Notes under the pieces: model-generated | Seen by the model: only the letters and a program-made list of their open reading frames with translations | Database searches by the model: none | What the model was told of the DNA's origin: nothing | Part shown: positions 1 to 64,000 of the stretch, one piece after another | How positions within the stretch are numbered: the stretch's first letter is position 1 | Layout of the letters: each line of letters begins with the position of its first letter | Source of the DNA: Streptomyces sp. NBC_01717 | GTDB taxonomy: Bacteria; Actinomycetota; Actinomycetes; Streptomycetales; Streptomycetaceae | Assembly (NCBI RefSeq): GCF_036248255.1 | Contig: NZ_CP109178.1 | Span: 2,914,001-2,978,000, forward strand | Length of the DNA stretch: 64,000 bases | Direction of reading: 5' to 3' | Program-made: the position numbers and the translations under genes

Positions 1-225
1 GCCCATCGCGGCCAGGGTTCCTGCCTGCCCCGTGTGCTCCGGTCGCGGAGTCGGGGAAGTGCGGGGACGGGGAAGGGCGTGGCAGTGTTCCCACGCCCCG
101 AAATCGGATGCGACCACTTCTCGTTCCCCCGTCACACACGTGAAGTCAGCTACCACCCTAGTCACTTCGTCATCTCTCCCCAACTGCGCTTTATGGGGAG
201 GGATCCACTTCACCGGGTGATGCCG
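1..225. other. Intergenic region downstream of the mycosin gene
   Basis: No gene can be supported here. The stretch holds an inverted repeat at 75-98 (GGGCGTGG and CCACGCCC around an 8-base loop) and a weaker one near 175-200 (CTCCCCA and TGGGGAG). Either could terminate the minus-strand mycosin transcript or one arriving from the left. The rest of the type VII secretion locus (EccC, EccD, WXG100 substrates) is not in the window and may lie to the left, which is an inference. Confidence 0.4.
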
Positions 226-1449
226 TCATCGCAAACCGCGTCGCCGCCGGACATCGCGGACGACCGTCGCGGTGCCGGCGACCACGGAGATCAGTACGCC
301 CGCTATGGCCAGGGCGTAGGTCGCGTACCGCTCGCTGCGTTCCTGCGAGGTCTCCGACAGCGACAGATGCGCGGGCGAGGGAGCCTGGGCCCGGGGCGGG
401 GCCGGGTCAGGATGCGGGGCATCCTGCGGGGTGTCGTCGCCGGAGAGTGCGCGGACCGGGTCGACGACGCCCCAGCCGACGAAGTCGTCGTGGCCGGTGA
501 CGGAGCGTTCGGCGGTCTGCTCGATCCGGGCGACGATCTGGGGCGCGGTCCATTTCGGGTACTTGGCGCGCATCAGGGCGGCGACCCCGGCGACGTACGG
601 AGCGGAGAAACTGGTGCCGTTGTCGGTGCACTGGCCGTTACCGGGGACGGTGGAGACGATGTCGACGCCGGGTGCGGCGACGCCGACGAACGTACCGGCC
701 TGGGAGAAGGCGGCGCGCTCGTTGTTGCGGTCCGACGAGGCGACGGCGAGGACGCCGCCGAAGGCCGCCGGATAGGTGTTCCTCAGCTTGCCGTCCATGC
801 CGTTGTTGCCCGCGGAGGCGACCACGACGACGTCCTTGGTGAGCGCCCTGGCCACTGCCTTCCCCAGCGTGGAATCCGGGGTCAGCGACTTCGTCGTGTC
901 CTGGGAGATGTTGATGACCTGCGCGCCCTCGGCGATCGCGTGGCCGATCGCGGCGGCCATCGTGGTGTCCTTGCCGCTGTTCTTCTCGTCGTTCTGGCGG
1001 ATCGGGATGATCGTGGCCTCGGGCGCCAGGCCGACGAAGCCGGTGCCCTTGCGGGGGCGGGCGGCGATGATGCCGGCGACCTTGGTCCCGTGGCCGACCT
1101 CATCCACGGTGCCGTCGCTCTTGCCGCCCTTGAGGTAGTCGGCGCCCGCGGAGGCGTCGACGGCGGTCTGGAGCTGCGGGTTGGTGTTGTCGACACCGGT
1201 GTCGATGACCGCGACGCGGACGCCCTTGCCCTTGGTGTCCTGCCACAGTTCGTCGAGCAGGACCCGCTGCAGCGACCAGGGGCGGCCCTCGTACTGCTTC
1301 TTCATCGGGAAGGCGCATTCGCCGCTGCCGTCTATCCCGACGTCGCTCCGGTCGCCCGGGCGCTCCTCGGCGTACGCCGCCTGGGGCGCCGCCAGTGCGG
1401 CCAGCGCTGCGGTGGCCGCCGTCAGCAGGGCCGTCTTCCGGTACAACAT
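226..1449 (-). CDS. mycP: Mycosin-type subtilisin-like serine protease of the type VII secretion system
   Basis: This 407-residue protein is a secreted, membrane-anchored S8 protease of the mycosin group, which in ESX systems stabilises the secretion complex and cleaves some substrates. An N-terminal signal sequence covers residues 1-27 and ends in AYA. The catalytic triad is visible: Asp83 in VIDTGVD, His120 in GHGTKVAG and Ser280 in GTSFSAPYVAG, with the oxyanion-hole Asn in ASAGNNG. One C-terminal transmembrane helix (about residues 373-395) is followed by a basic tail. It lies 46 bp downstream of eccB on the same strand, so the two are probably co-transcribed. The length matches the family. 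Confidence 0.93.
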   Translation of the reverse strand: MLYRKTALLTAATAALAALAAPQAAYAEERPGDRSDVGIDGSGECAFPMKKQYEGRPWSLQRVLLDELWQDTKGKGVRVAVIDTGVDNTNPQLQTAVDASAGADYLKGGKSDGTVDEVGHGTKVAGIIAARPRKGTGFVGLAPEATIIPIRQNDEKNSGKDTTMAAAIGHAIAEGAQVINISQDTTKSLTPDSTLGKAVARALTKDVVVVASAGNNGMDGKLRNTYPAAFGGVLAVASSDRNNERAAFSQAGTFVGVAAPGVDIVSTVPGNGQCTDNGTSFSAPYVAGVAALMRAKYPKWTAPQIVARIEQTAERSVTGHDDFVGWGVVDPVRALSGDDTPQDAPHPDPAPPRAQAPSPAHLSLSETSQERSERYATYALAIAGVLISVVAGTATVVRDVRRRRGLR

Positions 1450-1495
1450 CTGTTCCTCTCCCCCGAGTTCTACGAGCCGTTCGCGAATATCCCGG

Positions 1496-3046
1496 TCAGG
1501 AGCCCTGGGGCTGGCGAGCGCTGTTGGTGTCGAGTCGCGGGCCCTTGGACAGGAACTCTGACCAGGCGAGCGGGACGAGAGAGGGCGTCACCTTCTCGTA
1601 TCCCAGCCTGATCTGGGCCTGGCTGGGCTCGGGGCGGCCGTCCGTCCCGCTCTGCTGCTCGCCGGCGCCGATGTCGGAACGCCTGGAATCGCTGTCGCCG
1701 TTCGCCTGAACGGCGTACCGCAGTCCGGTGTCGGTCACCAGGAAGAGTGAGCCGTCGGGGCTGGTCTGCTGCCCTCGTACCTGGGTGTAGAGGAGACCGC
1801 TGCCGGGGGTGACGTAGGTGCTGGTGCCACCTGCGCTGATGGAGGCGGGGTACGCGGTGCCCGCCCAGGTGCTGAGCGTCGGGCGGCCGTTGCCGTCCAC
1901 CTTGCGCAGCACGCTGCAGATGGTGTCCCGGTCGCCGCTGCCACCCTCGATGGCGTTCACCTGGCCGGTCCTCCGCGTGGGCCAGCGCCCCGCCTGGCCG
2001 GTGAAGGCGGCAGGGTCGGGAACGAACTTCTGGAGTCCGACGGCGCGCGCCTCGCTCTTCAGGTTGAGCACGGCCGTCTGCGGGGAGTTGATCAGCAGCC
2101 AGGCGGTGAACTCGGAGACCGGCTGGACCTTGCCGTCGAGGACCACGTAGTGGGTGGTGCCTTCGCCGGTACGGGTCCGCAAAACCATGCCGACCCGGTT
2201 CTCCTCCGTGGAGAGCTGTCCGTCGATGTGCGCGTCCGCGCCGACGGTGCCGGGGATCTGCGGGAAGACGATCGGGCTGCCTTCGTTCAGGGTGGCCAGC
2301 CAGTCGTCGGTGACGGACTGCGGCTGCCGGCTGCCGACGAGGGCGCCGGTCAGGTGGCCGTTGTCGGCAACGGTCTCGTCGATGCGGTATTTCGTGCCAC
2401 TCGCATCGACGAGATAGCGGGCGCCGGTCTGACCCTTGACGTACAGGACCTCGCCGCCGCTGAGCCTATGGGCGCCTTCGGTCCGCTTGTTGTCGCGCTC
2501 GGCGAAGACGAAGGCGGCCTTCTGCACGGTGTTGCCCTTGCCTCCGGGCTGTTCGCAGACGGCCCACCGCTTGGCCGTGCCCGCGTCGTTCGCCTCGGGC
2601 AGCCGGTCGGGGGCGTACGGGATGCCGAGGACCGGTCCGCGAGGCGGCTTGCCCGCGTCGAGGATGTCGTCGGGTACCTGGATGACGTCGTACTGCTGCG
2701 GGGTGAGGAGCAGTCGGGCGGAGGCGAGGTTCAGTACGGGATGCAGCAGGGTCTTTTTCTTCTTGCCCTTGCCCGTGGTGAGCACGACATAGCGGGTGGT
2801 GGACTGCTTGCCGACGATCACGTTGGTGAAGGGCTTGTCCCAGTCCTTGGGTGCGGTGGGCTTGAACATGCCGTAGGCACCGAAGCCCGCGAGGATCAGC
2901 GCCCCGGCCACCATGCTCGGGAGGACGGCGCGCAACGGGCGCGGCGCGCCCTCCTCGGTGCCGGTGGGCGAGGGTTGGAGAAATGCCGCCACCGTGCGCT
3001 TCTTCGCAAAGGTGTACGCGTTGAGTTCATCCCGCCGTGATGCCAT
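1496..3046 (-). CDS. eccB: Type VII secretion core protein EccB
   Basis: EccB is a core, mostly periplasmic-side component of the ESX membrane complex. The ATG at 3046 begins MASRRDELNAYTFAKKR, the characteristic EccB opening, and gives 516 residues; an upstream in-frame extension was rejected for lack of family resemblance. A single transmembrane helix lies at about residues 41-61, followed by a large extracytoplasmic domain. The C-terminal part contains GSGLLYTQV, LVTDTGLRYAV and the final LGY segment typical of the family. It is divergent from eccE across an intergenic region of about 225 bp and is followed by the mycosin gene. Confidence 0.93.
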   Translation of the reverse strand: MASRRDELNAYTFAKKRTVAAFLQPSPTGTEEGAPRPLRAVLPSMVAGALILAGFGAYGMFKPTAPKDWDKPFTNVIVGKQSTTRYVVLTTGKGKKKKTLLHPVLNLASARLLLTPQQYDVIQVPDDILDAGKPPRGPVLGIPYAPDRLPEANDAGTAKRWAVCEQPGGKGNTVQKAAFVFAERDNKRTEGAHRLSGGEVLYVKGQTGARYLVDASGTKYRIDETVADNGHLTGALVGSRQPQSVTDDWLATLNEGSPIVFPQIPGTVGADAHIDGQLSTEENRVGMVLRTRTGEGTTHYVVLDGKVQPVSEFTAWLLINSPQTAVLNLKSEARAVGLQKFVPDPAAFTGQAGRWPTRRTGQVNAIEGGSGDRDTICSVLRKVDGNGRPTLSTWAGTAYPASISAGGTSTYVTPGSGLLYTQVRGQQTSPDGSLFLVTDTGLRYAVQANGDSDSRRSDIGAGEQQSGTDGRPEPSQAQIRLGYEKVTPSLVPLAWSEFLSKGPRLDTNSARQPQGS

Positions 3047-3272
3047 GAGTCTGCGTGTCTCCCGTGTCTCCCCGCGCGGCTCCAGGAGTTCGCGTCCCCC
3101 GACCCCTGCGCCGGCCCCCCGGATGCCGGACCGCGCTGCCGGACAGGCCCCTACTATGCCTGCTGACCCCGGGCGGCCGCGGGGCGGGTAGGGTGATCCA
3201 GCCGCCAAAGCCCCCGGCGGGACAGGGGTGATCGGGTCGAAACGGGGGCCTTATGAACGGGGGAATGCCGGA

Positions 3273-4637
3273 ATGATGTCTTCCGCGACGCGGACACGTC
3301 CGGCCGGGAACGCACCGCCCTCCGCAGCCCACACACCCACCGGAGCGGCGTCCTCCCCGTACCGGCCCGGCGGACCGGCTCGCGGCTCCTCCGGCCCCGG
3401 CCAACAGACCCTCCGGCGGGTGAACGGACGCCCCGGACACTTCGGTTCGTTCCGATTGCAACAACTCGTACTGATCGAGATCGCGGCTGCGCTGCTGCTC
3501 GTGGCCTGGGTGATCGAGCCGCTGCTGCTGGTTCCGGCCGGCGCGGTCGCCACTGCGCTGGTGCTGCTCGCCGTCCTGCGCAGACACCGCCGTTCGCTGC
3601 CCGAGTGGCTGGGCACCGCGATCGCGCTCCGCGCACGCACCCGCAGGGCCGCGTCGCTGGTGCTGCCCGTGGGTACCGAGCCGGGGATCGCGCCCGCCGT
3701 CGAGTGCGACCCGGCGCTGCGCACGTACTCGTTCAGCGACCGTGACCGGCGGCCGGTCGGGATGATCGGTGACGGTACGTTCGTCACCGCCGTACTGCAG
3801 ATCGAGTCGGACGCCACGGCGCTGCGGCCCGACCGGTCCGCGCAGCCGCTGCCGCTGACCCTGGTCCGGGACGTGCTCGACGTCGACGGCATCCGCCTGG
3901 AGTCGGCGCAGATCGTGCAGCACACCCAGCCCGCGCCCGCCCCGCATCTGCCCCCGCAGTCCGTCGCGGCGCGCAACTACGCACCGCTGCAGGCCCGGAC
4001 GGGATCGCCCGCGGTCCGGATCACCTGGATCGCGCTCAAGCTGGACCCGGAACTCTGCCCGGAGGCCGTGCAGGCGCGCGGCGGCGGGGTCGAAGGGGCG
4101 CAGAAGTGTCTCGTACGCGCTGCCGATCAGCTGGCCAGCAGACTGACGGGGGCCGGTTTCCGCGCGACGGTGCTGACCGAGCAGGAGTTGACGTCGGCGA
4201 TCGCGACCTCGGCCTGCGTCAGCCCGTCGGCCATGGAGCAGGCGGGCCGGGCCCACACACCGGCGCGGCGCACCGAGGAGACCGCGCGGACCTGGCGCTG
4301 CGACGACCGGTGGCACACCACCTACTGGGTGGGGCGCTGGCCGCAGTTCGGCGGGGCGATGAACGGCGGCGGGGCGTCGATGCCGCAGCTGGTCGCGCTG
4401 CTCACCTCGCTCCCGGCGCTCGCCACGACCTTCAGCCTGACGCTGGGACACGGCGACCGGCAGGAGGTCTCGATCGCCGGCCACGTCCGGATAACGGGGC
4501 GCAGCGACGAGGAACTGCTCACCGCCCGGCATGAGTTGGAGCGCACCGCGCGTGGCGTGAAGACATCGCTGGTACGACTCGACCGCGAGCAGCTGCCCGG
4601 CGTGCTCGCCACGCTGCCGCTCGGGGGTACCCGCTGA
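3273..4637 (+). CDS. eccE: Type VII secretion protein EccE-like
   Basis: The protein (454 residues from the ATG at 3273; an ATG at 3228 is also in frame) has a low-complexity Ala/Pro/Gly N-terminus. Two adjacent transmembrane helices follow around residues 65-105 (LVLIEIAAALLLVAWVIEPL and LLVPAGAVATALVLLAVL), then a soluble domain of about 340 residues. This two-helix plus cytosolic domain layout is that of EccE, which in ESX complexes binds the outer face of EccB/EccC. The position beside eccB and mycP supports the call. The start is uncertain: ATG 3273 has a GGGGGA stretch a few bases upstream. The stop overlaps the next ATG by one base (TGATG). Confidence 0.82.
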   Translation: MMSSATRTRPAGNAPPSAAHTPTGAASSPYRPGGPARGSSGPGQQTLRRVNGRPGHFGSFRLQQLVLIEIAAALLLVAWVIEPLLLVPAGAVATALVLLAVLRRHRRSLPEWLGTAIALRARTRRAASLVLPVGTEPGIAPAVECDPALRTYSFSDRDRRPVGMIGDGTFVTAVLQIESDATALRPDRSAQPLPLTLVRDVLDVDGIRLESAQIVQHTQPAPAPHLPPQSVAARNYAPLQARTGSPAVRITWIALKLDPELCPEAVQARGGGVEGAQKCLVRAADQLASRLTGAGFRATVLTEQELTSAIATSACVSPSAMEQAGRAHTPARRTEETARTWRCDDRWHTTYWVGRWPQFGGAMNGGGASMPQLVALLTSLPALATTFSLTLGHGDRQEVSIAGHVRITGRSDEELLTARHELERTARGVKTSLVRLDREQLPGVLATLPLGGTR

Positions 4638-5359
4638 TGTCCGTACCCACCAGTGCCCGCGCCCGGCTGGGCTTCGGGCTGATCGGACCGCGTCGCAGCC
4701 GGCACACGGTCTCCGTCGAGCAACTGGCCTCGATGGCCCTGCCGGTCGGCGACGACGGCATGGTGATCGGCGTGGACGCCGAGGGGCGGCCCGCCGTGCT
4801 CGGCATCAACCGGCCGACGCCGTACGACGTCACGCTGATCGGCGGGCTGTGGACGGCGCAGGTGCTCGCCCTGCGGGCGGCCGCCATCGGTGCCCGGATC
4901 GTCGTGGAGACCGGCCGGGCCCACGCCTGGACGGGACTCGCACAGGCGGCCGGGGGTGGCCAGCCGTGCATTTCGCTGCACGACGTGGGGCGGGTGCCAC
5001 CGCAGGGCGCCTCGGCCGGCAGCCCGGTGCTCGTGGTGCGGGACTGCGGGATGCGGCCGCCGCGCGGGCGAGTGGTGTCCGGGCCCTGGCAGTCGGTGGT
5101 GACGCTGCTTCCGTATCTGAGTCCGGTGGCGCCCGCGTTGATGAAGAAGGCGTCCCTGGTGGGGATTCAGCGGGTATCTCCTGATGAAGCCACACAGATC
5201 GGGCGAATCGCACATCTGCCGGCGACCGCGACGCAGGCGCTGTCGACGCTGGCGGACGGGGTCACCCTCTGGTGCACGGAACGGGACCGGCAGTTCGTGA
5301 TGACGCAGGCCACCGATGCGGAGACCGGGCTGCTGGGCGGCGCACGACGGATGGACTGA
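4637..5359 (+). CDS. Uncharacterised protein coupled to eccE
   Basis: This 240-residue protein has no motif I recognise. It is soluble, with no signal peptide or transmembrane helix, mixed alpha/beta in character, and ends LLGGARRMD. Its ATG shares one base with the eccE stop (TGATG), so translation is probably coupled, and it lies between two type VII secretion genes. The strong G/C third-position bias supports real coding. A role as a cytosolic partner or assembly factor of the ESX complex is an inference from context only. Confidence 0.8.
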   Translation: MSVPTSARARLGFGLIGPRRSRHTVSVEQLASMALPVGDDGMVIGVDAEGRPAVLGINRPTPYDVTLIGGLWTAQVLALRAAAIGARIVVETGRAHAWTGLAQAAGGGQPCISLHDVGRVPPQGASAGSPVLVVRDCGMRPPRGRVVSGPWQSVVTLLPYLSPVAPALMKKASLVGIQRVSPDEATQIGRIAHLPATATQALSTLADGVTLWCTERDRQFVMTQATDAETGLLGGARRMD

Positions 5360-5695
5360 GCCTCGCAAGCGTGCGGGGTACTACCGACCCCGGGCAAGGC
5401 GCACGGAATGTTCACATATCCGTATGCAGATGTACGAGTTTGACCGCTTCGCTCTTCACGCTCTGCCGTACTCGGTTCACTTGGGGGCTACGCGTGACGT
5501 ACTGGACAGCTCTTGCGGTGCCCTACGGCCTGCCGGAGGGGGCCCGATGACGATTAGGGTGGGTGGGGGCGCGGCAGAAGAACCTGCGGGCAGGCAATGC
5601 GCGTCCCAAGGGGGAGAGCCGGGCGGTTCGGAATACGGGAACGGTCGCCCCCACCCACCACGGCACAAGGGTGCTCGACCACACCAGGAGGCAAA
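5360..5695 (+). other. Intergenic region upstream of the MinD-like ATPase gene
   Basis: This stretch holds no convincing gene. It contains locally A/T-rich sequence around 5407-5440 (ttcacatatccgtatgcag) that stands out from the surrounding GC-rich DNA and could carry a promoter, plus a purine-rich 3' part leading into the AGGAGG ribosome-binding site at 5686-5691. I cannot define -35 and -10 elements with confidence. Confidence 0.35.
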
Positions 5696-8464
5696 GTGAA
5701 CGGCGATCGGGACGAAATCCGAGAGGGCTGGAGCAGGCCCGTCGACGAGTCGTCCGACGCGGAGCCCGCCGAGATGACGGGTGAGTTCACCATCGACTAC
5801 ACCCCGCCCGCCTGGTACACGCAGAACGCGTCCGGGGACTCCTCGGGCGGGGCCGGATCGCACCTGGCGCCGCCTCCGCCGCCCAACGGGGCGCCGGTGT
5901 CCGTGCCCGGGCTGCCGGCCGGGGGCGGCTTCGAGCCCACCTGGGCTCCGACGCCGCCCGCACCCGCACCGCCGGTGGCACCGGTCGAGCCGACGCCCCC
6001 TGCTGCTGCCGCTGTCGCCGATCCCTCCTCCCCCGCACCCGGGGCGGGGGAGGCGAGTGGTGCGCCGGCTCCCTTCGGAGGCGGAGACCTGGAGAGCGGC
6101 GCGACCATGCGGTTCTCGCCGGCCGCACTGAAGCGGGAGATCGCGGAGCGGGAGGCTGCGGCCGCGGAGGCCGCGGACGCCGCTGTGGCCGCGACCGCGG
6201 CTGCGACAAATGCCCCGACGGCGGACGGGGCCGCTACCGGTGATCGTGGCCGGGACGGTGGCGCGGCCGATGCGGGCACTACCGCCGGATCCGATTCCGT
6301 GCAGCCTTCCGACGCGGCGACCGACGACGGCAACGGCGATGCGGATTCGGTGACCGATGCGGTCAGGGACTCCGTTACGGACGAAGTTCCGGCCGACGTT
6401 CCTGCCGACGCCGACGAGCCTGTCGGCCCTGCGCCCTCGGACGCCATTTCGGATGCGGTGCCGCAGAACGCCCCGCCGGCTGCTGCGCCGCCGACCCCTT
6501 GGACCCCGGCACCGCCCGCGCAGGGCGGGCTGCCGCCGCTGCCGCCCGCCTTCCAGCCCGCCGCGCCGCAGCCCGACGCGCCCCAGCCGGCGCCGCAGTG
6601 GCCGGCGACGGGGCCTGCCCAGACGAACCAGGCGCCCGGCGGTTACGGGTTCCCGAACCCCGGGCAGGCTCCGCAAGCGCCTCAGCCACCGCAGGCACCT
6701 CAGCTGCCCGCCCAGCGGAACGCCCCGGCGCCGCAGAGCGGTTACGGATTCCCCCCGCAGCCGCAGGCGCCCGCCCAAGGAGTGCCGCTGCCGCCGCAGG
6801 TTCCGCAGCACCCCGCTCCCCCCGCGCCGCCGGCGCCGCCGGCGCAGGGCGCATACGGGTTCCCGCAACCGCCTCAGGTGCCGCAGTCACCGCAGTGGCC
6901 CGCACAACAGAGCGCCCCGCAGCCGCCCCAGGGCAACCAGCCGCCGGTCCAGGGCGCACCCAATCTGCCCGCGCCGGTCGCGCCCCAGCCGCCCGCCCAC
7001 CAGCAACAGCCCCAGCCACCCCAGCAGCAGCACCCGCAACAGCAGCCGCCGCAGGGTCCGCCCGTCGACCCGCGCACCGGCGCGGCCTGGCCCACCCCGG
7101 TCACCCATGACCAGCGCGAGCGTTCCGTGCCCGGCGCGCCCCTCGGTTACACGGCGGCCGTGGAGCTGTCCTCCGACCGCCTGGTCCGGGGCAAGCAGAA
7201 GGCCAAGAGCAGTCGCGCGCCGTCCGCCGCGTCCCGCTTCAAGCTGGGCAACAAGAAGGAGGAGGCCGAGCGGCAGCGCAAGCTCGACCTGATCCGTACA
7301 CCCGTGCTGTCGTGCTACCGGATCGCGGTCATCAGCCTCAAGGGCGGGGTCGGCAAGACCACGACGACCACCGCGCTCGGCGCGACCCTGGCCACCGAGC
7401 GCCAGGACAAGATCCTCGCCATCGACGCCAACCCGGACGCCGGTACGCTCGGCCGCCGCGTGCGTCGCGAGACCGGGGCCACCATCCGCGACCTGGTCCA
7501 GGCGATCCCGTACCTCAACTCGTACATGGACATCCGCCGATTCACCTCGCAGGCGCCCTCCGGTCTGGAGATCATCGCCAACGACGTGGACCCGGCGGTC
7601 TCGACGACCTTCAACGACGAGGACTACCGGCGCGCGATCGATGTCCTCGGCAAGCAGTACCCGATCATCCTCACCGACTCGGGTACCGGTCTGCTCTACA
7701 GCGCGATGCGCGGAGTGCTGGACCTCGCCGACCAGTTGATCATCATCTCGACGCCGTCGGTCGACGGTGCCTCCAGCGCCTCCACGACGCTGGACTGGCT
7801 GTCGGCGCACGGGTACGCGGAACTGGTGCAGCGCTCGATCACCGTCATCTCCGGGGTCCGCGAGACCGGAAAGATGATCAAGGTCGATGACATCGTGCAG
7901 CACTTCGAGACGCGCTGCCGGGGCGTGATCGTCGTACCGTTCGACGAGCATCTGTCGGCCGGCGCCGAGGTCGATCTGGACATGATGCGCCCGAAGACCC
8001 GTGAGGCGTACTTCAATCTCTCCGCGCTGGTCGCCGAGGACTTCCCGCGCGCCCAGCAGCAGCAGGGCCTGTGGACGTCGGACGGCAGCAACCCGCCGCC
8101 GCAGTTCGCCCCGCCGATGCCCGGACACCAGATGCCCGGTCAGCAGCCTTACGCACCGCAGCAGACGGGCCAGCCGTATCCGCCTCAGCAGCCCCAGCAG
8201 CCCTACCCGCCCCATCAGCCGTACGGGGGACAGCAGCCGTATCCCCCGCACCCCGGTCCCGGTGTGCAGCAGAACGGGTGGCAGCAGTCGCTGCCGTCCC
8301 AGGCCCAGTCCCCGGCGAGCCCGGCCGGCCTGCCCGCGGCGCAGCAGCACGGTGGTCAGCCCGGCTTGCCGGCACAGCAGGACCACCCCGAACTGCAAGG
8401 CCCCGTCCCGCCCGCAGGCTGGCAGCAGCACCCTCCGCAGCCGCCGTCAGCGCCTCAGCAGTAA
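5696..8464 (+). CDS. Proline-rich MinD/ParA-like ATPase, EspI-like, type VII secretion associated
   Basis: The GTG at 5696 is preceded by AGGAGG at 5686-5691 and gives 922 residues. Residues 1 to about 490 are low complexity and rich in Pro, Ala and Gln, with a repeated GYGFP motif. A P-loop ATPase domain follows at about 540-800: a deviant Walker [11 protein letters not shown], then [15 protein letters not shown] with the DxNPD/DxD-type motif of MinD and ParA, and [13 protein letters not shown]. The C-terminal 130 residues are again Pro/Gln-rich. The layout matches mycobacterial EspI, an ESX-associated ATPase; the function here is inferred from layout and neighbours. It is followed by a strong hairpin terminator. 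Confidence 0.85.
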
Positions 8465-8487
8465 GGCATCAGAGGTCTGAACCAATG

Positions 8488-8521
8488 AGGGCCCGCACCG
8501 TCCCGACGGTGCGGGCCCTTT
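8488..8521 (+). terminator. Intrinsic terminator after the MinD-like ATPase gene
   Basis: A perfect 14-bp stem (8488-8501 with 8506-8519) encloses a CCCG loop and is followed by TTT. It begins 24 bp after the stop codon and separates the type VII locus from the ABC importer. Confidence 0.85.
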
Positions 8522-8661
8522 GGGCATTCCTGCAGCCCACACGCCGTTTGGGGCACCGTTGACGCGACTCGACCAGCGCTGGTAGACCTTCGCTTCACCA
8601 GTTGGCGAACCAGAGATCAACCCGCCTTCTCCGTGCGAGTCATGACGCGAGGTCCCTGTCC

Positions 8662-10542
8662 ATGGTCACAAGAGTCCCACCACCCTCCGCTCAGCCACGC
8701 TCACGTATGCGTATCCTCCTGGCATCCGGTGCCGCGGCCCTCGCGTTGGCGGCCGGATCGATCGTCCCCGGGATGCCGCTCGGCGCCGCCCCGCAGCAGG
8801 CGCAGGCCGCCGACAACGGCAAGACGACGCTGACCGTCGCGGTCGCACAGAGCGTCGACTCACTGAGCCCGTTCCTCGCTCAGCGGCTGATGAGCACCAG
8901 CGTCCACCGGCTCATGTACGACTTCCTCACCAACTACGACCCCAAGGACAACCACACGGTCCCTGGTCTCGCCACCAAGTGGGAGCCGTCCGCCGACAAG
9001 CTGACCTGGACGTACACCATACGGTCCAACTCCAAGTGGTCGGACGGGCAGCAGACCACCGCCGAGGACGCGGCGTGGACCTTCAACAAGATGATGACCG
9101 ACGAAGGCGCCGCCACCGCGAACGGCAGCTTCGTCGCGAACTTCAAGAAGGTGACGGCGCCCAGCCCGGAAAAGCTGGTCATCGAGCTGAAGCAGCCTCA
9201 GGCCACCATGGCCGCACTCGATGTGCCGATCGTGCCGAAGCATGTCTGGGAGAAGGTCGGGGACTTCTCGAAGTTCAACAACGACACCAAGTTCCCGATC
9301 GTCGGCAACGGGCCGTACATCCTGACGGACTACAAGGTCGACCAGTATGTGAAGCTCAAGGCCAACAAGAGCTTCTGGCGCGGCGCGCCCAAGTTCGACG
9401 AGCTGGTCTTCAAGACGTACAAGGACCAGGACGCCGCGGTCGCCGCCCTGCGCAAGGGTGAGGTCTCGTTCGTCGCGGGCGCCCCCGCGCTCACGCCCGC
9501 CCAGGCCGCGTCCCTCAAGGGCGACAAGAACATCAAGGTCAACGAGGGTCCGGGTCGCCGCTTCTTCGCGCTGGCCACCAACCCGGGCGCGCAGACCAAG
9601 GACGGCAAGAAGTTCGGCGACGGCAACAAGGCCCTGCTCGACCAGCAGGTCCGCCAGGCGCTCTTCCTGTCGATCGACCGCAAGACCATCATCGACAAGG
9701 TCTTCCAGGGCCACGCCGTCGAGGGCCAGGGTTACATTCCGCCGCGTTTCTCGGACTACTTCTGGCAGCCGTCCGACAGCCAGAAGCTGTCGTACGACCC
9801 CGACCGGGCGGCCAAGCTCCTCGATCAGGCGGGGTACAAGCTCAAGGGCGACCAGCGTGTCGGCAAGGACGGCAAGCCGCTCGACCTGCGCATCCTGTGC
9901 CACGCCACGGACCCGAACGACAAGGCGATCGGCAAGTACCTCAAGGAGTGGTGGGGCAAGCTCGGCATCGGCCTGAAGGTCGACTGCCGCGACGACGTCT
10001 CGGTGCCCTGGTACGCGGGTGAGTACGACCTCGCCTTCGACGGCTGGTCCGTCAACCCGGATCCGGACTTCGTCCTGGGTATCCACACCTGCTCGGCCCT
10101 GCCCGCCAAGGCCAAGGAGAGCGCGGCCACGGACAACTTCATCTGCGACAAGACGTACGACGAGCTGTACAAGAAGCAGCTCGCCGAGTACGACCCGGCC
10201 AAGCGGGCGGACATCGTCAAGCAGATGGAGTCGTGGATGTACGACTCCGGGTACATGAACATCATCGCGTACCCGAACGCGGTCGAGGCGTACCGCACCG
10301 ACCAGATCAAGTCCATCACCACCATGCCCGAGGCAGCCGGCAACATCTACGGCCAGGACGGGTACTGGAGTTGGTGGTCGGCCGTTCCGGCGGCCGCCGA
10401 CGGCAAGAACGGTTCGGCCGCGGACAGCGGTGGCAGCTCCACCGGTGTCGTCATCGGCATCCTCGTCGCCGTGGTGGTGGTCGCCGGTGGCGGGTTCCTC
10501 CTCGCGCGGCGCCGCCGCAGCACGGCGGAGGAACGCGAATAA
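8662..10542 (+). CDS. Oligopeptide-type ABC transporter substrate-binding protein with C-terminal membrane anchor
   Basis: This is a family 5 extracellular solute-binding protein (SBP_bac_5; oligopeptide/dipeptide/nickel class). ATG 8662 has CGCGAGG upstream and gives 626 residues; an ATG at 8707 directly before the signal sequence is possible. The signal sequence (RILLASGAAALALAAG) ends near AQAAD and has no lipobox cysteine. Family hallmarks include LTWTYTIRSNSKWSDGQ and the central ALFLSIDRKTI region. Unusually, the C-terminus has a Ser/Gly linker, a helix (VVIGILVAVVVVAGGGFLLA) and RRRR, implying membrane attachment by the tail rather than by lipid. It is the first gene of a five-gene import operon. 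Confidence 0.93.
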   Translation: MVTRVPPPSAQPRSRMRILLASGAAALALAAGSIVPGMPLGAAPQQAQAADNGKTTLTVAVAQSVDSLSPFLAQRLMSTSVHRLMYDFLTNYDPKDNHTVPGLATKWEPSADKLTWTYTIRSNSKWSDGQQTTAEDAAWTFNKMMTDEGAATANGSFVANFKKVTAPSPEKLVIELKQPQATMAALDVPIVPKHVWEKVGDFSKFNNDTKFPIVGNGPYILTDYKVDQYVKLKANKSFWRGAPKFDELVFKTYKDQDAAVAALRKGEVSFVAGAPALTPAQAASLKGDKNIKVNEGPGRRFFALATNPGAQTKDGKKFGDGNKALLDQQVRQALFLSIDRKTIIDKVFQGHAVEGQGYIPPRFSDYFWQPSDSQKLSYDPDRAAKLLDQAGYKLKGDQRVGKDGKPLDLRILCHATDPNDKAIGKYLKEWWGKLGIGLKVDCRDDVSVPWYAGEYDLAFDGWSVNPDPDFVLGIHTCSALPAKAKESAATDNFICDKTYDELYKKQLAEYDPAKRADIVKQMESWMYDSGYMNIIAYPNAVEAYRTDQIKSITTMPEAAGNIYGQDGYWSWWSAVPAAADGKNGSAADSGGSSTGVVIGILVAVVVVAGGGFLLARRRRSTAEERE

Positions 10543-10639
10543 TCACGCGAACGGGATGAGAGGGACCGGCAGGGGGCCACGACATCGCAACCCCCCTGCC
10601 GGTCCCTCCAAGTGCAGCACGAGTAACGAGAGTTCCCCC

Positions 10640-11722
10640 ATGACAGCTGACAGCACTCCGGCGCTCGTGCAGAACGCGGATGCGGACACCGACGGCCGGG
10701 CTCCGGCCGGGCCGTCGGTCGCCCGCGACGCACAGGCGCGCAACATCAAGGTCTATCTCCAGTACGTGGCGGCAAAGATCGCGGGAGCGGTCATCTCCTT
10801 GTTCGCCGTTCTGGTCACCAGCTTCTTCCTCTTCCGCCTCATCCCCAGCGACCCCGTGAAGCAGATGACCGGCGGCCGCCGCGTCTCCGCCGAGCAGCTC
10901 CAGTCGCTCCGACACCAGTTCGGCCTCGACCAGCCGCTCTGGAAGCAGTTCACGAGCTACGTGGGTGACGCACTGACCGGGGATTTCGGTACCTCGTTCC
11001 AGTTCCACACCCCCGTCATCGACAAGATCACCGAGGCGCTCCCGGCGACCCTGCTGCTCACCGGCACGGCGTACGTCCTCTACACGGCGCTCGGCATCTG
11101 GCTGGGCACCCGTACCGCCTGGCGCAACGGCTCCCGCAGCGACCGCTTCAATACCGCGTTCGCGCTCACGCTCTACTCGGTGCCGTCGTTCTGGCTGGGT
11201 CTGCTCCTGATCATCGTCTTCTCCGTGGGCATCGGCCCGATCCCCGGCATGTTCCCGACGGGCGGCCTGGAGTCGGGCGGCGAGACGGGCGTCGCCTACG
11301 TCCTCGACGTCGCCCATCACCTGGTGCTTCCCGTGATCACGCTGGTCGCGGTCGGCTATGCGCAGACACTCCTCGTGATGCGTTCCTCGCTCCTCGACGA
11401 GATGGGCAGCGACTATCTGACGACAGCCCGTGCGAAGGGGCTCCGTGACGATGTCGTACGGCGCAAGCACGCCGTCCCGAACGCGATGCTGCCGACGTTC
11501 ACACTGATGTTCGTGAACCTGGGTCATGTGGTGGCGGGCCAGATCCTGGTCGAGACGGTGTTCTCCTGGCCGGGACTCGGCGGTCTCTTCTACCAGGCGC
11601 TGAGCGTGCCCGACCTTCCCCTCGTCCAAGGGCTGTTCTTCGTCTTCGCCACCGCGGTGATCCTGGCGAACACCCTCGCCGACGTGCTGTATCCGCTGCT
11701 CGATCCCCGGGTGGGCCGATGA
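10640..11722 (+). CDS. Oligopeptide ABC transporter permease (DppB/OppB type)
   Basis: This 360-residue inner-membrane permease carries about six transmembrane helices. It includes the N-terminal FFLFRLIPSDPVKQM segment typical of DppB/OppB and the EAA cytoplasmic loop DYLTTARAKGLRDDVVRRKH, which docks on the ATPase. The ATG at 10640 was chosen because the protein then begins about 35 residues before the first helix. Its stop overlaps the next gene by four bases (ATGA). The cytoplasmic N-terminus is longer than in E. coli DppB. Confidence 0.93.
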   Translation: MTADSTPALVQNADADTDGRAPAGPSVARDAQARNIKVYLQYVAAKIAGAVISLFAVLVTSFFLFRLIPSDPVKQMTGGRRVSAEQLQSLRHQFGLDQPLWKQFTSYVGDALTGDFGTSFQFHTPVIDKITEALPATLLLTGTAYVLYTALGIWLGTRTAWRNGSRSDRFNTAFALTLYSVPSFWLGLLLIIVFSVGIGPIPGMFPTGGLESGGETGVAYVLDVAHHLVLPVITLVAVGYAQTLLVMRSSLLDEMGSDYLTTARAKGLRDDVVRRKHAVPNAMLPTFTLMFVNLGHVVAGQILVETVFSWPGLGGLFYQALSVPDLPLVQGLFFVFATAVILANTLADVLYPLLDPRVGR

Positions 11723-12654
11723 CGACCGAACCGTTGCCCGTGCAGAACGAAGCGGGCGTGACCAAGACCCCGCGCGCCCTGGCCCGGGCCCGCAAGCGCC
11801 AGTCGCTGGCCCGCTTCTGGCGGGAGTACCGGACACACCGGGGCGGCCTGTGGGGGCTGGCCGGGCTCATCCTGATCGCACTGATCGCGATGTTCGCGCC
11901 CACACTGGCCGGCGCCGACTCGCAGAGCGTCACCGATGCACCGGGGGGCGCGCTCGAATCGCCCAGCGGAGAATTTCCGCTGGGTACGGACCAGTTCGGG
12001 CGCAGCGTCCTGGCACTGCTGGTGTGGGGCGCCCGCGTCTCGCTCACGGTGGGGCTGCTCGCCGCATTCCTGTGCGTGGCGATCGGGACGGTCGTCGGGA
12101 TCGTCGCCGGCCACTTCCACGGCTGGTACTCGACGGTTCTGATGCGCGTCACCGACTGGTTCCTGGTGATGCCGACCCTCGTTCTCGCGATCGCGCTCGC
12201 CACGGTGATGGACCGCTCCATCTGGACGGTCATCCTCGCCATCGGCGTGACGACCTGGCCGACCACGGCCCGTCTGGTCCGCGCCCAGACGCTCGCCGTC
12301 GAGTCCCGTCCCTACATCGAGCGCGCCCGGGCCCTGGGCGGCGGCCACGGGCACATCATGGCCCGCCACGTCCTGCCGAACGTGATGCCGCTGGTGCTCG
12401 CGCAGACCACGCTCGTGATCTCCAGCGCGATTCTCACCGAGGCCACGCTCGCCTTCCTCGGCCTCGGCGACCCGACCATCACCTCCTGGGGCGGCATGCT
12501 TCAGGACGCACGCGAGGCGGGCGCCGTGAGCGCCGGCGACTGGTGGTACCTGGCACCGCCCGGCATCGCCATCGCCCTGGTGGCGCTGTCGTTCACACTG
12601 TGCGGGCGTGCCATCGAGTCCGTCCTCAATCCCAAGCTGGGGGTGGCCCGTTGA
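11719..12654 (+). CDS. Oligopeptide ABC transporter permease (DppC/OppC type)
   Basis: This second permease of the importer has 311 residues. The N-terminal helix follows RTHRGGLWGLAGLILI, then comes the periplasmic segment with FPLGTDQFGRSVLALLVWGA that is typical of DppC. The EAA loop reads YIERARALGGGHGHIMARHV. The ATG overlaps the upstream stop (ATGA) and its own stop overlaps the TTG start of the first ATPase gene, so the operon is tightly coupled. Confidence 0.93.
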   Translation: MTTEPLPVQNEAGVTKTPRALARARKRQSLARFWREYRTHRGGLWGLAGLILIALIAMFAPTLAGADSQSVTDAPGGALESPSGEFPLGTDQFGRSVLALLVWGARVSLTVGLLAAFLCVAIGTVVGIVAGHFHGWYSTVLMRVTDWFLVMPTLVLAIALATVMDRSIWTVILAIGVTTWPTTARLVRAQTLAVESRPYIERARALGGGHGHIMARHVLPNVMPLVLAQTTLVISSAILTEATLAFLGLGDPTITSWGGMLQDAREAGAVSAGDWWYLAPPGIAIALVALSFTLCGRAIESVLNPKLGVAR

Positions 12655-13679
12655 GTACACCGAGCACACAGAAGACCCCCTTGCTGGAGGTACGCGACCT
12701 CTCGGTGACGTACGCCGGCGGAGCGCAGGCGGTCCGGGGCGTGAACCTCACCGTCGACGCGGGCCGGAAGCTCGGCATCGCCGGTGAGTCCGGGTGCGGC
12801 AAGTCGACGCTCGCACTCGCGCTGCTGCGGCTGCTGCCCGCCCGGACGAAGGTCACCGGCGAGATCCTGCTGAACGGCGAGGATGTCCTCGCCATGAAGT
12901 GGGGCCAGGTCAGGGCCGTGCGCTGGGCGGGTGCCTCGATCGTCTTCCAGGGGGCGATGCACTCGCTCAACGCCGTGCACCGCATCGGTGACCAGATCGC
13001 CGAGCCGATCCTGTTGCACAAGAAGGCGACACCGGCCGGCGCGAAGAAGAAGGCCGGTGAACTCCTGGAGCACGTGGGGCTGCCGGCCGCACGCGCGAAC
13101 GCGTATCCGCACGAGCTCTCCGGCGGTCAGCGGCAGCGCGTGATGATCGCGATGGCGCTGGCCTGCGACCCGGACCTGATCATCGCGGACGAGCCGACGA
13201 CGGCCCTCGATGTGATGATCCAGGCCCAGATCCTGCGGCTGATCGAGCAGCTGGTGTCCCAGCAGGACCTCGGTCTGATCATGATCAGCCATGACCTGGC
13301 GGTGCTCTCGGACACCTGCGACCGGCTCGCGGTGATGTACGCGGGCCGGGTCGTGGAGGAGGGCCCCTCCGCCGCGGTCTTCGAGGACGCGCAACACCCC
13401 TACAGCAAGGCCCTGTCGGGCGCCTTCCCGCGGATCGGCGACCGGTCCTCCCGGTTCGCGCCCCGCGGGCTGCCCGGTGACCCGCCGGACCCGTCGGCGC
13501 TGCCGGCCGGCTGCACGTTCCATCCGCGCTGTCCGGTGGCACTGGACTCCTGCACCACGCAGGACCAGGAGCTGCGGGACGCCGGCGCGGCACGGCGGGC
13601 GGCCTGTGTGCTGGTGGAGCCGGGGGCGGCCGACGCCTCGCTCCCGCAGGGCGCCGAGGAAGCAAGGAGCACATCATGA
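12651..13679 (+). CDS. Oligopeptide ABC transporter ATP-binding protein (DppD/OppD type)
   Basis: This 342-residue ABC ATPase starts at TTG 12651, giving a four-base TTGA overlap with the upstream permease; no ATG or GTG fits better. Walker A is GESGCGKST, the signature is LSGGQRQRV and Walker B is [12 protein letters not shown], followed by the switch His in [10 protein letters not shown]. The C-terminal oligopeptide-transporter extension contains CTFHPRCP. The rare TTG start may lower its translation relative to the second ATPase, which has a clear AAGGAG site. Confidence 0.93.
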
Positions 13680-14671
13680 CCACCACCACTCCTCTGCTCA
13701 GCGCGGAGGGACTGAAGGTCACCTTCCCCGGCCGGCGCGGTGCCGCCACGGCGCGCGCGGTGGACGGCGTCGACCTGGACATCCGGCCCGGCGAGATCGT
13801 CGCACTGGTCGGCGAGTCCGGGTGCGGCAAGACGACGCTCGCCCGCTCCCTGTTGGGGCTGGTGCCCCCGACCTCCGGGGCGGTCACCTTCGACGGCAAA
13901 CCGCTCAACTACGCGGGCCGCGCGCTGAAGGCGTACCGCAAGCGGGTGCAGCTGGTGCTCCAGGACCCCAGCGGTTCGCTCAACCCGCGGCACACGGTGT
14001 ACGAGGCGGTGGCGGAGGGCCTGCGGATCCACGGGTACGCCGGTGACGAACGGGCCGCCGTCGCGGAGGCCCTGTCGCGGGCCGGGCTGCGGCCCCCCGA
14101 GCGGTTCTTCCTGCGCTACCCGCACGAGCTGTCGGGCGGCCAGCGCCAGCGCGTCGTGATCGCGGGCGCCCTCGTCCTGGAACCGGAACTCATCGTGGCC
14201 GACGAGCCGGTGGCCTCGTTGGACGCGTCGGTGCGTGGCGAGATCCTGGCCCTGCTGCTGCGGCTGAGGGACGAACTGGGCCTGTCGGCCCTGGTGGTCA
14301 CGCACGACCTCGGTCTGGCGTGGAACATCGCCGACCGGGTCGCGGTGATGTATCTCGGCCGGATCGTCGAGACGGGCGAGGTCGAGCAGATCCTGACGGC
14401 CCCGCAGCATCCCTACACCCAGGCACTGCTGTCGGTGCTGCCGGAGGCCGAGGGCGATCCGGTGATCCTCACGGGTGAACCGCCGGACCCGTCGAAGGTA
14501 CCGTCCGGCTGCCGCTTCCACGCGCGCTGCCAGATCCTCGCCTCGGGCGAGGCGGAGCGGGCAGGGGTGGCGGACGCGTGCCGTACGAAGGATCTTCCGG
14601 TGCTCGCGGGGGGCGGCGAGACGCAGGTGGCGTGCCACTGGGCGCACGCGGTGGTGGGCGCGCAGCCGTAG
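13676..14671 (+). CDS. Oligopeptide ABC transporter ATP-binding protein (DppF/OppF type)
   Basis: This 331-residue second ATPase of the importer shows Walker [10 protein letters not shown], signature LSGGQRQRV and Walker B LIVADEPVASLD, with the switch motif VVTHDLGLAWN and the C-terminal CRFHARCQ cysteine motif of the oligopeptide subfamily. ATG 13676 overlaps the previous stop (ATGA) and has AAGGAG at 13664-13669. It ends the operon; a hairpin at 14685-14710 follows. Confidence 0.93.
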   Translation: MTTTTPLLSAEGLKVTFPGRRGAATARAVDGVDLDIRPGEIVALVGESGCGKTTLARSLLGLVPPTSGAVTFDGKPLNYAGRALKAYRKRVQLVLQDPSGSLNPRHTVYEAVAEGLRIHGYAGDERAAVAEALSRAGLRPPERFFLRYPHELSGGQRQRVVIAGALVLEPELIVADEPVASLDASVRGEILALLLRLRDELGLSALVVTHDLGLAWNIADRVAVMYLGRIVETGEVEQILTAPQHPYTQALLSVLPEAEGDPVILTGEPPDPSKVPSGCRFHARCQILASGEAERAGVADACRTKDLPVLAGGGETQVACHWAHAVVGAQP

Positions 14672-14684
14672 GGCGGTGGCCCTC

Positions 14685-14710
14685 CGGTCGGCCGGGCGTC
14701 CGGCCGACCG
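14685..14710. terminator. Bidirectional hairpin terminator between the ABC operon and the MarR gene
   Basis: A perfect 11-bp GC stem (14685-14695 with 14700-14710) with a GCGT loop lies between the convergent ends of the importer operon and the MarR gene. There is no U-tract on either side, as is common in Streptomyces. Confidence 0.7.
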
Positions 14711-14752
14711 CTCCGGGCCGGACGCGGCCCCGTCCCGGCGATGCCTCAGTGC

Positions 14753-15349
14753 TCAGATACTGACTGCCGGCGGCTTTTCGACCCGGGCCGGCTGCCCGGC
14801 CGCCCCGGTGGCCGTCCCGGGGTCGGGCGGTGTCCGTTCCGCCGTCTCCAGGGAGCGTTCCAGCTTGCCGAGGAGCCGGCCCAGCTGACGTCGCTCGGCC
14901 TCCGTCAGCTCCGCCAGCATCCGCTCCTCGTTGGCAAAGTGCGCGACCGCGACCACATCGGCGATCTCGATGCCCCGGTCGGTGAGCCGCGCGTACACGA
15001 CCCTGCGGTCGCCGGGATCGCGTTCCCGGGTCACCAGACCGGCCTTCTCCAGCCGGTCCAGACGCAGTGTGATGCCGCCGGTGGTCACCAGGGAAATGTC
15101 GGCGAGTTCACCGGCGGTCCGTCGGTAGGGCGGCCCTGACCTGCGCAGAGTCGCGAGCACATCGAAGGCCGCCATGTTCAGGTCGAAGCAGTCGAAGAGA
15201 TCGGACAGCAGCCCCTGGTAGCGCAGGAAGCTGCGGTGGAGCCGGCCGAGGACCTCCATCGGAGAGGCGTCGAGACCGGGCAGCTCCCGCTTCCACTGCT
15301 CCAGAATGAGGTCGACCGCGTCGGGGCTGCTGGAAGCTCTACGAGTCAT
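14753..15349 (-). CDS. MarR-family transcriptional regulator
   Basis: This 198-residue protein (ATG 15349) has the MarR winged-helix domain. The recognition helix region reads LADISLVTTGGITLRLDRLE and the wing DPGDRRVVYARLTDRG contains the conserved DxRxxxxxLT signature. It is divergent from the molybdenum hydroxylase genes, so it probably controls them and itself in response to a small phenolic or heterocyclic ligand; this is inference from context. The start lacks an obvious Shine-Dalgarno sequence; an in-frame start 90 bp upstream is less likely. The C-terminal 25 residues are variable and Pro-rich. Confidence 0.88.
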   Translation of the reverse strand: MTRRASSSPDAVDLILEQWKRELPGLDASPMEVLGRLHRSFLRYQGLLSDLFDCFDLNMAAFDVLATLRRSGPPYRRTAGELADISLVTTGGITLRLDRLEKAGLVTRERDPGDRRVVYARLTDRGIEIADVVAVAHFANEERMLAELTEAERRQLGRLLGKLERSLETAERTPPDPGTATGAAGQPARVEKPPAVSI

Positions 15350-15460
15350 GTGCGGTGGGAGGACGGCGCCGGCGCCGGGACCCCGCGCCTCCTTCCGGGA
15401 ATGGAGCGTGCGGTGCGGTAGTGACCGCCCACGATACAACCGGCGCCCGGAGCCGGACCC

Positions 15461-15479
15461 TTGTGGTGGCTATCACCAA
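15461..15479. promoter_or_regulatory. Candidate MarR operator in the divergent intergenic region
   Basis: An imperfect palindrome (TTGTGGTG, GCTAT, CACCAA) lies between the marR-type gene and the molybdenum hydroxylase operon. Its size and position suit a MarR dimer site. The adjacent 15480-15525 stretch is A/T-rich for this genome and may hold the promoters. No binding evidence is available. Confidence 0.3.
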
Positions 15480-15578
15480 GTGCTAGAAATCTCAGCATTA
15501 GCTGTTTCAGTTCTTAGATAACTCTCCGTGGTGACATCGGCGATCGACCGCTGCGCCGCCCCAGGAGGCACGGTCCGC

Positions 15579-16400
15579 ATGCTCCTGCTCCCCACCGGGA
15601 TGGTGGCGCCCACCCAGCGCACCATCCCCGACTTCGTCCTGGAACGTCCCGTGACGGCGGCCGAGGCCGTGGCGGCGGGGGCGACCCGCGGTGCGGTCTA
15701 TGCACAGGGCTGCAGCGACCTCTTCGCGCAGTTCCGCGAGGGTCTCGACTGCCGGACCCTCGTTTCGCTGGAGCGCATATCCGAGCTCGGTGCGGTCGAG
15801 TGGGACGGCTCGACGCTGGAGATCGGCGCCGGGGTCGACCATCACGCCGGCTCGCACGACGCCCGGGTGCGGGCCGCCCTGCCGGGCCTGGCCGCGGGCT
15901 GGGGCAGCATCGCCACCCAGCGGATCCGGCGACGGGCCACCCTCGGCGGGAATCTGATGGCGCGACGTACCCGGTACGAGATGTCGGTGATGCTGGGCGC
16001 GCTCGACGCGGAGCTGGACTTCCTGACACTCGACGGGACGGTCACCGTCTCGCCGGCCGCACTGTGGGACCGGGCGGAGCCGCCGGGCGGTCTGCTGCGC
16101 ACGGTCAGGATCACCGACGTACGTCAGGTGTGGTTCGGGTACGAGCGCTCGATGCGCCCGCTGATGACGGTGGCCGCAGCGGTCCGCGCGGGGACGGTCA
16201 CGATGGCGGTGGGCTCCGAGTACACCCGTCCGTACACCGTCGGCGCCCCGCTGGGCACCGACCCCACCGAGATCGCGGCCGCACTGCCCGAGGCGATCGG
16301 CGACGCGGCCGGGAGCGCCCGCTACCGGCGCCATGTCGCCGCCGTGCTCCTCGGACGGCTGCTGGAACGACGCACCACCGGAGAGGGAACCCCCCGATGA
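15579..16400 (+). CDS. Molybdenum hydroxylase FAD-binding subunit (xanthine dehydrogenase/CoxM family)
   Basis: This 273-residue medium subunit binds FAD and passes electrons from the iron-sulphur subunit to the acceptor. ATG 15579 is preceded by AGGAGG at 15563-15568; an upstream GTG at 15528 is in frame but lacks such a site. An AQGCSDLFAQF segment stands where the family has its first FAD loop (usually AGGTDL), and RIRRRATLGGNLMARRTRYE contains the ATLGGN FAD-binding motif. The stop overlaps the next ATG (ATGA). The substrate is not evident from the sequence. Confidence 0.87.
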   Translation: MLLLPTGMVAPTQRTIPDFVLERPVTAAEAVAAGATRGAVYAQGCSDLFAQFREGLDCRTLVSLERISELGAVEWDGSTLEIGAGVDHHAGSHDARVRAALPGLAAGWGSIATQRIRRRATLGGNLMARRTRYEMSVMLGALDAELDFLTLDGTVTVSPAALWDRAEPPGGLLRTVRITDVRQVWFGYERSMRPLMTVAAAVRAGTVTMAVGSEYTRPYTVGAPLGTDPTEIAAALPEAIGDAAGSARYRRHVAAVLLGRLLERRTTGEGTPR

Positions 16401-16930
16401 ACAGCGACATGACCGGCGACACGGGCACCCGGCTCACCATCGACTTCGCCGTCGACGGCCGGCCGCGTAGCGAGCGGATCGCACCCAACACCGTCCTGCT
16501 CGATCTGCTCCGCGACCGCTACGGCATGACCGGTGTCAAGGCGTCCTGCGAGCGCGGCGTCTGCGGCGCCTGCACCACACTGATCGACGGGACTCCGTCC
16601 GCCTCCTGCAGCGTCTTCGCGTTCAGCGTCGACGGCCGCGCGGTGGAGACGGTCGCGGGACAGGCCACGGGCGGGGAACTGAGCCCGGTGCAGCGCGCCT
16701 TCGCAGAGTGCGGCGGCTTCCAGTGCGGCTACTGCACCCCCGGCATGATCATGCTGACCACCGCCCTGCTGAGGGAGAACCGGGAGCCGGACGACGAGAC
16801 GATCCGCTCCTGGATCTCCTCCAATGTGTGCCGCTGCACCGGCTACCAGATGATCATCGACTCGGTACGCCGGGCGGCCGAACTGATCCGTGACGACGAG
16901 CCGGCCCGTGACATCGAGGACGCCCGATGA
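16397..16930 (+). CDS. Molybdenum hydroxylase 2Fe-2S subunit (xanthine dehydrogenase small subunit family)
   Basis: This 177-residue protein carries both expected clusters. The plant-type N-terminal 2Fe-2S site is KASCERGVCGACTTLIDG with a fourth Cys in ASCSVF, and the C-terminal four-helix cluster has CGGFQCGYCTPGM and CRCTGYQ. It shuttles electrons from the Mo centre to FAD. It overlaps both neighbours by ATGA, so the three subunits are translated as a unit. Confidence 0.94.
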   Translation: MNSDMTGDTGTRLTIDFAVDGRPRSERIAPNTVLLDLLRDRYGMTGVKASCERGVCGACTTLIDGTPSASCSVFAFSVDGRAVETVAGQATGGELSPVQRAFAECGGFQCGYCTPGMIMLTTALLRENREPDDETIRSWISSNVCRCTGYQMIIDSVRRAAELIRDDEPARDIEDAR

Positions 16931-19227
16931 GCAGATCCCGTATCGGCACGAACGACCGCCGCACCGACGCGACCCTCAAGGTCACCGGCGCCGCGCAGTA
17001 CACCGCCGACGTCCGGCTCCCCGGCATGCTGCACGCCAAGGTGCTCCGCAGCCCGCACGCCCACGCCCGCCTGGTGTCGGTCGACAGCGCCAAGGCCCGC
17101 GCGCTACCGGGCGTGCACGCCGTGCTGACCCGCGACGAGCTCGACGGACTCGACCCCACCTACGGCTACTTCATCAAGGACCAGCCGATCGTCGCCCTGG
17201 ACCGGGTGCGGTACGCGGGCGATGTGGTGGCGGCCGTCGCCGCCGAGTCCGAGGCGGTGGCGCTGCACGCGCTGGAGCTGATCGAGGTGACGTACAAGCC
17301 GCTGCCGGCCGTCCCCGACATCGAGGCCGCTCTCGCACCCGACGCCCCGGAGCTGTTCGAACAGGCACCGCCCGGCATCGTCCCTCCGTACGGAACAGGC
17401 GCCTCCGGTCAGCTCCGGCCGCGGCCCAACGTCTGTTACGAGTTCCGGTACGAGACCGGCCCGGACTCCGTCTGGGACGACTGCGACCACATCTTCGAGG
17501 ACTCCTTCACCTTCTCCCGGATGAATCACTTCCATCTGGAGCCGTTCGTCACGGTCGCGGATGTGCGCGGCGAGGAGATCGAGATCTGGGCCTCCACCCA
17601 GAACCCGTTCCCGCTGCGCAAGGAGTTGGCGCGGGTGCTGCGTACTCCGGAGAGCCGGATCCATGTCCATGTGCCGTATGTGGGCGGCGGGTTCGGCTCG
17701 AAGCACAACTGCAAGACCGAGCCGATCGCCATCCTGCTGTCGCGGGCGGCCGGCCGGCCGGTGCGCTACTGCCTGACGACGGAGGAAGGTTTCCTCACGC
17801 TCAGCCAGCACGCCGCCGTCCTGAAGGTGAGGACGGGCGTCATGGCGGACGGGACGTTCGTCGCGCGCGAGAGCGAGGTGCTGCTGGACGCGGGAGCGTA
17901 CTCCGACGGCAGCCCGCTCGTCGCGGAGAAGGCCTGCTACCGGATGCCGGGACCGTACCGCTGGCAGCACATCCGTTCCTCCTCGTCGTGCGTGATGACG
18001 ACGACCACCCCGGCGGGGCCGTTCCGCGGCTTCGGGGCGACGCAGGCCACCTGGGCGTCCGAGAGCCAGGTCGACATGATCGCCGAGCGGCTCGGGATGG
18101 ATCCGTACGAGCTGCGCATGAAGAATCTCAAGCGACTCGGGGAGCCGTTCGTGCCGGGCGAGAGCGGGATCGACAGCGATCTCGCCGAAGGCCTGGACGC
18201 GGTCGCCGATGCGCTCGGCTATCAGGGGCGCGAACGCGTACCCCGTCGCGGGATGGGGCTGGCCATCGGTTTCAAGGACGGCGGCGGGGTGAACAAGCCC
18301 GCGCAGGCCCGGGTGAAGATCACGGCCACCGGCTCGGTCTATGTCAGCTCCGGCACGGTCGAGATCGGCCAGGGCGCCTCCACCTCGCTGTGCCAGGTCG
18401 CAGCCGAGGTGCTCGGCACGGATCTGGAGCGGGTGCGCTACGCGCCGGTCGACACCGATGTCACTCCCTACGACCAGGGCACCAACGCCTCGTCCGGGAT
18501 GACGGTGATGGGCACCGCGGTACTCAGGGCGGCCCAGGACGCGAGGTCGAAGGTGCTCGCCTTCGCGGCTGAGCAGCTCGGCTGCGATCCGGCCGAACTG
18601 ACCCTGCGGGACTGGACGGTTCGGCGCGGGGAAGACGCACCGGTTCCGCTGCCGGGCCTGGTCGCGAAGGTCTTCGGCGGTACGGGGTACGAGTTCCACG
18701 GCGAGGGGTTCTTCAAGGCGCCGCTCTCCTCCGACGCCCCGCTGGAGTCCCCCTGCCTCTTCTGGGAGATCGGCTGGGCGGGCGCGGAGGTCGAGGTCGA
18801 CCCGGACACCGGAAAGGTGACGGTCCTGCAGCTGGTGGCGAGCGGCGATGTCGGCCGGGCCGTCAACAAGCTGCTCTGCCGCGGTCAGGACGAAGGCGCT
18901 GCCGTGATGGGGCTGGCGCAGGCGATGTTCGAGGAGATGCGGTACGAGGACGGGGCACTGCTCAACGGTGAGGCGCTGGACTACCGGGTGCCGATGGCCG
19001 AGGACCTCCCAGAGCGTTTCGTGTCGATCACCCAGGAGCAGGGGCACGGGCCCGGCCCGTTCGGCGCCAAGGGGGCCGGCGAGGGCGCGATGGTCCCGGT
19101 CGCGGCGGCCGTCGCCAATGCGGTGCAGGACGCCACGGGTGCGCGCGTGACCACCCTGCCGCTCACCCCCGAGCGGGTCTTCGACGCGCTCCAGGCACTG
19201 CCGCGGGAGCGCACACAGCTGCACTGA
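16927..19227 (+). CDS. Molybdenum hydroxylase large subunit, molybdopterin-binding
   Basis: This 766-residue catalytic subunit of the xanthine dehydrogenase/aldehyde oxidase family begins with the ADVRLPGMLHAKVLRSPHAH domain and contains the molybdopterin-binding VGGGFGSKHNCKTE, the glycine-rich AGPFRGFGATQATW, the VEIGQGASTSLCQVAAEVLG loop and, near the C-terminus, GAKGAGEGAMVPVAAAVANAV, where the Glu of the GxGE motif is the expected active-site base. The substrate could be a purine, N-heterocycle, aldehyde or aromatic CoA ester. No XdhC-like maturation gene is present in this cluster. Confidence 0.92.
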   Translation: MSRSRIGTNDRRTDATLKVTGAAQYTADVRLPGMLHAKVLRSPHAHARLVSVDSAKARALPGVHAVLTRDELDGLDPTYGYFIKDQPIVALDRVRYAGDVVAAVAAESEAVALHALELIEVTYKPLPAVPDIEAALAPDAPELFEQAPPGIVPPYGTGASGQLRPRPNVCYEFRYETGPDSVWDDCDHIFEDSFTFSRMNHFHLEPFVTVADVRGEEIEIWASTQNPFPLRKELARVLRTPESRIHVHVPYVGGGFGSKHNCKTEPIAILLSRAAGRPVRYCLTTEEGFLTLSQHAAVLKVRTGVMADGTFVARESEVLLDAGAYSDGSPLVAEKACYRMPGPYRWQHIRSSSSCVMTTTTPAGPFRGFGATQATWASESQVDMIAERLGMDPYELRMKNLKRLGEPFVPGESGIDSDLAEGLDAVADALGYQGRERVPRRGMGLAIGFKDGGGVNKPAQARVKITATGSVYVSSGTVEIGQGASTSLCQVAAEVLGTDLERVRYAPVDTDVTPYDQGTNASSGMTVMGTAVLRAAQDARSKVLAFAAEQLGCDPAELTLRDWTVRRGEDAPVPLPGLVAKVFGGTGYEFHGEGFFKAPLSSDAPLESPCLFWEIGWAGAEVEVDPDTGKVTVLQLVASGDVGRAVNKLLCRGQDEGAAVMGLAQAMFEEMRYEDGALLNGEALDYRVPMAEDLPERFVSITQEQGHGPGPFGAKGAGEGAMVPVAAAVANAVQDATGARVTTLPLTPERVFDALQALPRERTQLH

Positions 19228-19355
19228 CCCGCACCGCCCCAACCGGCTCATGGCTCATCCGCCATGGGCCGGTGAGTCACGCCTGCACCTCGTCCACTAT
19301 CAAAATGCCTGTTCAGACAGGGTTCACTTCGTTATGAAATTTAAGCGCTTAGTTG

Positions 19356-19384
19356 TTGACCCCTAAGACACTTCTTTCTAGGGT
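19356..19384 (+). promoter_or_regulatory. Candidate sigma-70-type promoter of the MFS transporter gene
   Basis: TTGACC at 19356-19361 and TAGGGT at 19379-19384 are separated by exactly 17 bp, a good vegetative promoter match, in an A/T-rich stretch (19300-19380) unusual for the window. The -10 element ends about 33 bp before the ATG at 19418. It would let the transporter be expressed apart from the hydroxylase genes. Confidence 0.6.
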
Positions 19385-19417
19385 CGCCGCAACTCCTCTG
19401 TTCGCGGAAGGATCCCC

Positions 19418-20782
19418 ATGTCAATCGTGGCCACCGGCCCCACCGTGAGCTCCATCTCGGCCAGGCTCGAACGCCTGCCGAGCTCTCGCTGGCACATCAA
19501 GGTCCGCACGCTCATCGGCGCCGTCACGTTCTTCGAGGCGTTCGATCAGCTGCTGACCGCCTCCGCACTGCCCGTCCTGACCGAACAGTGGAAGCTGAGC
19601 ACCGGCCAGGGCACGCTGATCGTCACCAGCGGTTCGGTCGGCATGCTGCTCGGCGCACTAGTCGCCGGCTGGCTCGGCGACCGCATCGGCCGGGTCCGTA
19701 CCGTCGCGCTCGGCGTGGCCGTGACCGCACTGGCCAGCCTCGCCGTCGCCGTCTCGCCCGGCTTCGCCCTGTTCACCGCCTTCCGGTTCGTCCAGGGGCT
19801 CGGCATCGGCGGAGTCGTACCCGTCGCGGCCACGTACATCAACGAGATAGCGCGCGCCGACCACCGCGGCCGGTTCGTGCTGCTGTACGAGCTCATCTTC
19901 CCGGCCGGTCTGGCCTCGGCGACCCTGGTGGCCAGCTGGGTGGTGCCCAGCTTCGGCTGGCGTGTGATGTTCCTGATCGGCGCCCTGCCCGTGCTGCTGG
20001 TGGTCGTCCTGCGCCGCCAGGTCCCCGAGTCGCCACGCTGGCTGCTCTCCCGCGGCCGGGTCGAGGAGGCCGAGCAGGTCATCGCCCGGATCGAGCAGGA
20101 CGTCGAGAGGTCCATCGGCGCGCAGCTGCCGGAGCCCGGGCCGGCGACCGCCGTCGAGACGACCCGCGGCGGGCTGCGCGACCTGTTCACCGGCCGCTAT
20201 CTGCGGCGCACGGTGGTCGTCTCGGGTCTGTGGTTCGTCGCGTACTACGTCAACCACGGCATCGCGACCTGGCTGCCCTCGCTCTACACCAAGACGTTCG
20301 GCCTCGATCTGCGCACCGCGCTGAACTACTCGCTGCTGAGCAATGTGACCGGGCTGATCGGCTGTCTCCTCGTGGCCCTGATCATCGACCGGGTGGGCCG
20401 CCGGATCTCGCTCACCATCGGGCTCGGCGGCGCGGCGGTCGCCCTGCTCTCGCTGGCCGTCTCCGGTGCCACCTCCGGCGGGCAGGTCGCGGTCTGGGCG
20501 TCGGTCGCGACGCTCTTCGTCTTCGCGACCAATGTGAGCCTGTACCTCTACACACCGGAGCTGTACCCGACCCGCAGCCGTGCGCGCGGTGCGTCGTTCG
20601 GCGGGGTGTGGAACAGGCTCGGTGTCATCCTCGGACCGATCGTGGTGGGCGCCATCATCGGCTCGGGGGGCAGCCTCACGATGGTCTTCACCCAGCTGGG
20701 CTGCATCGCCGTGGTGGGTGCGGTGATCGCACTGTTCGCGGTGGAGACCAAGGGGAAGACGCTGGAGGAGCTCAACTCCTGA
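19418..20782 (+). CDS. MFS transporter
   Basis: This 454-residue, twelve-helix major facilitator protein carries the loop 2-3 signature GWLGDRIGRVRTVALG and, at the equivalent position in the second half, DRVGRRISLTIGL. RQVPESPRWLLSRGRVEEAE after helix 6 is the PESPRW motif of the sugar-porter and aromatic-acid (AAHS) branches. Together with the adjacent MarR regulator and molybdenum hydroxylase it may bring in the hydroxylase substrate, which is an inference. ATG 19418 follows GGAAGGA at about 19405. Confidence 0.88.
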   Translation: MSIVATGPTVSSISARLERLPSSRWHIKVRTLIGAVTFFEAFDQLLTASALPVLTEQWKLSTGQGTLIVTSGSVGMLLGALVAGWLGDRIGRVRTVALGVAVTALASLAVAVSPGFALFTAFRFVQGLGIGGVVPVAATYINEIARADHRGRFVLLYELIFPAGLASATLVASWVVPSFGWRVMFLIGALPVLLVVVLRRQVPESPRWLLSRGRVEEAEQVIARIEQDVERSIGAQLPEPGPATAVETTRGGLRDLFTGRYLRRTVVVSGLWFVAYYVNHGIATWLPSLYTKTFGLDLRTALNYSLLSNVTGLIGCLLVALIIDRVGRRISLTIGLGGAAVALLSLAVSGATSGGQVAVWASVATLFVFATNVSLYLYTPELYPTRSRARGASFGGVWNRLGVILGPIVVGAIIGSGGSLTMVFTQLGCIAVVGAVIALFAVETKGKTLEELNS

Positions 20783-20797
20783 GCCGCCTCCCGATGC

Positions 20798-20850
20798 ACC
20801 TACGGCTCCGGCCGGGACCGCTCTGCGCGGTCCCGGCCGGAGCCGTAGGT
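20798..20850. terminator. Long bidirectional terminator between the MFS gene and ribF
   Basis: A perfect 24-bp stem (20798-20821 with 20827-20850) with a TCTGC loop sits between the convergent ends of the MFS gene and ribF. It is one of the strongest hairpins in the window. Confidence 0.85.
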
Positions 20851-20859
20851 AGAGAAGGA

Positions 20860-21813
20860 TCAGCCGCGGTCGTACGCCGCGACCAGCTCGCCGGCCCGCT
20901 TCACATCGGCGGCGATCGCCACCAGCAGGTCGTCGAGCGAGTCGAACTTCGCCATCCCGCGGACGTACGCGAGGAAGTCGACGGAGACATGGAGTCCGTA
21001 CAGATCAAGACCCACACGGTCGATCGCGTACGCCTCCACCGTCCGCTCCGTGCCGTCGAACTGCGGGTTCGTGCCGACCGAGATCGCGGCGGGCATCGTC
21101 TCGCCGTTCGCGTTCAGCCAGCCCGCGTACACGCCGTCGGCGGGGATCGCGGTGTGCGGCAGGGTCTCCACGTTCGCCGTCGGGAAGCCCATGTCGCGAC
21201 CGCGCTGTGCGCCGCGGACCACGATGCCCTCGACGCGGTGCGGACGGCCCAGGATCTCGGCGGCGCCCGCCACATCGCCCTCGGCGACGAGCCGGCGGGT
21301 GAGGGTGGAGGAGAACGGCTCGCCGCCGCCCGCCTCGCCGCTCACATGCAGATCGATGACCTCGACGCTGTAGTCGTACGTCGCGCCGAACTCGGTGAGA
21401 AGCTGCACGTTCCCCGCGGCCTTGTGGCCGAAACGGAAGTTGGGACCCTCGATGACGAGCTGCGCGTGCAACTTGTCGACCAGCACCTTCACGATGAAGT
21501 CGGCCGGCGCCAGCTTCGAGAACTCGGTCGTGAACGGCAGGATCAGCAGCGCGTCCACTCCCAGCCCGGCCATCAGCTCGGCGCGACGGTGGTGCGGGGC
21601 CAGCAGCGGCGGATGGCTGCCGGGCCGTACGACCTCGCTGGGGTGCGGGTCGAAGGTCACGACGACCGAGGGCACGCCCAGCTCCCGCGCGCGGTCCACG
21701 GCCCTGCCGATGATCAGCTGGTGTCCGCGGTGCACCCCGTCGTAGGAGCCGATGGTGACGACGCTGCGTCCCCAGTCCTGGGGGATGTCCTCCAAGCCAC
21801 GCCAGCGCTGCAC
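20860..21813 (-). CDS. ribF: Bifunctional riboflavin kinase/FAD synthetase
   Basis: This 317-residue enzyme makes FMN from riboflavin and then FAD. The N-terminal adenylyltransferase domain has VTIGSYDGVHRGHQLII (Tyr where Phe is usual in GxFDGVHxGH) and the C-terminal kinase domain has GRDMGFPTANVE with the conserved PTAN. The length is typical. It lies 43 bp downstream of the large protease-like gene on the same strand and ends at the shared terminator. Confidence 0.95.
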   Translation of the reverse strand: MQRWRGLEDIPQDWGRSVVTIGSYDGVHRGHQLIIGRAVDRARELGVPSVVVTFDPHPSEVVRPGSHPPLLAPHHRRAELMAGLGVDALLILPFTTEFSKLAPADFIVKVLVDKLHAQLVIEGPNFRFGHKAAGNVQLLTEFGATYDYSVEVIDLHVSGEAGGGEPFSSTLTRRLVAEGDVAGAAEILGRPHRVEGIVVRGAQRGRDMGFPTANVETLPHTAIPADGVYAGWLNANGETMPAAISVGTNPQFDGTERTVEAYAIDRVGLDLYGLHVSVDFLAYVRGMAKFDSLDDLLVAIAADVKRAGELVAAYDRG

Positions 21814-21856
21814 TGTGACCGCTCCTCGCCCGAACCTGTGTACGTGGGTTTACCTC

Positions 21857-24800
21857 TTATGCAGGTCTAAGACTGCCATGCCCCCGGCCCGGCGCCTGCA
21901 TCGGCATCGTCATCGCGGTGGACAGGGTCTCCACGGTCCGCCGCGCGCCGGGGCCGACGACGACCGCCCACTCCTGCGGCGCATCGGCCAGCCATCCGGT
22001 GACCAGCTGGGCGAATCCGGGCACGTCACGGGCCAGTTCGACCAGTCTGCGGTCGAAGCGGGCCGCTCCTTCGGGGGTGCGGACGAGCAGCATCCCGGTG
22101 CGGTGGACCAGCGCTCGGGTACGGACCGGCGCACGCCGGGCGGATCCGGTCGCCGCTGCACAGAGCAGTGCGTCGAGCACGACCGGGTCACGGTGGGCGC
22201 CCTGCTCGAACTCCAGCAGCACCTCCAGCAGCTCGGCGCGCAGCGCACCGGAAGCCGGGGTGCCGGGCACGGCCAGCACCCCGGCGAGCGCGCCACGCAC
22301 GGGTGCGGGGGCCGGACGGTCCCGCAGCAGACCGCTTATCAGGGGCAGCAGCAGGGCGCGGGCGGCGGGCCCGTGCTCCAGCCTGTGGTCGATGTACTCA
22401 GCGACATGCGCGCCGCCTTCCGGATGGCTGTCGACGTACGCCCGCACCAGACCGGCCGCGTGCAGGGCCAGCGCCGGGGCGTCGATCGCGGCGAGTGAGC
22501 GCAGCACCTCGCCCGCACCGTCCCCGGGCCGGGTGAGCGCCTCCCGGAACGCGGCGATCACCGGCTCGCGACGGGTCGGCAGGGCGACGACGAGCTCGGC
22601 CGCGGACAGATGCGGATCGCCCTGCACGAAGACCCGCAGAGCCTGCGGCAGATAGCGGTCCCGGGTCTGCGGATCGCGTACGAGGAGGGTCAGCGCGGCT
22701 CCGTGCAGGTCGACGTCGGCGGGGTGGGCCAGCAGGGCGAGCGCGGAGCGGCGCAGCAGTGCACGGTGGGCTTCGGCGGTGGCATGCGGTGCGGCGAGAA
22801 GCCCGTACGTGGCGGCGGCGCCCCGCCGGGCCCGCCGGCCGCCGTCGCGGGCCCAGCGCTCGACAGCCCGGCACAGCGCGGCCGGATCGTCCTCGGCCAG
22901 CGCGGTGAGCAGCTCGTCGGCGCGCGGGTGGACGGTCGCGACGAGGGCGTCGGTCAGATCGTCGACGGCGAGGTCACGACGGGCGAGGAGGAGAGCCTGC
23001 GCGGCGGCGGCGACGGTGGGCCGCATCGCCACACCGTCCTCGGCGGGCAGCGGGCGCTCATCGGTGAACCAGCGACAGAGCAGGGGCTGCACGATCCGGG
23101 GCCTGGCGACGAGCCGCCTGGCCACCACATCCAGGAACCGCTCCTCGCCGCTGTCCCCGCCCTCGTCACGACACGCGACGGCCCGGCCCCGCCGACCGTC
23201 GCGGTCGCCGTCCCACCCGTCTCCGCGCGGCGGGCCGTCCGCGGGCACCAGCCGCCGCAGCAGGTCGATCCGGTCCGCCTCGGGCAGCCGCAGCCGCCGC
23301 CAGAACCACGGTCCGAACTCGGCGTACGCCCCCAGGCGGCGTCGGCGATGTCCCGGGCCGGGCGGGACATCGCGGGCGCCTTCTGGCCCCCCAGTCCCTC
23401 CCTCGACGCCGGACCGCCGGACGATGCGACCGGCGAGAAGCCGCAGCACCTCCACATACGGCCCGGCATCGGGCACCCGGAGCAGTGTCTGCGACAGGAG
23501 GTGAGCGGCCCACCAGGAGGCGTCGCGGAGCGGGCCGGCGTCCCCGGCCCCGCCGGGCCGAGCAGCGCCCTCGTCCGGACCGGCCGCAGCCGTCGGGATC
23601 ACGGTGCCCTGCCGCCGGACTGCTGTGGCCGGGTCGTCCGTCCTTGTGGACAGCAGGTCGAAGGCCTCGACCAGATCGGCCGGCCGGTCCATGGCGTCGA
23701 TCAGATCGGCCAGCCGGTCGGACAGCGCGGCAGCACCTTGCCTGCGACCCAGGAGCAGGAGGGCCTGGATCACCGGGCCGATCCGATGCCGCGGTACGGG
23801 GAGCGTGTGAGGCTCGCGCGAGGGCGTCGCTCCGGAAGCCGCGTCGGCCCGCCGCTCCTGCCCCCGTACAAGTCCCCGCTCGGAGGCAGCCGACGCCCGG
23901 CAGCCGGGATGCGGGCTCCGCTGCGCCGGAACACATTCCTCCGCCACCCTGGCCCCACCGCCCGGAACCTCCTCGTACCACCGGTGCACCAGCGACCGCA
24001 GCGCCCTGTCCAGGTCCAGGTGGGCGCCCTGCACCCAGTCCCCCAGCTCCTCGTGCACGAAGCGGTAGCCCGCGCCCGCGGGGACCAGCAGGCCCTCGGT
24101 GAGGACCGCCGACGCCCATCCCGTGCGCCAGGGGAAGATCCCCTCGAACGCCGCGCGGTCCAGCTCCCCCTGCCCCGGCCCGAGACAGCGCCGCGCCGCT
24201 TCGTGGACCTGCCCCGTCACCCGGGCGGCCAGCCGTCGCACCGCCGTGCCCCTGAGCGTCGGACGGGACGCCGCGGCGATCCGGACCGCGACGCGCAGGC
24301 ACATCAGGTCCAGGTGGGCGGCGAAGACGTCGTCCGTGTCCGGCTGCCCGGCCACGTCTCCGGGGAGCGCCGCGCGTACCTCGGCGAGCAGGCGCAGGGT
24401 GAGCGGATGCCGGTCGTGGCCGGGAGCGAGGGCGCCGGCCGGGATGGCATACCGCTCCCGGGCGCGCTCGGCCTGGCTCGCGGTGAGGTCGGCGAGCCGG
24501 ACGGCGGTCGGCAGCCGACGGGCCGGCCTGGCGGGACGGTGCAGCGCTCCGGGCGGGTAGAGCGCACCGGCCGTCTCCCAGTGTTCGGGCCGGCAGGCGA
24601 TCACCAGCCGTGCCCGGTTGCTCCGCAGCCAGTCGGCCGTTCGTTCCGTCCACCGGTCCAGCCGGTGAGCGAGGACGGGCGGCATCTCCTCGGGGCCGTC
24701 CAGCAGAACGAGCAGCGGACGCCCGGAATCGGCAGCGAGCCGGGCCACCCGCTCGGGGGTGGCCGTCGCCATGTCACCGCCGGCCCCGGCCGCCGTGACG

Positions 24801-25756
24801 ATCCGCCCGGCCTGCCCGAGCGTGCGGGAGATCGCGTCGGCGACCGAGGCATCGTCGGCCAGCAGATCGGCGCCGCGCAGCCAGAGGGTGAGGGCGGGGT
24901 CGCAGCCGCGGGCCCGGCGGGCGGCGAGCGCGGCCAGTTCGGTGGTGCGACCGGTGCCGGGCTCCGCGACGAGGCCGAGCACGACCGCGGGGCTTTCCCC
25001 GGCGGCCGTGAACGCCGTGAACTCCGCGGTGACGTCCGGGCGTTCGACCGGGTCGGGCCAGGCGCCCGGGCCTCCGGCCCCGATGGACATCGCGGCGAGC
25101 TGCAGGGCACCGGCAAGGTTGAGGTCGCGTCCGTATCCGGGGACGGTCGTCGCATTGCGCCGCAGCAGCGCGCTCAGCGGCTCGACGGTGCTCGCGCCCA
25201 CCAGCGGCACGGCGAACCCGGCGGCGGTGTGTCCGCCGCGCAAGGCGGTGCCCACCACGGCGATGACCGCACCGCTGTCCGGATCGAGCACGGGCCCGCC
25301 GACCGCCGCCCCGCGCAGCCGCAGGGCGTCTCTGCCGTCCGTGCCGAGCGCCAGCTCCATCGCGGTGCCGACCCGGTAGGAGCGGTCGGTCGCGGTGTAC
25401 GTCACCGGGGCCACACCCAGCACGCGCGCCTCACGCCAGCCGTGGGCGGCGATGCGTACGTACGTACCGGCCTCGATCCGGTCCCGCAGGACGATCGGCA
25501 GCGGCTCCACGCCGAGCACATCGAGTCCCCCGGTGTGCACCAGCGCGAGGTCCAGCTCCGGGAGCGCGGTGATGGCGTCGGCCGCGACGCGGCAGCTGCG
25601 GTCGCCTGTCCCGTGCAGGACGAGTCGCAGCAGGCCGTCGACCGCTTCGTGGCTGGTGACGACCGTGCCGCGGTCGTCCGCGACGAACCCCGTCCCTCGC
25701 GGCCGGCCGGCCGGATCGCAGATGCGCACCAGCGTCGACCGGTCCCCGCTTCCCAT
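21857..25756 (-). CDS. Large trypsin-like/P-loop fusion protein with substituted catalytic residues
   Basis: This 1299-residue protein joins an N-terminal trypsin-fold region (residues 1 to about 195), a P-loop NTPase-like domain (about 240-470) and a long alpha-helical C-terminus resembling TPR/HEAT-type repeats. The protease part has TSHEAVDG (His36) and ELDLALVHT (Asp69), but GAAVGGPVLDPDSG has Val152 where trypsins have the nucleophile Ser (GxSGGP). The P-loop reads GLVAEPGTGRTT with Arg270 in place of Lys, although a Walker B (PLLVLLDGPEE, Asp353) is present. The layout recalls STAND-type protease-NTPase proteins. It sits between truB and ribF. The ATG at 25756 begins MGSGDRSTLVRI. Function unknown. 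Confidence 0.85.
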   Translation of the reverse strand: MGSGDRSTLVRICDPAGRPRGTGFVADDRGTVVTSHEAVDGLLRLVLHGTGDRSCRVAADAITALPELDLALVHTGGLDVLGVEPLPIVLRDRIEAGTYVRIAAHGWREARVLGVAPVTYTATDRSYRVGTAMELALGTDGRDALRLRGAAVGGPVLDPDSGAVIAVVGTALRGGHTAAGFAVPLVGASTVEPLSALLRRNATTVPGYGRDLNLAGALQLAAMSIGAGGPGAWPDPVERPDVTAEFTAFTAAGESPAVVLGLVAEPGTGRTTELAALAARRARGCDPALTLWLRGADLLADDASVADAISRTLGQAGRIVTAAGAGGDMATATPERVARLAADSGRPLLVLLDGPEEMPPVLAHRLDRWTERTADWLRSNRARLVIACRPEHWETAGALYPPGALHRPARPARRLPTAVRLADLTASQAERARERYAIPAGALAPGHDRHPLTLRLLAEVRAALPGDVAGQPDTDDVFAAHLDLMCLRVAVRIAAASRPTLRGTAVRRLAARVTGQVHEAARRCLGPGQGELDRAAFEGIFPWRTGWASAVLTEGLLVPAGAGYRFVHEELGDWVQGAHLDLDRALRSLVHRWYEEVPGGGARVAEECVPAQRSPHPGCRASAASERGLVRGQERRADAASGATPSREPHTLPVPRHRIGPVIQALLLLGRRQGAAALSDRLADLIDAMDRPADLVEAFDLLSTRTDDPATAVRRQGTVIPTAAAGPDEGAARPGGAGDAGPLRDASWWAAHLLSQTLLRVPDAGPYVEVLRLLAGRIVRRSGVEGGTGGPEGARDVPPGPGHRRRRLGAYAEFGPWFWRRLRLPEADRIDLLRRLVPADGPPRGDGWDGDRDGRRGRAVACRDEGGDSGEERFLDVVARRLVARPRIVQPLLCRWFTDERPLPAEDGVAMRPTVAAAAQALLLARRDLAVDDLTDALVATVHPRADELLTALAEDDPAALCRAVERWARDGGRRARRGAAATYGLLAAPHATAEAHRALLRRSALALLAHPADVDLHGAALTLLVRDPQTRDRYLPQALRVFVQGDPHLSAAELVVALPTRREPVIAAFREALTRPGDGAGEVLRSLAAIDAPALALHAAGLVRAYVDSHPEGGAHVAEYIDHRLEHGPAARALLLPLISGLLRDRPAPAPVRGALAGVLAVPGTPASGALRAELLEVLLEFEQGAHRDPVVLDALLCAAATGSARRAPVRTRALVHRTGMLLVRTPEGAARFDRRLVELARDVPGFAQLVTGWLADAPQEWAVVVGPGARRTVETLSTAMTMPMQAPGRGHGSLRPA

Positions 25757-25895
25757 GGTCCGACGTTAGGTCGGCAGTGATCGGCGCGAGAACCACTCGG
25801 AGCAAACGCGCCCCCAAGTGCACCCCTGGTTCACTCCGAGCGCCTGCTCGTGGGGGTGAATTCGTGGGTTCCGGTGGACAGACACTCCGAGGGGG

Positions 25896-25933
25896 ATCGT
25901 GGAGCGGGTACGGGGGGCTGCCCGCTCCACGAT
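25896..25933 (-). terminator. Hairpin downstream of truB
   Basis: A perfect 13-bp stem (25896-25908 with 25921-25933) with a 12-base loop lies 45 bp beyond the truB stop on the minus strand. No U-tract follows. It separates the translation block from the protease-like gene, which begins 140 bp further on. Confidence 0.6.
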
Positions 25934-25978
25934 GGGGATCCGGCGTCCGGTGGCGATCCCGCCACCGACGGCCCGCCG

Positions 25979-26878
25979 TCAGCCGAAGACGGCGAGGCTC
26001 TTGGCCTTGCCCTTCTGCTCCTCGACCAGTACCAGGAAGGTTCCGTCGGGCCCGAAGACCGCGACCGGGCCCGGCGGGTACGAGGGCATGTCCAGCCGCA
26101 CCCCGTTCAGCAGCAGCTTGGCCCGCTTCTCGTCCACGTCCCAGCGGGGGAACGCGGCGGCGGCCGCCTCCGCGACCGGCATCACGGTCAGCTCCTCCTG
26201 GTGCTGATCCAGCGTCCGCGCCGCATCGAGACCGTACGGACCGACGCGGGTGCGCCGCAGTGCGGTCAGATGCCCGCCGACACCCAGCCCGGCGCCGAGG
26301 TCACGGGCGAGGGCGCGGATGTACGTACCGGAGGAGCAGACGACGGAGACGACCAGGTCGACGACCGGGGTCCCGTCCTCCGCGACCGCCTCGCGGACGT
26401 CGTAGACGTTGAAGGACGAGATCGTCACCGGCCTGGCCGGGATCTCGAACTCCTCGCCGCCGCGCACCCGCGCGTACGACCGCTTGCCGTCGATCTTGAT
26501 GGCGCTGACCTTGGACGGCACCTGCATGATCGCCCCGGTCAGCGCCGCGACACCGGCGTCGATGCCCTCACGCGTGACGCCCGACGCATCGGTGGACGAG
26601 GTGATCTCGCCCTCGGCGTCGTCCGTGACGGTGTCCTGGCCGAGCCGGATCGTGCCGAGGTATTCCTTCTCGGTCAGTGCGAGATGGCCGAGAAGCTTGG
26701 TGGCCTTCTCGACACCGAGAACGAGAACGCCGGTCGCCATCGGGTCCAGCGTGCCGGCGTGCCCGACGCGACGGGTGCGGGCGATACCGCGCATCTTGGC
26801 GACGACGTCGTGCGAAGTGAAGCCGGACGGCTTGTCGACGATGACAAGGCCGTCCGGCGTCCTGTTCTGCTGTGTCAT
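25979..26878 (-). CDS. truB: tRNA pseudouridine-55 synthase
   Basis: TruB converts U55 of tRNAs to pseudouridine in the T loop. The 299-residue protein has the N-terminal [11 protein letters not shown] segment and the catalytic motif [14 protein letters not shown], whose Asp is the nucleophile. The ATG at 26878 overlaps the rbfA stop (ATGA), placing it in the rimP-nusA-infB-rbfA-truB block common in bacteria. Confidence 0.97.
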
Positions 26879-27339
26879 TCGGAGGCTGAGCCCTCGTTCT
26901 CGTCGGACTCGTCCGCTTCGTCCTCCGGCTTGCGGTACGGGTCGGCGTCGCCGGCGTACTTCGCACCGGTGGACACCTCGCGGACCTCCGCGTCCTTGGC
27001 CCGCGCCTTGTCGAGGAGGTCCTCGATGGTGCGGGCGTTGTCCGGCAGGGCGTCCGGGACGAAGGCCAGGGTCGGCGTGAACCGGACCCCGGTCTGCCGG
27101 CCGACCTCGGAGCGGAGCACGCCCTTGGCGCTCTCCAGCGCGGCGGCGGAGGCCGCCCGCTCCTCGTCGTCGCCGTAGACCGTGTAGAAGACCGTGGCCT
27201 CCCGCAGGTCGCCGGTGACCCGGGCGTCCGTGATGGTCACGAATCCGAGCCGCGGATCCTTGATACGCCGGTCCAGGGTCTCCGCGACCACGACCTGGAT
27301 GCGATCGGCCAGCTTGCGGGCCCGCGCGTTGTCGGTCAC
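26875..27339 (-). CDS. rbfA: 30S ribosome-binding factor A
   Basis: RbfA binds the immature 30S subunit and assists 16S rRNA 5'-end processing. The GTG at 27339 is preceded by AGAAGGAAGAG and gives 154 residues starting [15 protein letters not shown] (initiator Met). The KH-like core includes [18 protein letters not shown] and [12 protein letters not shown]. The C-terminus is a long acidic tail ([16 protein letters not shown]), longer than in E. coli. Coupled to truB by ATGA. Confidence 0.96.
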
Positions 27340-27439
27340 CGGTCCGTCACTCTTCCTTCTGGGTTGCTTACGGTCCGACGCTTCCGGGGTCCGACGCCTG
27401 CGCGTCGGACGGTGCCGCGTCGAACAGTTCTGACGTTGT

Positions 27440-27733
27440 TCAGTCTTCGTCGCTGTGCAGCCGCCGTCGAACCGACAGCAGCTCCACCTCGGGCCGGGCG
27501 GCGACCAGCCGCTCGCACCGGTCCAGTACGTCTGCGAGGTGTCCGGTGTCCCCGGAGACCACGGCAAGGCCGATCTCTGCCCTGCGATGGAGATCCTGTC
27601 CGCCCGTCTCCGCCGCACTCACCGCGTACTTGCGCTGCAGCTCGGCGACGATCGGCCGGACGATGGAGCGTTTCTCCTTCAACGACCGTACGTCGCCGAG
27701 GAGCAGATCGAAGGACAGTGTCCCCACATACAT
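27440..27733 (-). CDS. ylxP: DUF503 family protein (YlxP-like)
   Basis: This small protein of 97 residues from ATG 27733 begins [23 protein letters not shown], the DUF503 signature. Homologues sit between infB and rbfA in many Gram-positive genomes (YlxP in Bacillus); a role in ribosome assembly has been suggested from that association. An in-frame start 72 bp upstream is rejected because the family begins at MYV. Confidence 0.92.
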
Positions 27734-27814
27734 GTATGTCCGGATGTCCCGCCGGTTCGGGTTCGCGCCCTGCCAGTGCTTGGCAGGGACACAAGAACCG
27801 TACACGGAACGGCC

Positions 27815-27853
27815 GGGGCCGATCGACGGAAATAAGACCCGTCGACCGGCCCC
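27815..27853 (-). terminator. Hairpin between infB and ylxP
   Basis: A 15-bp stem with one mismatch (27815-27829 with 27839-27853) and a 9-base A-rich loop lies 17 bp beyond the infB stop. It may reduce readthrough from infB into ylxP-rbfA-truB, or may be an RNA-processing site. Confidence 0.5.
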
Positions 27854-27870
27854 GACTGTTGAGGTACGGG

Positions 27871-30800
27871 TCAGCCTCGCGGCTTCTCGCGCATCTCGTA
27901 CGTCGCGATGACGTCGTCGATCTTGATGTCGTTGAAGTTTCCGAGGTTGATACCGCCCTCGTAGCCTTCGCGGATCTCAGTGACGTCGTCCTTGAAGCGG
28001 CGCAGACCGGAGATGTTGAGGTTCTCCGCGATGACCTTGCCATCGCGCAGCAGGCGCGCCTTGGTGTTGCGCTTGACCTCGCCGGAGCGGACCAGCACAC
28101 CGGCGATGTTGCCCAGCTTGGACGAGCGGAAGATCTCGCGGATCTCCGCCGTACCGAGCTCGACCTCTTCGTACTCCGGCTTGAGCATGCCCTTGAGGGC
28201 CGCTTCGATCTCTTCGATCGCCTGGTAGATGACCGAGTAGTACCGGACGTCCACGCCTTCGCGCTCGGCCATCTGCGCGGCACGCCCTGCGGCGCGCACG
28301 TTGAAGCCGATCACGATGGCGTCGGAGCCGGTCGCCAGGTCGATGTCCGACTCGGTGACCGCACCCACACCGCGGTGCAGGACCCGGATGTCGACCTCTT
28401 CACCGACGTCGAGCTGGAGCAGCGAGGACTCGAGAGCCTCCACCGAACCGGACGCGTCGCCCTTGATGATGAGGTTGAGTTCCTGGACCAGACCGGCCTT
28501 GAGCGCCTCGTCCAGGTTCTCCAGGGAGAACCGGACACCCTTGCGGGCGAAGTTGGCGTTGCGCTCACGGGCGGCACGCTTCTCGGCGATCTGACGGGCC
28601 GTACGGTCCTCGTCGACCACCAGGAAGTTGTCGCCGGCGCCCGGGACGTTGGTGAGACCGAGGACGAGGACGGGGGTGGACGGACCCGCTTCCTCGACGT
28701 TCTCACCCTTGTCGTCGAGCATCGCGCGGACTCGGCCGTAGGCGTCGCCGACCACCATCGTGTCGCCGACCCGCAGGGTGCCTCGCTGGACCAGGACGGT
28801 CGCAACGGCACCGCGGCCGCGGTCGAGGTGGGACTCGATCGCAATACCCTGCGCGTCCTGCTCGGGGTTGGCCCGCAGGTCGAGCGAGGCGTCGGCGGTG
28901 AGGACGACGGCCTCCAGAAGAGCCTCGATGTTGAGGCCCTGCTTGGCGGAGATGTCGACGAACATCGTGTCGCCGCCGTACTCCTCGGCCACCAGACCGA
29001 ACTCGGTGAGCTGACCGCGCACCTTGGTCGGGTCGGCACCCTCGACGTCGATCTTGTTGACCGCGACCACGATCGGCACGTCGGCCGCCTTGGCGTGGTT
29101 CAGCGCCTCGATCGTCTGGGGCATCACACCGTCGTTCGCCGCCACCACGAGGATCGCGATGTCGGTGGACTTCGCACCACGGGCACGCATGGCGGTGAAC
29201 GCCTCGTGACCCGGGGTGTCGATGAAGGTGATCCTGCGGTCCTCACCGTTGACCTCGGAGGAGACCTGGTACGCACCGATGTGCTGCGTGATGCCGCCGG
29301 CCTCGCCCGCAACGACGTTCGTCTTGCGGATCGCGTCCAGCAGTCGGGTCTTACCGTGGTCGACGTGACCCATGACGGTCACGACCGGCGGACGCGAGAC
29401 CAGAGCCTCTTCGCCGCCCTCGTCCTCGCCGAACTCGATGTCGAAGGACTCGAGCAGCTCGCGGTCCTCCTCCTCCGGGCTGACGATCTCGAGGACGAAG
29501 TTCATCTCATCCGCGAGCATCTTCAGCGTCTCGTCGGAGACGGACTGCGTGGCAGTGACCATCTCGCCGAGGTTCATCATCACGCCGACGAGCGACGCCG
29601 GGTTGGCGTTGATCTTCTCCGCGAAGTCGGTGAGGGAGGCACCGCGCGACAGCCGGACAGCCTGTCCGTTGCCGCGAGGCAGCATGACGCCGCCCACCGA
29701 CGGGGCCTGCATGGCCTCGTACTCCTGGCGCCTCTGCCGCTTCGACTTGCGACCACGACGCGCGGGACCGCCGGGACGGCCGAACGCACCCTGTGTGCCA
29801 CCACGGCCACCGGGGCCGCCGGGACGTCCACCGAAGCCGGGACGACCGCCGAAACCGCCGCCACCACCGGGACGGCCTGCGCCGCCACCGCCACCGCCAC
29901 CGCCGCCACCGGGACGACCGGCGAAACCGCCGCCACCGCCACCGGGACCGGCCGGACGGCCGGCGAAGCCGCCGCCACCGGGACGACCTGCACCGCCACC
30001 GCCACCGGGACGGCCTGCGCCGCCACCGGGACCACGGCCACCACCGGGGCCACCACCGGGACGCGGGCTCGCAGCGGGACGCTGCGGCATCATGCCGGGG
30101 TTCGGACGGTTACCACCGGGCGCACCGCCCGGACGCGGAGCCTGCGGACGGGGCATGCCGCCCGGAGTCGGACGGGCACCGCCCTGACCCTGCGGACGCG
30201 GGGCGCCACCGGGGCCGCCCTGCGGACGCGAGGCGCCCGGACGCTCCTGGCCGCCACCGGGACGCGGGGCGCCACCGGGACGGGGTGTCTGCGGGCGGGC
30301 CATGCCCGTCGAGCCACCGGAGGTGAAGGGGTTGTTGCCCGGACGGGGACCCGCCGGACGGGAGCCGCCGGGGCGCGGGGCGCCCTGGCCTGCGGGACGG
30401 GCCGGACGGTCGCCGCCACGGCCACCGTCACGCTCGCCGCCACGGCCACCGTCACGCTGACCGCCGGCCGGAGCCGGACGGGCGGGGCGAGGACCGGGGG
30501 TGGCACCCGCGGGACGCGGGGCCTGCTGCGGCGCGGCCGGCTGGGCCGGGGCCGGAGCGGAGAACTCTGCTGCGGGCACCGGGGTGACCGGAGCGGGCTT
30601 CGGCGCGGGCTTGGGACCCGGACGCGGGCCCGCCGACGGCGCGGAAGGCGCGGCAGCGGTAGGGGTGCTGCTGGGGGCCTCGGCTGCGGCCGGCTTGGGG
30701 GCCGGGGCGCCGGGCTTCGGGGCAGCGGGACGTGCCGCAGCAGCCGGGGAGGGCGCTGCGGGCTTTACGGGCGCGGCCTTGCGAGGCGCGCCAGGCTTGG

Positions 30801-30984
30801 CAGCGGACTTGCCGGCGTTGCCGCCGGGCCCCTGCAGTGCGTCAGTCAACTTGCGTACAACCGGCGCCTCGATCGTCGAGGACGCCGAACGGACGAATTC
30901 ACCGAGTTCTTGGAGCTTGGCCATGACGACCTTGCTCTCGACGCCGAACTCCTTGGCGAGTTCGTATACCCGGACCTTAGCCAC
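27871..30984 (-). CDS. infB: Translation initiation factor IF-2
   Basis: IF-2 is the GTPase that brings fMet-tRNA to the 30S subunit. The 1037-residue protein starts at GTG 30984 (AAAGGAGC upstream). It has an N-terminal IF2_N segment ([21 protein letters not shown]), then about 330 residues rich in Pro, Gly, Arg and Ala with long glycine runs, a second IF2_N domain and the GTPase domain with GHVDHGKT (G1), DTPGHEAF (G3) and NKID (G4). The C-terminal domains 2-4 are complete. The low-complexity linker is typical of Streptomyces IF-2 but very long. Confidence 0.98.
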
Positions 30985-31133
30985 TTCGCTCCTTTTAGGT
31001 CCGGGTTACCGCCGGACCGTCGCTACTTCATGGGCGTACTCATCGCGTACTCATCGAGTGCTCATCGCAATCTCGACCTACTTCCAACTCGCGAGGTACC
31101 TGACCGCACGGGGTCCCGTGCCGTTCTCGTTTC

Positions 31134-31412
31134 TTACGGTGTCACCCGCTCGACGTACCGCTGCACTTCCGCGGAATCGAGCGGCCCCTTGGCCTTGAAG
31201 GCCCGGGGGAATGCCCGGCGGCGAACCGCCAGGTCCAGACAGACAGTGACGGGGTGCACATATGCACCCCGGCCGGGCAGCCTACCGCGAGGATCGGGGA
31301 CGCAAGCATCCTCGTCCACCGCGATGCGCAGCAGCTCGCTCTTGGCCGCTCGCTCCCGGCATCCCACACAGGTTCGCTCAGGGCAAACGCGGGCGTGCGT
31401 CCGGCCAGACAC
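31134..31412 (-). CDS. ylxR: YlxR family RNA-binding protein (DUF448)
   Basis: This 92-residue protein from GTG 31412 has the family motifs RTCVGCRERAAKSELLRI and GRLPGRGAYVHP. YlxR proteins lie between nusA and infB and are thought to be nucleoid- or RNA-associated regulators. GGGAGG lies upstream of the GTG. It is separated from nusA by about 220 bp containing two stable hairpins, so it may have its own transcript or an attenuated one. Confidence 0.92.
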   Translation of the reverse strand: MSGRTHARVCPERTCVGCRERAAKSELLRIAVDEDACVPDPRGRLPGRGAYVHPVTVCLDLAVRRRAFPRAFKAKGPLDSAEVQRYVERVTP

Positions 31413-31562
31413 AGTTAAGTCTACCTCCCCGCACCGACCTCACCCCTTTGGGGCAAAAATCGAACGGATGTTGTCGTGTTCTCGGCGGCATGGAGCGTGG
31501 ATCTATTCCTCGGGGCCCATGTCGGGCCCGTGCTCCTGACCGTTCCGGGTCCATTTCCCGGA

Positions 31563-31615
31563 CCGGACGGGTCCGCCGTCCGGACGGGCGCCGGTCCACT
31601 CCTCGGACCGGCGCC
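31563..31615 (-). terminator. Tandem hairpins between nusA and ylxR
   Basis: Two adjacent perfect stems are present: 31563-31570 with 31576-31583 (8 bp, GTCCG loop) and 31587-31597 with 31605-31615 (11 bp, 7-base loop). They begin about 19 bp beyond the nusA stop on the minus strand. They could terminate or attenuate transcription before ylxR-infB; NusA itself affects such sites. Confidence 0.55.
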
Positions 31616-31633
31616 GGCCGATTCCGTACCGGA

Positions 31634-32674
31634 TCAGTACCGGTCGGACCGGTCGCGGGCGCGCTCGGCCCGCTCCCGGTCGGCGATGTCCCGCTCGGCG
31701 TCGGTCTCGGTGTCCGGGCGGATGTCGATGCGCCATCCGGTGAGACGGGCGGCGAGGCGGGCGTTCTGCCCCTCCTTGCCGATGGCCAGGGACAGCTGGT
31801 AGTCGGGGACGGTGACCCGGGCGGACCGCGCTCCGAGGTCCACGACCTCGACCTTGCTCACCCGGGCGGGCGACAGGGCGTTGGCGACCATCTCGGCCGG
31901 GTCGTCCGACCAGTCCACGATGTCGATCTTCTCGCCGTGCAGTTCGGCCATGACGTTGCGGACACGGCCGCCCATCGGGCCGATGCAGGCGCCCTTGGCG
32001 TTCAGGCCCGAGCGGGTCGAGCGGACCGCGATCTTGGTGCGGTGGCCGGCCTCGCGGGCGATCGCGCAGATCTCGACGGAACCGTCGGCGATCTCCGGGA
32101 CCTCCAGCGCGAAGAGCTTCTTGACCAGGCTGGGGTGGGTCCGGGACAGGGTCACGGACGGACCGCGCACCCCCTTGGCGACCCGTACGACATATGAACG
32201 AAGCCGCAGACCGTGCGTGTACTCCTCGCCCGGCACCTGCTCCTGCACCGGCAGGATCGCTTCCAGCTTGCCGATGTCGACCAGGACGTTCTTCGGGTCC
32301 TTGCCCTGCTGGACGACGCCGGTGACGACATCGCCCTCGTGGCCCGCGTACTCGCCGAACGTCTTGTCGTCCTCGGCGTCACGCAGCCGCTGCAGGATGA
32401 CCTGCTTGGCGGTCGTCGCGGCGATCCGGCCGAAGCCGGACGGGGTGTCGTCGAACTCCTTGGGCTCCTGGCCCTCTTCGAGGTCGGCCGGGTCCTCCTT
32501 CGCCCACACCGTCACATGGCCGCGCTCGTTGAGCTCCACGCGCGCGCGGCGGTAGCTCCCGTCGGTGCGGTGGTAGGCGATGAGGAGGGCCGACTCGATC
32601 GCCTCGACGAGCACGTCGAAGGGGATCTCCTTGTCCTGTGCCAAGCCCCTCAAGAGCTTCACATCGATGTCCAC
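31634..32674 (-). CDS. nusA: Transcription termination/antitermination factor NusA
   Basis: NusA binds RNA polymerase and nascent RNA. The 346-residue protein starts at GTG 32674 after GAGGAGG and contains the N-terminal polymerase-binding domain, an S1 domain and two KH domains ([20 protein letters not shown] and [20 protein letters not shown]). It lacks the C-terminal acidic repeats of E. coli NusA, as is usual in actinobacteria. It follows rimP by 2 bp. Confidence 0.97.
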
Positions 32675-32676
32675 GG

Positions 32677-33183
32677 CTACGCCTCCTCTTCCTTCTTGTC
32701 CTTGCGGTTGAATTCGATCTCCACGCGTGCCTTGGCGATCTCGTCGAAGGCGACCCGGCGGGACGTGGGCCTGCGGCCCTTGACGCCCGGCACCTCGAGG
32801 TCCAGCCCGTCGTCGTCGACCGCGATGATGCGGGCCACCAGTTCGCCGGCGGCTCCCTCGGTGGCCAGCTGCAGCTTCACCAGGCGGCCGGTGGCGCGTA
32901 CGTAGTGGCGGTGCTCCGTCAGCGGACGGTCGGCACCGGGAGAACTCACTTCGAGGACGTACTCGTCCTCGCCCATCGCGTCGGTCTCGTCGAGCTTCTC
33001 GGAGATCGCGCGGCTCAGCTCGGCGCAGGCGTCGAGCTCCACGCCCTCGTCCGAATCCACGATGATGCGCAGCACACGACGGCGGCCTGCCCGGGACACC
33101 TCGATCTCCTCGAGATCCAGCTCCTTGGCGCTGACGAGCGGTTCGAGCAGCCCGCGCAGCCTCTCGCTCTGGGTGGTGCTCAT
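32677..33183 (-). CDS. rimP: Ribosome maturation factor RimP
   Basis: RimP is needed for 30S maturation. The 168-residue protein has the family core [25 protein letters not shown] and [20 protein letters not shown] (the EVSSPGxDRPL motif). It is the first gene of the nusA-infB operon, starts at ATG 33183 and is divergent from a lipoprotein gene at 33361. Confidence 0.96.
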
Positions 33184-33315
33184 CCGGGTGACTCCTCGGC
33201 CGCGTGTGCTGTTGTGTGGTTCGTCGCGTGTCAGGTCAAAGGGTATCCGGTCCCGAGGGGTGTTGCCGTCCGCCGGCCGCTCAGCCGCGGGTACGCTCGC
33301 CTGCGGTGATCACTT

Positions 33316-33341
33316 CAGGACAGATCCTGTCAGGACAGATC
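33316..33341 (+). repeat. Direct repeat upstream of the lipoprotein gene
   Basis: CAGGACAGATC occurs twice, at 33316-33326 and 33331-33341, separated by CTGT; within the array CAGGA-CAGA-TCCTG also forms an inverted repeat. It lies about 20 bp before the GTG of the lipoprotein gene in the divergent rimP/lipoprotein intergenic region and could be a regulator site or a short duplication. Confidence 0.55.
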
Positions 33342-33360
33342 GACACCCGAAGGAGAACAG

Positions 33361-33876
33361 GTGCGGCGCACGGGGACGACGCGCAGGGGTGCGCTCACCG
33401 CGACGGGAGCGATCGCCCTCGGGGCGACGCTGGCCGGCTGCGGGGGCGACGGCGGCGACGGCCGGGAGGACACCACGATCGCCGACGCGCGGGCCGCTGC
33501 GGCCCAGGTGGAGAACACCTTGCGGCTGACGGCCGCCACCACGAGCCGGAAGCTGCTCGTCCAGTACGACCAGGTCGTCAAGGCGTATCCCGGGACCGAG
33601 GCCGGACTCACACCGCTGCGGGACGCCGTACGGGCGCACACGACGGCGCTGTCGCAGAGCGCGGGCGGGGCGCTCGCCCTCTCGCACCCGCCCGCCACCG
33701 ACGCCAAGGCCGCCGTCGAAGAACTGGCCGCGGCGGAGCGCCGTACCGCCGCCGCGCATACGGCGACACTCCTGAAAGCCCCTCCGGAGCTGGCCCGGCT
33801 GCTGGCGTCGATCGCCGCGGCGGGCGCCGCCCATGCCTACCTGCTGACCGAGCTGGCCAAGGAGACCTCGTCATGA
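33361..33876 (+). CDS. Secreted lipoprotein, all-alpha, unknown function
   Basis: This 171-residue protein starts at GTG 33361 after AGGAG. The N-terminus RRTGTTRRGALTATG is twin-arginine-like and is followed by a hydrophobic stretch and the lipobox LAGC at about residues 24-27, so it should be a lipoprotein. The mature part is Ala-rich and predicted helical, without a known motif. The stop overlaps the DUF4439 gene (ATGA), suggesting the two work together outside and inside the membrane. Confidence 0.82.
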   Translation: MRRTGTTRRGALTATGAIALGATLAGCGGDGGDGREDTTIADARAAAAQVENTLRLTAATTSRKLLVQYDQVVKAYPGTEAGLTPLRDAVRAHTTALSQSAGGALALSHPPATDAKAAVEELAAAERRTAAAHTATLLKAPPELARLLASIAAAGAAHAYLLTELAKETSS

Positions 33877-34382
33877 GCGCGCAGACGCTGCAGGCGGCGC
33901 AGGCATCGCTCGCCGCCGAACATGCGGCGGTGTACGGGTACGGGGTGGTCGGCGGCCGGGTCGCCGACGGCCGCCGGGCGGAGGCCACTGCGGCCTACCA
34001 CGCGCACCGGGCCCGGCGCGACGCGCTGGTGCGGACCGTGCGGGACCTGGGCGGTGAACCGGTCGCTGCGGATTCCGCGTACGCTCTGCCGTTCGCGGTG
34101 CCGGACTCCGCGGCGGCGGTGAAACTCGCCGCACTGCTGGAGGACCGGATCGCGGACGTCTACTCCGATCTCGTACGCGCTGCCGGAGGGCCGCTCAGAC
34201 GAGAGGCCGCGGATGCGCTGCGGGAGGCCGCGGTGCGTGCGGTCCGCTGGCGGGGCAGCGGCGTAGCCTTTCCGGGGCTTGCCGAGCGGTCCGCCGACGG
34301 AACCACCGGGACGGACCGGCCGACCGGGACCGATGCGAAGGCAGGGACCACTGCGAAGGCCGGGGCAGGTCCGACGCACTGA
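33873..34382 (+). CDS. Ferritin-like DUF4439 domain protein
   Basis: This 169-residue protein begins MSAQTLQAAQASLAAEHAAVYGYGVVGGR; the EHAAVYGYG helix and the later AYHAHRARRD helix are the DUF4439 ferritin-like four-helix pattern with Glu and His that could bind metal. A Thr/Gly/Ala-rich tail follows. ATG 33873 overlaps the lipoprotein stop. Function unknown. Confidence 0.82.
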   Translation: MSAQTLQAAQASLAAEHAAVYGYGVVGGRVADGRRAEATAAYHAHRARRDALVRTVRDLGGEPVAADSAYALPFAVPDSAAAVKLAALLEDRIADVYSDLVRAAGGPLRREAADALREAAVRAVRWRGSGVAFPGLAERSADGTTGTDRPTGTDAKAGTTAKAGAGPTH

Positions 34383-34411
34383 AGAAGGCTCTGAAAGGGA
34401 ACACAGCACGT

Positions 34412-35317
34412 ATGGGTTTCGAACCGCCGCAGCGTCTGGTGCGAGCGCTCGGCGAGGTGTACGGGGATCCGGCCGCCGCCGACTGGCTCGCCCGGCTTCC
34501 CGCACTGACCGCCGAGGCTCTGTCCGCGAACGGACCGGAGCTGACCGTGGAGCGGGTGGCGGCGCCCGGTGGGCGCAGCAGCCTGGTTCTGCTGGTGCGG
34601 CGCTCCGACGGCACCCCGGCGGCGCTGAAGATCGCTCCGTCCGGGGCCGCGCCCGAGCTGGAAAGCGCGGCACTGGCGCACTGGAACGGCTGGGGTGCGG
34701 TGCAGCTCATGGGCTCCGACGGCGGCGTGCTGCTGCTGGAGCGGCTGCATCCCGAGGTCTCGCTGCGTTCGCTGCCGGAGGCGAAGGCGCTGCTGGAGGC
34801 GGCGGGGACGGTGCGGCGGCTGTGGGTCGAGCCGCCTGCCGGACACTCCTTCGAGACCGTCGAGGAGCGGACCGGCCGCCAAACGGAACCGATGCGGGCT
34901 GCCGCGAAGGCCGACCCGATGCTGGAACCGCTGGTCTCAGCGGCCCTGGCGGCTCGCGAGGAGCTGGTCGCCCACTCCCCCGAAGTCCTGCTGCTGCACG
35001 GCAACTTCCGCCAGAGCAAGGTGCTGGCCGGCGAACGGGCGCCCTGGCTGACGGTCGGGCCGGAGCCGCTGGTCGGCGAGCGCGCCTACGATCTGGCGCG
35101 ACTGGTACGTGACCGGGTGGAGGACCTGATCGCGTCCCCCGGCGGCGCGGCGACCGCCCGTCGCCGGGTCAACAAGCTCGCGGATTCGCTGGACGTGGAC
35201 CGTGAACGGCTCCATGGCTGGACGCTGTTCCGTGCGGTGGAGTCGGGCACCCGGGCGCTGGCGGTCGGCCGTCGCCAGGAAGGCGAGCTGACCCTGGAGT
35301 TCGCCGGCTGGCTGTAG
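34412..35317 (+). CDS. Aminoglycoside phosphotransferase-like protein lacking catalytic aspartates
   Basis: This 301-residue protein has the fold signature of the aminoglycoside/hydroxyurea kinase family (APH(6)/Hur). The ATP-binding lobe shows SLVLLVRRSDGTPAALKIAP with the conserved Lys, and WLTVGPEPLVGERAYDLARLV matches the family's WLxIDPKPLVGDPAYD. However, the catalytic loop reads LLHGNFRQSKVL (Asn198 where HGD is expected) and the metal-binding Asp is Gly216 (VGP for IDP). It is therefore probably a non-catalytic relative. It follows the DUF4439 gene by 29 bp and ends at a strong hairpin. Confidence 0.8.
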   Translation: MGFEPPQRLVRALGEVYGDPAAADWLARLPALTAEALSANGPELTVERVAAPGGRSSLVLLVRRSDGTPAALKIAPSGAAPELESAALAHWNGWGAVQLMGSDGGVLLLERLHPEVSLRSLPEAKALLEAAGTVRRLWVEPPAGHSFETVEERTGRQTEPMRAAAKADPMLEPLVSAALAAREELVAHSPEVLLLHGNFRQSKVLAGERAPWLTVGPEPLVGERAYDLARLVRDRVEDLIASPGGAATARRRVNKLADSLDVDRERLHGWTLFRAVESGTRALAVGRRQEGELTLEFAGWL

Positions 35318-35350
35318 CCGTCACGACGGAGCCGCCCTGTCACGAACGGG

Positions 35351-35389
35351 CGAGGGCCCCCGCGCTGTCGGACAGCGCGGGGGCCCTCG
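35351..35389. terminator. Bidirectional terminator between the kinase-like gene and proS
   Basis: A perfect 18-bp stem (35351-35368 with 35372-35389) with a CGG loop lies between the convergent ends of the kinase-like gene and proS. Confidence 0.85.
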
Positions 35390-35405
35390 TCGGTCTGAGC
35401 GGGCG

Positions 35406-37106
35406 TCAGCCCTGCACGGTGAGACGGGCGATCGCCTCGTCGACCGTCAGCTCCTCGCGCTCGCCCGTACGGCGGTCCTTGAGCTCGAGGACGCCCTCGG
35501 CCGAGCGGCGGCCCGCGACCAGGATCTTCGGCACACCGATCAGCTCGGCGTCGGTGAACTTCACACCGGGCGAGACACCGGCGCGGTCGTCGACCAGGAC
35601 CCGGACGCCCGCGGCGCCGAGCTTCTCGGCGACCTCGAGGGCCAGCTCGGTCTGGAGCGCCTTGCCCGCGGCGACGAGGTGGACGTCGGCCGGGGCGATC
35701 TCGCGCGGCCAGCACAGGCCCTGCTCGTCGGCGGTCTGCTCGGCGAGTGCGGCGACGGCGCGGGAGACGCCGATGCCGTAGGAGCCCATGGTGACGCGGA
35801 CGGGCTTGCCGTTCTGGCCGAGCACATCGAGCTGGAAGGCGTCCGCGAACTTGCGGCCCAGCTGGAAGATGTGGCCGATCTCGATGGCACGGTCCAGCTT
35901 GAGGCCGGTGCCGCACTTGGGACACGGGTCGCCCGCCTCGACGACAACGACGTCGAGGTAGTCGTCGACCTCGAAGTCGCGGCCGCAGACGACGTTCTTG
36001 GCGTGGGTGTCGGGCTTGTTGGCGCCGGTGACCCAGGCGGTGCCGGGGGCGATGCGCGGGTCGGCGATGTAGCGGACCTTCTCCAGGCCCTGCGGGCCGA
36101 CGTAGCCGCGGACCAGGTCGGGACGGCCCACGAAGTCCTCGCCGGTGACCAGCTCGACGACGGCCGGGGCCAGGTGCTCGCCGAGCTTGCCGAGGTCGAC
36201 CTCGCGGTCGCCGGGGACGCCCACGGCGACGATCTCGCCGTCGACCTTGACCAGAAGGTTCTTCAGCGTCGCGGAGGCCGGGATCCCGAGGTGGGCGGCG
36301 AGCGTCTCGATGGTCGGGGTGTCCGGGGTGTCCAGCTCCTCGACGGGGCCGTGCGCCGAGCCGTCCACGGGAGTGGCCTTGAAGGTCACGGCCTCCGTGT
36401 TGGCCGCGTAGTCGCAGGCGGGGCAGTCGACGAAGGTGTCCTCGCCGGCCGGGGCGGGCGCCAGGAACTCCTCGGAGGCCGAGCCGCCCATCGCGCCGGA
36501 GACCGCGGAGACGATGCGGTGGTCGAGGCCGAGCCGCTCGAAGATGCGGATGTAGGCGGCGCGGTGCAGCTGGTAGGCCTCGATGAGGCCCTCGTCGGTG
36601 GTGTCGAAGGAGTACGAGTCCTTCATCTGGAACTCGCGGCCGCGCAGCACACCGGCGCGGGGGCGGGCCTCGTCGCGGTACTTGGTCTGGATCTGGTACA
36701 GGATCACGGGCAGGTCCTTGTAGGACGTGATCTGATCCTTGACGACCTGGGTGAAGATCTCTTCGTGGGTGGGGCCGAGGAGGTACTCGGCGCCCTTGCG
36801 GTCCTTGAGCCTGAAGAGCAGGTCGCCGTACTCGTCGTAACGGCCGCTCGCGTCGTACGACTCCTTGGGGAGCAGCGCCGGCAGCAGGACCTCCTGGCCG
36901 CCGATGGCGTCCATCTCCTCGCGCACGACGCGCGTGATGTTCTCCAGGACCTTCTTGCCCAGGGGCAGCCAGGTCCAGATTCCGGCGGCGGTGCGGCGTA
37001 CGTAACCGGCCCGGACGAGCAGCTTGTGGTTGAGCGTCTCGGCGTCCGCCGGGTCGTCGCGCAGTGTCTTGATCATCAATCGGGACATGCGCTGGACCTG
37101 GGCCAT
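35406..37106 (-). CDS. proS: Prolyl-tRNA synthetase
   Basis: ProRS charges tRNA-Pro. The 566-residue protein is the bacterial-type class II enzyme: the N-terminal catalytic core includes [14 protein letters not shown] and [20 protein letters not shown] (motif 2). The editing insertion lies at about residues 220-400 ([20 protein letters not shown]), motif 3 is [18 protein letters not shown], and an anticodon-binding domain ends the protein. ATG 37106. Confidence 0.97.
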
Positions 37107-37185
37107 GATGAACTCCTGCTCGGAAGGGTGATGTGCAGGAGGTTAGCCGGGTGGTACGGGCGGGCGGAAATCGATTGGCGCCGTC

Positions 37186-37755
37186 CTAGGCCCGGCGGCG
37201 CAGCGGAAGAGGCGCTCCCATCACCGCGTACGGCTTGGGAGCGCTGGGAAACAGCACCTGTCGGGCCAGGTCCCGGTAGCCGAGCGTGCGATACAGGCCA
37301 CGTGCCGGGCTCTCCGTGTCGATGGCGGAGAGGATGGAACGGGGCTGCTCGACCGCATCCGTGATGGTGGTGATCAGCGAGCGGCCGATGCCCTGGTTCT
37401 GGAACTCCGGGTGGACATGCAGTTCGGTGATCACGAACGAGTCGTCGAGCCAGTCCTCGGAGCCGGTGGCGCGCAGATACGGCTCGACGACGGTGGACCA
37501 CCAGTGGCCGCGCTCGTTCGGCATGCCGTACACGAACCCGATGAGCCGGCCGTCCGCGGTGGTGGCTCCGAGGGCCCGGGCGCACGGATGCTCCAGGTGT
37601 CTGAGGACGATGTGCCGGCGTACGTCGACCTCGTTCCGCCCGAGGCCGAAGGCGACGGCCTGTACGGCCAGCGCCTCGTCCACGCGTGCGGCTAGATCGA
37701 TCGGCCCGACCAGGACACTCGGAGTGTGGGCACCGCCCCCGGAAACTGCTGCCAT
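37186..37755 (-). CDS. GNAT family N-acetyltransferase
   Basis: This 189-residue protein from ATG 37755 has the GNAT fold: the acetyl-CoA motif A reads ITELHVHPEFQNQGIGRSLITTI (Q/RxxGxG/A as QNQGIG), and ESPARGLYRTLGYRDLARQVLF is motif B. The acceptor substrate is not evident. Upstream in-frame codons are rejected as non-family sequence. It lies 79 bp downstream of proS on the same strand, which may be incidental. Confidence 0.87.
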   Translation of the reverse strand: MAAVSGGGAHTPSVLVGPIDLAARVDEALAVQAVAFGLGRNEVDVRRHIVLRHLEHPCARALGATTADGRLIGFVYGMPNERGHWWSTVVEPYLRATGSEDWLDDSFVITELHVHPEFQNQGIGRSLITTITDAVEQPRSILSAIDTESPARGLYRTLGYRDLARQVLFPSAPKPYAVMGAPLPLRRRA

Positions 37756-37873
37756 GCGCCGAACCCTACTGTCCACGCCGGTCTGCGGGATACGCGCCCG
37801 GGACGGCCGGGCGAACCTTCGGACCGGCCGGAACGGTCGCGGGGGCCCGCCGGAGCTGCTCCCTCCGGCAAGC

Positions 37874-38719
37874 TCAGAAGAGCACACTCATGAACGCGCC
37901 GACCTCACGGAAGCCGACCCGGGTATAGGCCTTGCGGGCCGCGGTGTTGTAGTCGTTCACATACAGGCTGACGACCGGTGCGACGTCGGCGAGTGCGTGG
38001 CGCAGGACCGCCGCCATACCGGTCTCGGACAAGCCGCGGCCACGGTGTTCGGGGGCGACCCAGACACCCTGGATCTGGCAGGCCTGCGGGGTGGCCGCGC
38101 CGATCTCCGCCTTGAAGACGACCTTGCCGTCCTCGATACGGGCGAAGGAGCGGCCGGCGCCGATGAGCTCGGCGACGCGTGCCTGGTAGAGGAGTCCGCC
38201 GTCACCGGCCAGCGGGGAGATACCGACCTCCTCGGTGAACATCGCGACACAGGCCGGCATCAGGACGTCTATCTCGTCCTTGCGGATGCGACGTACAAGA
38301 GGGTCGGGTGTCACATCGGCGGCGGGGCTCTCGGTGACCATGAGCGGCTGGTTGGCCCTGACCTCTCGGGCGGGTCCCCAGCCGGGTTCGAGGAGCCGCC
38401 ACAGCTGCGCGGTCGCTTCGGCGGGACCGACGATGGAGGAGCAGCGGCGGCCCGCCCGGCGGGCCCGGTCGGCGAAGGCCCTGACGGCCTCGGGGGTGGC
38501 GCAGATGGGGACGAGATTGGCGCCGGAGTAGCAGAGCGACCGCAGTCGGCCGTCGGCGTACCAGCCCCACATCTCGCCGCCGAGGCGCCATGGGTCGAGT
38601 CCTGCGATCTGAACCCGGGACGTCACAAAGGCGTTGGCGACGGGCTCGCTCTCCAGGATGGCGAGCGCTGCGCCGAGGTCGCTGGGTTCGAGGACCCGGG
38701 TGGTGGTCTGCGTCAACAC
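37874..38719 (-). CDS. GNAT acetyltransferase with DUF4081 N-terminal domain
   Basis: This 281-residue protein from GTG 38719 has a DUF4081 N-terminal half (VLEPSDLGAALAILESEPVANAFV and GGEMWGWYADGRLRSLCYSG) and a C-terminal GNAT domain with IQGVWVAPEHRGRGLSETGM (RGRG of motif A) and VSLYVNDYNTAARKAYTRVG. The substrate is unknown. It is the gene next downstream of ispG but is separated from it by a strong hairpin. Confidence 0.9.
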   Translation of the reverse strand: MLTQTTTRVLEPSDLGAALAILESEPVANAFVTSRVQIAGLDPWRLGGEMWGWYADGRLRSLCYSGANLVPICATPEAVRAFADRARRAGRRCSSIVGPAEATAQLWRLLEPGWGPAREVRANQPLMVTESPAADVTPDPLVRRIRKDEIDVLMPACVAMFTEEVGISPLAGDGGLLYQARVAELIGAGRSFARIEDGKVVFKAEIGAATPQACQIQGVWVAPEHRGRGLSETGMAAVLRHALADVAPVVSLYVNDYNTAARKAYTRVGFREVGAFMSVLF

Positions 38720-38830
38720 GAGGGGGCCTCACCATGCGGTCTGCTGATTTCCGCACTGTACCCAAAGAGGCTGGGAGACGCCGCCCCATGGCTGTCACCG
38801 GTATCTTCGCCCCGCCGTGAGGTCTCTCAC

Positions 38831-38875
38831 GACTGTGCCCCGCCGGGCGGTTCGTTCGCCGGGCGGGGCACAGTC
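38831..38875 (-). terminator. Terminator downstream of ispG
   Basis: A 19-bp stem with one mismatch (38831-38849 with 38857-38875) and a GTTCGTT loop lies 19 bp beyond the ispG stop on the minus strand. Confidence 0.8.
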
Positions 38876-38893
38876 ATGAAGTGGGGATCGGCC

Positions 38894-40048
38894 TCAGCTG
38901 ATGGAGACCTCGGGCTCGCCGGAGGCGATGCCGTCCTTCTCCATCTGCTCGGCGATCTTCAGGGCTTCCTCGATGAGCGTCTCGACGATCTTCGACTCGG
39001 GAACCGTCTTGATGATCTCGCCCTTGACGAAGATCTGCCCCTTGCCGTTCCCCGACGCCACACCCAGATCCGCCTCACGGGCCTCACCCGGACCATTGAC
39101 GACACAGCCCATCACGGCAACCCGCAACGGCACCTCCATGCCCTCAAGACCCGCAGACACCTGATCCGCCAGCTTGTACACATCCACCTGCGCACGACCG
39201 CACGACGGACACGACACGATCTCCAACCGCCGCTGCTTCAGATTCAACGACTCCAGAATCTGCAGACCGACCTTGACCTCCTCGGCCGGCGGCGCCGACA
39301 ACGACACCCGGATCGTGTCCCCGATCCCCTCACTCAACAACGCACCGAACGCCACCGCGGACTTGATCGTCCCCTGGAACGTCGGCCCCGCCTCCGTCAC
39401 CCCCAGATGCAACGGGTAATCACACTGAGCCGCCAGCTGACGGTACGCATTCACCATCACCACCGGATCGTTGTGCTTCACCGAGATCTTGATGTCCCGG
39501 AACCCGTGCTCCTCGAACAGCGACGCCTCCCACAACGCCGACTCCACCAGAGCCTCAGGCGTCGCCTTCCCGTACTTCCTCAACAACCGCGCATCCAACG
39601 AACCCGCATTCACACCGATCCGGATCGGCGTCCCCGCATCGTTCGCCGCCCGCGCGATCTCCTTCACCTTGTCATCGAACTGCTTGATGTTCCCCGGATT
39701 CACCCGCACCGCAGCACAGCCCGCATCAATCGCCGCGAACACATACTTCGGCTGGAAATGAATATCCGCGATCACCGGAATCTGCGACTTACGCGCAATC
39801 GTCGCAAGCGCATCCGCATCATCCTGCGTCGGACACGCAACCCGCACGATCTGACAGCCCGACGCCGTCAGCTCCGCGATCTGCTGCAACGTCGCACCGA
39901 CGTCCGACGTCCGGGTCGTGGTCATCGACTGCACCGACACCGGCGCATCCCCACCGACCGCCACCGACCCGACCTGGATCTTGCGGCTGACCCTCCGGTC
40001 GGCGAGCTTGGTCGGAACGGACGGCATTCCGAGAGAAATCGCAGTCAT
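38894..40048 (-). CDS. ispG: 4-hydroxy-3-methylbut-2-en-1-yl diphosphate synthase
   Basis: IspG (GcpE) is the sixth enzyme of the MEP isoprenoid pathway and uses a 4Fe-4S cluster. ATG 40048 gives 384 residues. The TIM-barrel begins [20 protein letters not shown], and the cluster ligands are in [12 protein letters not shown] and [17 protein letters not shown]. Codon choice changes sharply inside the gene: from roughly 39050 to 39980 third positions are mostly G or T (GAT, TGT, GGG, TTG), while the two ends use the C/G pattern of the neighbours. dxr and rseP lie just upstream on the same strand. Confidence 0.97.
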
Positions 40049-40231
40049 GCGCTGAGCATCCCCAAGGTGTGGATCAAGGTCCCGAGATCGGCGGGCTCCG
40101 ACCTTCGAGGTTACGCCACGGGTGAGATCCCGGAGCACACCGCATCCCCATGTGAGCACAAACGTGGGCGGCCGGACACCGGGTGTACGTCCGGCCGCCG
40201 CCTGTGGTGCACGCGATACGGGCGGCGCGCA

Positions 40232-40250
40232 GGGTGCGAACCGCGCACCC
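40232..40250 (-). terminator. Short hairpin downstream of rseP
   Basis: GGGTGCG (40232-40238) and CGCACCC (40244-40250) form a 7-bp stem with an AACCG loop, 6 bp beyond the rseP stop. It is a weak terminator candidate between rseP and ispG. Confidence 0.45.
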
Positions 40251-40256
40251 GGCCGG

Positions 40257-41567
40257 TCAGGAGATCTTGACCGGGTTGACGATGTCGGCCACCAGGACCA
40301 GCAGTGTGAAGCAGATGAAGACACCGGCGACGACGTAGGCGACCGGCATCAGCTTGGCCACGTCGAAGGGGCCGGGGTCGGGGCGCTTGAAGACCCGCGC
40401 CACGTTGCGTCGCACGGACTCCCAGAGCGCCCCGGCGATGTGCCCGCCGTCGAGCGGCAGCAGGGGCAGCATGTTGAAGAGGAACAGCGAGAGGTTGAAC
40501 CCCGCGAGCAGGAACAGCATCATCGCGATCTGGTTCGTCGCAGGGACGTCCAGCGTCATCACCTCGCCACCGATCCTGGCCGCACCGACCACGCCGACCG
40601 GGGAATCCGCTGCGCGCTCCCCGTCTCCGAAGGCCGCGTTCCACAGGCTCGGGATCTTGGACGGGAGGGCGATGATCGAGTCGACGCCGTTCTCGATCAT
40701 GTCGCCCATGCGGACGACCGAGTCGCCGAAGGAGAGCGGGACGATGTCCGTCCGAGCGGCGAAGCCGAGGTAACCGGCCGGGACGAACTTGCCGGGGACC
40801 ACTTCGCCGTTGGAGTCCTTCTCGGCCACCGAGTTCTTCTGCAGCACGGCGTGGAGGGTCTTCTCCTGGCCGTCGCGCCGGACGGTGATGGTGGCGGGGC
40901 CGATGGTCTCGCGGATCCGGTCGGAGAGGGTGGCCCAGTCGTCGACCTTCCGGCCGTCGAAGGCGACGATCTTGTCGCCCTTCTTCAGTCCGGCGGCCTG
41001 CGCCGGCGAGACCGGGTCGCCCTTCTTGCAGGCGTCGCGCTTCTCGCTCTGTGCGATCACGCACTTCTGGACACCCGCGACCTCGGTGGTCTGGGTCTGG
41101 AAGCCGAAGCTCATCGCGACCCCGAGGAAGATCGCGACAGCCAGGATCAGGTTCATGAACGGTCCGGCGAACATCACGATCACGCGCTTCCACGGCTTGC
41201 GCGTGTAGAAGAGACGCTTCTCGTCACCCGGTTCGAGTTCCTCGAAGGCGGCCTCTCTGGCGTCCTCGATCATGCCGCGCCACGGCGAGGTGGAGCGCGC
41301 TTCCAGCCGTCCGTCCGGACCGGGCGGGAACATGCCGATCATGCGGATGTAGCCACCGGCCGGAATCGCCTTGATCCCGTACTCGGTGTCGCCCTTCTTC
41401 CGCGACCAGACGGTCGGTCCGAAGCCGACCATGTACTGCGGGACGCGGATACCGAAGAGCTTCGCGGTCGACAGGTGACCCAGCTCATGCCAGGCGATCG
41501 AGAACAGCAGGCCGATGGCGAAGACGACGATGCCCAGAATCGTCAACAGGACCGTCGTAATACTCAT
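40257..41567 (-). CDS. rseP: Site-2 type intramembrane zinc metalloprotease (RseP family)
   Basis: This 436-residue multi-pass membrane protease cleaves substrates within the membrane, typically anti-sigma factors. The zinc motif HELGH is in the first helix ([17 protein letters not shown]), a PDZ domain lies around residues 175-260 ([21 protein letters not shown]), and [13 protein letters not shown] carries the third zinc ligand. Its ATG overlaps the dxr stop (ATGA). Actinobacterial homologues act in regulated proteolysis of anti-sigma factors. Confidence 0.94.
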
Positions 41568-42817
41568 GCGCGCGCCTCCGCTGTCGCTTTCGCCGAGAGT
41601 TCCCGAGCCCGGGCCCGCGCCCAGGTCTCCGCTTCGAGGACGTCTGCGACCGTGAGTGAAGTTCCCGTCGGCGGTGTGCCGTGTTCGGACACCACCGCCG
41701 TGACCGTATCCATGATTCCGTTGAACGGCAGCTGTCCCGCCAGGAAAGCGTCCACGCACTCCTCGTTCGCGGCGTTGAACACCGCCGGGGCGGTGCCGCC
41801 GAGCGTGCCCACGTGCCTGGCCAGTCCCACGGACGGGAAGGCGTCGTTGTCGAGCGGGAAGAACTCCCAGGTGGAGGCCTTCGCCCAGTCGAATGCCGGT
41901 GCCGCGTCCGGGACCCGCTCCGGCCAGCCGAGGCCGATGGCGATCGGTCCGCGCATGTCCGGCGGGGTGGCCTGGGCGAGGGTGGAGCCGTCGGTGAACT
42001 CCACCATGGAGTGAACGTACGACTGGGGGTGGACGACGACCTCGATCCGGTCGAACGGGATGTCGTAGAGGAGATGGGCCTCGATGACTTCCAGTCCCTT
42101 GTTGACGAGGGTGGCGGAATTGATCGTGATGACCGGGCCCATGGCCCAGGTCGGGTGCGCGAGGGCCTGCTCGCGCGTGACGTTCGCCAGCTCGCTCTTC
42201 GTCCGTCCCCGGAAGGGGCCGCCGGAGGCGGTGACGACCAGCTTGCGCACGTCGGCACGGGTGCCGGCGGCGAGCGCCTGGAAGAGCGCGGCATGCTCGG
42301 AGTCGACCGGGATGATCTGCCCGGGCTTGGCCAGTGCCTTCACCAGCGGGCCGCCGACGATCAGCGACTCCTTGTTGGCGAGGGCGAGCGTGCGGCCCGC
42401 CTCGAGCGCGGCGAGCGTGGGGGCGAGGCCGATCGAGCCGGTGATTCCGTTGAGGACGGTGTGGCAGTCGCTCCCGGCGAGCTGCGTGGCGGCGTCGGGA
42501 CCCGCCAGGATCTCGGGCAGCGGCTCCCCGGCCCCGTACTGCTCGCGCAGCGCCTCGCGAAGGGCCGGCACCGCGTCCGGTGCGGCGACGGCCACGGTGC
42601 GCACCTTCAGTTGCCGCGCCTGCTCGGCGAGGAGGGCAACCCGGCCGCCTGCGGCGGAGAGCGCGGTGACGCGGAAGCGGTCGGGGTTGCGCAGCACCAG
42701 GTCGATGGCCTGGGTGCCGATGGACCCGGTGGAGCCGAGGATGACGAGATCCCGGCGGCCTTCCGCTGCGTCGAAGACGAGATGCGGGTCGGCGAGGGGG
42801 GCAGGGCTGTCGCTCAT
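41564..42817 (-). CDS. dxr: 1-deoxy-D-xylulose 5-phosphate reductoisomerase
   Basis: Dxr makes MEP from DXP, the first committed isoprenoid step. ATG 42817 gives 417 residues; an ATG 9 bp upstream is possible. The NADPH motif is [26 protein letters not shown], the flexible-loop region [14 protein letters not shown] and the metal-binding [12 protein letters not shown] are all present. The ATGA overlaps on both sides (with the small upstream ORF and with rseP) indicate one operon. Confidence 0.97.
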
Positions 42818-43044
42818 GCCCCCCATTGTTGCCGCATCGGCCCAGCGGGTTGACAGCGCGTCCCGCAGAATTCCGGGAGGAGCAGCTCCGGCAGCGTTCC
42901 TGTGAATGCCGGCAGCCGCCGGGCCACGGCCCACCGGGCTCGGTCCACGAGGAGCTCGTCGCACCGCCGCCCGAGCCCGGCCGGCAGGCCGGAGGCGATC
43001 GCATACGGGGCGTACCCGAGCAGCTGGGCGAGCCCGGCGATCAT
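42814..43044 (-). CDS. Small ORF coupled between the lipoprotein gene and dxr
   Basis: This 76-codon frame starts at an ATG (43044) overlapping the upstream stop (ATGA) and ends in a TGA overlapping the dxr ATG (ATGA). The first 45 codons or so have the G/C third-position bias of real genes in this window; the last 20 are less regular. The product ([20 protein letters not shown] at its start) has a short hydrophobic N-terminus and no known motif. It may be a real small protein or only a coupling frame for dxr. Confidence 0.45.
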
Positions 43045-43913
43045 GCCGCGCGGAACTTGGTCCACTGCGCGGTCATGACGTCCTGCGGGATGCCGCCCAT
43101 GTCCTTGGTGCCGGGGATCTCGCCGCGGAAGGCGAGGGTGGTGGAGCCGGAGCGGACGACGGTGAGGTATTCGTACAGCTTCAGCTTCCCCTTCACGTCG
43201 AGGATGGTGAAGCGGAAGGCCTCGGCCTCGTCCGCCTCGGCCGCGAAGTCGGGTGCCTCGGCGGGCTCGACCTTCAGATACTTCGCGCTCGCAAGGGCCC
43301 GCTCCTCGGTGAATCCCCCGGCGCAGTCCTTGCCGGCCTTGTCGAGCGCCTTCATGACCTCGGCCGCATCGCCGTCGGGGTACGACCGGAGGGTGACATC
43401 GACGGTGATGCCGAGCATCTCGTCGGGGATGTCGACCTTCCGTTGGACCTGAGCGGCGGGGTCGTGGTCGCTGACGTCAGCGGCGAGACTGACCAGCGGC
43501 TGGCAGCCGGCGGGATCTGCGGTGTAGGCGTCGCCGAGTGGGCCGCCGAGGGTGTACTCGGAGGCCGTGTACTTGCCGACGGTCTGCCCGTCGGTGAACG
43601 AAGCCGCCTTGAGCTGTGCCTCGCTGAGCGCCTTGGGCCCGTGGGCCGCCGCCGAGGGCTTGCCGTCCTTCCCTGAGCCGCCGGACCCGCCCGGACCGCC
43701 CGAACTGTCCTTGTCACTGCTGCACGCGGTTGCTCCCAGAGCCATCACGACTGCAATCGTCACGGCCGCGGCCCGGCGCCACCGTCCGCGCTGGATACCC
43801 ACCCCGAACATCCCTGCCCCCATTTCGCTGTTGGTGATGCCGGCTCTCTGCAGGTTCTGCAGGTCGTGCTGGAGTTCGTCGTTCTTGATCGACGCCCCCC
43901 GATTGTCCTGCAT
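43041..43913 (-). CDS. Putative lipoprotein or membrane-anchored protein
   Basis: The call uses ATG 43913 (290 residues) because codons between 43913 and 43811 keep the G/C third-position bias; ATG 43811 (256 residues) would give a classical lipoprotein signal peptide. A hydrophobic stretch RAAAVTIAVVMALGATACSS ends in a lipobox-like ATAC, followed by a Gly/Ser-rich linker and a soluble domain (VSLAADVSDHDPAAQVQRKV and LRSYPDGDAAEVMKALDKAG) that I do not recognise by family. It lies 29 bp after the zinc-ribbon membrane gene. Confidence 0.75.
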   Translation of the reverse strand: MQDNRGASIKNDELQHDLQNLQRAGITNSEMGAGMFGVGIQRGRWRRAAAVTIAVVMALGATACSSDKDSSGGPGGSGGSGKDGKPSAAAHGPKALSEAQLKAASFTDGQTVGKYTASEYTLGGPLGDAYTADPAGCQPLVSLAADVSDHDPAAQVQRKVDIPDEMLGITVDVTLRSYPDGDAAEVMKALDKAGKDCAGGFTEERALASAKYLKVEPAEAPDFAAEADEAEAFRFTILDVKGKLKLYEYLTVVRSGSTTLAFRGEIPGTKDMGGIPQDVMTAQWTKFRAA

Positions 43914-43942
43914 GCCCACAGGTCCGGTCCTGCCGAGCACGC

Positions 43943-44572
43943 CTACTTCGACATCGGGTGCGCGCACAGGGTCTTGTTCTCGGCGCTGTAGTCCAGGTAC
44001 AGCAGCCAGTCCTTGCCCCAGCACTTGTCTCCGGCCGAGATCCAGAACTCGGCCTCGGGCGAGCTGCATCCGACCTCTTCCAGGTCCTGCTCGGGCCACT
44101 CCGCGTTGTTACGGACACAGTCTCCGGCCGTGAACGTGGGCCGGGTGTCGGGGATCAGCTCGGGTACGACGAGAGTGGCGAGCGCCAGGACCAGGACGGT
44201 CATGATGGCGAGCGCGGGCGGGCGGGCCAGGACACGGCGGCCGGGGGCGAGTTGAGGACGCAGATTCCCCACCGGATGGGGCAGGGAGCGGATCCGGGAG
44301 CGGGCGCCGATGTTCATCAGCATGGTGACCGGAGCGGCGAACACGGACAGCAGCCCCCACCAGCCCTGCCACAGGGTGTTGGACGTCATCCTGCGGTAGG
44401 TGGCGGTTCCGCAGGTACGGCAGAAGGCGCCTTCCTCGGTCAGGAATCGGAGCGTGATGACCAGACCCTGGTGCCCGCGCACCACGGTGTGGACGGCGGG
44501 TATCGCACCGCAGATGTGGCACGACACGACGGATCCGAAAGGAGGAAGCGGGTGTTGGGGCGGCGTTGACAT
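43943..44572 (-). CDS. Zinc-ribbon membrane protein, unknown function
   Basis: This 209-residue protein from ATG 44572 has two CxxC pairs near the N-terminus (CHICG and CRTCG) that could bind one zinc, then two hydrophobic segments (WWGLLSVFAAPVTMLMNIG and LAIMTVLVLALATLVV) and a C-terminal extracytoplasmic region with further Cys (GDCVRNN, VGCSS, DKCWG). It lies between the EPSP synthase paralogue and the putative lipoprotein on the same strand. No enzymatic motif is seen. Confidence 0.8.
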   Translation of the reverse strand: MSTPPQHPLPPFGSVVSCHICGAIPAVHTVVRGHQGLVITLRFLTEEGAFCRTCGTATYRRMTSNTLWQGWWGLLSVFAAPVTMLMNIGARSRIRSLPHPVGNLRPQLAPGRRVLARPPALAIMTVLVLALATLVVPELIPDTRPTFTAGDCVRNNAEWPEQDLEEVGCSSPEAEFWISAGDKCWGKDWLLYLDYSAENKTLCAHPMSK

Positions 44573-44606
44573 GAGAACTCCCGGGAACGGCGTGGGCCCA
44601 GGAACC

Positions 44607-45854
44607 CTAACGGTTCGTGAGTTCCGCGAACTCCGCGAACGCCTCGTGAAACTGCGGGAACGTCTTCCGTACGCAGCCGGGGTCGTCGTACGTGATACCG
44701 GGAACCCTCAGGCCCGTGACGGCGAACGACATCACGATGCGGTGGTCGCCGTGGGTGACGATCTCTGTGGGGTGCGGTGTGCCGGGGTGGATCTGGATCC
44801 AGTCCGGACCGGTCTCGACGGTGATGCCCATTTTCCGGAGGTTCTGCGCACAGGCCTCCAGCCGGTCGCACTCCTTCACCCGGGTGTTGCCGACGTCCTC
44901 GATGCGTACCGGACCCGAGGCGAAGGGCGCGAGTGCGGCCAGCGTCGGCATGGTGTCGGAGATGTCGCGCATGCTGACCGTGAGTCCGCGGAGCGTGCCA
45001 CCGGATCGGACGGTGGTGGAATCCGGGGTGCTGCGCACCTCGGCGCCCATGCGGCGCAGTACGTCGACGAACCGCAGGTCGCCCTGGAGCGCGTCCTTGC
45101 CGAGACCGGCGACGGTGACCTCGTGGCCGGTGAGGGCTGCCGCGGCGAAGAAGTAGCTCGCGGTGGATGCGTCGGGTTCGATGGCGTAGGGCGTGGCCCG
45201 GTAGCCCCCGGGCGGCACGGTGAAGACGTTGTCGTCGTGGCCGCCGCGGGTCACCTCGACGCCGAAGCAGCGCATCATCGCGAGGGTGATCTCGATGTAC
45301 GGAGCGGAGACCAGGTCGGTGACGGTGATCCGGAGCCCTTCCGCCGTCAGCGGTCCGAGCATCAGCAGTGCGGTGAGGTACTGGGAGGACTCCCCCGCAT
45401 CCAGGGTGAGTTCGCCGCCCTTGATCCCGGATGCGGTGACCCGCAGCGGGTGGTGGCCCTCGGCTGTCTCGTGGCGCAGATCGACGCCGAGCGTGCGCAG
45501 CGCCTCGGTGAGCGGGGCAAGGGGCCGGCGGCGCATCTGCGCGGAGGCGTCGAAGCGGTACGTGCCGGAGGCGGCGGCCGCTGCGAGGGTGGGCAGGAAG
45601 CGTGCCGTGGTGGCGCCGTCGCGGCAGTAGATGTCGGCCTCGGTGGCGGCGGGTCCGGCCGGGCGGCCCTCGATGTGCCAGCGGTCCGATTCCTTCACCA
45701 CGTCGTAGCCGAGGCGTGCAAGACCCTCGGCGAAGCCCTCGGTGTCGTCCGAGCACAGGGGGCGTACGAGGGTGCTGGTGCCCTCCGCGGCGGCGGCCAG
45801 GAAGAGGGCGCGTGCGGTGACGGACTTGGAGCCGGGGATGTGGATGACGGTCAC
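44607..45854 (-). CDS. aroA: 3-phosphoshikimate 1-carboxyvinyltransferase (EPSP synthase) paralogue
   Basis: EPSP synthase joins shikimate-3-phosphate and PEP. The 415-residue protein from GTG 45854 has IPGSKSVTARAL (PEP and S3P binding), FDASAQMRRRPLAPL, ISDTMPTLAALAPF, NTRVKECDRLEACAQNL and THGDHRIVMSFAVTGL. At the usual GNAGTxxR loop it reads CRDGATTARF, so Ala81 stands where most enzymes have Gly (Gly96 in E. coli). Substitution there is known to weaken glyphosate binding. Streptomyces normally carry another aroA, so this may be a second copy; that is outside the window. Confidence 0.88.
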   Translation of the reverse strand: MTVIHIPGSKSVTARALFLAAAAEGTSTLVRPLCSDDTEGFAEGLARLGYDVVKESDRWHIEGRPAGPAATEADIYCRDGATTARFLPTLAAAAASGTYRFDASAQMRRRPLAPLTEALRTLGVDLRHETAEGHHPLRVTASGIKGGELTLDAGESSQYLTALLMLGPLTAEGLRITVTDLVSAPYIEITLAMMRCFGVEVTRGGHDDNVFTVPPGGYRATPYAIEPDASTASYFFAAAALTGHEVTVAGLGKDALQGDLRFVDVLRRMGAEVRSTPDSTTVRSGGTLRGLTVSMRDISDTMPTLAALAPFASGPVRIEDVGNTRVKECDRLEACAQNLRKMGITVETGPDWIQIHPGTPHPTEIVTHGDHRIVMSFAVTGLRVPGITYDDPGCVRKTFPQFHEAFAEFAELTNR

Positions 45855-45881
45855 GGGTCCCCATCCTGCCGTGCGGCTCGC

Positions 45882-45926
45882 GGCCGGGCGGGGTGCGTCC
45901 AGCGAGTGGACGCGCCCCGCCCGGCC
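45882..45926 (-). terminator. Terminator downstream of the acyl-CoA dehydrogenase gene
   Basis: A 20-bp stem with one G-T pair (45882-45901 with 45907-45926) and a GCGAG loop lies 18 bp beyond the acyl-CoA dehydrogenase stop and separates it from the EPSP synthase paralogue. Confidence 0.8.
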
Positions 45927-45944
45927 GGCCCGGATTTCCGACGG

Positions 45945-47891
45945 TCAGCGGATGGTGCGGTGAACGTTTTCCCTGGTGGCCGGGCCGGGGGTGGCATCGG
46001 CGATCCAGGGGCCTTCGCCGCTGGGGTCGACGACCCCCTCCTCCAGCCAGGTGTACGCACCGTTCAGGACGGCGTCGACCACACGCCGGTCGAGGTCGTC
46101 CGTGTTGGACCAGAGGCGGTTGAAGAGTTCCTCGGTCCGGATGCGGGACTGGTGGCAGAAGGCGTCTGCGAGTTGGTAGGCCTCCCGGCCGTGCTCACCG
46201 GTGGTACGCAGATGTTCGGCTCGGACGCAGGCGGAGCTCATCGCGAAGAGTTCCGCTCCGATGTCGACGATCCTGCCGAGAAAGCCCTGTTTGGTCTCCA
46301 TGCGGCCCTGCCAGCGCGACATCGCGTAGAAGGTGGAGCGGGCCAGCTTGCGGGCGGAGCGTTCGACGTAACGCAGATGGGTGGAGAGGTCCGGGTGGCC
46401 GGACGGATGGAACTCGTTGTAGGTGCGCGGGAGTTGTCCCGGGCCCGCGACCAGTTTGGGCAGCCAGCGGGCATAGAAGCCGGCCGCGTTCGCTCCCGCC
46501 TTCGCCTTGGCGGAGAGCGGCTTGTCGGGGTCGATCAAGTCACCCGCGACCTTCAGATGGGCGTCGACGGCCTCACGGGCGATCAACAGATGCATGATCT
46601 CGGTGGAGCCCTCGAAGATCCGGTTGATCCGCAGGTCCCGCAGGAGTTGCTCGGCAGGGACGGCACGCTCGCCCCGGGCGGCGAGGGAGTCGGCGGTCTC
46701 GAAGCCCCGGCCGCCACGGATCTGGACCAGTTCATCGGCCATCAGACAGCCCATCTCGGAGCCGTACAACTTGGCCAGGGCCGCTTCGATCCGGATGTCG
46801 TTGCGGTCCTCGTCCGCCATCTGGGAGGCGAGATCGACGACGGCCTCCAGGGCGAAGGTGGTGGCCGCGATGAAGGAGATCTTGGCGCCGACGGCTTCGT
46901 GCCGGGCAACCGGCCTGCCCCACTGTTCGCGGACCGCCGACCATTCGCGGGCGATCTTCAGACACCACTTCCCGGCGCCGACACACATGGCGGGCAGGGA
47001 CAGCCGTCCCGTGTTGAGGGTGGTGAGCGCGATCTTGAGGCCGGCACCTTCGGGGCCGATACGGTTGGCGGCCGGGACCCGGACGCGGTGGAAGCGGGTC
47101 ACACCGTTCTCGATCCCGCGCAGCCCCATGAAGGCGTTGCGGTTCTCCACGGTGACACCCGGGGCATCCGCCTCCACGACGAACGCAGTGATGCCGCCCT
47201 TGTGGCCGACCGACTTCGGGACACGGGCCATGACGACCAGCAGGTCGGCGACGACACCATTGGTCGTCCACAGCTTCACACCGTCGAGGATGTAGTCCGA
47301 ACCGTCCGGAACGGCCGAAGTGGCGAGCCGGGCAGGGTCGGAGCCGACATCGGGCTCGGTGAGAAGGAACGCCGAGATGTCGGTGCGGGCGAGCCGGGGC
47401 AGGAACGTGTCCTTCTGCTGCTGGCTGCCGAAGAGCTTCAGCGGCTGCGGTACGCCGATGGACTGGTGGGCGGAGAGCAGCGCGCCGATCGCCGGGTTGG
47501 CGGAGCCGACCAGGGAGAGCGCCCTGTTGTAGTAGACCTGGGTCAGTCCCAGGCCGCCGTACTTCGGGTCGATCTTCATCCCGAGGGCGCCGAGCTCCTT
47601 GAGGCCGTTGATGACCTCGTCGGGGATCTTCGCCTCACGCTCGATCAGGGCGCCGTCGATCTTGGTTTCGCAGAAGTCGCGCAACCGGGCGAGGAACGCC
47701 TCGCCGCGCCGGACGTCGTCGGCGGCCGGCAGTGGATGCGGATGGATCAGGTCCAGCCGGAAGCGGCCGAGGAAGAGTTCCTTGGCGAAACTGGGCTTGC
47801 GCCAGTCCTGCTCGCGTGCGGCTTCGGCCACTTGACGCGCTTCACGCTCGGTGACCTTGGGCGTGTTCTTTGGAGCGGATGGTGCGGTCAT
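45945..47891 (-). CDS. Acyl-CoA dehydrogenase family protein
   Basis: This 648-residue flavoprotein starts at ATG 47891 (GAGGTGAGC upstream); 54 further in-frame codons upstream do not look coding. N-terminal, middle and C-terminal acyl-CoA dehydrogenase domains are complete: AFLLTEPDVGSDPARLAT binds FAD and substrate, YILDGVKLWTTNG follows, and the ARGE/RINRIFEGSTEIMHLLIAREA region holds the usual flavin contacts. At about 650 residues it is longer than the 380-residue classical enzymes, with an extra C-terminal domain. The substrate is unknown. Confidence 0.9.
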   Translation of the reverse strand: MTAPSAPKNTPKVTEREARQVAEAAREQDWRKPSFAKELFLGRFRLDLIHPHPLPAADDVRRGEAFLARLRDFCETKIDGALIEREAKIPDEVINGLKELGALGMKIDPKYGGLGLTQVYYNRALSLVGSANPAIGALLSAHQSIGVPQPLKLFGSQQQKDTFLPRLARTDISAFLLTEPDVGSDPARLATSAVPDGSDYILDGVKLWTTNGVVADLLVVMARVPKSVGHKGGITAFVVEADAPGVTVENRNAFMGLRGIENGVTRFHRVRVPAANRIGPEGAGLKIALTTLNTGRLSLPAMCVGAGKWCLKIAREWSAVREQWGRPVARHEAVGAKISFIAATTFALEAVVDLASQMADEDRNDIRIEAALAKLYGSEMGCLMADELVQIRGGRGFETADSLAARGERAVPAEQLLRDLRINRIFEGSTEIMHLLIAREAVDAHLKVAGDLIDPDKPLSAKAKAGANAAGFYARWLPKLVAGPGQLPRTYNEFHPSGHPDLSTHLRYVERSARKLARSTFYAMSRWQGRMETKQGFLGRIVDIGAELFAMSSACVRAEHLRTTGEHGREAYQLADAFCHQSRIRTEELFNRLWSNTDDLDRRVVDAVLNGAYTWLEEGVVDPSGEGPWIADATPGPATRENVHRTIR

Positions 47892-48800
47892 GAGGAGCTC
47901 ACCTCGCCGCGTTGTCGGTGGGCGGACCCGGCCGGTCCGCGCCGAGCGCGCATGCGCGCCTGCCGAGGCATACCAACCGGTGCTACTCGTCCGTATGTAC
48001 CCGATTCCTGCCGCCCTCACCAGCCCTCCGACGCCGATCGGGTCGCGAGCCACTCCAGTGGCGCGTTCAACTGGCGAACTGCGGCCGGGCCGGTCGGAGG
48101 GGGAAGCAGAAACGGCCGGAGCCCCCGCACAGTGGGCCCCTTGCGGCGCGCTGACCTGCGGCTTTGCTCTGACCTGCGCGAACTCTCAGCGCTTCGGCCC
48201 GCCCTGGCCCGTCCTGGGCCGCCTCAAGTCGTTTCAGCCCGCCCTCGTGCTCCCACGGGAGCACCACAAGGCGCGATGGCGAAGTACGCCCTGACCTGCA
48301 GGTATCGGCGTTGAGGGCCGACGGGCAGCGGATGGGGCGAAACCGATCCCCGCAGGTAGCAATCCTCCGTCAACCTCACTCAGAACCATCGCGCAGAACT
48401 CGGCGCCTGTGAGAGGACTTCTGCGAGAACTGACCTGGACAATCTCCTCTGCCACTGGACTGGCAGGACGGCTCTGACAACCGGTCATCTGTGAGAGGAC
48501 GGGGGATCCGGGTCACCCACACACAGCGGGCGGAGCATTCATGGTGCCTTGCACTACGGGGGCCTGGGGCGCGCCGGTCGGGCGGGGACAGCCTTCGCTG
48601 ACGCTGTGACCATGGCGGATCTGCGCCGACAGGACGGGCACCGTGGCCCCGGGTGCCGATGCAGCGGCCTGGCACTAAGGTCGGGTGAACGGTTCGGGAC
48701 GTGTCGCTGGCTGAAGCGCGGTTCGCTTCCGATTTGTGCGCTGGCCCTTCATCCTTTTGAGGACGCGTTCCCCGGTGAAGCTGTAGCAAGGAGGCTTCTG
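47892..48800. other. Gene-free stretch at the left edge of the accessory segment
   Basis: No reading frame here has coding-like codon use. It contains the left 32-bp direct repeat (48106-48137), three copies of CTGACCTGC (48151, 48169, 48291) and a near-palindrome GTGCTCCC-AC-GGGAGCAC (48247-48264). The sequence looks like mixed, degraded intergenic material. The promoter of the hydrolase gene probably lies in its last 300 bp, but I cannot place it. Confidence 0.5.
48106..48137. repeat. Left copy of a 32-bp direct repeat bracketing the accessory segment
   Basis: These 32 bases are identical to 57330-57361. They comprise the left arm, loop and first four bases of the right arm of the hairpin that follows the aldehyde dehydrogenase gene. 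Here the right arm is broken off after GGGC, so this copy cannot form the full hairpin. It may be a junction of an insertion or deletion event, or a copy of a dispersed terminator-like element. Confidence 0.8.
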
Positions 48801-49664
48801 ATGAAGGCGTCCACTACACGGCGGCAGTTCATCCCGATGACTCTGGCGGTGGCCACGGTCACCGTTGTAACCATGACTGCGGCGTCCCCTCCTGGCGGCG
48901 CCACGGCAGTCAGGCATCCGGCTGCCAAAGCAGCGGACAATGCGCAGGCGAAGCCCACGGTGGTGTTGGTGCACGGGGCCTGGGCGGACGCGTCGAGCTG
49001 GAACGGCGAGGTCGACATCCTGCGCCGCGCGGGCTACACAGTGCGTGCCATCGGGAACCCGTTGCAGAACCTGACGACCGACTCGCTCACGGTCAAAGAC
49101 TTCCTCAAGAGCATCTCGGGGCCGATCGTGCTGGTGGGGCACTCCTATGGCGGGTCGGTGATCACGAACGCCGCGGCAGGAGTGAGCAACGTAAAGGCGC
49201 TCGTGTACGTCGACGCGGCCGCTCCGGCGGTCGGGGAGACGACGGGGCAGCTCAGCGGCTCGACGTCCGCGCTGTCGGGGCCACCGTCCAAGCTGTACGA
49301 CGCCGTGTCGTACGCGGACGCCACCGCCAAGGCGTCCAACCTCTACCTCAAGAAGGACGTATTCGTCACAAAGTTTGCCAGCAGCGTGCCACGCGACCAG
49401 GCGATCAACCTGTGGGCCACCCAGCGGGCTGCCAGCACAGTGGCCTTCAGCACCCCCTCCAAGGCGGCGGCATGGAAGACGATCCCCTCCTGGTACTTCA
49501 TCAGCAGCGGGGACCAGATCATCACGCCGGAGTCGGAGAAGAAGATGGCGCATCGCGCGGGGGCGAAGGTAACTGTCTACCCAGGCGGTTCGCATCTGAC
49601 CCTGGTATCCGATCCGGCTGCCGTCAGCAAGGTCATTCGGTCGGCGATCGCAGCGGTGAAATGA
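48801..49664 (+). CDS. Secreted alpha/beta hydrolase
   Basis: This 287-residue protein starts at ATG 48801 after AAGGAGG. A twin-arginine-like start (TTRRQFIPM) is followed by a hydrophobic stretch, so it is probably exported. The fold is a small alpha/beta hydrolase of the esterase/hydroxynitrile-lyase-like group: VVLVHGAWADASSW gives the oxyanion hole, GHSYGG holds the nucleophile Ser115, SSGDQIITPE holds the Asp and PGGSHL the His. It lies in the accessory segment with no functional partner nearby. Confidence 0.88.
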   Translation: MKASTTRRQFIPMTLAVATVTVVTMTAASPPGGATAVRHPAAKAADNAQAKPTVVLVHGAWADASSWNGEVDILRRAGYTVRAIGNPLQNLTTDSLTVKDFLKSISGPIVLVGHSYGGSVITNAAAGVSNVKALVYVDAAAPAVGETTGQLSGSTSALSGPPSKLYDAVSYADATAKASNLYLKKDVFVTKFASSVPRDQAINLWATQRAASTVAFSTPSKAAAWKTIPSWYFISSGDQIITPESEKKMAHRAGAKVTVYPGGSHLTLVSDPAAVSKVIRSAIAAVK

Positions 49665-49858
49665 CGTAGCGCGGTGTGGGGCAGCGCGGGTGGCTGTTTC
49701 AACGGCGGTACTTTTCGAGAATGCGGAGGCTAACTCCGCTTCGTGAAGCGGGAGCCCCCTCGCCGAGGATGGAGGCGGCTGCCGAGGGTCGGGCCCGTCG
49801 GAAAGTATGGTCGGCCACCTGCACCCGCTCGGCCTCGCCGCCGAGCGCGGCCGCAGCG

Positions 49859-50083
49859 ACGGGCGCGCACACCAGCGTCGCCAAGCTCGCGCACGCCGCC
49901 GCCACCGGCCGAAAAGGGGGCATCATCAGCACGACGAACCGTCGATCCCGAGAAGGCCTGACCACCAAGATCCACCCATCAAACGGATCTTGCCCAGAGC
50001 GCGAACGACGCCACGCTGACCGCTGCTTCGCAGGAGGTGGCGGTCTTGTCGTACCTGGTCACAATCCCGCCGAAATGTTTGAG
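49859..50083. mobile_element. IS5-family transposase remnants in opposed orientation
   Basis: On the plus strand, 49859-49975 encodes a degraded piece ending RRSREGLTTKIH, matching the RSRGGLTTKIHLA motif of IS5-family transposases. Directly abutting it on the minus strand, 50083 down to 49979 encodes LKHFGGIVTRYDKTATSCEA and the rest of a typical IS5-family C-terminus, ending in a stop. The two pieces face away from one order of the original gene, so the element was rearranged or two copies decayed. Neither piece is functional. Confidence 0.7.
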
Positions 50084-51275
50084 GGTCGGGACTCGCATGG
50101 TGGCTGTCCTCGTCGGCACCCGCCGTGGACGGTGCGGCCCGGCGGCGCACCGCGACCATGGCGACGTCGTCCTGGACCTCCCCGCCCGCATGGACGGTCA
50201 GGTCGCTCATGAGGCGCTCGATCAGGTAGCGCGGCTCGTCCTCGGCGAGGAGCGCGAAGCGGTCCAGCGCCGGGTAGAAGACGCCCGCCGGGTCGCGGGT
50301 CTCGAGGAGGCCGTCGGTGTGCAGGAGCAGCGTGTCCTCCGGCTCGAATTCGAAGGTGTTGACCTGATAGGCCGCTTGATCGCCGCCCAGGCCGAGCGGT
50401 GGTGCCGGTTGCGGCACTTCGAGGAGGTCCACGTCTGTGCCGTGAGAGCGCATCAAGTCGGGGTGGCCGCAGCTGATCACGTGGACGACGTGGAAGTCGT
50501 CGGGTATCTCCAGGACCAGAGCGGTGATGAACCGCTCCGAGGCGTTGCTGTCCGTCTGGCCGGCCTGGTCGACACGGCGGCGCACGCCGGCGTCCAGGGA
50601 GAGGGCGACATGCTCCAGTTGCACGTCGCGGTGCGCGGCTTCGCGGAACGCACCGATGACGGCTGCGGCGTCGTCGACTGCCGCCAAGCCGTTGCCCTGC
50701 ACGTCACCGATCAACATTCGGACCGTGCGGTCGACGCGTTCGGCGGCGTACACGTCTCCGCCGATGTGTGCGTGGGCGGCGGCCGAGCGATAGGCAGTGG
50801 CGATTTCCAGATCTGCCAGGCGACAGGGCAATGGGGGCAGCAGCGCCCTTTGCGCTGTCTCCGAGACGGAGCGCACCGCATGAAGCGTTCGATGGTCCAC
50901 GTCCCGCAGGCGCCGGAACACGAGGACCAGGACGCAGACGACCAGCAGGCCCAGGAAGTCGATCGGGAGGATCGGTGAGCTGGGCAGACCGTCGTCGACG
51001 TCGACCGCGACCACGCCGAGACAGGCCAGGGCGGTCATACCGACGGTGGTACGCGTGTTGTCTGCCGCGGCGGTGAGAGCCGGCACCGCCATCAGCAGCA
51101 CTACCAGGTGGACGTCCGCGGGGACGATCACGCCCCCCAGGGTGACGCCGAGCAGGACGGCCGAGGCGACCACGACCGCGATGAGCGGTCGTAGCCGTAC
51201 CGCCGAGAAGCTGACTGCAAGTCCCGCGGCAGTCGCGCGGCCCGTGCTTGTCATGATGTGTGTCTGCGTCGTCAT
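49926..51275 (-). CDS. Membrane-bound SpoIIE/PP2C-type protein phosphatase
   Basis: The ATG at 51275, with AGGAGG five bases upstream, gives 449 residues. Four hydrophobic segments lie in the first 125 residues, followed by a PPM/SpoIIE phosphatase domain: AHIGGDVYAAE, MLIGDVQGNGLAA, ISCGHPDLM, LLLHTDGLLETRD and EVQDDVAMVAVRR, with the metal-binding Asp residues present. Such proteins usually dephosphorylate anti-sigma-factor antagonists. The frame then runs for about 75 residues into an IS5 remnant (after about position 50090), so the native C-terminus is lost or extended. The start region is duplicated in a 41-bp tandem repeat. Confidence 0.85.
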   Translation of the reverse strand: MTTQTHIMTSTGRATAAGLAVSFSAVRLRPLIAVVVASAVLLGVTLGGVIVPADVHLVVLLMAVPALTAAADNTRTTVGMTALACLGVVAVDVDDGLPSSPILPIDFLGLLVVCVLVLVFRRLRDVDHRTLHAVRSVSETAQRALLPPLPCRLADLEIATAYRSAAAHAHIGGDVYAAERVDRTVRMLIGDVQGNGLAAVDDAAAVIGAFREAAHRDVQLEHVALSLDAGVRRRVDQAGQTDSNASERFITALVLEIPDDFHVVHVISCGHPDLMRSHGTDVDLLEVPQPAPPLGLGGDQAAYQVNTFEFEPEDTLLLHTDGLLETRDPAGVFYPALDRFALLAEDEPRYLIERLMSDLTVHAGGEVQDDVAMVAVRRRAAPSTAGADEDSHHASPDPQTFRRDCDQVRQDRHLLRSSGQRGVVRALGKIRLMGGSWWSGLLGIDGSSC

Positions 51276-51328
51276 GAGAACCTCCTGCTTGTCATGATGT
51301 GTGTCTGCGTCGTCATGAGAACCTCCTG
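51245..51328. repeat. 41-bp tandem duplication spanning ribosome-binding site and start codon
   Basis: Two adjacent 41-bp copies (51245-51285 and 51286-51326) are identical and a third begins with TGC. On the minus strand each copy carries AGGAGGTTCTCATG, so two equivalent ribosome-binding sites and ATG codons (51316 and 51275) precede the phosphatase. Because 41 is not a multiple of three, the two starts are in different frames. Confidence 0.9.
51272..51316 (-). CDS. 14-residue leader peptide overlapping the phosphatase start
   Basis: The upstream ATG (51316) with its AGGAGG opens a 14-codon frame, MTTQTHIMTSRRFS, whose TGA overlaps the phosphatase ATG by four bases (ATGA). The frame exists only because of the tandem duplication. 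Translation of it would end exactly at the phosphatase start and could couple or reduce its translation. Whether it is expressed is unknown; it is also the in-frame end of the malic-enzyme-like remnant upstream. Confidence 0.5.
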   Translation of the reverse strand: MTTQTHIMTSRRFS

Positions 51329-51625
51329 CCACGTACGACATGGGGCTGGTCCGGCTGGCATGACAGGTGTCCTGTGGGGCCGGAGGGTGGCCTCGGTCGG
51401 CGTCATGTCATTCGCGTCGCCTCGCTGCGGCTGATCGGGCACCGTGGGCCGGGTCGACCGACCGGACCAATTTGCTTGCTGATCGACAGTCACCACAGTG
51501 GACCGCAGGCGTTCGGTCAGGCCGAGGGTCTGCCGTTCCCGCCATGTGACGGCCGCACCGCGACTGCGCAGCGGGGTCTCCAGGGTGCCGGGGGTTCCGG
51601 GAGTCGGCGCGGTGCTGTTGCTCAT
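51272..51625 (-). pseudogene. Truncated malic-enzyme-like N-terminal fragment
   Basis: From ATG 51625 (GGAG upstream) the frame reads MSNSTAPTPGTPGTLETPLR and then SRGAAVTWRERQTLGLTERL and TVVTVDQQ. This matches the conserved start of NAD-type malic enzymes (NKGTAFTxxERxxLGLxGLLP...EEQ). After about residue 52 the similarity stops, codon bias fades and the frame continues through unrelated sequence into the 41-bp repeat. The NAD-binding and catalytic parts are absent. It is best read as a decayed 5' fragment, 171 bp downstream of the acetolactate synthase gene. Confidence 0.6.
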
Positions 51626-51796
51626 GAGGATCTCCATGCTCTGGCGCCACGGCGCGGTCGGTCTCCCCCGACGCGGTGTAAGACTGTCCGGTGGGCCCGG
51701 CGGCTTCCCGGCTGCGAGCAGCGAGCCCTAGCGGCGCCGTGTCCGGGGGCCTCGGCGTACCGAGGGGGCGGCGCCGGAGCCGCGGTCGTCGGCCCG

Positions 51797-53479
51797 TCAT
51801 CTCGGATTCCTGTCGTGGAGTTGCGCGAAGAGTTCTGTGTTGTGTGCGTAGTCGACCGGGACGTCGATGACCGTGATGCCGGGGTCGCAGAGTCTGCCCG
51901 GGTCGAGAGACCTGCGCAGTTCGGTCTCGAAGGCGTCCATGGTCTCGGTCCGGATTCCTCTGGCGCCGAACGCGCGGGCGTACTGGGTGATGTCGTAGTC
52001 GCCCGACCGGACACCGGAGGCCCTGCCGTATTTGCGATGCTCCTGGAAGGCCACCATGTCGTAGGCGTTGTCGCGCATGATCACATGCGTGGCGTGGAGG
52101 CCCAGACGGGTGGCGGTCTCTATTTCCGGTGCGCTGGACAGGAACCCGCCGTCCCCGGAGACCGACACCACCTGTGTCCCCGGCCGCAGCAGCGCGGCGG
52201 TCATCGCCCGTGGCAGGGCGACTCCAGGTGTCTGCGGGCCGTTGGGGAGCAGGATGCGGCGCGGCTGGTGTCCGCGGAAGTGACGGGCCATGTAGGTGTG
52301 CGGGCCTGTGTCGGACACCACGGTGGCGTCGTCCTCCACATTCTCTGCGATCTTCAGGATCACCGCGGCGGGATTGAGGCCGGCAGCGTTGGCCGGGACC
52401 GCCCTGGCCTCTTCTTCGATACAAGCCAGGGCGGCGCGCTGTTCGGCCAGGGCAAATCGGGTGTGGTCGCTGATCGGCATCCCGGACAGCTCCCCTGACA
52501 GCTCACCGACCGTCGCGGCCACATCGCCCTGCAGTTCCAGAGTGGGCTGGTAGTGGCTGCCGATCTCGGCGGGCAGTGCATCGATGTGGACGATCGCACG
52601 GGCCGGGTCGGTGTTCCACAGGCCCGGGTCGTACTCCACGGGGTCGTAGCCGACGGTGATCAGGACGTCGGCATGTGTCACCACGACGTCCCCAGGCTGA
52701 TTGCGGAAAGGGCCGATCCGGCCGGCGTACTGCTCCTCCAGTGTGCGCGGGACGATGCCCGCCGCCTGGGAGGTCTCCACCACGGGCAGGCCTGTGACAC
52801 GGATCAGTTCGCGCAGCGCGGCGCAGGCCTCGGGATCCGCACCACGCAGCCCGACCAGCAGGACGGGCTGCTGCGCGGCGCGGATGATCTGGGCGGCACG
52901 GTGGATGCATTCAGCGGGAGCGGGGCCCGGAGAAGGGTGCCTGTGCGGCTGTACGACGGTTGCGGCGGTGAGCGCGCCTGCGACGTCGGCAGGCATCACC
53001 ACCGCGGCCGGACCGCGAGGTGGGGTGACCGCCGCCCGCAGGGCGTTGGCTATGGCTTCGGGGACGTTGTCGGGGTCGTGGACTTCGCAGGTATAAGTGG
53101 TGACCAGTCTCAGTGCGGCGATGGCGTCCAGCGACCGCTGGGCTCGCTCGAACCGGTCCCGGCGGGTCACAGCCCCGCACACAGCAATCACCGGGTACTG
53201 CTCAGTCGTCGCAGTGAGCAGAGCGGTCATCAGATTGGTGGTGCCGGCTCCTGAGGTGGCCAGGACCGCTCCGGGGGTGCCGGTCAGCAGCCCGACAGTG
53301 GCGGCCATCACGGCAGCGTTCTGTTCGTGGCGGCACATCACAAGTTCGGGGCCTCCGACTGCCAGGGCATCGTGAACGGCGTCGATCGTGGCTCCGGGGA
53401 CACCGAAGACGTACGGCACGCCGTACTGCGAGAGGGTCTCGACCATGCGCTGGGCCGCGCCGACAGGTGGGGTGGGCAT
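51797..53479 (-). CDS. Thiamine-diphosphate enzyme, AlsS-like acetolactate synthase
   Basis: This 560-residue protein has the three TPP-enzyme domains. The N-terminal domain carries the catalytic Glu52 in MCRHEQNAAVMA and the SGAGTTNL loop; the C-terminal domain has the TPP/Mg motif VVSVSGDGGFLSSAPEIETA followed by the Asn in MRDNAYDMVAF. NGPQTPGVALPRAM and KYGRASGVRSGDYDITQYA follow the catabolic acetolactate synthase (AlsS) pattern rather than IlvB, and no small subunit is present. It would condense two pyruvates to acetolactate. No alsD decarboxylase gene is adjacent. Confidence 0.85.
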   Translation of the reverse strand: MPTPPVGAAQRMVETLSQYGVPYVFGVPGATIDAVHDALAVGGPELVMCRHEQNAAVMAATVGLLTGTPGAVLATSGAGTTNLMTALLTATTEQYPVIAVCGAVTRRDRFERAQRSLDAIAALRLVTTYTCEVHDPDNVPEAIANALRAAVTPPRGPAAVVMPADVAGALTAATVVQPHRHPSPGPAPAECIHRAAQIIRAAQQPVLLVGLRGADPEACAALRELIRVTGLPVVETSQAAGIVPRTLEEQYAGRIGPFRNQPGDVVVTHADVLITVGYDPVEYDPGLWNTDPARAIVHIDALPAEIGSHYQPTLELQGDVAATVGELSGELSGMPISDHTRFALAEQRAALACIEEEARAVPANAAGLNPAAVILKIAENVEDDATVVSDTGPHTYMARHFRGHQPRRILLPNGPQTPGVALPRAMTAALLRPGTQVVSVSGDGGFLSSAPEIETATRLGLHATHVIMRDNAYDMVAFQEHRKYGRASGVRSGDYDITQYARAFGARGIRTETMDAFETELRRSLDPGRLCDPGITVIDVPVDYAHNTELFAQLHDRNPR

Positions 53480-54165
53480 GTGCCCGCCGCCTTTCTTGAT
53501 TGTTGGGTTTGCGCAACGGTGGTGGCAGTTGCTGCGCGGGGTGTGGTGCCGCCGCCGGGCCGGTCAGTGCGGGTCCGGTCGGCGCTCGGCCGGGGCCGTG
53601 CCGTCACCCGCCCTCCGCCCGGCGGGGTCTGCGTGCCCGTTTCGGCCGTGCTCTGGTGCGTGGCGAGGAACAGGGCGGTCGGGCAGGCCATGTGCAGCTC
53701 GGGGTGGATGCCGATGTCCCTGGTGCCGCTCGTGAGCAGCCAGTCCAGAGAGGTCGTCGAGGACGAGCATCGCTGTCAAGGTGGTTGAAGGCGCCCGAGC
53801 TCAAGTCGCCGCCGTGCGCTGGGGGCTTACAGATCGTCACCTGGCCGCCGCATGCCGTCGAGTAATGCGGCGAAGGCCGGGTGCTCCCCTGGAGCCGCTT
53901 CAGGACGATGGTGCTGCCTGAGCGGGTCGCGGGCGAGCAGGAGGCATGCCCACTGGTGGAATACCTCGTAGCAGGACACAGGGAGAATCAGGTGAGGTCA
54001 TCGGCGTGATCATGGCGGTCCGCTCGCTTTCCGCGGTGTGTCGCGCGAGGCGCGGGCCGACGGTGTGCCGCCGGCCCGCGCCGGTGCCGCTTCACTCATA
54101 ACGGTAGGCACACGCCCCCACCCGAGGGCACCACGTGAATGCGTAGTCGTGCTTGGGTCGCGGCG
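53480..54165. other. Gene-free stretch between the acetolactate synthase and LuxR genes
   Basis: No frame in this 686-bp stretch shows coding-like codon bias or a recognisable product, on either strand. It must contain the promoter of the acetolactate synthase gene near its left end and the 3' region of the LuxR gene at its right end. It may contain decayed coding material, but I could not identify any. Confidence 0.45.
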
Positions 54166-56931
54166 TCAGGGCCGGTCTGTGTCTCCGGGGATCGGCTGGC
54201 CGTCCTGCAGCAGCCGGGCAAGCTGAGTACGCGTGGTGACCTTGAGCTTGCGGAAGACTTTGCGCAGGTGGTAGTCGACCGTGCTGGCGCTGATGAGCAA
54301 TCGCGACGCGATCTCGGGGTTGGTAGCTCCCTCGGCCGCCAGCATCGCAACACGTCTTTCCTGGGGAGTGAGCTGCTCGCCGAACCGAGACCGACGCTTG
54401 CGGGTGGGCTCGCCGGCCGCTGACAGTTCGCTGCGGGCCCGTTCGGCGAAACCGTCCATGCCATACCGCACGAACATCTCGTGTGCCTGCCGCAGTTGGT
54501 CTCGTGCCTCGAGGTGGCGGCGTTCGCGCCGCAGCCACTCCCCGTACAGAAGATGGACACGGGCCACCGCGGCGCGCAGGCCGGTGCACTCAAGCCGTTC
54601 CAAGGCCGTGCGGTACAGGTCCTCGGCGTCCGTGCCAACGGCGAGCAGCGCCCGGCAGTGTGCCTCGATGCCTGCGGCCCAGTGGCTGGAGCAGGGCCTG
54701 GTCGTCCGGCACAGCTCCCTCAGCGCCTCGTCGGCCAGGTCCTGGTGTCCGGTACGTACGGCCGCCTCGATGAGCTCGGCCAGTGCCCAGTTGCGGATCC
54801 GCTGGACGCTGGAGTCGGCGCCGGCCTGGCGGGCGGATTCGAGCGCCTGATCGTACCGGCACGCACCGTTGTGGAGCACGGCGGTGGCCCACTGCAGGTA
54901 GGTCAGCGCCATGCCTTCGCCCCGCGCCATCGCGTCCCGGGTCGCGGTGCGGATCGCGGCAGCGGCCTCATCATCCCGGCCGCGGAAGACGGCGAGCCCC
55001 ACCTCTGTGTAGGGGACCGGGCCGGCTCCGGTCATGAAAGTGACGTCGGCGGCCGTCTCGGCCAACGACGCGGCCTGCAGGAGTTCCCCGCCCAGCAGGT
55101 GCAGTCCCGCACGTGTGGCTGCGGCAACCGGGAGGATGCTGAGTGCTCCTCGTTCCTCGCAGGATCGCAGCAGCCGCGTGGACAGCAGTCGCCATGCCTC
55201 GTCGTCCCACAACAGCCCGGCGCCGTGGCCGGCCAGCCACAGCCAGTACAGCTCTTCCTCAGGGGCCAGTTCCTCCGTGGTGAACGCCGACACCGCCTTG
55301 CCCAACACCGGAACTGCGGCGTCGCGGCCTTCGACGATCAGGAGCGTCAGCCCGTCCAGCAAGAGGTCGGAGGCGCGTGGCACGGACGCCGCAGGCACCC
55401 GGCGAGCGCTGTGGGCAACCTCCGTTATCCGGCACTCGTCGCCCAGCCGGCCGGCGAGCATCGCTGCGGCCAGGGCCTGCAGGTAGACATCCCTTGCACG
55501 GGAAGCGTCGATGGACTCGAAGCGGCGGGCCGCGCGCAGCAGCACGGGGGTGGCTCCGCCGCCGAAACTGCGGGCAAAGGCGATCTGTCCTCGCAGCAGC
55601 TCACTGTTGGCGGCCCGCAGCTCGTTCTCGGGCCCCCGGTCGGCCAGGGCAAGGAGGTCCAGAGCGCTGTCGTACGCGCCGGCCTGCTGTTTGGCGCGTG
55701 CCGCACGCAGCGCCCGCTCTGCCCTGGCGGCGGGGTCGGCCGTGAGCGCGACCGACCGCTCCAGGAATGCCGCGGCGGCAGCGATACCGCCGCGTGCCAG
55801 AGCCCGGTGAGCCGACCGCTCGAGCTCCGCTGCGGCTTCCTCGTCGAAGCCGACGGCAGCCTGCGCACGGTGCCAGGCCCGCCGGTCCGGTTCCGAAGGA
55901 CCGGTGACATCGGCCAGAGCCCGGTGCGCGGCCCGTCGCTGCGACGGCGGCATCGCCTGATAGACGGCCGACCGCACCAGGGGATGGCGGAAGACCACCT
56001 GCGTGCCGATGGACAGCAGCCCGTCGGCCTCGGCCGCCGTCGCGGCCGAGACCCCGATTCCCAGACGGGCGGCCGCGCGCCACAGCAGCGCGGAGTCGCC
56101 GGTCGGCTCCGCCGCGGCTACCAGGAGCAGCATGCGGGTGGCCGGCGGGAGGCGGAGGACTCTGCTACGGAAACTGTCCTCGATGCGCCCCGGCACAGCT
56201 GTGGTGTCCGTCGGACCGAAACCGCATACGAACCCGGCAGCCGTCATGGTCCGGGGCAGTTCGAGCAGGGCCAGCGGATTGCCGCGGGCCTCCGCCGCGA
56301 TCCGCTCCACGATTCCCTCGTCGATCGGCACGTGCAGAACCGAGTGCAGCAAAGCACGGGCGTCGCCAGGGCCGAGGCCGGTCAGCACCACCTCCTGCAA
56401 CCCGCCCAGACCACCACCGGCAGTGGCGAACACGAGGCCGAGGGGCTCCGCACCGACGCGGTGCGCCACAAACATCAACGCCTGGGCCGAACCGGGATCG
56501 AGCCACTGGGCATCGTCGATCACACAGATCAGCGGTTGGCGGGCCGCCGCCTCGGACAACAGGCCCAGTACGGCCAGGCCCAGCATGAAGCGGTCGGGCG
56601 CCGCTCCTGTCCGCAGCCCGAATGCCGCAGCCAGGGCGTCCTCCTGCGGTCCAGGCAGGTGCTCCAGCGTGGCCAGGAACGGCGCACAGACCTGGTGCAA
56701 CGCCCCGAAGGGCAGCTCCACCTCCGCCTCCACACCGGCGGCCCGCACGACGCGGAAGCCGACCGCAGTCGAAGCCATGTGGTCAAGCAGTGCGGATTTG
56801 CCGATACCGTGCTCACCGCGGACCACGAGAGCGCCACCTCGACCGGCTTTGACGGCGTCCTGCCAGCGGTCGAACAACGCAGATTCAGCACGCCGACCCA
56901 GAAAAACCGCGGGACGCCCCGGCAACACCAT
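54166..56931 (-). CDS. Large ATP-binding LuxR-family regulator (LAL type)
   Basis: This 921-residue regulator has an N-terminal AAA/STAND ATPase domain with Walker A RGEHGIGKSALLD (Lys45) and Walker B ICVIDDAQWLDPGS. A long helical TPR-like middle region follows, then a C-terminal LuxR helix-turn-helix (LTPQERRVAMLAAEGATNPE then IASRLLISASTVDYHLRKVF). The size and domain order are those of MalT/LAL activators. It is the only clear regulator in the accessory segment and could control the acetolactate synthase or phosphatase genes, which is an inference. ATG 56931. Confidence 0.92.
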   Translation of the reverse strand: MVLPGRPAVFLGRRAESALFDRWQDAVKAGRGGALVVRGEHGIGKSALLDHMASTAVGFRVVRAAGVEAEVELPFGALHQVCAPFLATLEHLPGPQEDALAAAFGLRTGAAPDRFMLGLAVLGLLSEAAARQPLICVIDDAQWLDPGSAQALMFVAHRVGAEPLGLVFATAGGGLGGLQEVVLTGLGPGDARALLHSVLHVPIDEGIVERIAAEARGNPLALLELPRTMTAAGFVCGFGPTDTTAVPGRIEDSFRSRVLRLPPATRMLLLVAAAEPTGDSALLWRAAARLGIGVSAATAAEADGLLSIGTQVVFRHPLVRSAVYQAMPPSQRRAAHRALADVTGPSEPDRRAWHRAQAAVGFDEEAAAELERSAHRALARGGIAAAAAFLERSVALTADPAARAERALRAARAKQQAGAYDSALDLLALADRGPENELRAANSELLRGQIAFARSFGGGATPVLLRAARRFESIDASRARDVYLQALAAAMLAGRLGDECRITEVAHSARRVPAASVPRASDLLLDGLTLLIVEGRDAAVPVLGKAVSAFTTEELAPEEELYWLWLAGHGAGLLWDDEAWRLLSTRLLRSCEERGALSILPVAAATRAGLHLLGGELLQAASLAETAADVTFMTGAGPVPYTEVGLAVFRGRDDEAAAAIRTATRDAMARGEGMALTYLQWATAVLHNGACRYDQALESARQAGADSSVQRIRNWALAELIEAAVRTGHQDLADEALRELCRTTRPCSSHWAAGIEAHCRALLAVGTDAEDLYRTALERLECTGLRAAVARVHLLYGEWLRRERRHLEARDQLRQAHEMFVRYGMDGFAERARSELSAAGEPTRKRRSRFGEQLTPQERRVAMLAAEGATNPEIASRLLISASTVDYHLRKVFRKLKVTTRTQLARLLQDGQPIPGDTDRP

Positions 56932-57019
56932 GTTTCCAATCTAGCTGCGGCATCCGGTCCACACCTCTCCGACCTGGGCTCATCCTGTCGAACGCAGCCG
57001 TGGCAAGGCCCGACAGCAG

Positions 57020-57300
57020 CCGCAACACCGACCGCTTCGGACCGCAGAGCCGCGGCGGCTACCCCTGCTGGAGTTAATGACCCTGGTGGAGACCGGGACC
57101 CGGGCCCTGATCGGCGTGGTGTTCGGCCCGACCAGAGAGGGCGAGACCGACTATGCCCGCCGGCTGCTGCACCACCTGCGCCCGGACATGCTGGTCCTAT
57201 GGGACAAGAGCTTCGACGCCAACGCCTTCCTCGCCGCCGTGGCTGGCACCGGCGCCCGGTTCCTGGGCCGGATCCACGCCAACCGCCGCACCCCCGTCCG
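57020..57300 (+). mobile_element. IS4-family transposase remnant
   Basis: From 57077 the frame reads MTLVETGTRALIGVVFGPTR, and further on MLVLWDKSFDANAFLAAVAG and TGARFLGRIHANRR, the central part of an IS4-family transposase (LVETGTRAL...LxDRxFDANAFLxAVAxTGA). Upstream, in another frame, NTDRFGPQSRGGYP continues the same protein, so a frameshift is present. N- and C-terminal thirds are missing. It lies directly left of the right-hand 32-bp repeat. Confidence 0.7.
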
Positions 57301-57329
57301 ACCATCGCCACAGGTCAGGGTGCAGATAC

Positions 57330-57361
57330 GCAGAAACGGCCGGAGCCCCCGCACAGTGGGC
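57330..57361. repeat. Right copy of the 32-bp direct repeat
   Basis: Identical to 48106-48137. In this copy the sequence is part of a complete hairpin (57335-57371), so this is the likely ancestral location of the sequence and the left copy the derived one. Confidence 0.8.
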
Positions 57362-57371
57362 TCCGGCCGTT
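57335..57371 (-). terminator. Terminator downstream of the aldehyde dehydrogenase gene
   Basis: A perfect 14-bp stem (57335-57348 with 57358-57371) with a CCGCACAGT loop lies 77 bp beyond the aldehyde dehydrogenase stop on the minus strand. A second, looser inverted repeat (57377-57385 with 57408-57416) lies between it and the stop. Confidence 0.75.
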
Positions 57372-57447
57372 CTTCTGCCGCCTGTTGTCGTGCTGTCCAG
57401 GCGGATTACAGGCGGCTGAGGTGGACCGGTTCGATCCTGCTTACGGA

Positions 57448-58893
57448 CTACAGGGCGAGGCCGGTGAGGACCAGCACGCGCTCGTAGGTGTAGTCGTCCA
57501 TCGCGTAGCGAACACCCTCGCGGCCGACGCCGGACTGCTTGGCTCCGCCGTACGGCATCTGGTCGGCGCGGTAGGAGGGGACGTCACCGATGATGACGCC
57601 GCCGACCTCGAGGGCGCGGTGGGCGCGGAACGCGGTCTGCAGGTCATGTGTGAACACACCTGCCTGCAGGCCGTACTTGGACGAGTTGACGGAGGCGAAG
57701 GCCTCGGCCTCGCCGGCCACCTTCTGAATGGTGAGCACCGGTCCGAACACCTCCTCAGAGGCGAGGGTGACGCCGTCCGGGAGCTCCGTCAGCACGGTCG
57801 GCGCGTAGGTCGCACCGTCCCGCTTGCCGCCGGCGAGAAGCTGGGCGCCGGCCTGCACGGCCTCGTCGACCCAGGACTCGACGCGCTTGGCGGCGTCCTC
57901 GTTGACCAGCGGGCCGACATCGGTCGCGGCGTCGGACGGGTCGCCGGTGACCTGGGCCTCGACGGCCGCGACGATCTTCGGGACGAGCCGGTCGTAGACC
58001 GCGGCGTCCGCGATGACGCGCTGCACCGAGATGCAGGACTGGCCGCCCTGGTAGTTGGAGAAGGTCGCGATGCGGGTCGCGGCCCAGTCCAGGTCCTCGT
58101 CGGAGGCGTAGTCGCCGAGGACGACCGCCGCGCCGTTGCCGCCGAGCTCCAGGGTGCAGTGCTTGCGCGGCACCGACTCCATGATCGAGTAGCCGACCGG
58201 GGCCGACCCGGTGAAGGAGATCACGGGCAGCCGCTCGTCCTGCACGAGGGCGGGCATGCGGTCGTTGGGCACCGTGAGCACGGACCACGAACCGGCCGGA
58301 AGGTCCGTCTCGGCCAGCAGCTCACCGAGGATCAGCGACGAGATCGGGGTGGCCGGGGCGGGCTTCAGGATGATCGGGGCGCCGACGGCGATGGCCGGGG
58401 CCACCTTGTGGGCGCTCAGGTTCAGCGGGAAGTTGAAGGGCGCGATACCGAGGACCGGGCCGCGCGGGAAGCGTCGGGTCAGCCCGAGACGACCGGTGCC
58501 ACCGGCGTCGGTGTCGAGGCGCTGGGCCTCGCCGCTGTTGAAGCGGCGGGCTTCCTCGGAGGCGAACCGGAACACGGAGACGGCGCGGCCGACCTCACCG
58601 CGTGCCCACTTGATGGGCTTGCCGTTCTCGGCGGAGATCAGCTGGGCGATCTCCTCGGTGCGCTCCACGAGACGCCGTACGACGTGGTCGAGTGCGGCGG
58701 CGCGGACATGGGCAGGCGTCGCGGCGAACTCCTCGCGCACGGCGTGCGCGGCGGCGACGGCCTCCTCGATCTGCGCGTCGGTCGGCACGCTGACCGTGCC
58801 GACGAGACGGCCGTCCCAGGAGTTGGTGACGTCGAAGCTGTCCTCGCCGGTGGCCTGGCGGCCGGCGAGCCAGAAGGCGTGGGTGGAAGTCAT
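57448..58893 (-). CDS. NAD(P)-dependent aldehyde dehydrogenase, probable GABA pathway
   Basis: This 481-residue aldehyde dehydrogenase has the Rossmann-fold LGIAPFNFPLNLSAHKVAPA, the general base Glu249 in LELGGNGAAVV and the catalytic Cys287 in NYQGGQSCISVQRV, with SEEVFGPVL near the C-terminus. With the PucR regulator and the aminotransferase gene nearby it probably oxidises succinate semialdehyde from GABA; a different aldehyde is possible. It is transcribed in the same direction as the PucR gene, about 200 bp downstream of it. Confidence 0.92.
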   Translation of the reverse strand: MTSTHAFWLAGRQATGEDSFDVTNSWDGRLVGTVSVPTDAQIEEAVAAAHAVREEFAATPAHVRAAALDHVVRRLVERTEEIAQLISAENGKPIKWARGEVGRAVSVFRFASEEARRFNSGEAQRLDTDAGGTGRLGLTRRFPRGPVLGIAPFNFPLNLSAHKVAPAIAVGAPIILKPAPATPISSLILGELLAETDLPAGSWSVLTVPNDRMPALVQDERLPVISFTGSAPVGYSIMESVPRKHCTLELGGNGAAVVLGDYASDEDLDWAATRIATFSNYQGGQSCISVQRVIADAAVYDRLVPKIVAAVEAQVTGDPSDAATDVGPLVNEDAAKRVESWVDEAVQAGAQLLAGGKRDGATYAPTVLTELPDGVTLASEEVFGPVLTIQKVAGEAEAFASVNSSKYGLQAGVFTHDLQTAFRAHRALEVGGVIIGDVPSYRADQMPYGGAKQSGVGREGVRYAMDDYTYERVLVLTGLAL

Positions 58894-59089
58894 GGAGGTT
58901 CCGGCCCTTCGGAGTCGTGGGGTGTCCTGTCCCCCACCGTAGGGCCGTACCGTCGGCCTGGCGTTTGTCCGGTGCGGAGCAGAAGCGGCCAGGCATGCGC
59001 CGGTTTGTCTGATGACCCGGACCTCCTGGACGGTTCATCGCGACCGACCGGCGAGCAGTTACCTGCCCACGGCCCGGACGGGCTTCATC

Positions 59090-60661
59090 TCACGGCGTCG
59101 TCGGGGAACTCGTGGCTTTCAGTGCCAGCCACAGCTCCATCCGCACATCCGGGTCGTCCAGGGAACGGCCCAGGATCTCCTCCACCCGCCGCATCCGGTA
59201 GCGCAGGGTGTGGCGGTGCACGCCCAGGTCGGCCGCGGCTGCGTCCCACTGGCCGTGGTGGCTGAGCCAGGCGCGCAGCGAGGCGACCAGGTCGCCGCGG
59301 CCCTTCGCGTCGTGTTCGCGCAGGGCGCGGAGCATGCCGTCCGCGAAGGCCCGGACCGCGTCGTCCGCGAGCAGCGGCAGGACCGATCCGGCCGCCAGCT
59401 CCTCGTGCTCGACCATGGCCCTGCCCCTGCGGCGGGCGACCGAGAGTGCCTGTTCGGCCTGCTTGTACGCGGCGGAGACGGCGGTCGGACCCGCCGGTGC
59501 GGACAGCCCGACGACCACCTCGGTGTCCTCCGGCGCCGCCTGGTCGTGCGGGGTTCCCTCCTCCTGGGCCGCCGCGTACGCCGCGCAGGCGGCGACGGCC
59601 GCGCCGCCGTCCGCGGCGAGGACGACCAGCCGTTCTCCTTCGGGGACCATCAGCAGGGCCTCCCCGGACCGGGCGGCCGCCGACTCCATCGCCTCGCCGA
59701 GCAGTACCGGTGTCGCCGGATCGGACGCCTCCGCGATCAGCAGGCGGAACGGGGCGTCGAGCAGCCCTCCGTACAGGTCTCCGGCAACGGCCCGCGCATG
59801 GTCCGGCTGGCCGGCGAGGAGCATCCGGAGTACCGCACCGCCCAGTCGCTGTTCGGCGCCCTGCAGGGCGCGGGAGCGGGCGGTGGTGAGGGTCAGCAGG
59901 GCGACGGCCGAGTGCACGGCGTACCGCTCGGCGGTACCGAGGGCCGACCCGGTGCCCACGGCCAGGGCGCCGCGGGCCCGGCGGCCGGTGCCCAGGGTCT
60001 GGAGCTCGACCCGGTCGTCGGAGTCACCGACGACGACGCTCGCCGGGGTGGGGCGGTCTCGCAGCCGTTCCACATCGGGGGTGAGCCGGGCCGCTCTGCG
60101 GGCCGCCCAGTCGGGGGCGGCGGCCACGACGGCGCCGGAGGCGTCGTACAGCGCGGCCCAGCCGTCGACCTGGGCGGCGAGTCGGCTGAGAAGTTCGCCG
60201 GGCCCCTCTCCGGCGAGTGCGGCCTTGGTGAGATCGCGCTGGGCCTCGAAGCCCGCCGTCACGGCCCGGTACTGGTCGGCGGCGATCGCCGAGGAGACGG
60301 CCTTGGCGATGGCGAGGAAGGCGGTGCGGCGTGGGACCTCGAGGAGCGGTAGTCCCGCCTCGTCGGCGGCGTCGATCAGCGGCTGCGGCACCTCGTCGTA
60401 GTTGACGCCCACCGCGAAGCCGAGCCCGACGACTCCGGCGGCGGCCAGCCGGCGCACGTACCGACGCATCGCTTCGGGGTTCTCGGCGTCGAGGTTGGTG
60501 GCGGTGATGAGGAGGAGTTCGCCGCCCTCCATGTACGGAACGGGGTCGGCCAGCTCGCTGGCGTGCGCCCAGCGCACCGGCGCGTCGAGCCGGTCCGCCC
60601 CCGCACGCACAGTGAGTTTGAGCGCCGAATGCTGGACGAGCGAGGCCAGAGTGGGGGGCAT
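59090..60661 (-). CDS. PucR-family transcriptional regulator
   Basis: This 523-residue protein starts at ATG 60661 (an in-frame start 54 bp upstream is possible). The N-terminal PucR ligand-type domain reads RWAHASELADPVPYMEGGEL and LLLITATNLDAENPEAMRRYV, a GGDEF-like middle region follows, and the C-terminal HTH_30 domain has DAAAADLGVHRHTLRYRMRR and VEEILG. PucR-type regulators control purine or GABA catabolism; the neighbours suggest the latter. The Shine-Dalgarno sequence is weak (AAGG 13 bases upstream). Confidence 0.92.
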   Translation of the reverse strand: MPPTLASLVQHSALKLTVRAGADRLDAPVRWAHASELADPVPYMEGGELLLITATNLDAENPEAMRRYVRRLAAAGVVGLGFAVGVNYDEVPQPLIDAADEAGLPLLEVPRRTAFLAIAKAVSSAIAADQYRAVTAGFEAQRDLTKAALAGEGPGELLSRLAAQVDGWAALYDASGAVVAAAPDWAARRAARLTPDVERLRDRPTPASVVVGDSDDRVELQTLGTGRRARGALAVGTGSALGTAERYAVHSAVALLTLTTARSRALQGAEQRLGGAVLRMLLAGQPDHARAVAGDLYGGLLDAPFRLLIAEASDPATPVLLGEAMESAAARSGEALLMVPEGERLVVLAADGGAAVAACAAYAAAQEEGTPHDQAAPEDTEVVVGLSAPAGPTAVSAAYKQAEQALSVARRRGRAMVEHEELAAGSVLPLLADDAVRAFADGMLRALREHDAKGRGDLVASLRAWLSHHGQWDAAAADLGVHRHTLRYRMRRVEEILGRSLDDPDVRMELWLALKATSSPTTP

Positions 60662-60833
60662 GGGACCGCGGGACCTTCGGGAGTCGATTTCGCCGTCCCG
60701 TACGAACGGCTCCACCCGATTCTGCCAGGACGGCAGGGTCGGCGGTAACCGCTCTCAGTGACCCGGCACCGCCGCGGCCCACCGGACCCGCTGCGGTGGA
60801 CCCGGCCCGCACGTCATGGCCCCCGGCCCCGGT

Positions 60834-63263
60834 TCAGCCGTTCAGGTTCACCAGCAGGGGCGGAGCGTGCTCCCCTCGTACCGTCGTCAGAGACAGCACC
60901 GCGTGTCCGGCCGGGACTCGATGGGCCAGTTCGGAGGCCGACCAGCGTTCGCGCTCGACCTGGCGCACGGTCACCGCGTCGGTGGTCACCGCCTTGCCGG
61001 TGACCAGCTTGCGGAAGGCGTGGATGGCCCGGGTCATCGGCTGGTCGGCGAAGACCGTGCGCTGGGTGACGTCCCGGGTCTCGACCCATTCCGTACCCCA
61101 TGCCTCGGCGAAACGCTTGCCGTCCCAGGTGGTGATCCCGGAGAACGCCATCCGGCAGCCGACCGCGCCCAGCAGCGCCGTGTGCAGGCTCTCCGGGACG
61201 TCGTCGAGGGTGCGCAGCGTGAGTACGGCCCCGGCGTGCGCCGAGCGCAGTCGCTGGATGCCACGGACGGTGTCGGGGGTCAGCGTGCGGGTCGCGTCGT
61301 CGAGGACCAGGCACGCGAAGAGGGAGCGGGCGGCGCGGGCGGCGGCGCTCGCCGTGAACTGGGCCAGGATCAGACGGGCCAGCATCCGCGACGCCTCGGC
61401 GTGACCGCGTTCGGGCAGATCGATGCGGACCCTGAGCGGGTGCTCCAGGGCCCGCAGGGAGAACGGGCGGGCCTTGCCCGTGGTGTCGAAGAAATCGGCG
61501 AACGCGGGCCGGTCGAGCAGCGCGACCCGGTCGGCGAGTGCGGGTCCCGGGTCTCCGGGCGCGCCGGACTGGCGGGCGCGGGCGTCGAGTTCGCGGTGCA
61601 TGCTCTGCCCGCCCGCCGCGTCGACGGCCTCACGCAGGGCCGCGAGCGCGGCCGGGACACCGTCCAGCAGCTCCCGCAGTTCGGGGACGGAGGGAAAACG
61701 GCCGTGGGCGGCGCGGTAGGGGCCCAGGAGCTGCGCGAGGGCAGTTGCGGCTCGTCTGCTGTCCACTTCGGGGAGGTCCCCGACGAGCCCCTCGGCCAGG
61801 ACGGCCGCGGCTTCGTCGGGGTCGGTGGTGCCGCCGTAGAGATCGAGGTCGTGGACGGAGGCCGGGTCGCCGAGCTTGACCACGACGTCGAACCCCTCGT
61901 CGGCTCCGAGCCGGGTGCCGGTGGCGCACACCGCGACGACGGCGGCCCGCCCGGCGAGCGCCTGAAGGGCGAGGGATTCGACGACGGGCCTGATCAGTGC
62001 GCGGCTCTTGCCCGCCCCCGGCGGTCCGACGGCGAGCAGCGAGGTGCCGAGCAGTCCGGGGTCGAGGGCGATTCCGCTGCCGCGGCGCACATAGGGGTTG
62101 CGCTCGTTGTCGTCGACCGTGCCGAGCCTGACCTGGTCGACGAGCAGATCGTGCCGGGCGGAGCGGACCGGGAGATCGCGCGCGCCGGAGGGATGGGTGC
62201 AGGCGGCGGCGCCGTTGCGCAGCACGGTGTCGGTGAAGGCGGGCAGCCGGGTGCTGTCGGCACGTACGGAGGTCCAGGCGCGTCGGATACGGGCGTAGTC
62301 GACGTCGTTCATCCGGCCCGACCGGGCCTCCTGGGCGAGCCTGGCGGCGGCCTGGTCCTGTCCCGCGGCGCGCAGGTCGGGCCACTCGGCCGGATCGTCC
62401 GCGCCGCCCGCCGTCCGGGCCTCCGCGTCGTGGCCTGCCTCGCGGGCCGTGCCCCGGTCCGCGGTTCCACGCGCGCTCGGGGTGCCCGCCCCTGCCGTCG
62501 GCGGCTGCGGCGGGCGGGAGCCGTCGGCGTTCCTGCGGCGCAGCCGGGACCATCGGCCCAGCTTCGCGAAGGGCCACACGATCACCAGGGTGATCAGGGC
62601 GTACAGCGTGTACGTGACCACGGTGGTCAGAGTGCGGTCGGTGCCCATCCACGGGCCGGCCACGAAGCTGAAGGTGAGCTCCATGCCCGGCACCGTCCCC
62701 GTCCACACGAGGATCCAGACCAGCAGCGCACCGGCAGCCGCACCGGCCGCGCGGGCGGCGGGTCCTCGGCCGGCGACCGAGCGTTCGAAAGCGGCGGGCC
62801 AGTTACCCAACCGGCCGAACCCGTAGACGAAGGCTCCGATGATCAGCAGACGGTAGATGTCGAGCGCGCGTACCGCCCCATGGGTCAGCGGCTGATCGCC
62901 GAACGGCCCCCACCAGTCGTCGGGAGTGAACAGCTTCAGCGGGACCCGCCAGTACGGGATGTATCCGTTGCGCCAGAGCGACCACACGAGGATGCAGGCA
63001 AGGAGCGAGATCACCGCTCCGCTGAGCAGCGTGCGGTCGGGCGTGCGCTCCGCCTCCTCGGCGGGCCGGTCGCTGTGTCCGGACCGCCAGACACCCGGTT
63101 CCGCGAGGGGCCTGGGGATGCGCAGCCAGTCCCCGAGGGAGGGGCCGGTGGCCGGTGCGTGGCCCGGCATGGGCGGCAGTACGGGCGGTGGCGAGCCAGC
63201 CGGCCGCGGCACCGAATGACCGGAGCGGGTGCCGCGTGAGTCGTACGTGCCCTCGGTGTCCAT
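60834..63263 (-). CDS. Membrane-anchored VirD4/TraG-like ATP-binding protein
   Basis: This 809-residue protein from ATG 63263 (GAGGGA upstream) has a Pro-rich N-terminus, four hydrophobic segments in residues 75-255, and a large cytosolic P-loop domain with Walker A AVGPPGAGKSRALI and Walker B SLFACLVLDDATRTL, ending ERWSASELAHRVPAGHAVLS. This is the architecture of the type IV coupling protein/TraG group. Here it lies among metabolic genes with no relaxase or mating-pair gene nearby, so a chromosomal role is likely. The substrate is unknown. Confidence 0.82.
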   Translation of the reverse strand: MDTEGTYDSRGTRSGHSVPRPAGSPPPVLPPMPGHAPATGPSLGDWLRIPRPLAEPGVWRSGHSDRPAEEAERTPDRTLLSGAVISLLACILVWSLWRNGYIPYWRVPLKLFTPDDWWGPFGDQPLTHGAVRALDIYRLLIIGAFVYGFGRLGNWPAAFERSVAGRGPAARAAGAAAGALLVWILVWTGTVPGMELTFSFVAGPWMGTDRTLTTVVTYTLYALITLVIVWPFAKLGRWSRLRRRNADGSRPPQPPTAGAGTPSARGTADRGTAREAGHDAEARTAGGADDPAEWPDLRAAGQDQAAARLAQEARSGRMNDVDYARIRRAWTSVRADSTRLPAFTDTVLRNGAAACTHPSGARDLPVRSARHDLLVDQVRLGTVDDNERNPYVRRGSGIALDPGLLGTSLLAVGPPGAGKSRALIRPVVESLALQALAGRAAVVAVCATGTRLGADEGFDVVVKLGDPASVHDLDLYGGTTDPDEAAAVLAEGLVGDLPEVDSRRAATALAQLLGPYRAAHGRFPSVPELRELLDGVPAALAALREAVDAAGGQSMHRELDARARQSGAPGDPGPALADRVALLDRPAFADFFDTTGKARPFSLRALEHPLRVRIDLPERGHAEASRMLARLILAQFTASAAARAARSLFACLVLDDATRTLTPDTVRGIQRLRSAHAGAVLTLRTLDDVPESLHTALLGAVGCRMAFSGITTWDGKRFAEAWGTEWVETRDVTQRTVFADQPMTRAIHAFRKLVTGKAVTTDAVTVRQVERERWSASELAHRVPAGHAVLSLTTVRGEHAPPLLVNLNG

Positions 63264-63404
63264 GTGCTGTCCCTCGTCCCCTGACCAGCGCCGACCGGTA
63301 ACCACGGGCGCAGGCGCCCCGATCCCCTCAATCTAGTGCCCAGTAGCACCCCGTCAGACGCTGTCGGGCGGGAAGTCCCGCCACCGGTCGCCGGGCCGTC
63401 GCTA

Positions 63405-63419
63405 TGTCCGTGACGGACA
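63405..63419. promoter_or_regulatory. Candidate operator upstream of the aminotransferase gene
   Basis: TGTCCG-TGA-CGGACA is a perfect 6-3-6 palindrome about 100 bp before the aminotransferase ATG, in the region between it and the divergent TraG-like gene. A related TTTGTCCGGTGCGG lies near 58962 upstream of the aldehyde dehydrogenase. A PucR dimer site is a reasonable guess. Confidence 0.4.
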
Positions 63420-63520
63420 ACCGCGTCGGGCCACTTCTCCCGAACGGAACATGCCGGACCCCCGGCCTCGCCCCTAGCCTGCAGACAGAGAAGCGTCCGA
63501 AACACCCCCAGGAGCCCCTC

Positions 63521-64000
63521 ATGACCGCAATTCCGCAGGAGCGCCGCGTCGTCACTGCCATTCCCGGCCCGAAGTCGGTGGAGCTGCAGGCCCGCCGTCT
63601 CGCGACGGTCGCCGCAGGTGTGGGCTCCACCCTGCCGGTGTTCACCGCCCGCGCAGGCGGCGGCATCATCGAGGACGTGGACGGCAACCGTCTGATCGAC
63701 TTCGGCTCCGGCATCGCCGTGACGTCGGTCGGCGCCTCCGCCGAGGCCGTCGTGCGCCGCGCCTCCGCGCAGCTCGCCGACTTCACCCACACCTGTTTCA
63801 TGGTCACGCCGTACGAGGGGTACGTCGAGGTCTGTGAGCAGCTGGCAGAGCTGACGCCGGGCGACCACGCCAAGAAGTCCGCGCTCTTCAACTCGGGCGC
63901 CGAGGCCGTCGAGAACGCCGTGAAGATCGCCCGCGCCTACACCAAGCGCACCGCGGTCGTCGTCTTCGACCACGGCTACCACGGCCGGACGAACCTGACG
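63521..64000 (+). CDS. gabT: 4-aminobutyrate aminotransferase, N-terminal part (cut by window end)
   Basis: ATG 63521 with AGGAG upstream opens a frame that is still open at the window end, giving 160 codons. The product begins MTAIPQERRVVTAIPGPKSV and shows DVDGNRLIDFGSGIAVTSVG, FMVTPYEGYVEVCEQLAELT, FNSGAEAVENAVKIARAYT and DHGYHGRTNLT, the conserved N-terminal half of class III PLP aminotransferases of the GABA type. The PLP Lys lies beyond the window. It is divergent from the TraG-like gene. Confidence 0.93.
   Translation, partial: MTAIPQERRVVTAIPGPKSVELQARRLATVAAGVGSTLPVFTARAGGGIIEDVDGNRLIDFGSGIAVTSVGASAEAVVRRASAQLADFTHTCFMVTPYEGYVEVCEQLAELTPGDHAKKSALFNSGAEAVENAVKIARAYTKRTAVVVFDHGYHGRTNLT

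Follow-up and report, generated by a model that had tools for sequence, protein, structure and literature searches.

What does a protein do when it joins a protease-like domain to an NTPase-like domain and appears to have lost the catalytic signatures of both? This question is raised by the gene P0001, a single open reading frame of 1299 aa in the window, i.e., the whole 64,000-nucleotide stretch of Streptomyces sp. NBC_01717 DNA that was analysed. The initial annotation described P0001 as a trypsin-like/NTPase fusion that may have turned into a pseudoenzyme, acting as a resident sensor, scaffold, or regulator. The fusion is borne out, as an HtrA-type fold joined to a NACHT domain with a winged helix, and the proposed role is supported by purifying selection, synteny, and a conserved promoter-like sequence. 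The reading that we favour, and consider somewhat probable, is that of a Streptomycetaceae NLR-like nucleotide switch maintained at one locus, with an HtrA-fold effector that binds but has no catalytic activity. The gene and its neighbours are as follows:

21857..25756, minus strand: P0001, pseudo-HtrA/NACHT (NLR-like)/helical solenoid protein of 1299 aa (ORF; ATG start in 58 of 58 orthologues)
25979..26878, minus strand: truB, upstream neighbour (Pfam TruB_N)
20860..21813, minus strand: ribF, downstream neighbour, starting 43 bp past the P0001 stop codon (Pfam FAD_syn and Flavokinase)

In 95 of 100 loci, the gene is flanked by truB and ribF, and in 24 gene-free loci truB directly adjoins ribF; vertical inheritance can be inferred from this synteny. 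The synteny upholds the resident role claimed in the initial annotation, but the word “housekeeping” was too strong, as family matches are found in 34 of 41 Streptomyces and in 24 of 41 Streptomycetaceae genomes. Because the gene is missing from 7 of the 41 Streptomyces genomes, its role appears dispensable, and P0001 can be regarded as resident on the chromosome yet dispensable. In a class-level sample, a search with query residues 1–600 gave matches in 7 of 118 cases, all in the genus Streptomyces, and a NACHT profile matched in 6 of 98, five being Streptomyces and one a weak match outside the genus (E 5e-8, 98 of 405 positions). Among the sampled genomes, the family appears to be restricted to Streptomycetaceae. 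A literature search, with most subscription journals outside its reach, returned no paper on the family and no match for SCO5710, which we presume to be the S. coelicolor gene name.

The loss of catalytic residues, together with a few orthologues split in two frames (e.g., L057), might be taken as a sign of a decaying gene or an assembly artefact. We give this explanation almost no credence: the start codon and an upstream hexamer are conserved, 2505 proteins in the database match at E ≤ 0.001, and dN/dS is about 0.24, with similar values in each of the three domains. Of 81 genes, 67 entered the dN/dS estimate and 14 failed a filter (ORF >900 aa plus a P-loop motif including Arg); the pairs compared were limited to the 147 at 85–98.5% identity. 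Purifying selection is thus of similar strength in the three parts of the protein, and a pseudogene is rejected because of this dN/dS value. A recent pseudogene or a one-off substitution is also ruled out by dN/dS taken together with the family residue counts and tree changes given below.

The N-terminal domain shows the homology and fold of HtrA/Trypsin_2 proteins, with a Pfam Trypsin_2 match over residues 21–167 (33.8 bits; cut-off 27.6). Its features are:

25157..25735, minus strand: HtrA-type chymotrypsin-fold domain, dead judging by its catalytic residues, about residues 8–200 (the fold as a whole spans residues 3–200)
25301..25303, minus strand: Val152, aligned with the nucleophile Ser195 (HtrA alignments and family counts)
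25646..25648, minus strand: Glu37, aligned with the catalytic His, with His36 adjoining (HtrA alignments)

In the nucleophile box, G149-AAV-GGP, from which the Ser had been reported lost, Val152 is confirmed to sit where HtrA has Ser, and Ala occupies position 150, that of the oxyanion-hole Gly193. Asp69, earlier named as a candidate, aligns with the catalytic Asp of HtrA proteins. The statement that His36 is kept as the candidate catalytic His has to be corrected. When P0001 is aligned with three structurally characterised HtrA-type proteases, and likewise in a profile–profile alignment with five of the genome’s own Trypsin_2 proteins, the segment T34–G41 is ungapped and the catalytic His falls on Glu37. 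The opposite register is seen in one MAFFT alignment with two distant trypsin-nSTAND1 proteins, which pairs His36 with their His and shifts the conserved Thr. Most likely, the His36 assignment was one residue off, and Glu37 marks the catalytic place.

Family counts refer to 360 N-termini (349 unique, of which 348 or 346 have scorable residues), drawn from the best 120 of 2505, the best 120 of 1727, the best 80 of 534, and at most 30 loci per genome search. Among 346 listed sequences, residue 37 is Glu in 308, Gln in 33, Arg in 4, Ala in 1, and His in none, while the adjoining His36 is nearly invariant (340 of 346). The full catalytic set is missing in all 346 scorable listed sequences, and the protease looks dead across the sampled family; catalytic loss would be a family trait and no peculiarity of P0001. 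Orthologues with intact Ser and Lys would have contradicted the initial annotation; a search for them found Ser at position 152 in 44 of 349 listed sequences (Cys in 3) and the P-loop Lys in 0 of 348. The 44 could suggest that the family is still a protease, active through Ser-bearing orthologues or through an alternative nucleophile in P0001. This is highly improbable, since Gly at the Gly193 position, present in 52 of 346 listed sequences, is never combined with Ser195 (0 of 44), and His37 is never found. Activity through the orthologue Ser is ruled out by the missing His and Gly193. Position 69 is Asp in 181 and Gly in 156 of the listed sequences, and the Ser–Asp association that a catalytic role of Ser would predict is absent (Asp69 in 15 of the 44 Ser-bearing sequences against 181 of 346 overall). 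On the family tree, whose root was placed arbitrarily on L056, at least 24 changes fall on position 152, about as many as on the median site (23). Among the Ser residues conserved in at least 85% of sequences, none lies in the nucleophile loop.

The second domain comprises:

23966..25144, minus strand: NACHT NTPase and winged-helix region, NLR-like, residues ~205–597
24947..24949, minus strand: P-loop Arg270 replacing Lys (family counts; aligned with the Lys of control NACHT proteins)

Residues ~205–597 are closest to NLRP3, NLRC4, and NOD2, and both fold and profile similarity identify a NACHT domain with a winged helix. The original “STAND” label can be sharpened to NACHT/NLR-like, with a conserved His in the winged helix. 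Pfam NACHT gives P0001 no match at E ≤ 1; among 35 aligned members, 8 reach E ≤ 0.1, the lowest value being 6.2e-5. The P-loop indeed reads GTGRTT, with Arg270 in place of the Lys of a hydrolytic NTPase. Of the 348 listed sequences, 343 have Arg at position 270 and 5 have Leu, whereas 29 of the 30 control loci from Streptomyces carry Lys, as counted by eye. These controls are 30 of 73 PF05729 matches from 13 Streptomyces genomes; in L203 the P-loop is not recognisable, and L206, included among the 29, is below the Pfam cut-off and FtsK-type-ATPase-like. Arg270 is a family trait, beyond chance. Walker B was rightly read as retained (LLVLLDGPEE, with Asp353/Glu356), and sensor-1 Arg389 and WHD His568 are present in P0001 as well.

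On the tree, Arg270 changed once, to Leu, and Gly267, Gly269, Asp353, Glu356, and Pro451 changed 0–2 times against the median of 23, the single change at Asp353 being an unreadable X. Three Arg codons are in use at position 270 among the 67 genes, and only this codon spread counts because the genes were picked by an Arg-containing motif. The few changes at pocket residues and the codon spread suggest that selection acts on the pocket. Its conservation is not uniform, since 55 of the 348 listed sequences have Gly, Thr, Leu, or Ser instead of sensor-1 Arg389. Such replacements, along with the complete lack of the P-loop Lys and the five Leu residues, would suit a pure structural scaffold, in which the NACHT fold is kept for its shape, no nucleotide is bound, and there is no ligand chemistry in either domain. 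The near immobility of the pocket residues, the single change at Arg270, and its three codons speak against a scaffold, which we regard as unlikely.

The C-terminal part is predicted, from an orthologue model, to be a helical solenoid:

21998..22897, minus strand: alpha-helical solenoid, residues ~954–1253, mapped from the confident part (841–1140) of the modelled orthologue P0112

In the P0112 model, pLDDT is 71–93 over residues 841–1140, the whole-length mean being 60.9, with weak values outside the solenoid. Foldseek with the full-length orthologue pointed loosely to HEAT proteins of the importin and PP2A-A type (TM-scores of 0.06–0.27 among the 50 matches listed). A Foldseek search against viral proteins gave mainly serine proteases and polyproteins and was uninformative.

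The dead protease, the altered nucleotide pocket, and retention under selection at one site make it probable that the gene product works by binding and switching, not by cutting. According to the favoured reading, the solenoid would sense a ligand or a partner protein, and the NACHT pocket would bind ADP/ATP via Arg270, Walker B, sensor-1 Arg389, and WHD His568, hydrolysis being slow or nil. A change of nucleotide or assembly state might expose or cluster the dead HtrA domain, which could act without cutting, its binding target being a peptide, a protein, or a true protease. It could also be that the pseudo-active HtrA domain is passive. On present evidence, P0001 would be a chromosomally resident device for signalling or as an adaptor, and no nuclease- or protease-type killer.

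P0001 shares with NACHT/NLR proteins (NLRP3, NLRC4, NOD2; bacterial bNACHT) the fold and the order of effector, NACHT–winged helix, and repeat-like C-terminus, as well as the Walker B DGxxE, sensor-1 Arg, and WHD His, but differs in the Arg P-loop, the dead HtrA effector, a helical solenoid instead of LRR, and one fixed chromosomal site. With HtrA/Deg (S1C, Trypsin_2) proteases, its N-terminal domain shares fold and sequence homology, but it is devoid of the catalytic His, Ser, and oxyanion Gly, and the Pfam search gave no PDZ match. MamO of magnetotactic bacteria is a natural HtrA pseudoprotease with the His kept, a TauE transporter domain, and a metal site, whereas the P0001 family has Glu or Gln at the His position and NACHT as the partner domain. 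Two trypsin-nSTAND1 fusions of the same genome (contig C2; 1449 and 1471 aa) also combine trypsin and STAND in one chain but keep GFSGGP and GPSGSGKSS and belong to nSTAND1; the family search of the source genome gave one match and left these fusions unmatched.

Since the architecture matches bacterial NLRs, with the bNACHT layout in the same order described in PMC12169576, P0001 could be a working antiphage NLR (bNACHT- or CARD-NLR-like) in which killing is left to another protein, brought in by the dead HtrA domain. Inactive trypsin domains in the effector position and inactive STAND NTPases are known from the predicted iSTAND/VMAP conflict systems (PMC7159879). Likewise, PMC13236601 describes LypA, from the LypABC CARD-NLR-like system of Caulobacter, as immune-like machinery in a host-linked process; like P0001, it combines in one chain a trypsin-like domain and then an ATPase domain, without conserved Walker residues, and it works with an NLR partner. 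According to the same paper, LypA requires Ser262, whereas P0001 has lost the protease Ser; LypA also has a CARD-like domain and the partners LypB and LypC, and its three domains as given there include no C-terminal solenoid. According to PMC7159879, iSTAND is almost wholly missing in actinobacteria, and iSTAND/VMAP systems include MoxR and vWA components, whereas the immediate neighbours of P0001 are truB and ribF. The antiphage explanation seems doubtful, given the lost protease Ser that LypA needs and the following results. PADLOC gave no match below E 0.05 (only OloA, E 0.078, 10.2 bits), and a known defence system was rejected, given this and a weak NCBIfam match (E 0.22). Moreover, the gene keeps its single truB–ribF site in the 95 of 100 loci, and no cognate effector gene was seen there.

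In the upstream region, the gene apparently has a promoter of its own:

25763..25768, minus strand: TAACGT, a TANNNT-type, -10-like hexamer with 6 nt between it and the ATG; possible leaderless promoter (58-orthologue comparison)
25830..25860, minus strand: inverted repeat TTCACCCC-N15-GGAGTGAA in a conserved non-coding block, possible operator
25898..25931, minus strand: terminator-like stem-loop CGTGGAGCGGG/CCCGCTCCACG, truB–P0001 intergenic

TANNNT lies 6–7 nt before the ATG in 58 of 58 orthologues and in 0 of 58 in a control interval; the count covers 58 of the 59 loci with a match from residue 1, L143 (different offset) being omitted. The strict inverted repeat has one site across the whole source genome and, with a 12–16 bp spacer, occurs in 5 of 21 Streptomyces genomes, at the gene in all five and at one extra site in G019. 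As most of these 21 genomes have the gene (19 matched, G017 by a fragment only), the strict repeat is not a general feature, and searching for it in them revealed no regulon. In genera other than Streptomyces, only 5 of 18 loci have the upstream element. A sub-threshold Rfam match to Guanidine-II within the coding region (E 0.3) was taken as chance.

A bolder proposal, which we put forward tentatively and hold less likely than not to be right in full, is that of a domesticated, wholly non-catalytic bacterial NLR, its immune-receptor architecture now serving Streptomyces as an intracellular switch specific to the lineage. The Arg P-loop would bind nucleotide without hydrolysis, the dead HtrA domain would be a protein-binding output, and the gene would have its own dedicated leaderless promoter and operator. 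Work on bacterial NLR-like proteins has centred on phage defence, with effectors and NTPases that are active. A family without both catalytic signatures, selected at one site across many members of a bacterial family, offers a natural test of the NLR architecture minus catalysis and raises the question of whether bacteria, as animals do, keep NLRs for ordinary regulation. Database sources name family members “serine protease” or “trypsin-like peptidase”, labels that are very probably wrong for this family.

The conserved NLR-like protein P0001, encoded between truB and ribF, departs twice from the catalytic norm, and this departure is real and family-wide. The family set comprised 241 proteins, namely the window's own and the best 120 matches from each of two homology searches; it is biased toward best-listed matches, and many rows carry no source name. 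The named sources are Streptomyces, Streptacidiphilus, Wenjunlia, Actinacidiphila, and one '[Kitasatospora]', genera that we take to belong to Streptomycetaceae. With 119 ORFs from the fetched loci added, 360 N-termini were obtained, 349 of them unique.

Residues 36, 69, 152, and 270 were scored across orthologues, as the initial annotation had proposed. At the nucleophile position, 152, the 349 unique N-termini bear Val (143), Ala (124), Ser (44), Ile (16), Thr (15), Cys (3), Arg (2), Gly (1), or a gap (1), and the catalytic Asp site, 69, is occupied by Asp in 181 of 346 sequences and by Gly (156), Asn (5), or Ala (4) in the others. The oxyanion site (Gly193, here residue 150) is Gly in 52 of 346, the nucleophile there being always Ala (51) or Cys (1), and in the 44 members with Ser at 152 this site holds Glu, Gln, Leu, Val, Ala, or Pro. 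The Cys-bearing orthologues include three from Streptomyces (L014, L019, and L075).

The catalytic His had been assigned to residue 36, a register that is corrected here to residue 37. Alignments printed against HhoA, Deg1, and HtrA, whose structures are known, match residue 37 to the catalytic His, as do hhalign comparisons with five HtrA-like proteins of the same genome (E 1e-8), and both alignment sets run without a gap over this stretch (TSHEAVDG/TNAHVVDG). Residue 37 is Glu in 308, Gln in 33, Arg in 4, Ala in 1, and His in none of 346 sequences. However, a single MAFFT alignment, made with two trypsin-nSTAND1 proteins that are more distant, sets His36 opposite their His instead, so a one-residue bulge could, though less probably, put His36 on the catalytic site. 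Even with His36 counted as catalytic, all four active-site residues occur together in 0 of 346 sequences; with residue 37 as the His site, none is present in 127, one in 161, and two in 58. Judged by these residues, the protease is dead across the family members sampled, and not in this copy alone.

On a 348-leaf tree, the minimum is 24 changes for position 152 and 36 for position 69 (median 23), versus 6 for His36, 1 for Gly153, and 0 for Pro155. Thus, the conserved feature is the loop together with a probably non-catalytic His, rather than catalysis. Thr34 (345/346) and His36 (340/346) are near invariant in P0001 and the family, and residues 34–36 may form a functional site in the pseudo-domain, with His36 most likely non-catalytic.

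Of 348 sequences, 343 carry Arg at residue 270 of the P-loop and 5 carry Leu; none carries Lys. The pseudoenzyme idea stands; the 'degenerate copy' reading gives way to residue losses that are a family trait (346–349 sequences). The Arg/Leu distribution is explained by a single tree change, and the P-loop Arg, as read from sequence, is likewise a family trait. The five Leu proteins (P0129–P0133; Streptacidiphilus where named) read GLTTEL, a further departure from the standard P-loop. Three kinds of Arg codon are used at 270 among 67 genes, which were chosen by a motif including the Arg, so that the codon spread alone is informative. In a control set of 30 of 73 PF05729 matches from 13 Streptomyces genomes, the P-loops, read from printed sequences, bear Lys in 29 (among them L206, FtsK-like and below the Pfam cut-off), and L203 has no recognisable P-loop. 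Gly267, Gly269, and Glu356 show zero tree changes and Asp353 one, an unreadable X; position 568 of the WHD is His in 332/349, and sensor-1 position 389 is Arg in 293/348. In L075, a long Gly/Thr/Pro-rich insert separates the P-loop from Walker B.

The domain layout follows the NLR order of effector, NACHT/WHD, and repeat sensor. Median dN/dS is 0.235 for the protease fold, 0.223 for NACHT, 0.237 for residues 860–1285, and 0.54 for the linker (139–147 pairs), as for a living gene. The similar constraint on the pocket and on the dead effector fold suggests that the protein is a nucleotide-state switch, whose predicted output is binding via the pseudo-HtrA domain. MamO is a precedent for output through such a domain: its Thr 'nucleophile' is dispensable, position 193 is Glu, and the H116A and D149A alleles give small magnetite crystals (PMC4794232). 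Predicted conflict systems of multicellular bacteria are described as including inactive trypsins and inactive STAND NTPases (PMC7159879). LypABC uses NLR-like machinery for gene transfer agent release and includes a trypsin protein, its ATPase domain being described as without conserved Walker residues (PMC13236601). Two tandem trypsin-nSTAND1 fusions lie on contig C2 of the same genome (locus L180):

8487-12836, minus strand, trypsin-nSTAND1 fusion
3621-8036, minus strand, trypsin-nSTAND1 fusion

Both carry standard GFSGGP and GxxGxGKS motifs, and PADLOC returned no match for the pair; they may be active counterparts, or form a conflict system of their own.

The gene was matched in 34/41 Streptomyces genomes (in G017 as a fragment only) and in 24/41 Streptomycetaceae genomes spanning 9/17 genera; in a class-wide sample, the 7/118 matches all fell in Streptomyces, with none in other genera. 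In 95/100 gene-bearing loci, it follows truB and precedes ribF, all on one strand; three of the exceptions (L143, L161, and L163) are records or stretches that are cut short, and in the other two (L057 and L073) no second flank was detected. In 24/25 gene-less genomes, truB and ribF lie 100–636 bp apart, and nothing of the gene was detected in the interval; in the remaining genome (G032), ribF was not matched. From this synteny and the gene-less loci, the gene is resident at one site, inferably kept vertically, and dispensable, so that of the proposed resident housekeeping role the residence stands, whereas 'housekeeping' claims too much. The L057 orthologue is broken over two reading frames, possibly by decay or sequencing error, and truB was not found within the 9 kb fetched.

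Two elements lie upstream of the gene:

25757-25863, minus strand, conserved block of non-coding sequence that holds an inverted repeat and, 6 nt ahead of the ATG, a TANNNT hexamer
25898-25931, minus strand, terminator-like stem-loop in the truB-gene interval

The start codon is ATG in each of the 58 orthologues examined, and TANNNT stands 6–7 nt ahead of it in 58/58; a control window placed 30 nt farther upstream contains it in 0/58. A TANNNT so near the ATG is the pattern expected for leaderless mRNA in Streptomyces. The inverted repeat reads TTCACCCC-N15-GGAGTGAA, and GGGGGCGC is also present. Its relaxed pattern, which occurs once within the 64-kb window, was found in 71/80 close Streptomyces loci, 14/19 genus-sample loci, 2/2 further Streptomyces loci, 5/18 loci of other genera, and 0/24 loci without the gene. 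The strict repeat is rarer (56/80 close Streptomyces and 4/19 genus-sample loci); genome-wide, it occurs in 5/21 genomes, with one site in the window's own. The block is possibly a gene-specific operator with a leaderless promoter. The strict stem-loop pattern was detected in 45/80 Streptomyces loci with the gene, 0/20 other gene-bearing loci, and 0/24 loci without it. Together, the hexamer, inverted repeat, and stem-loop suggest that the gene is under separate control of its own, and its transcript may include ribF, 43 bp downstream.
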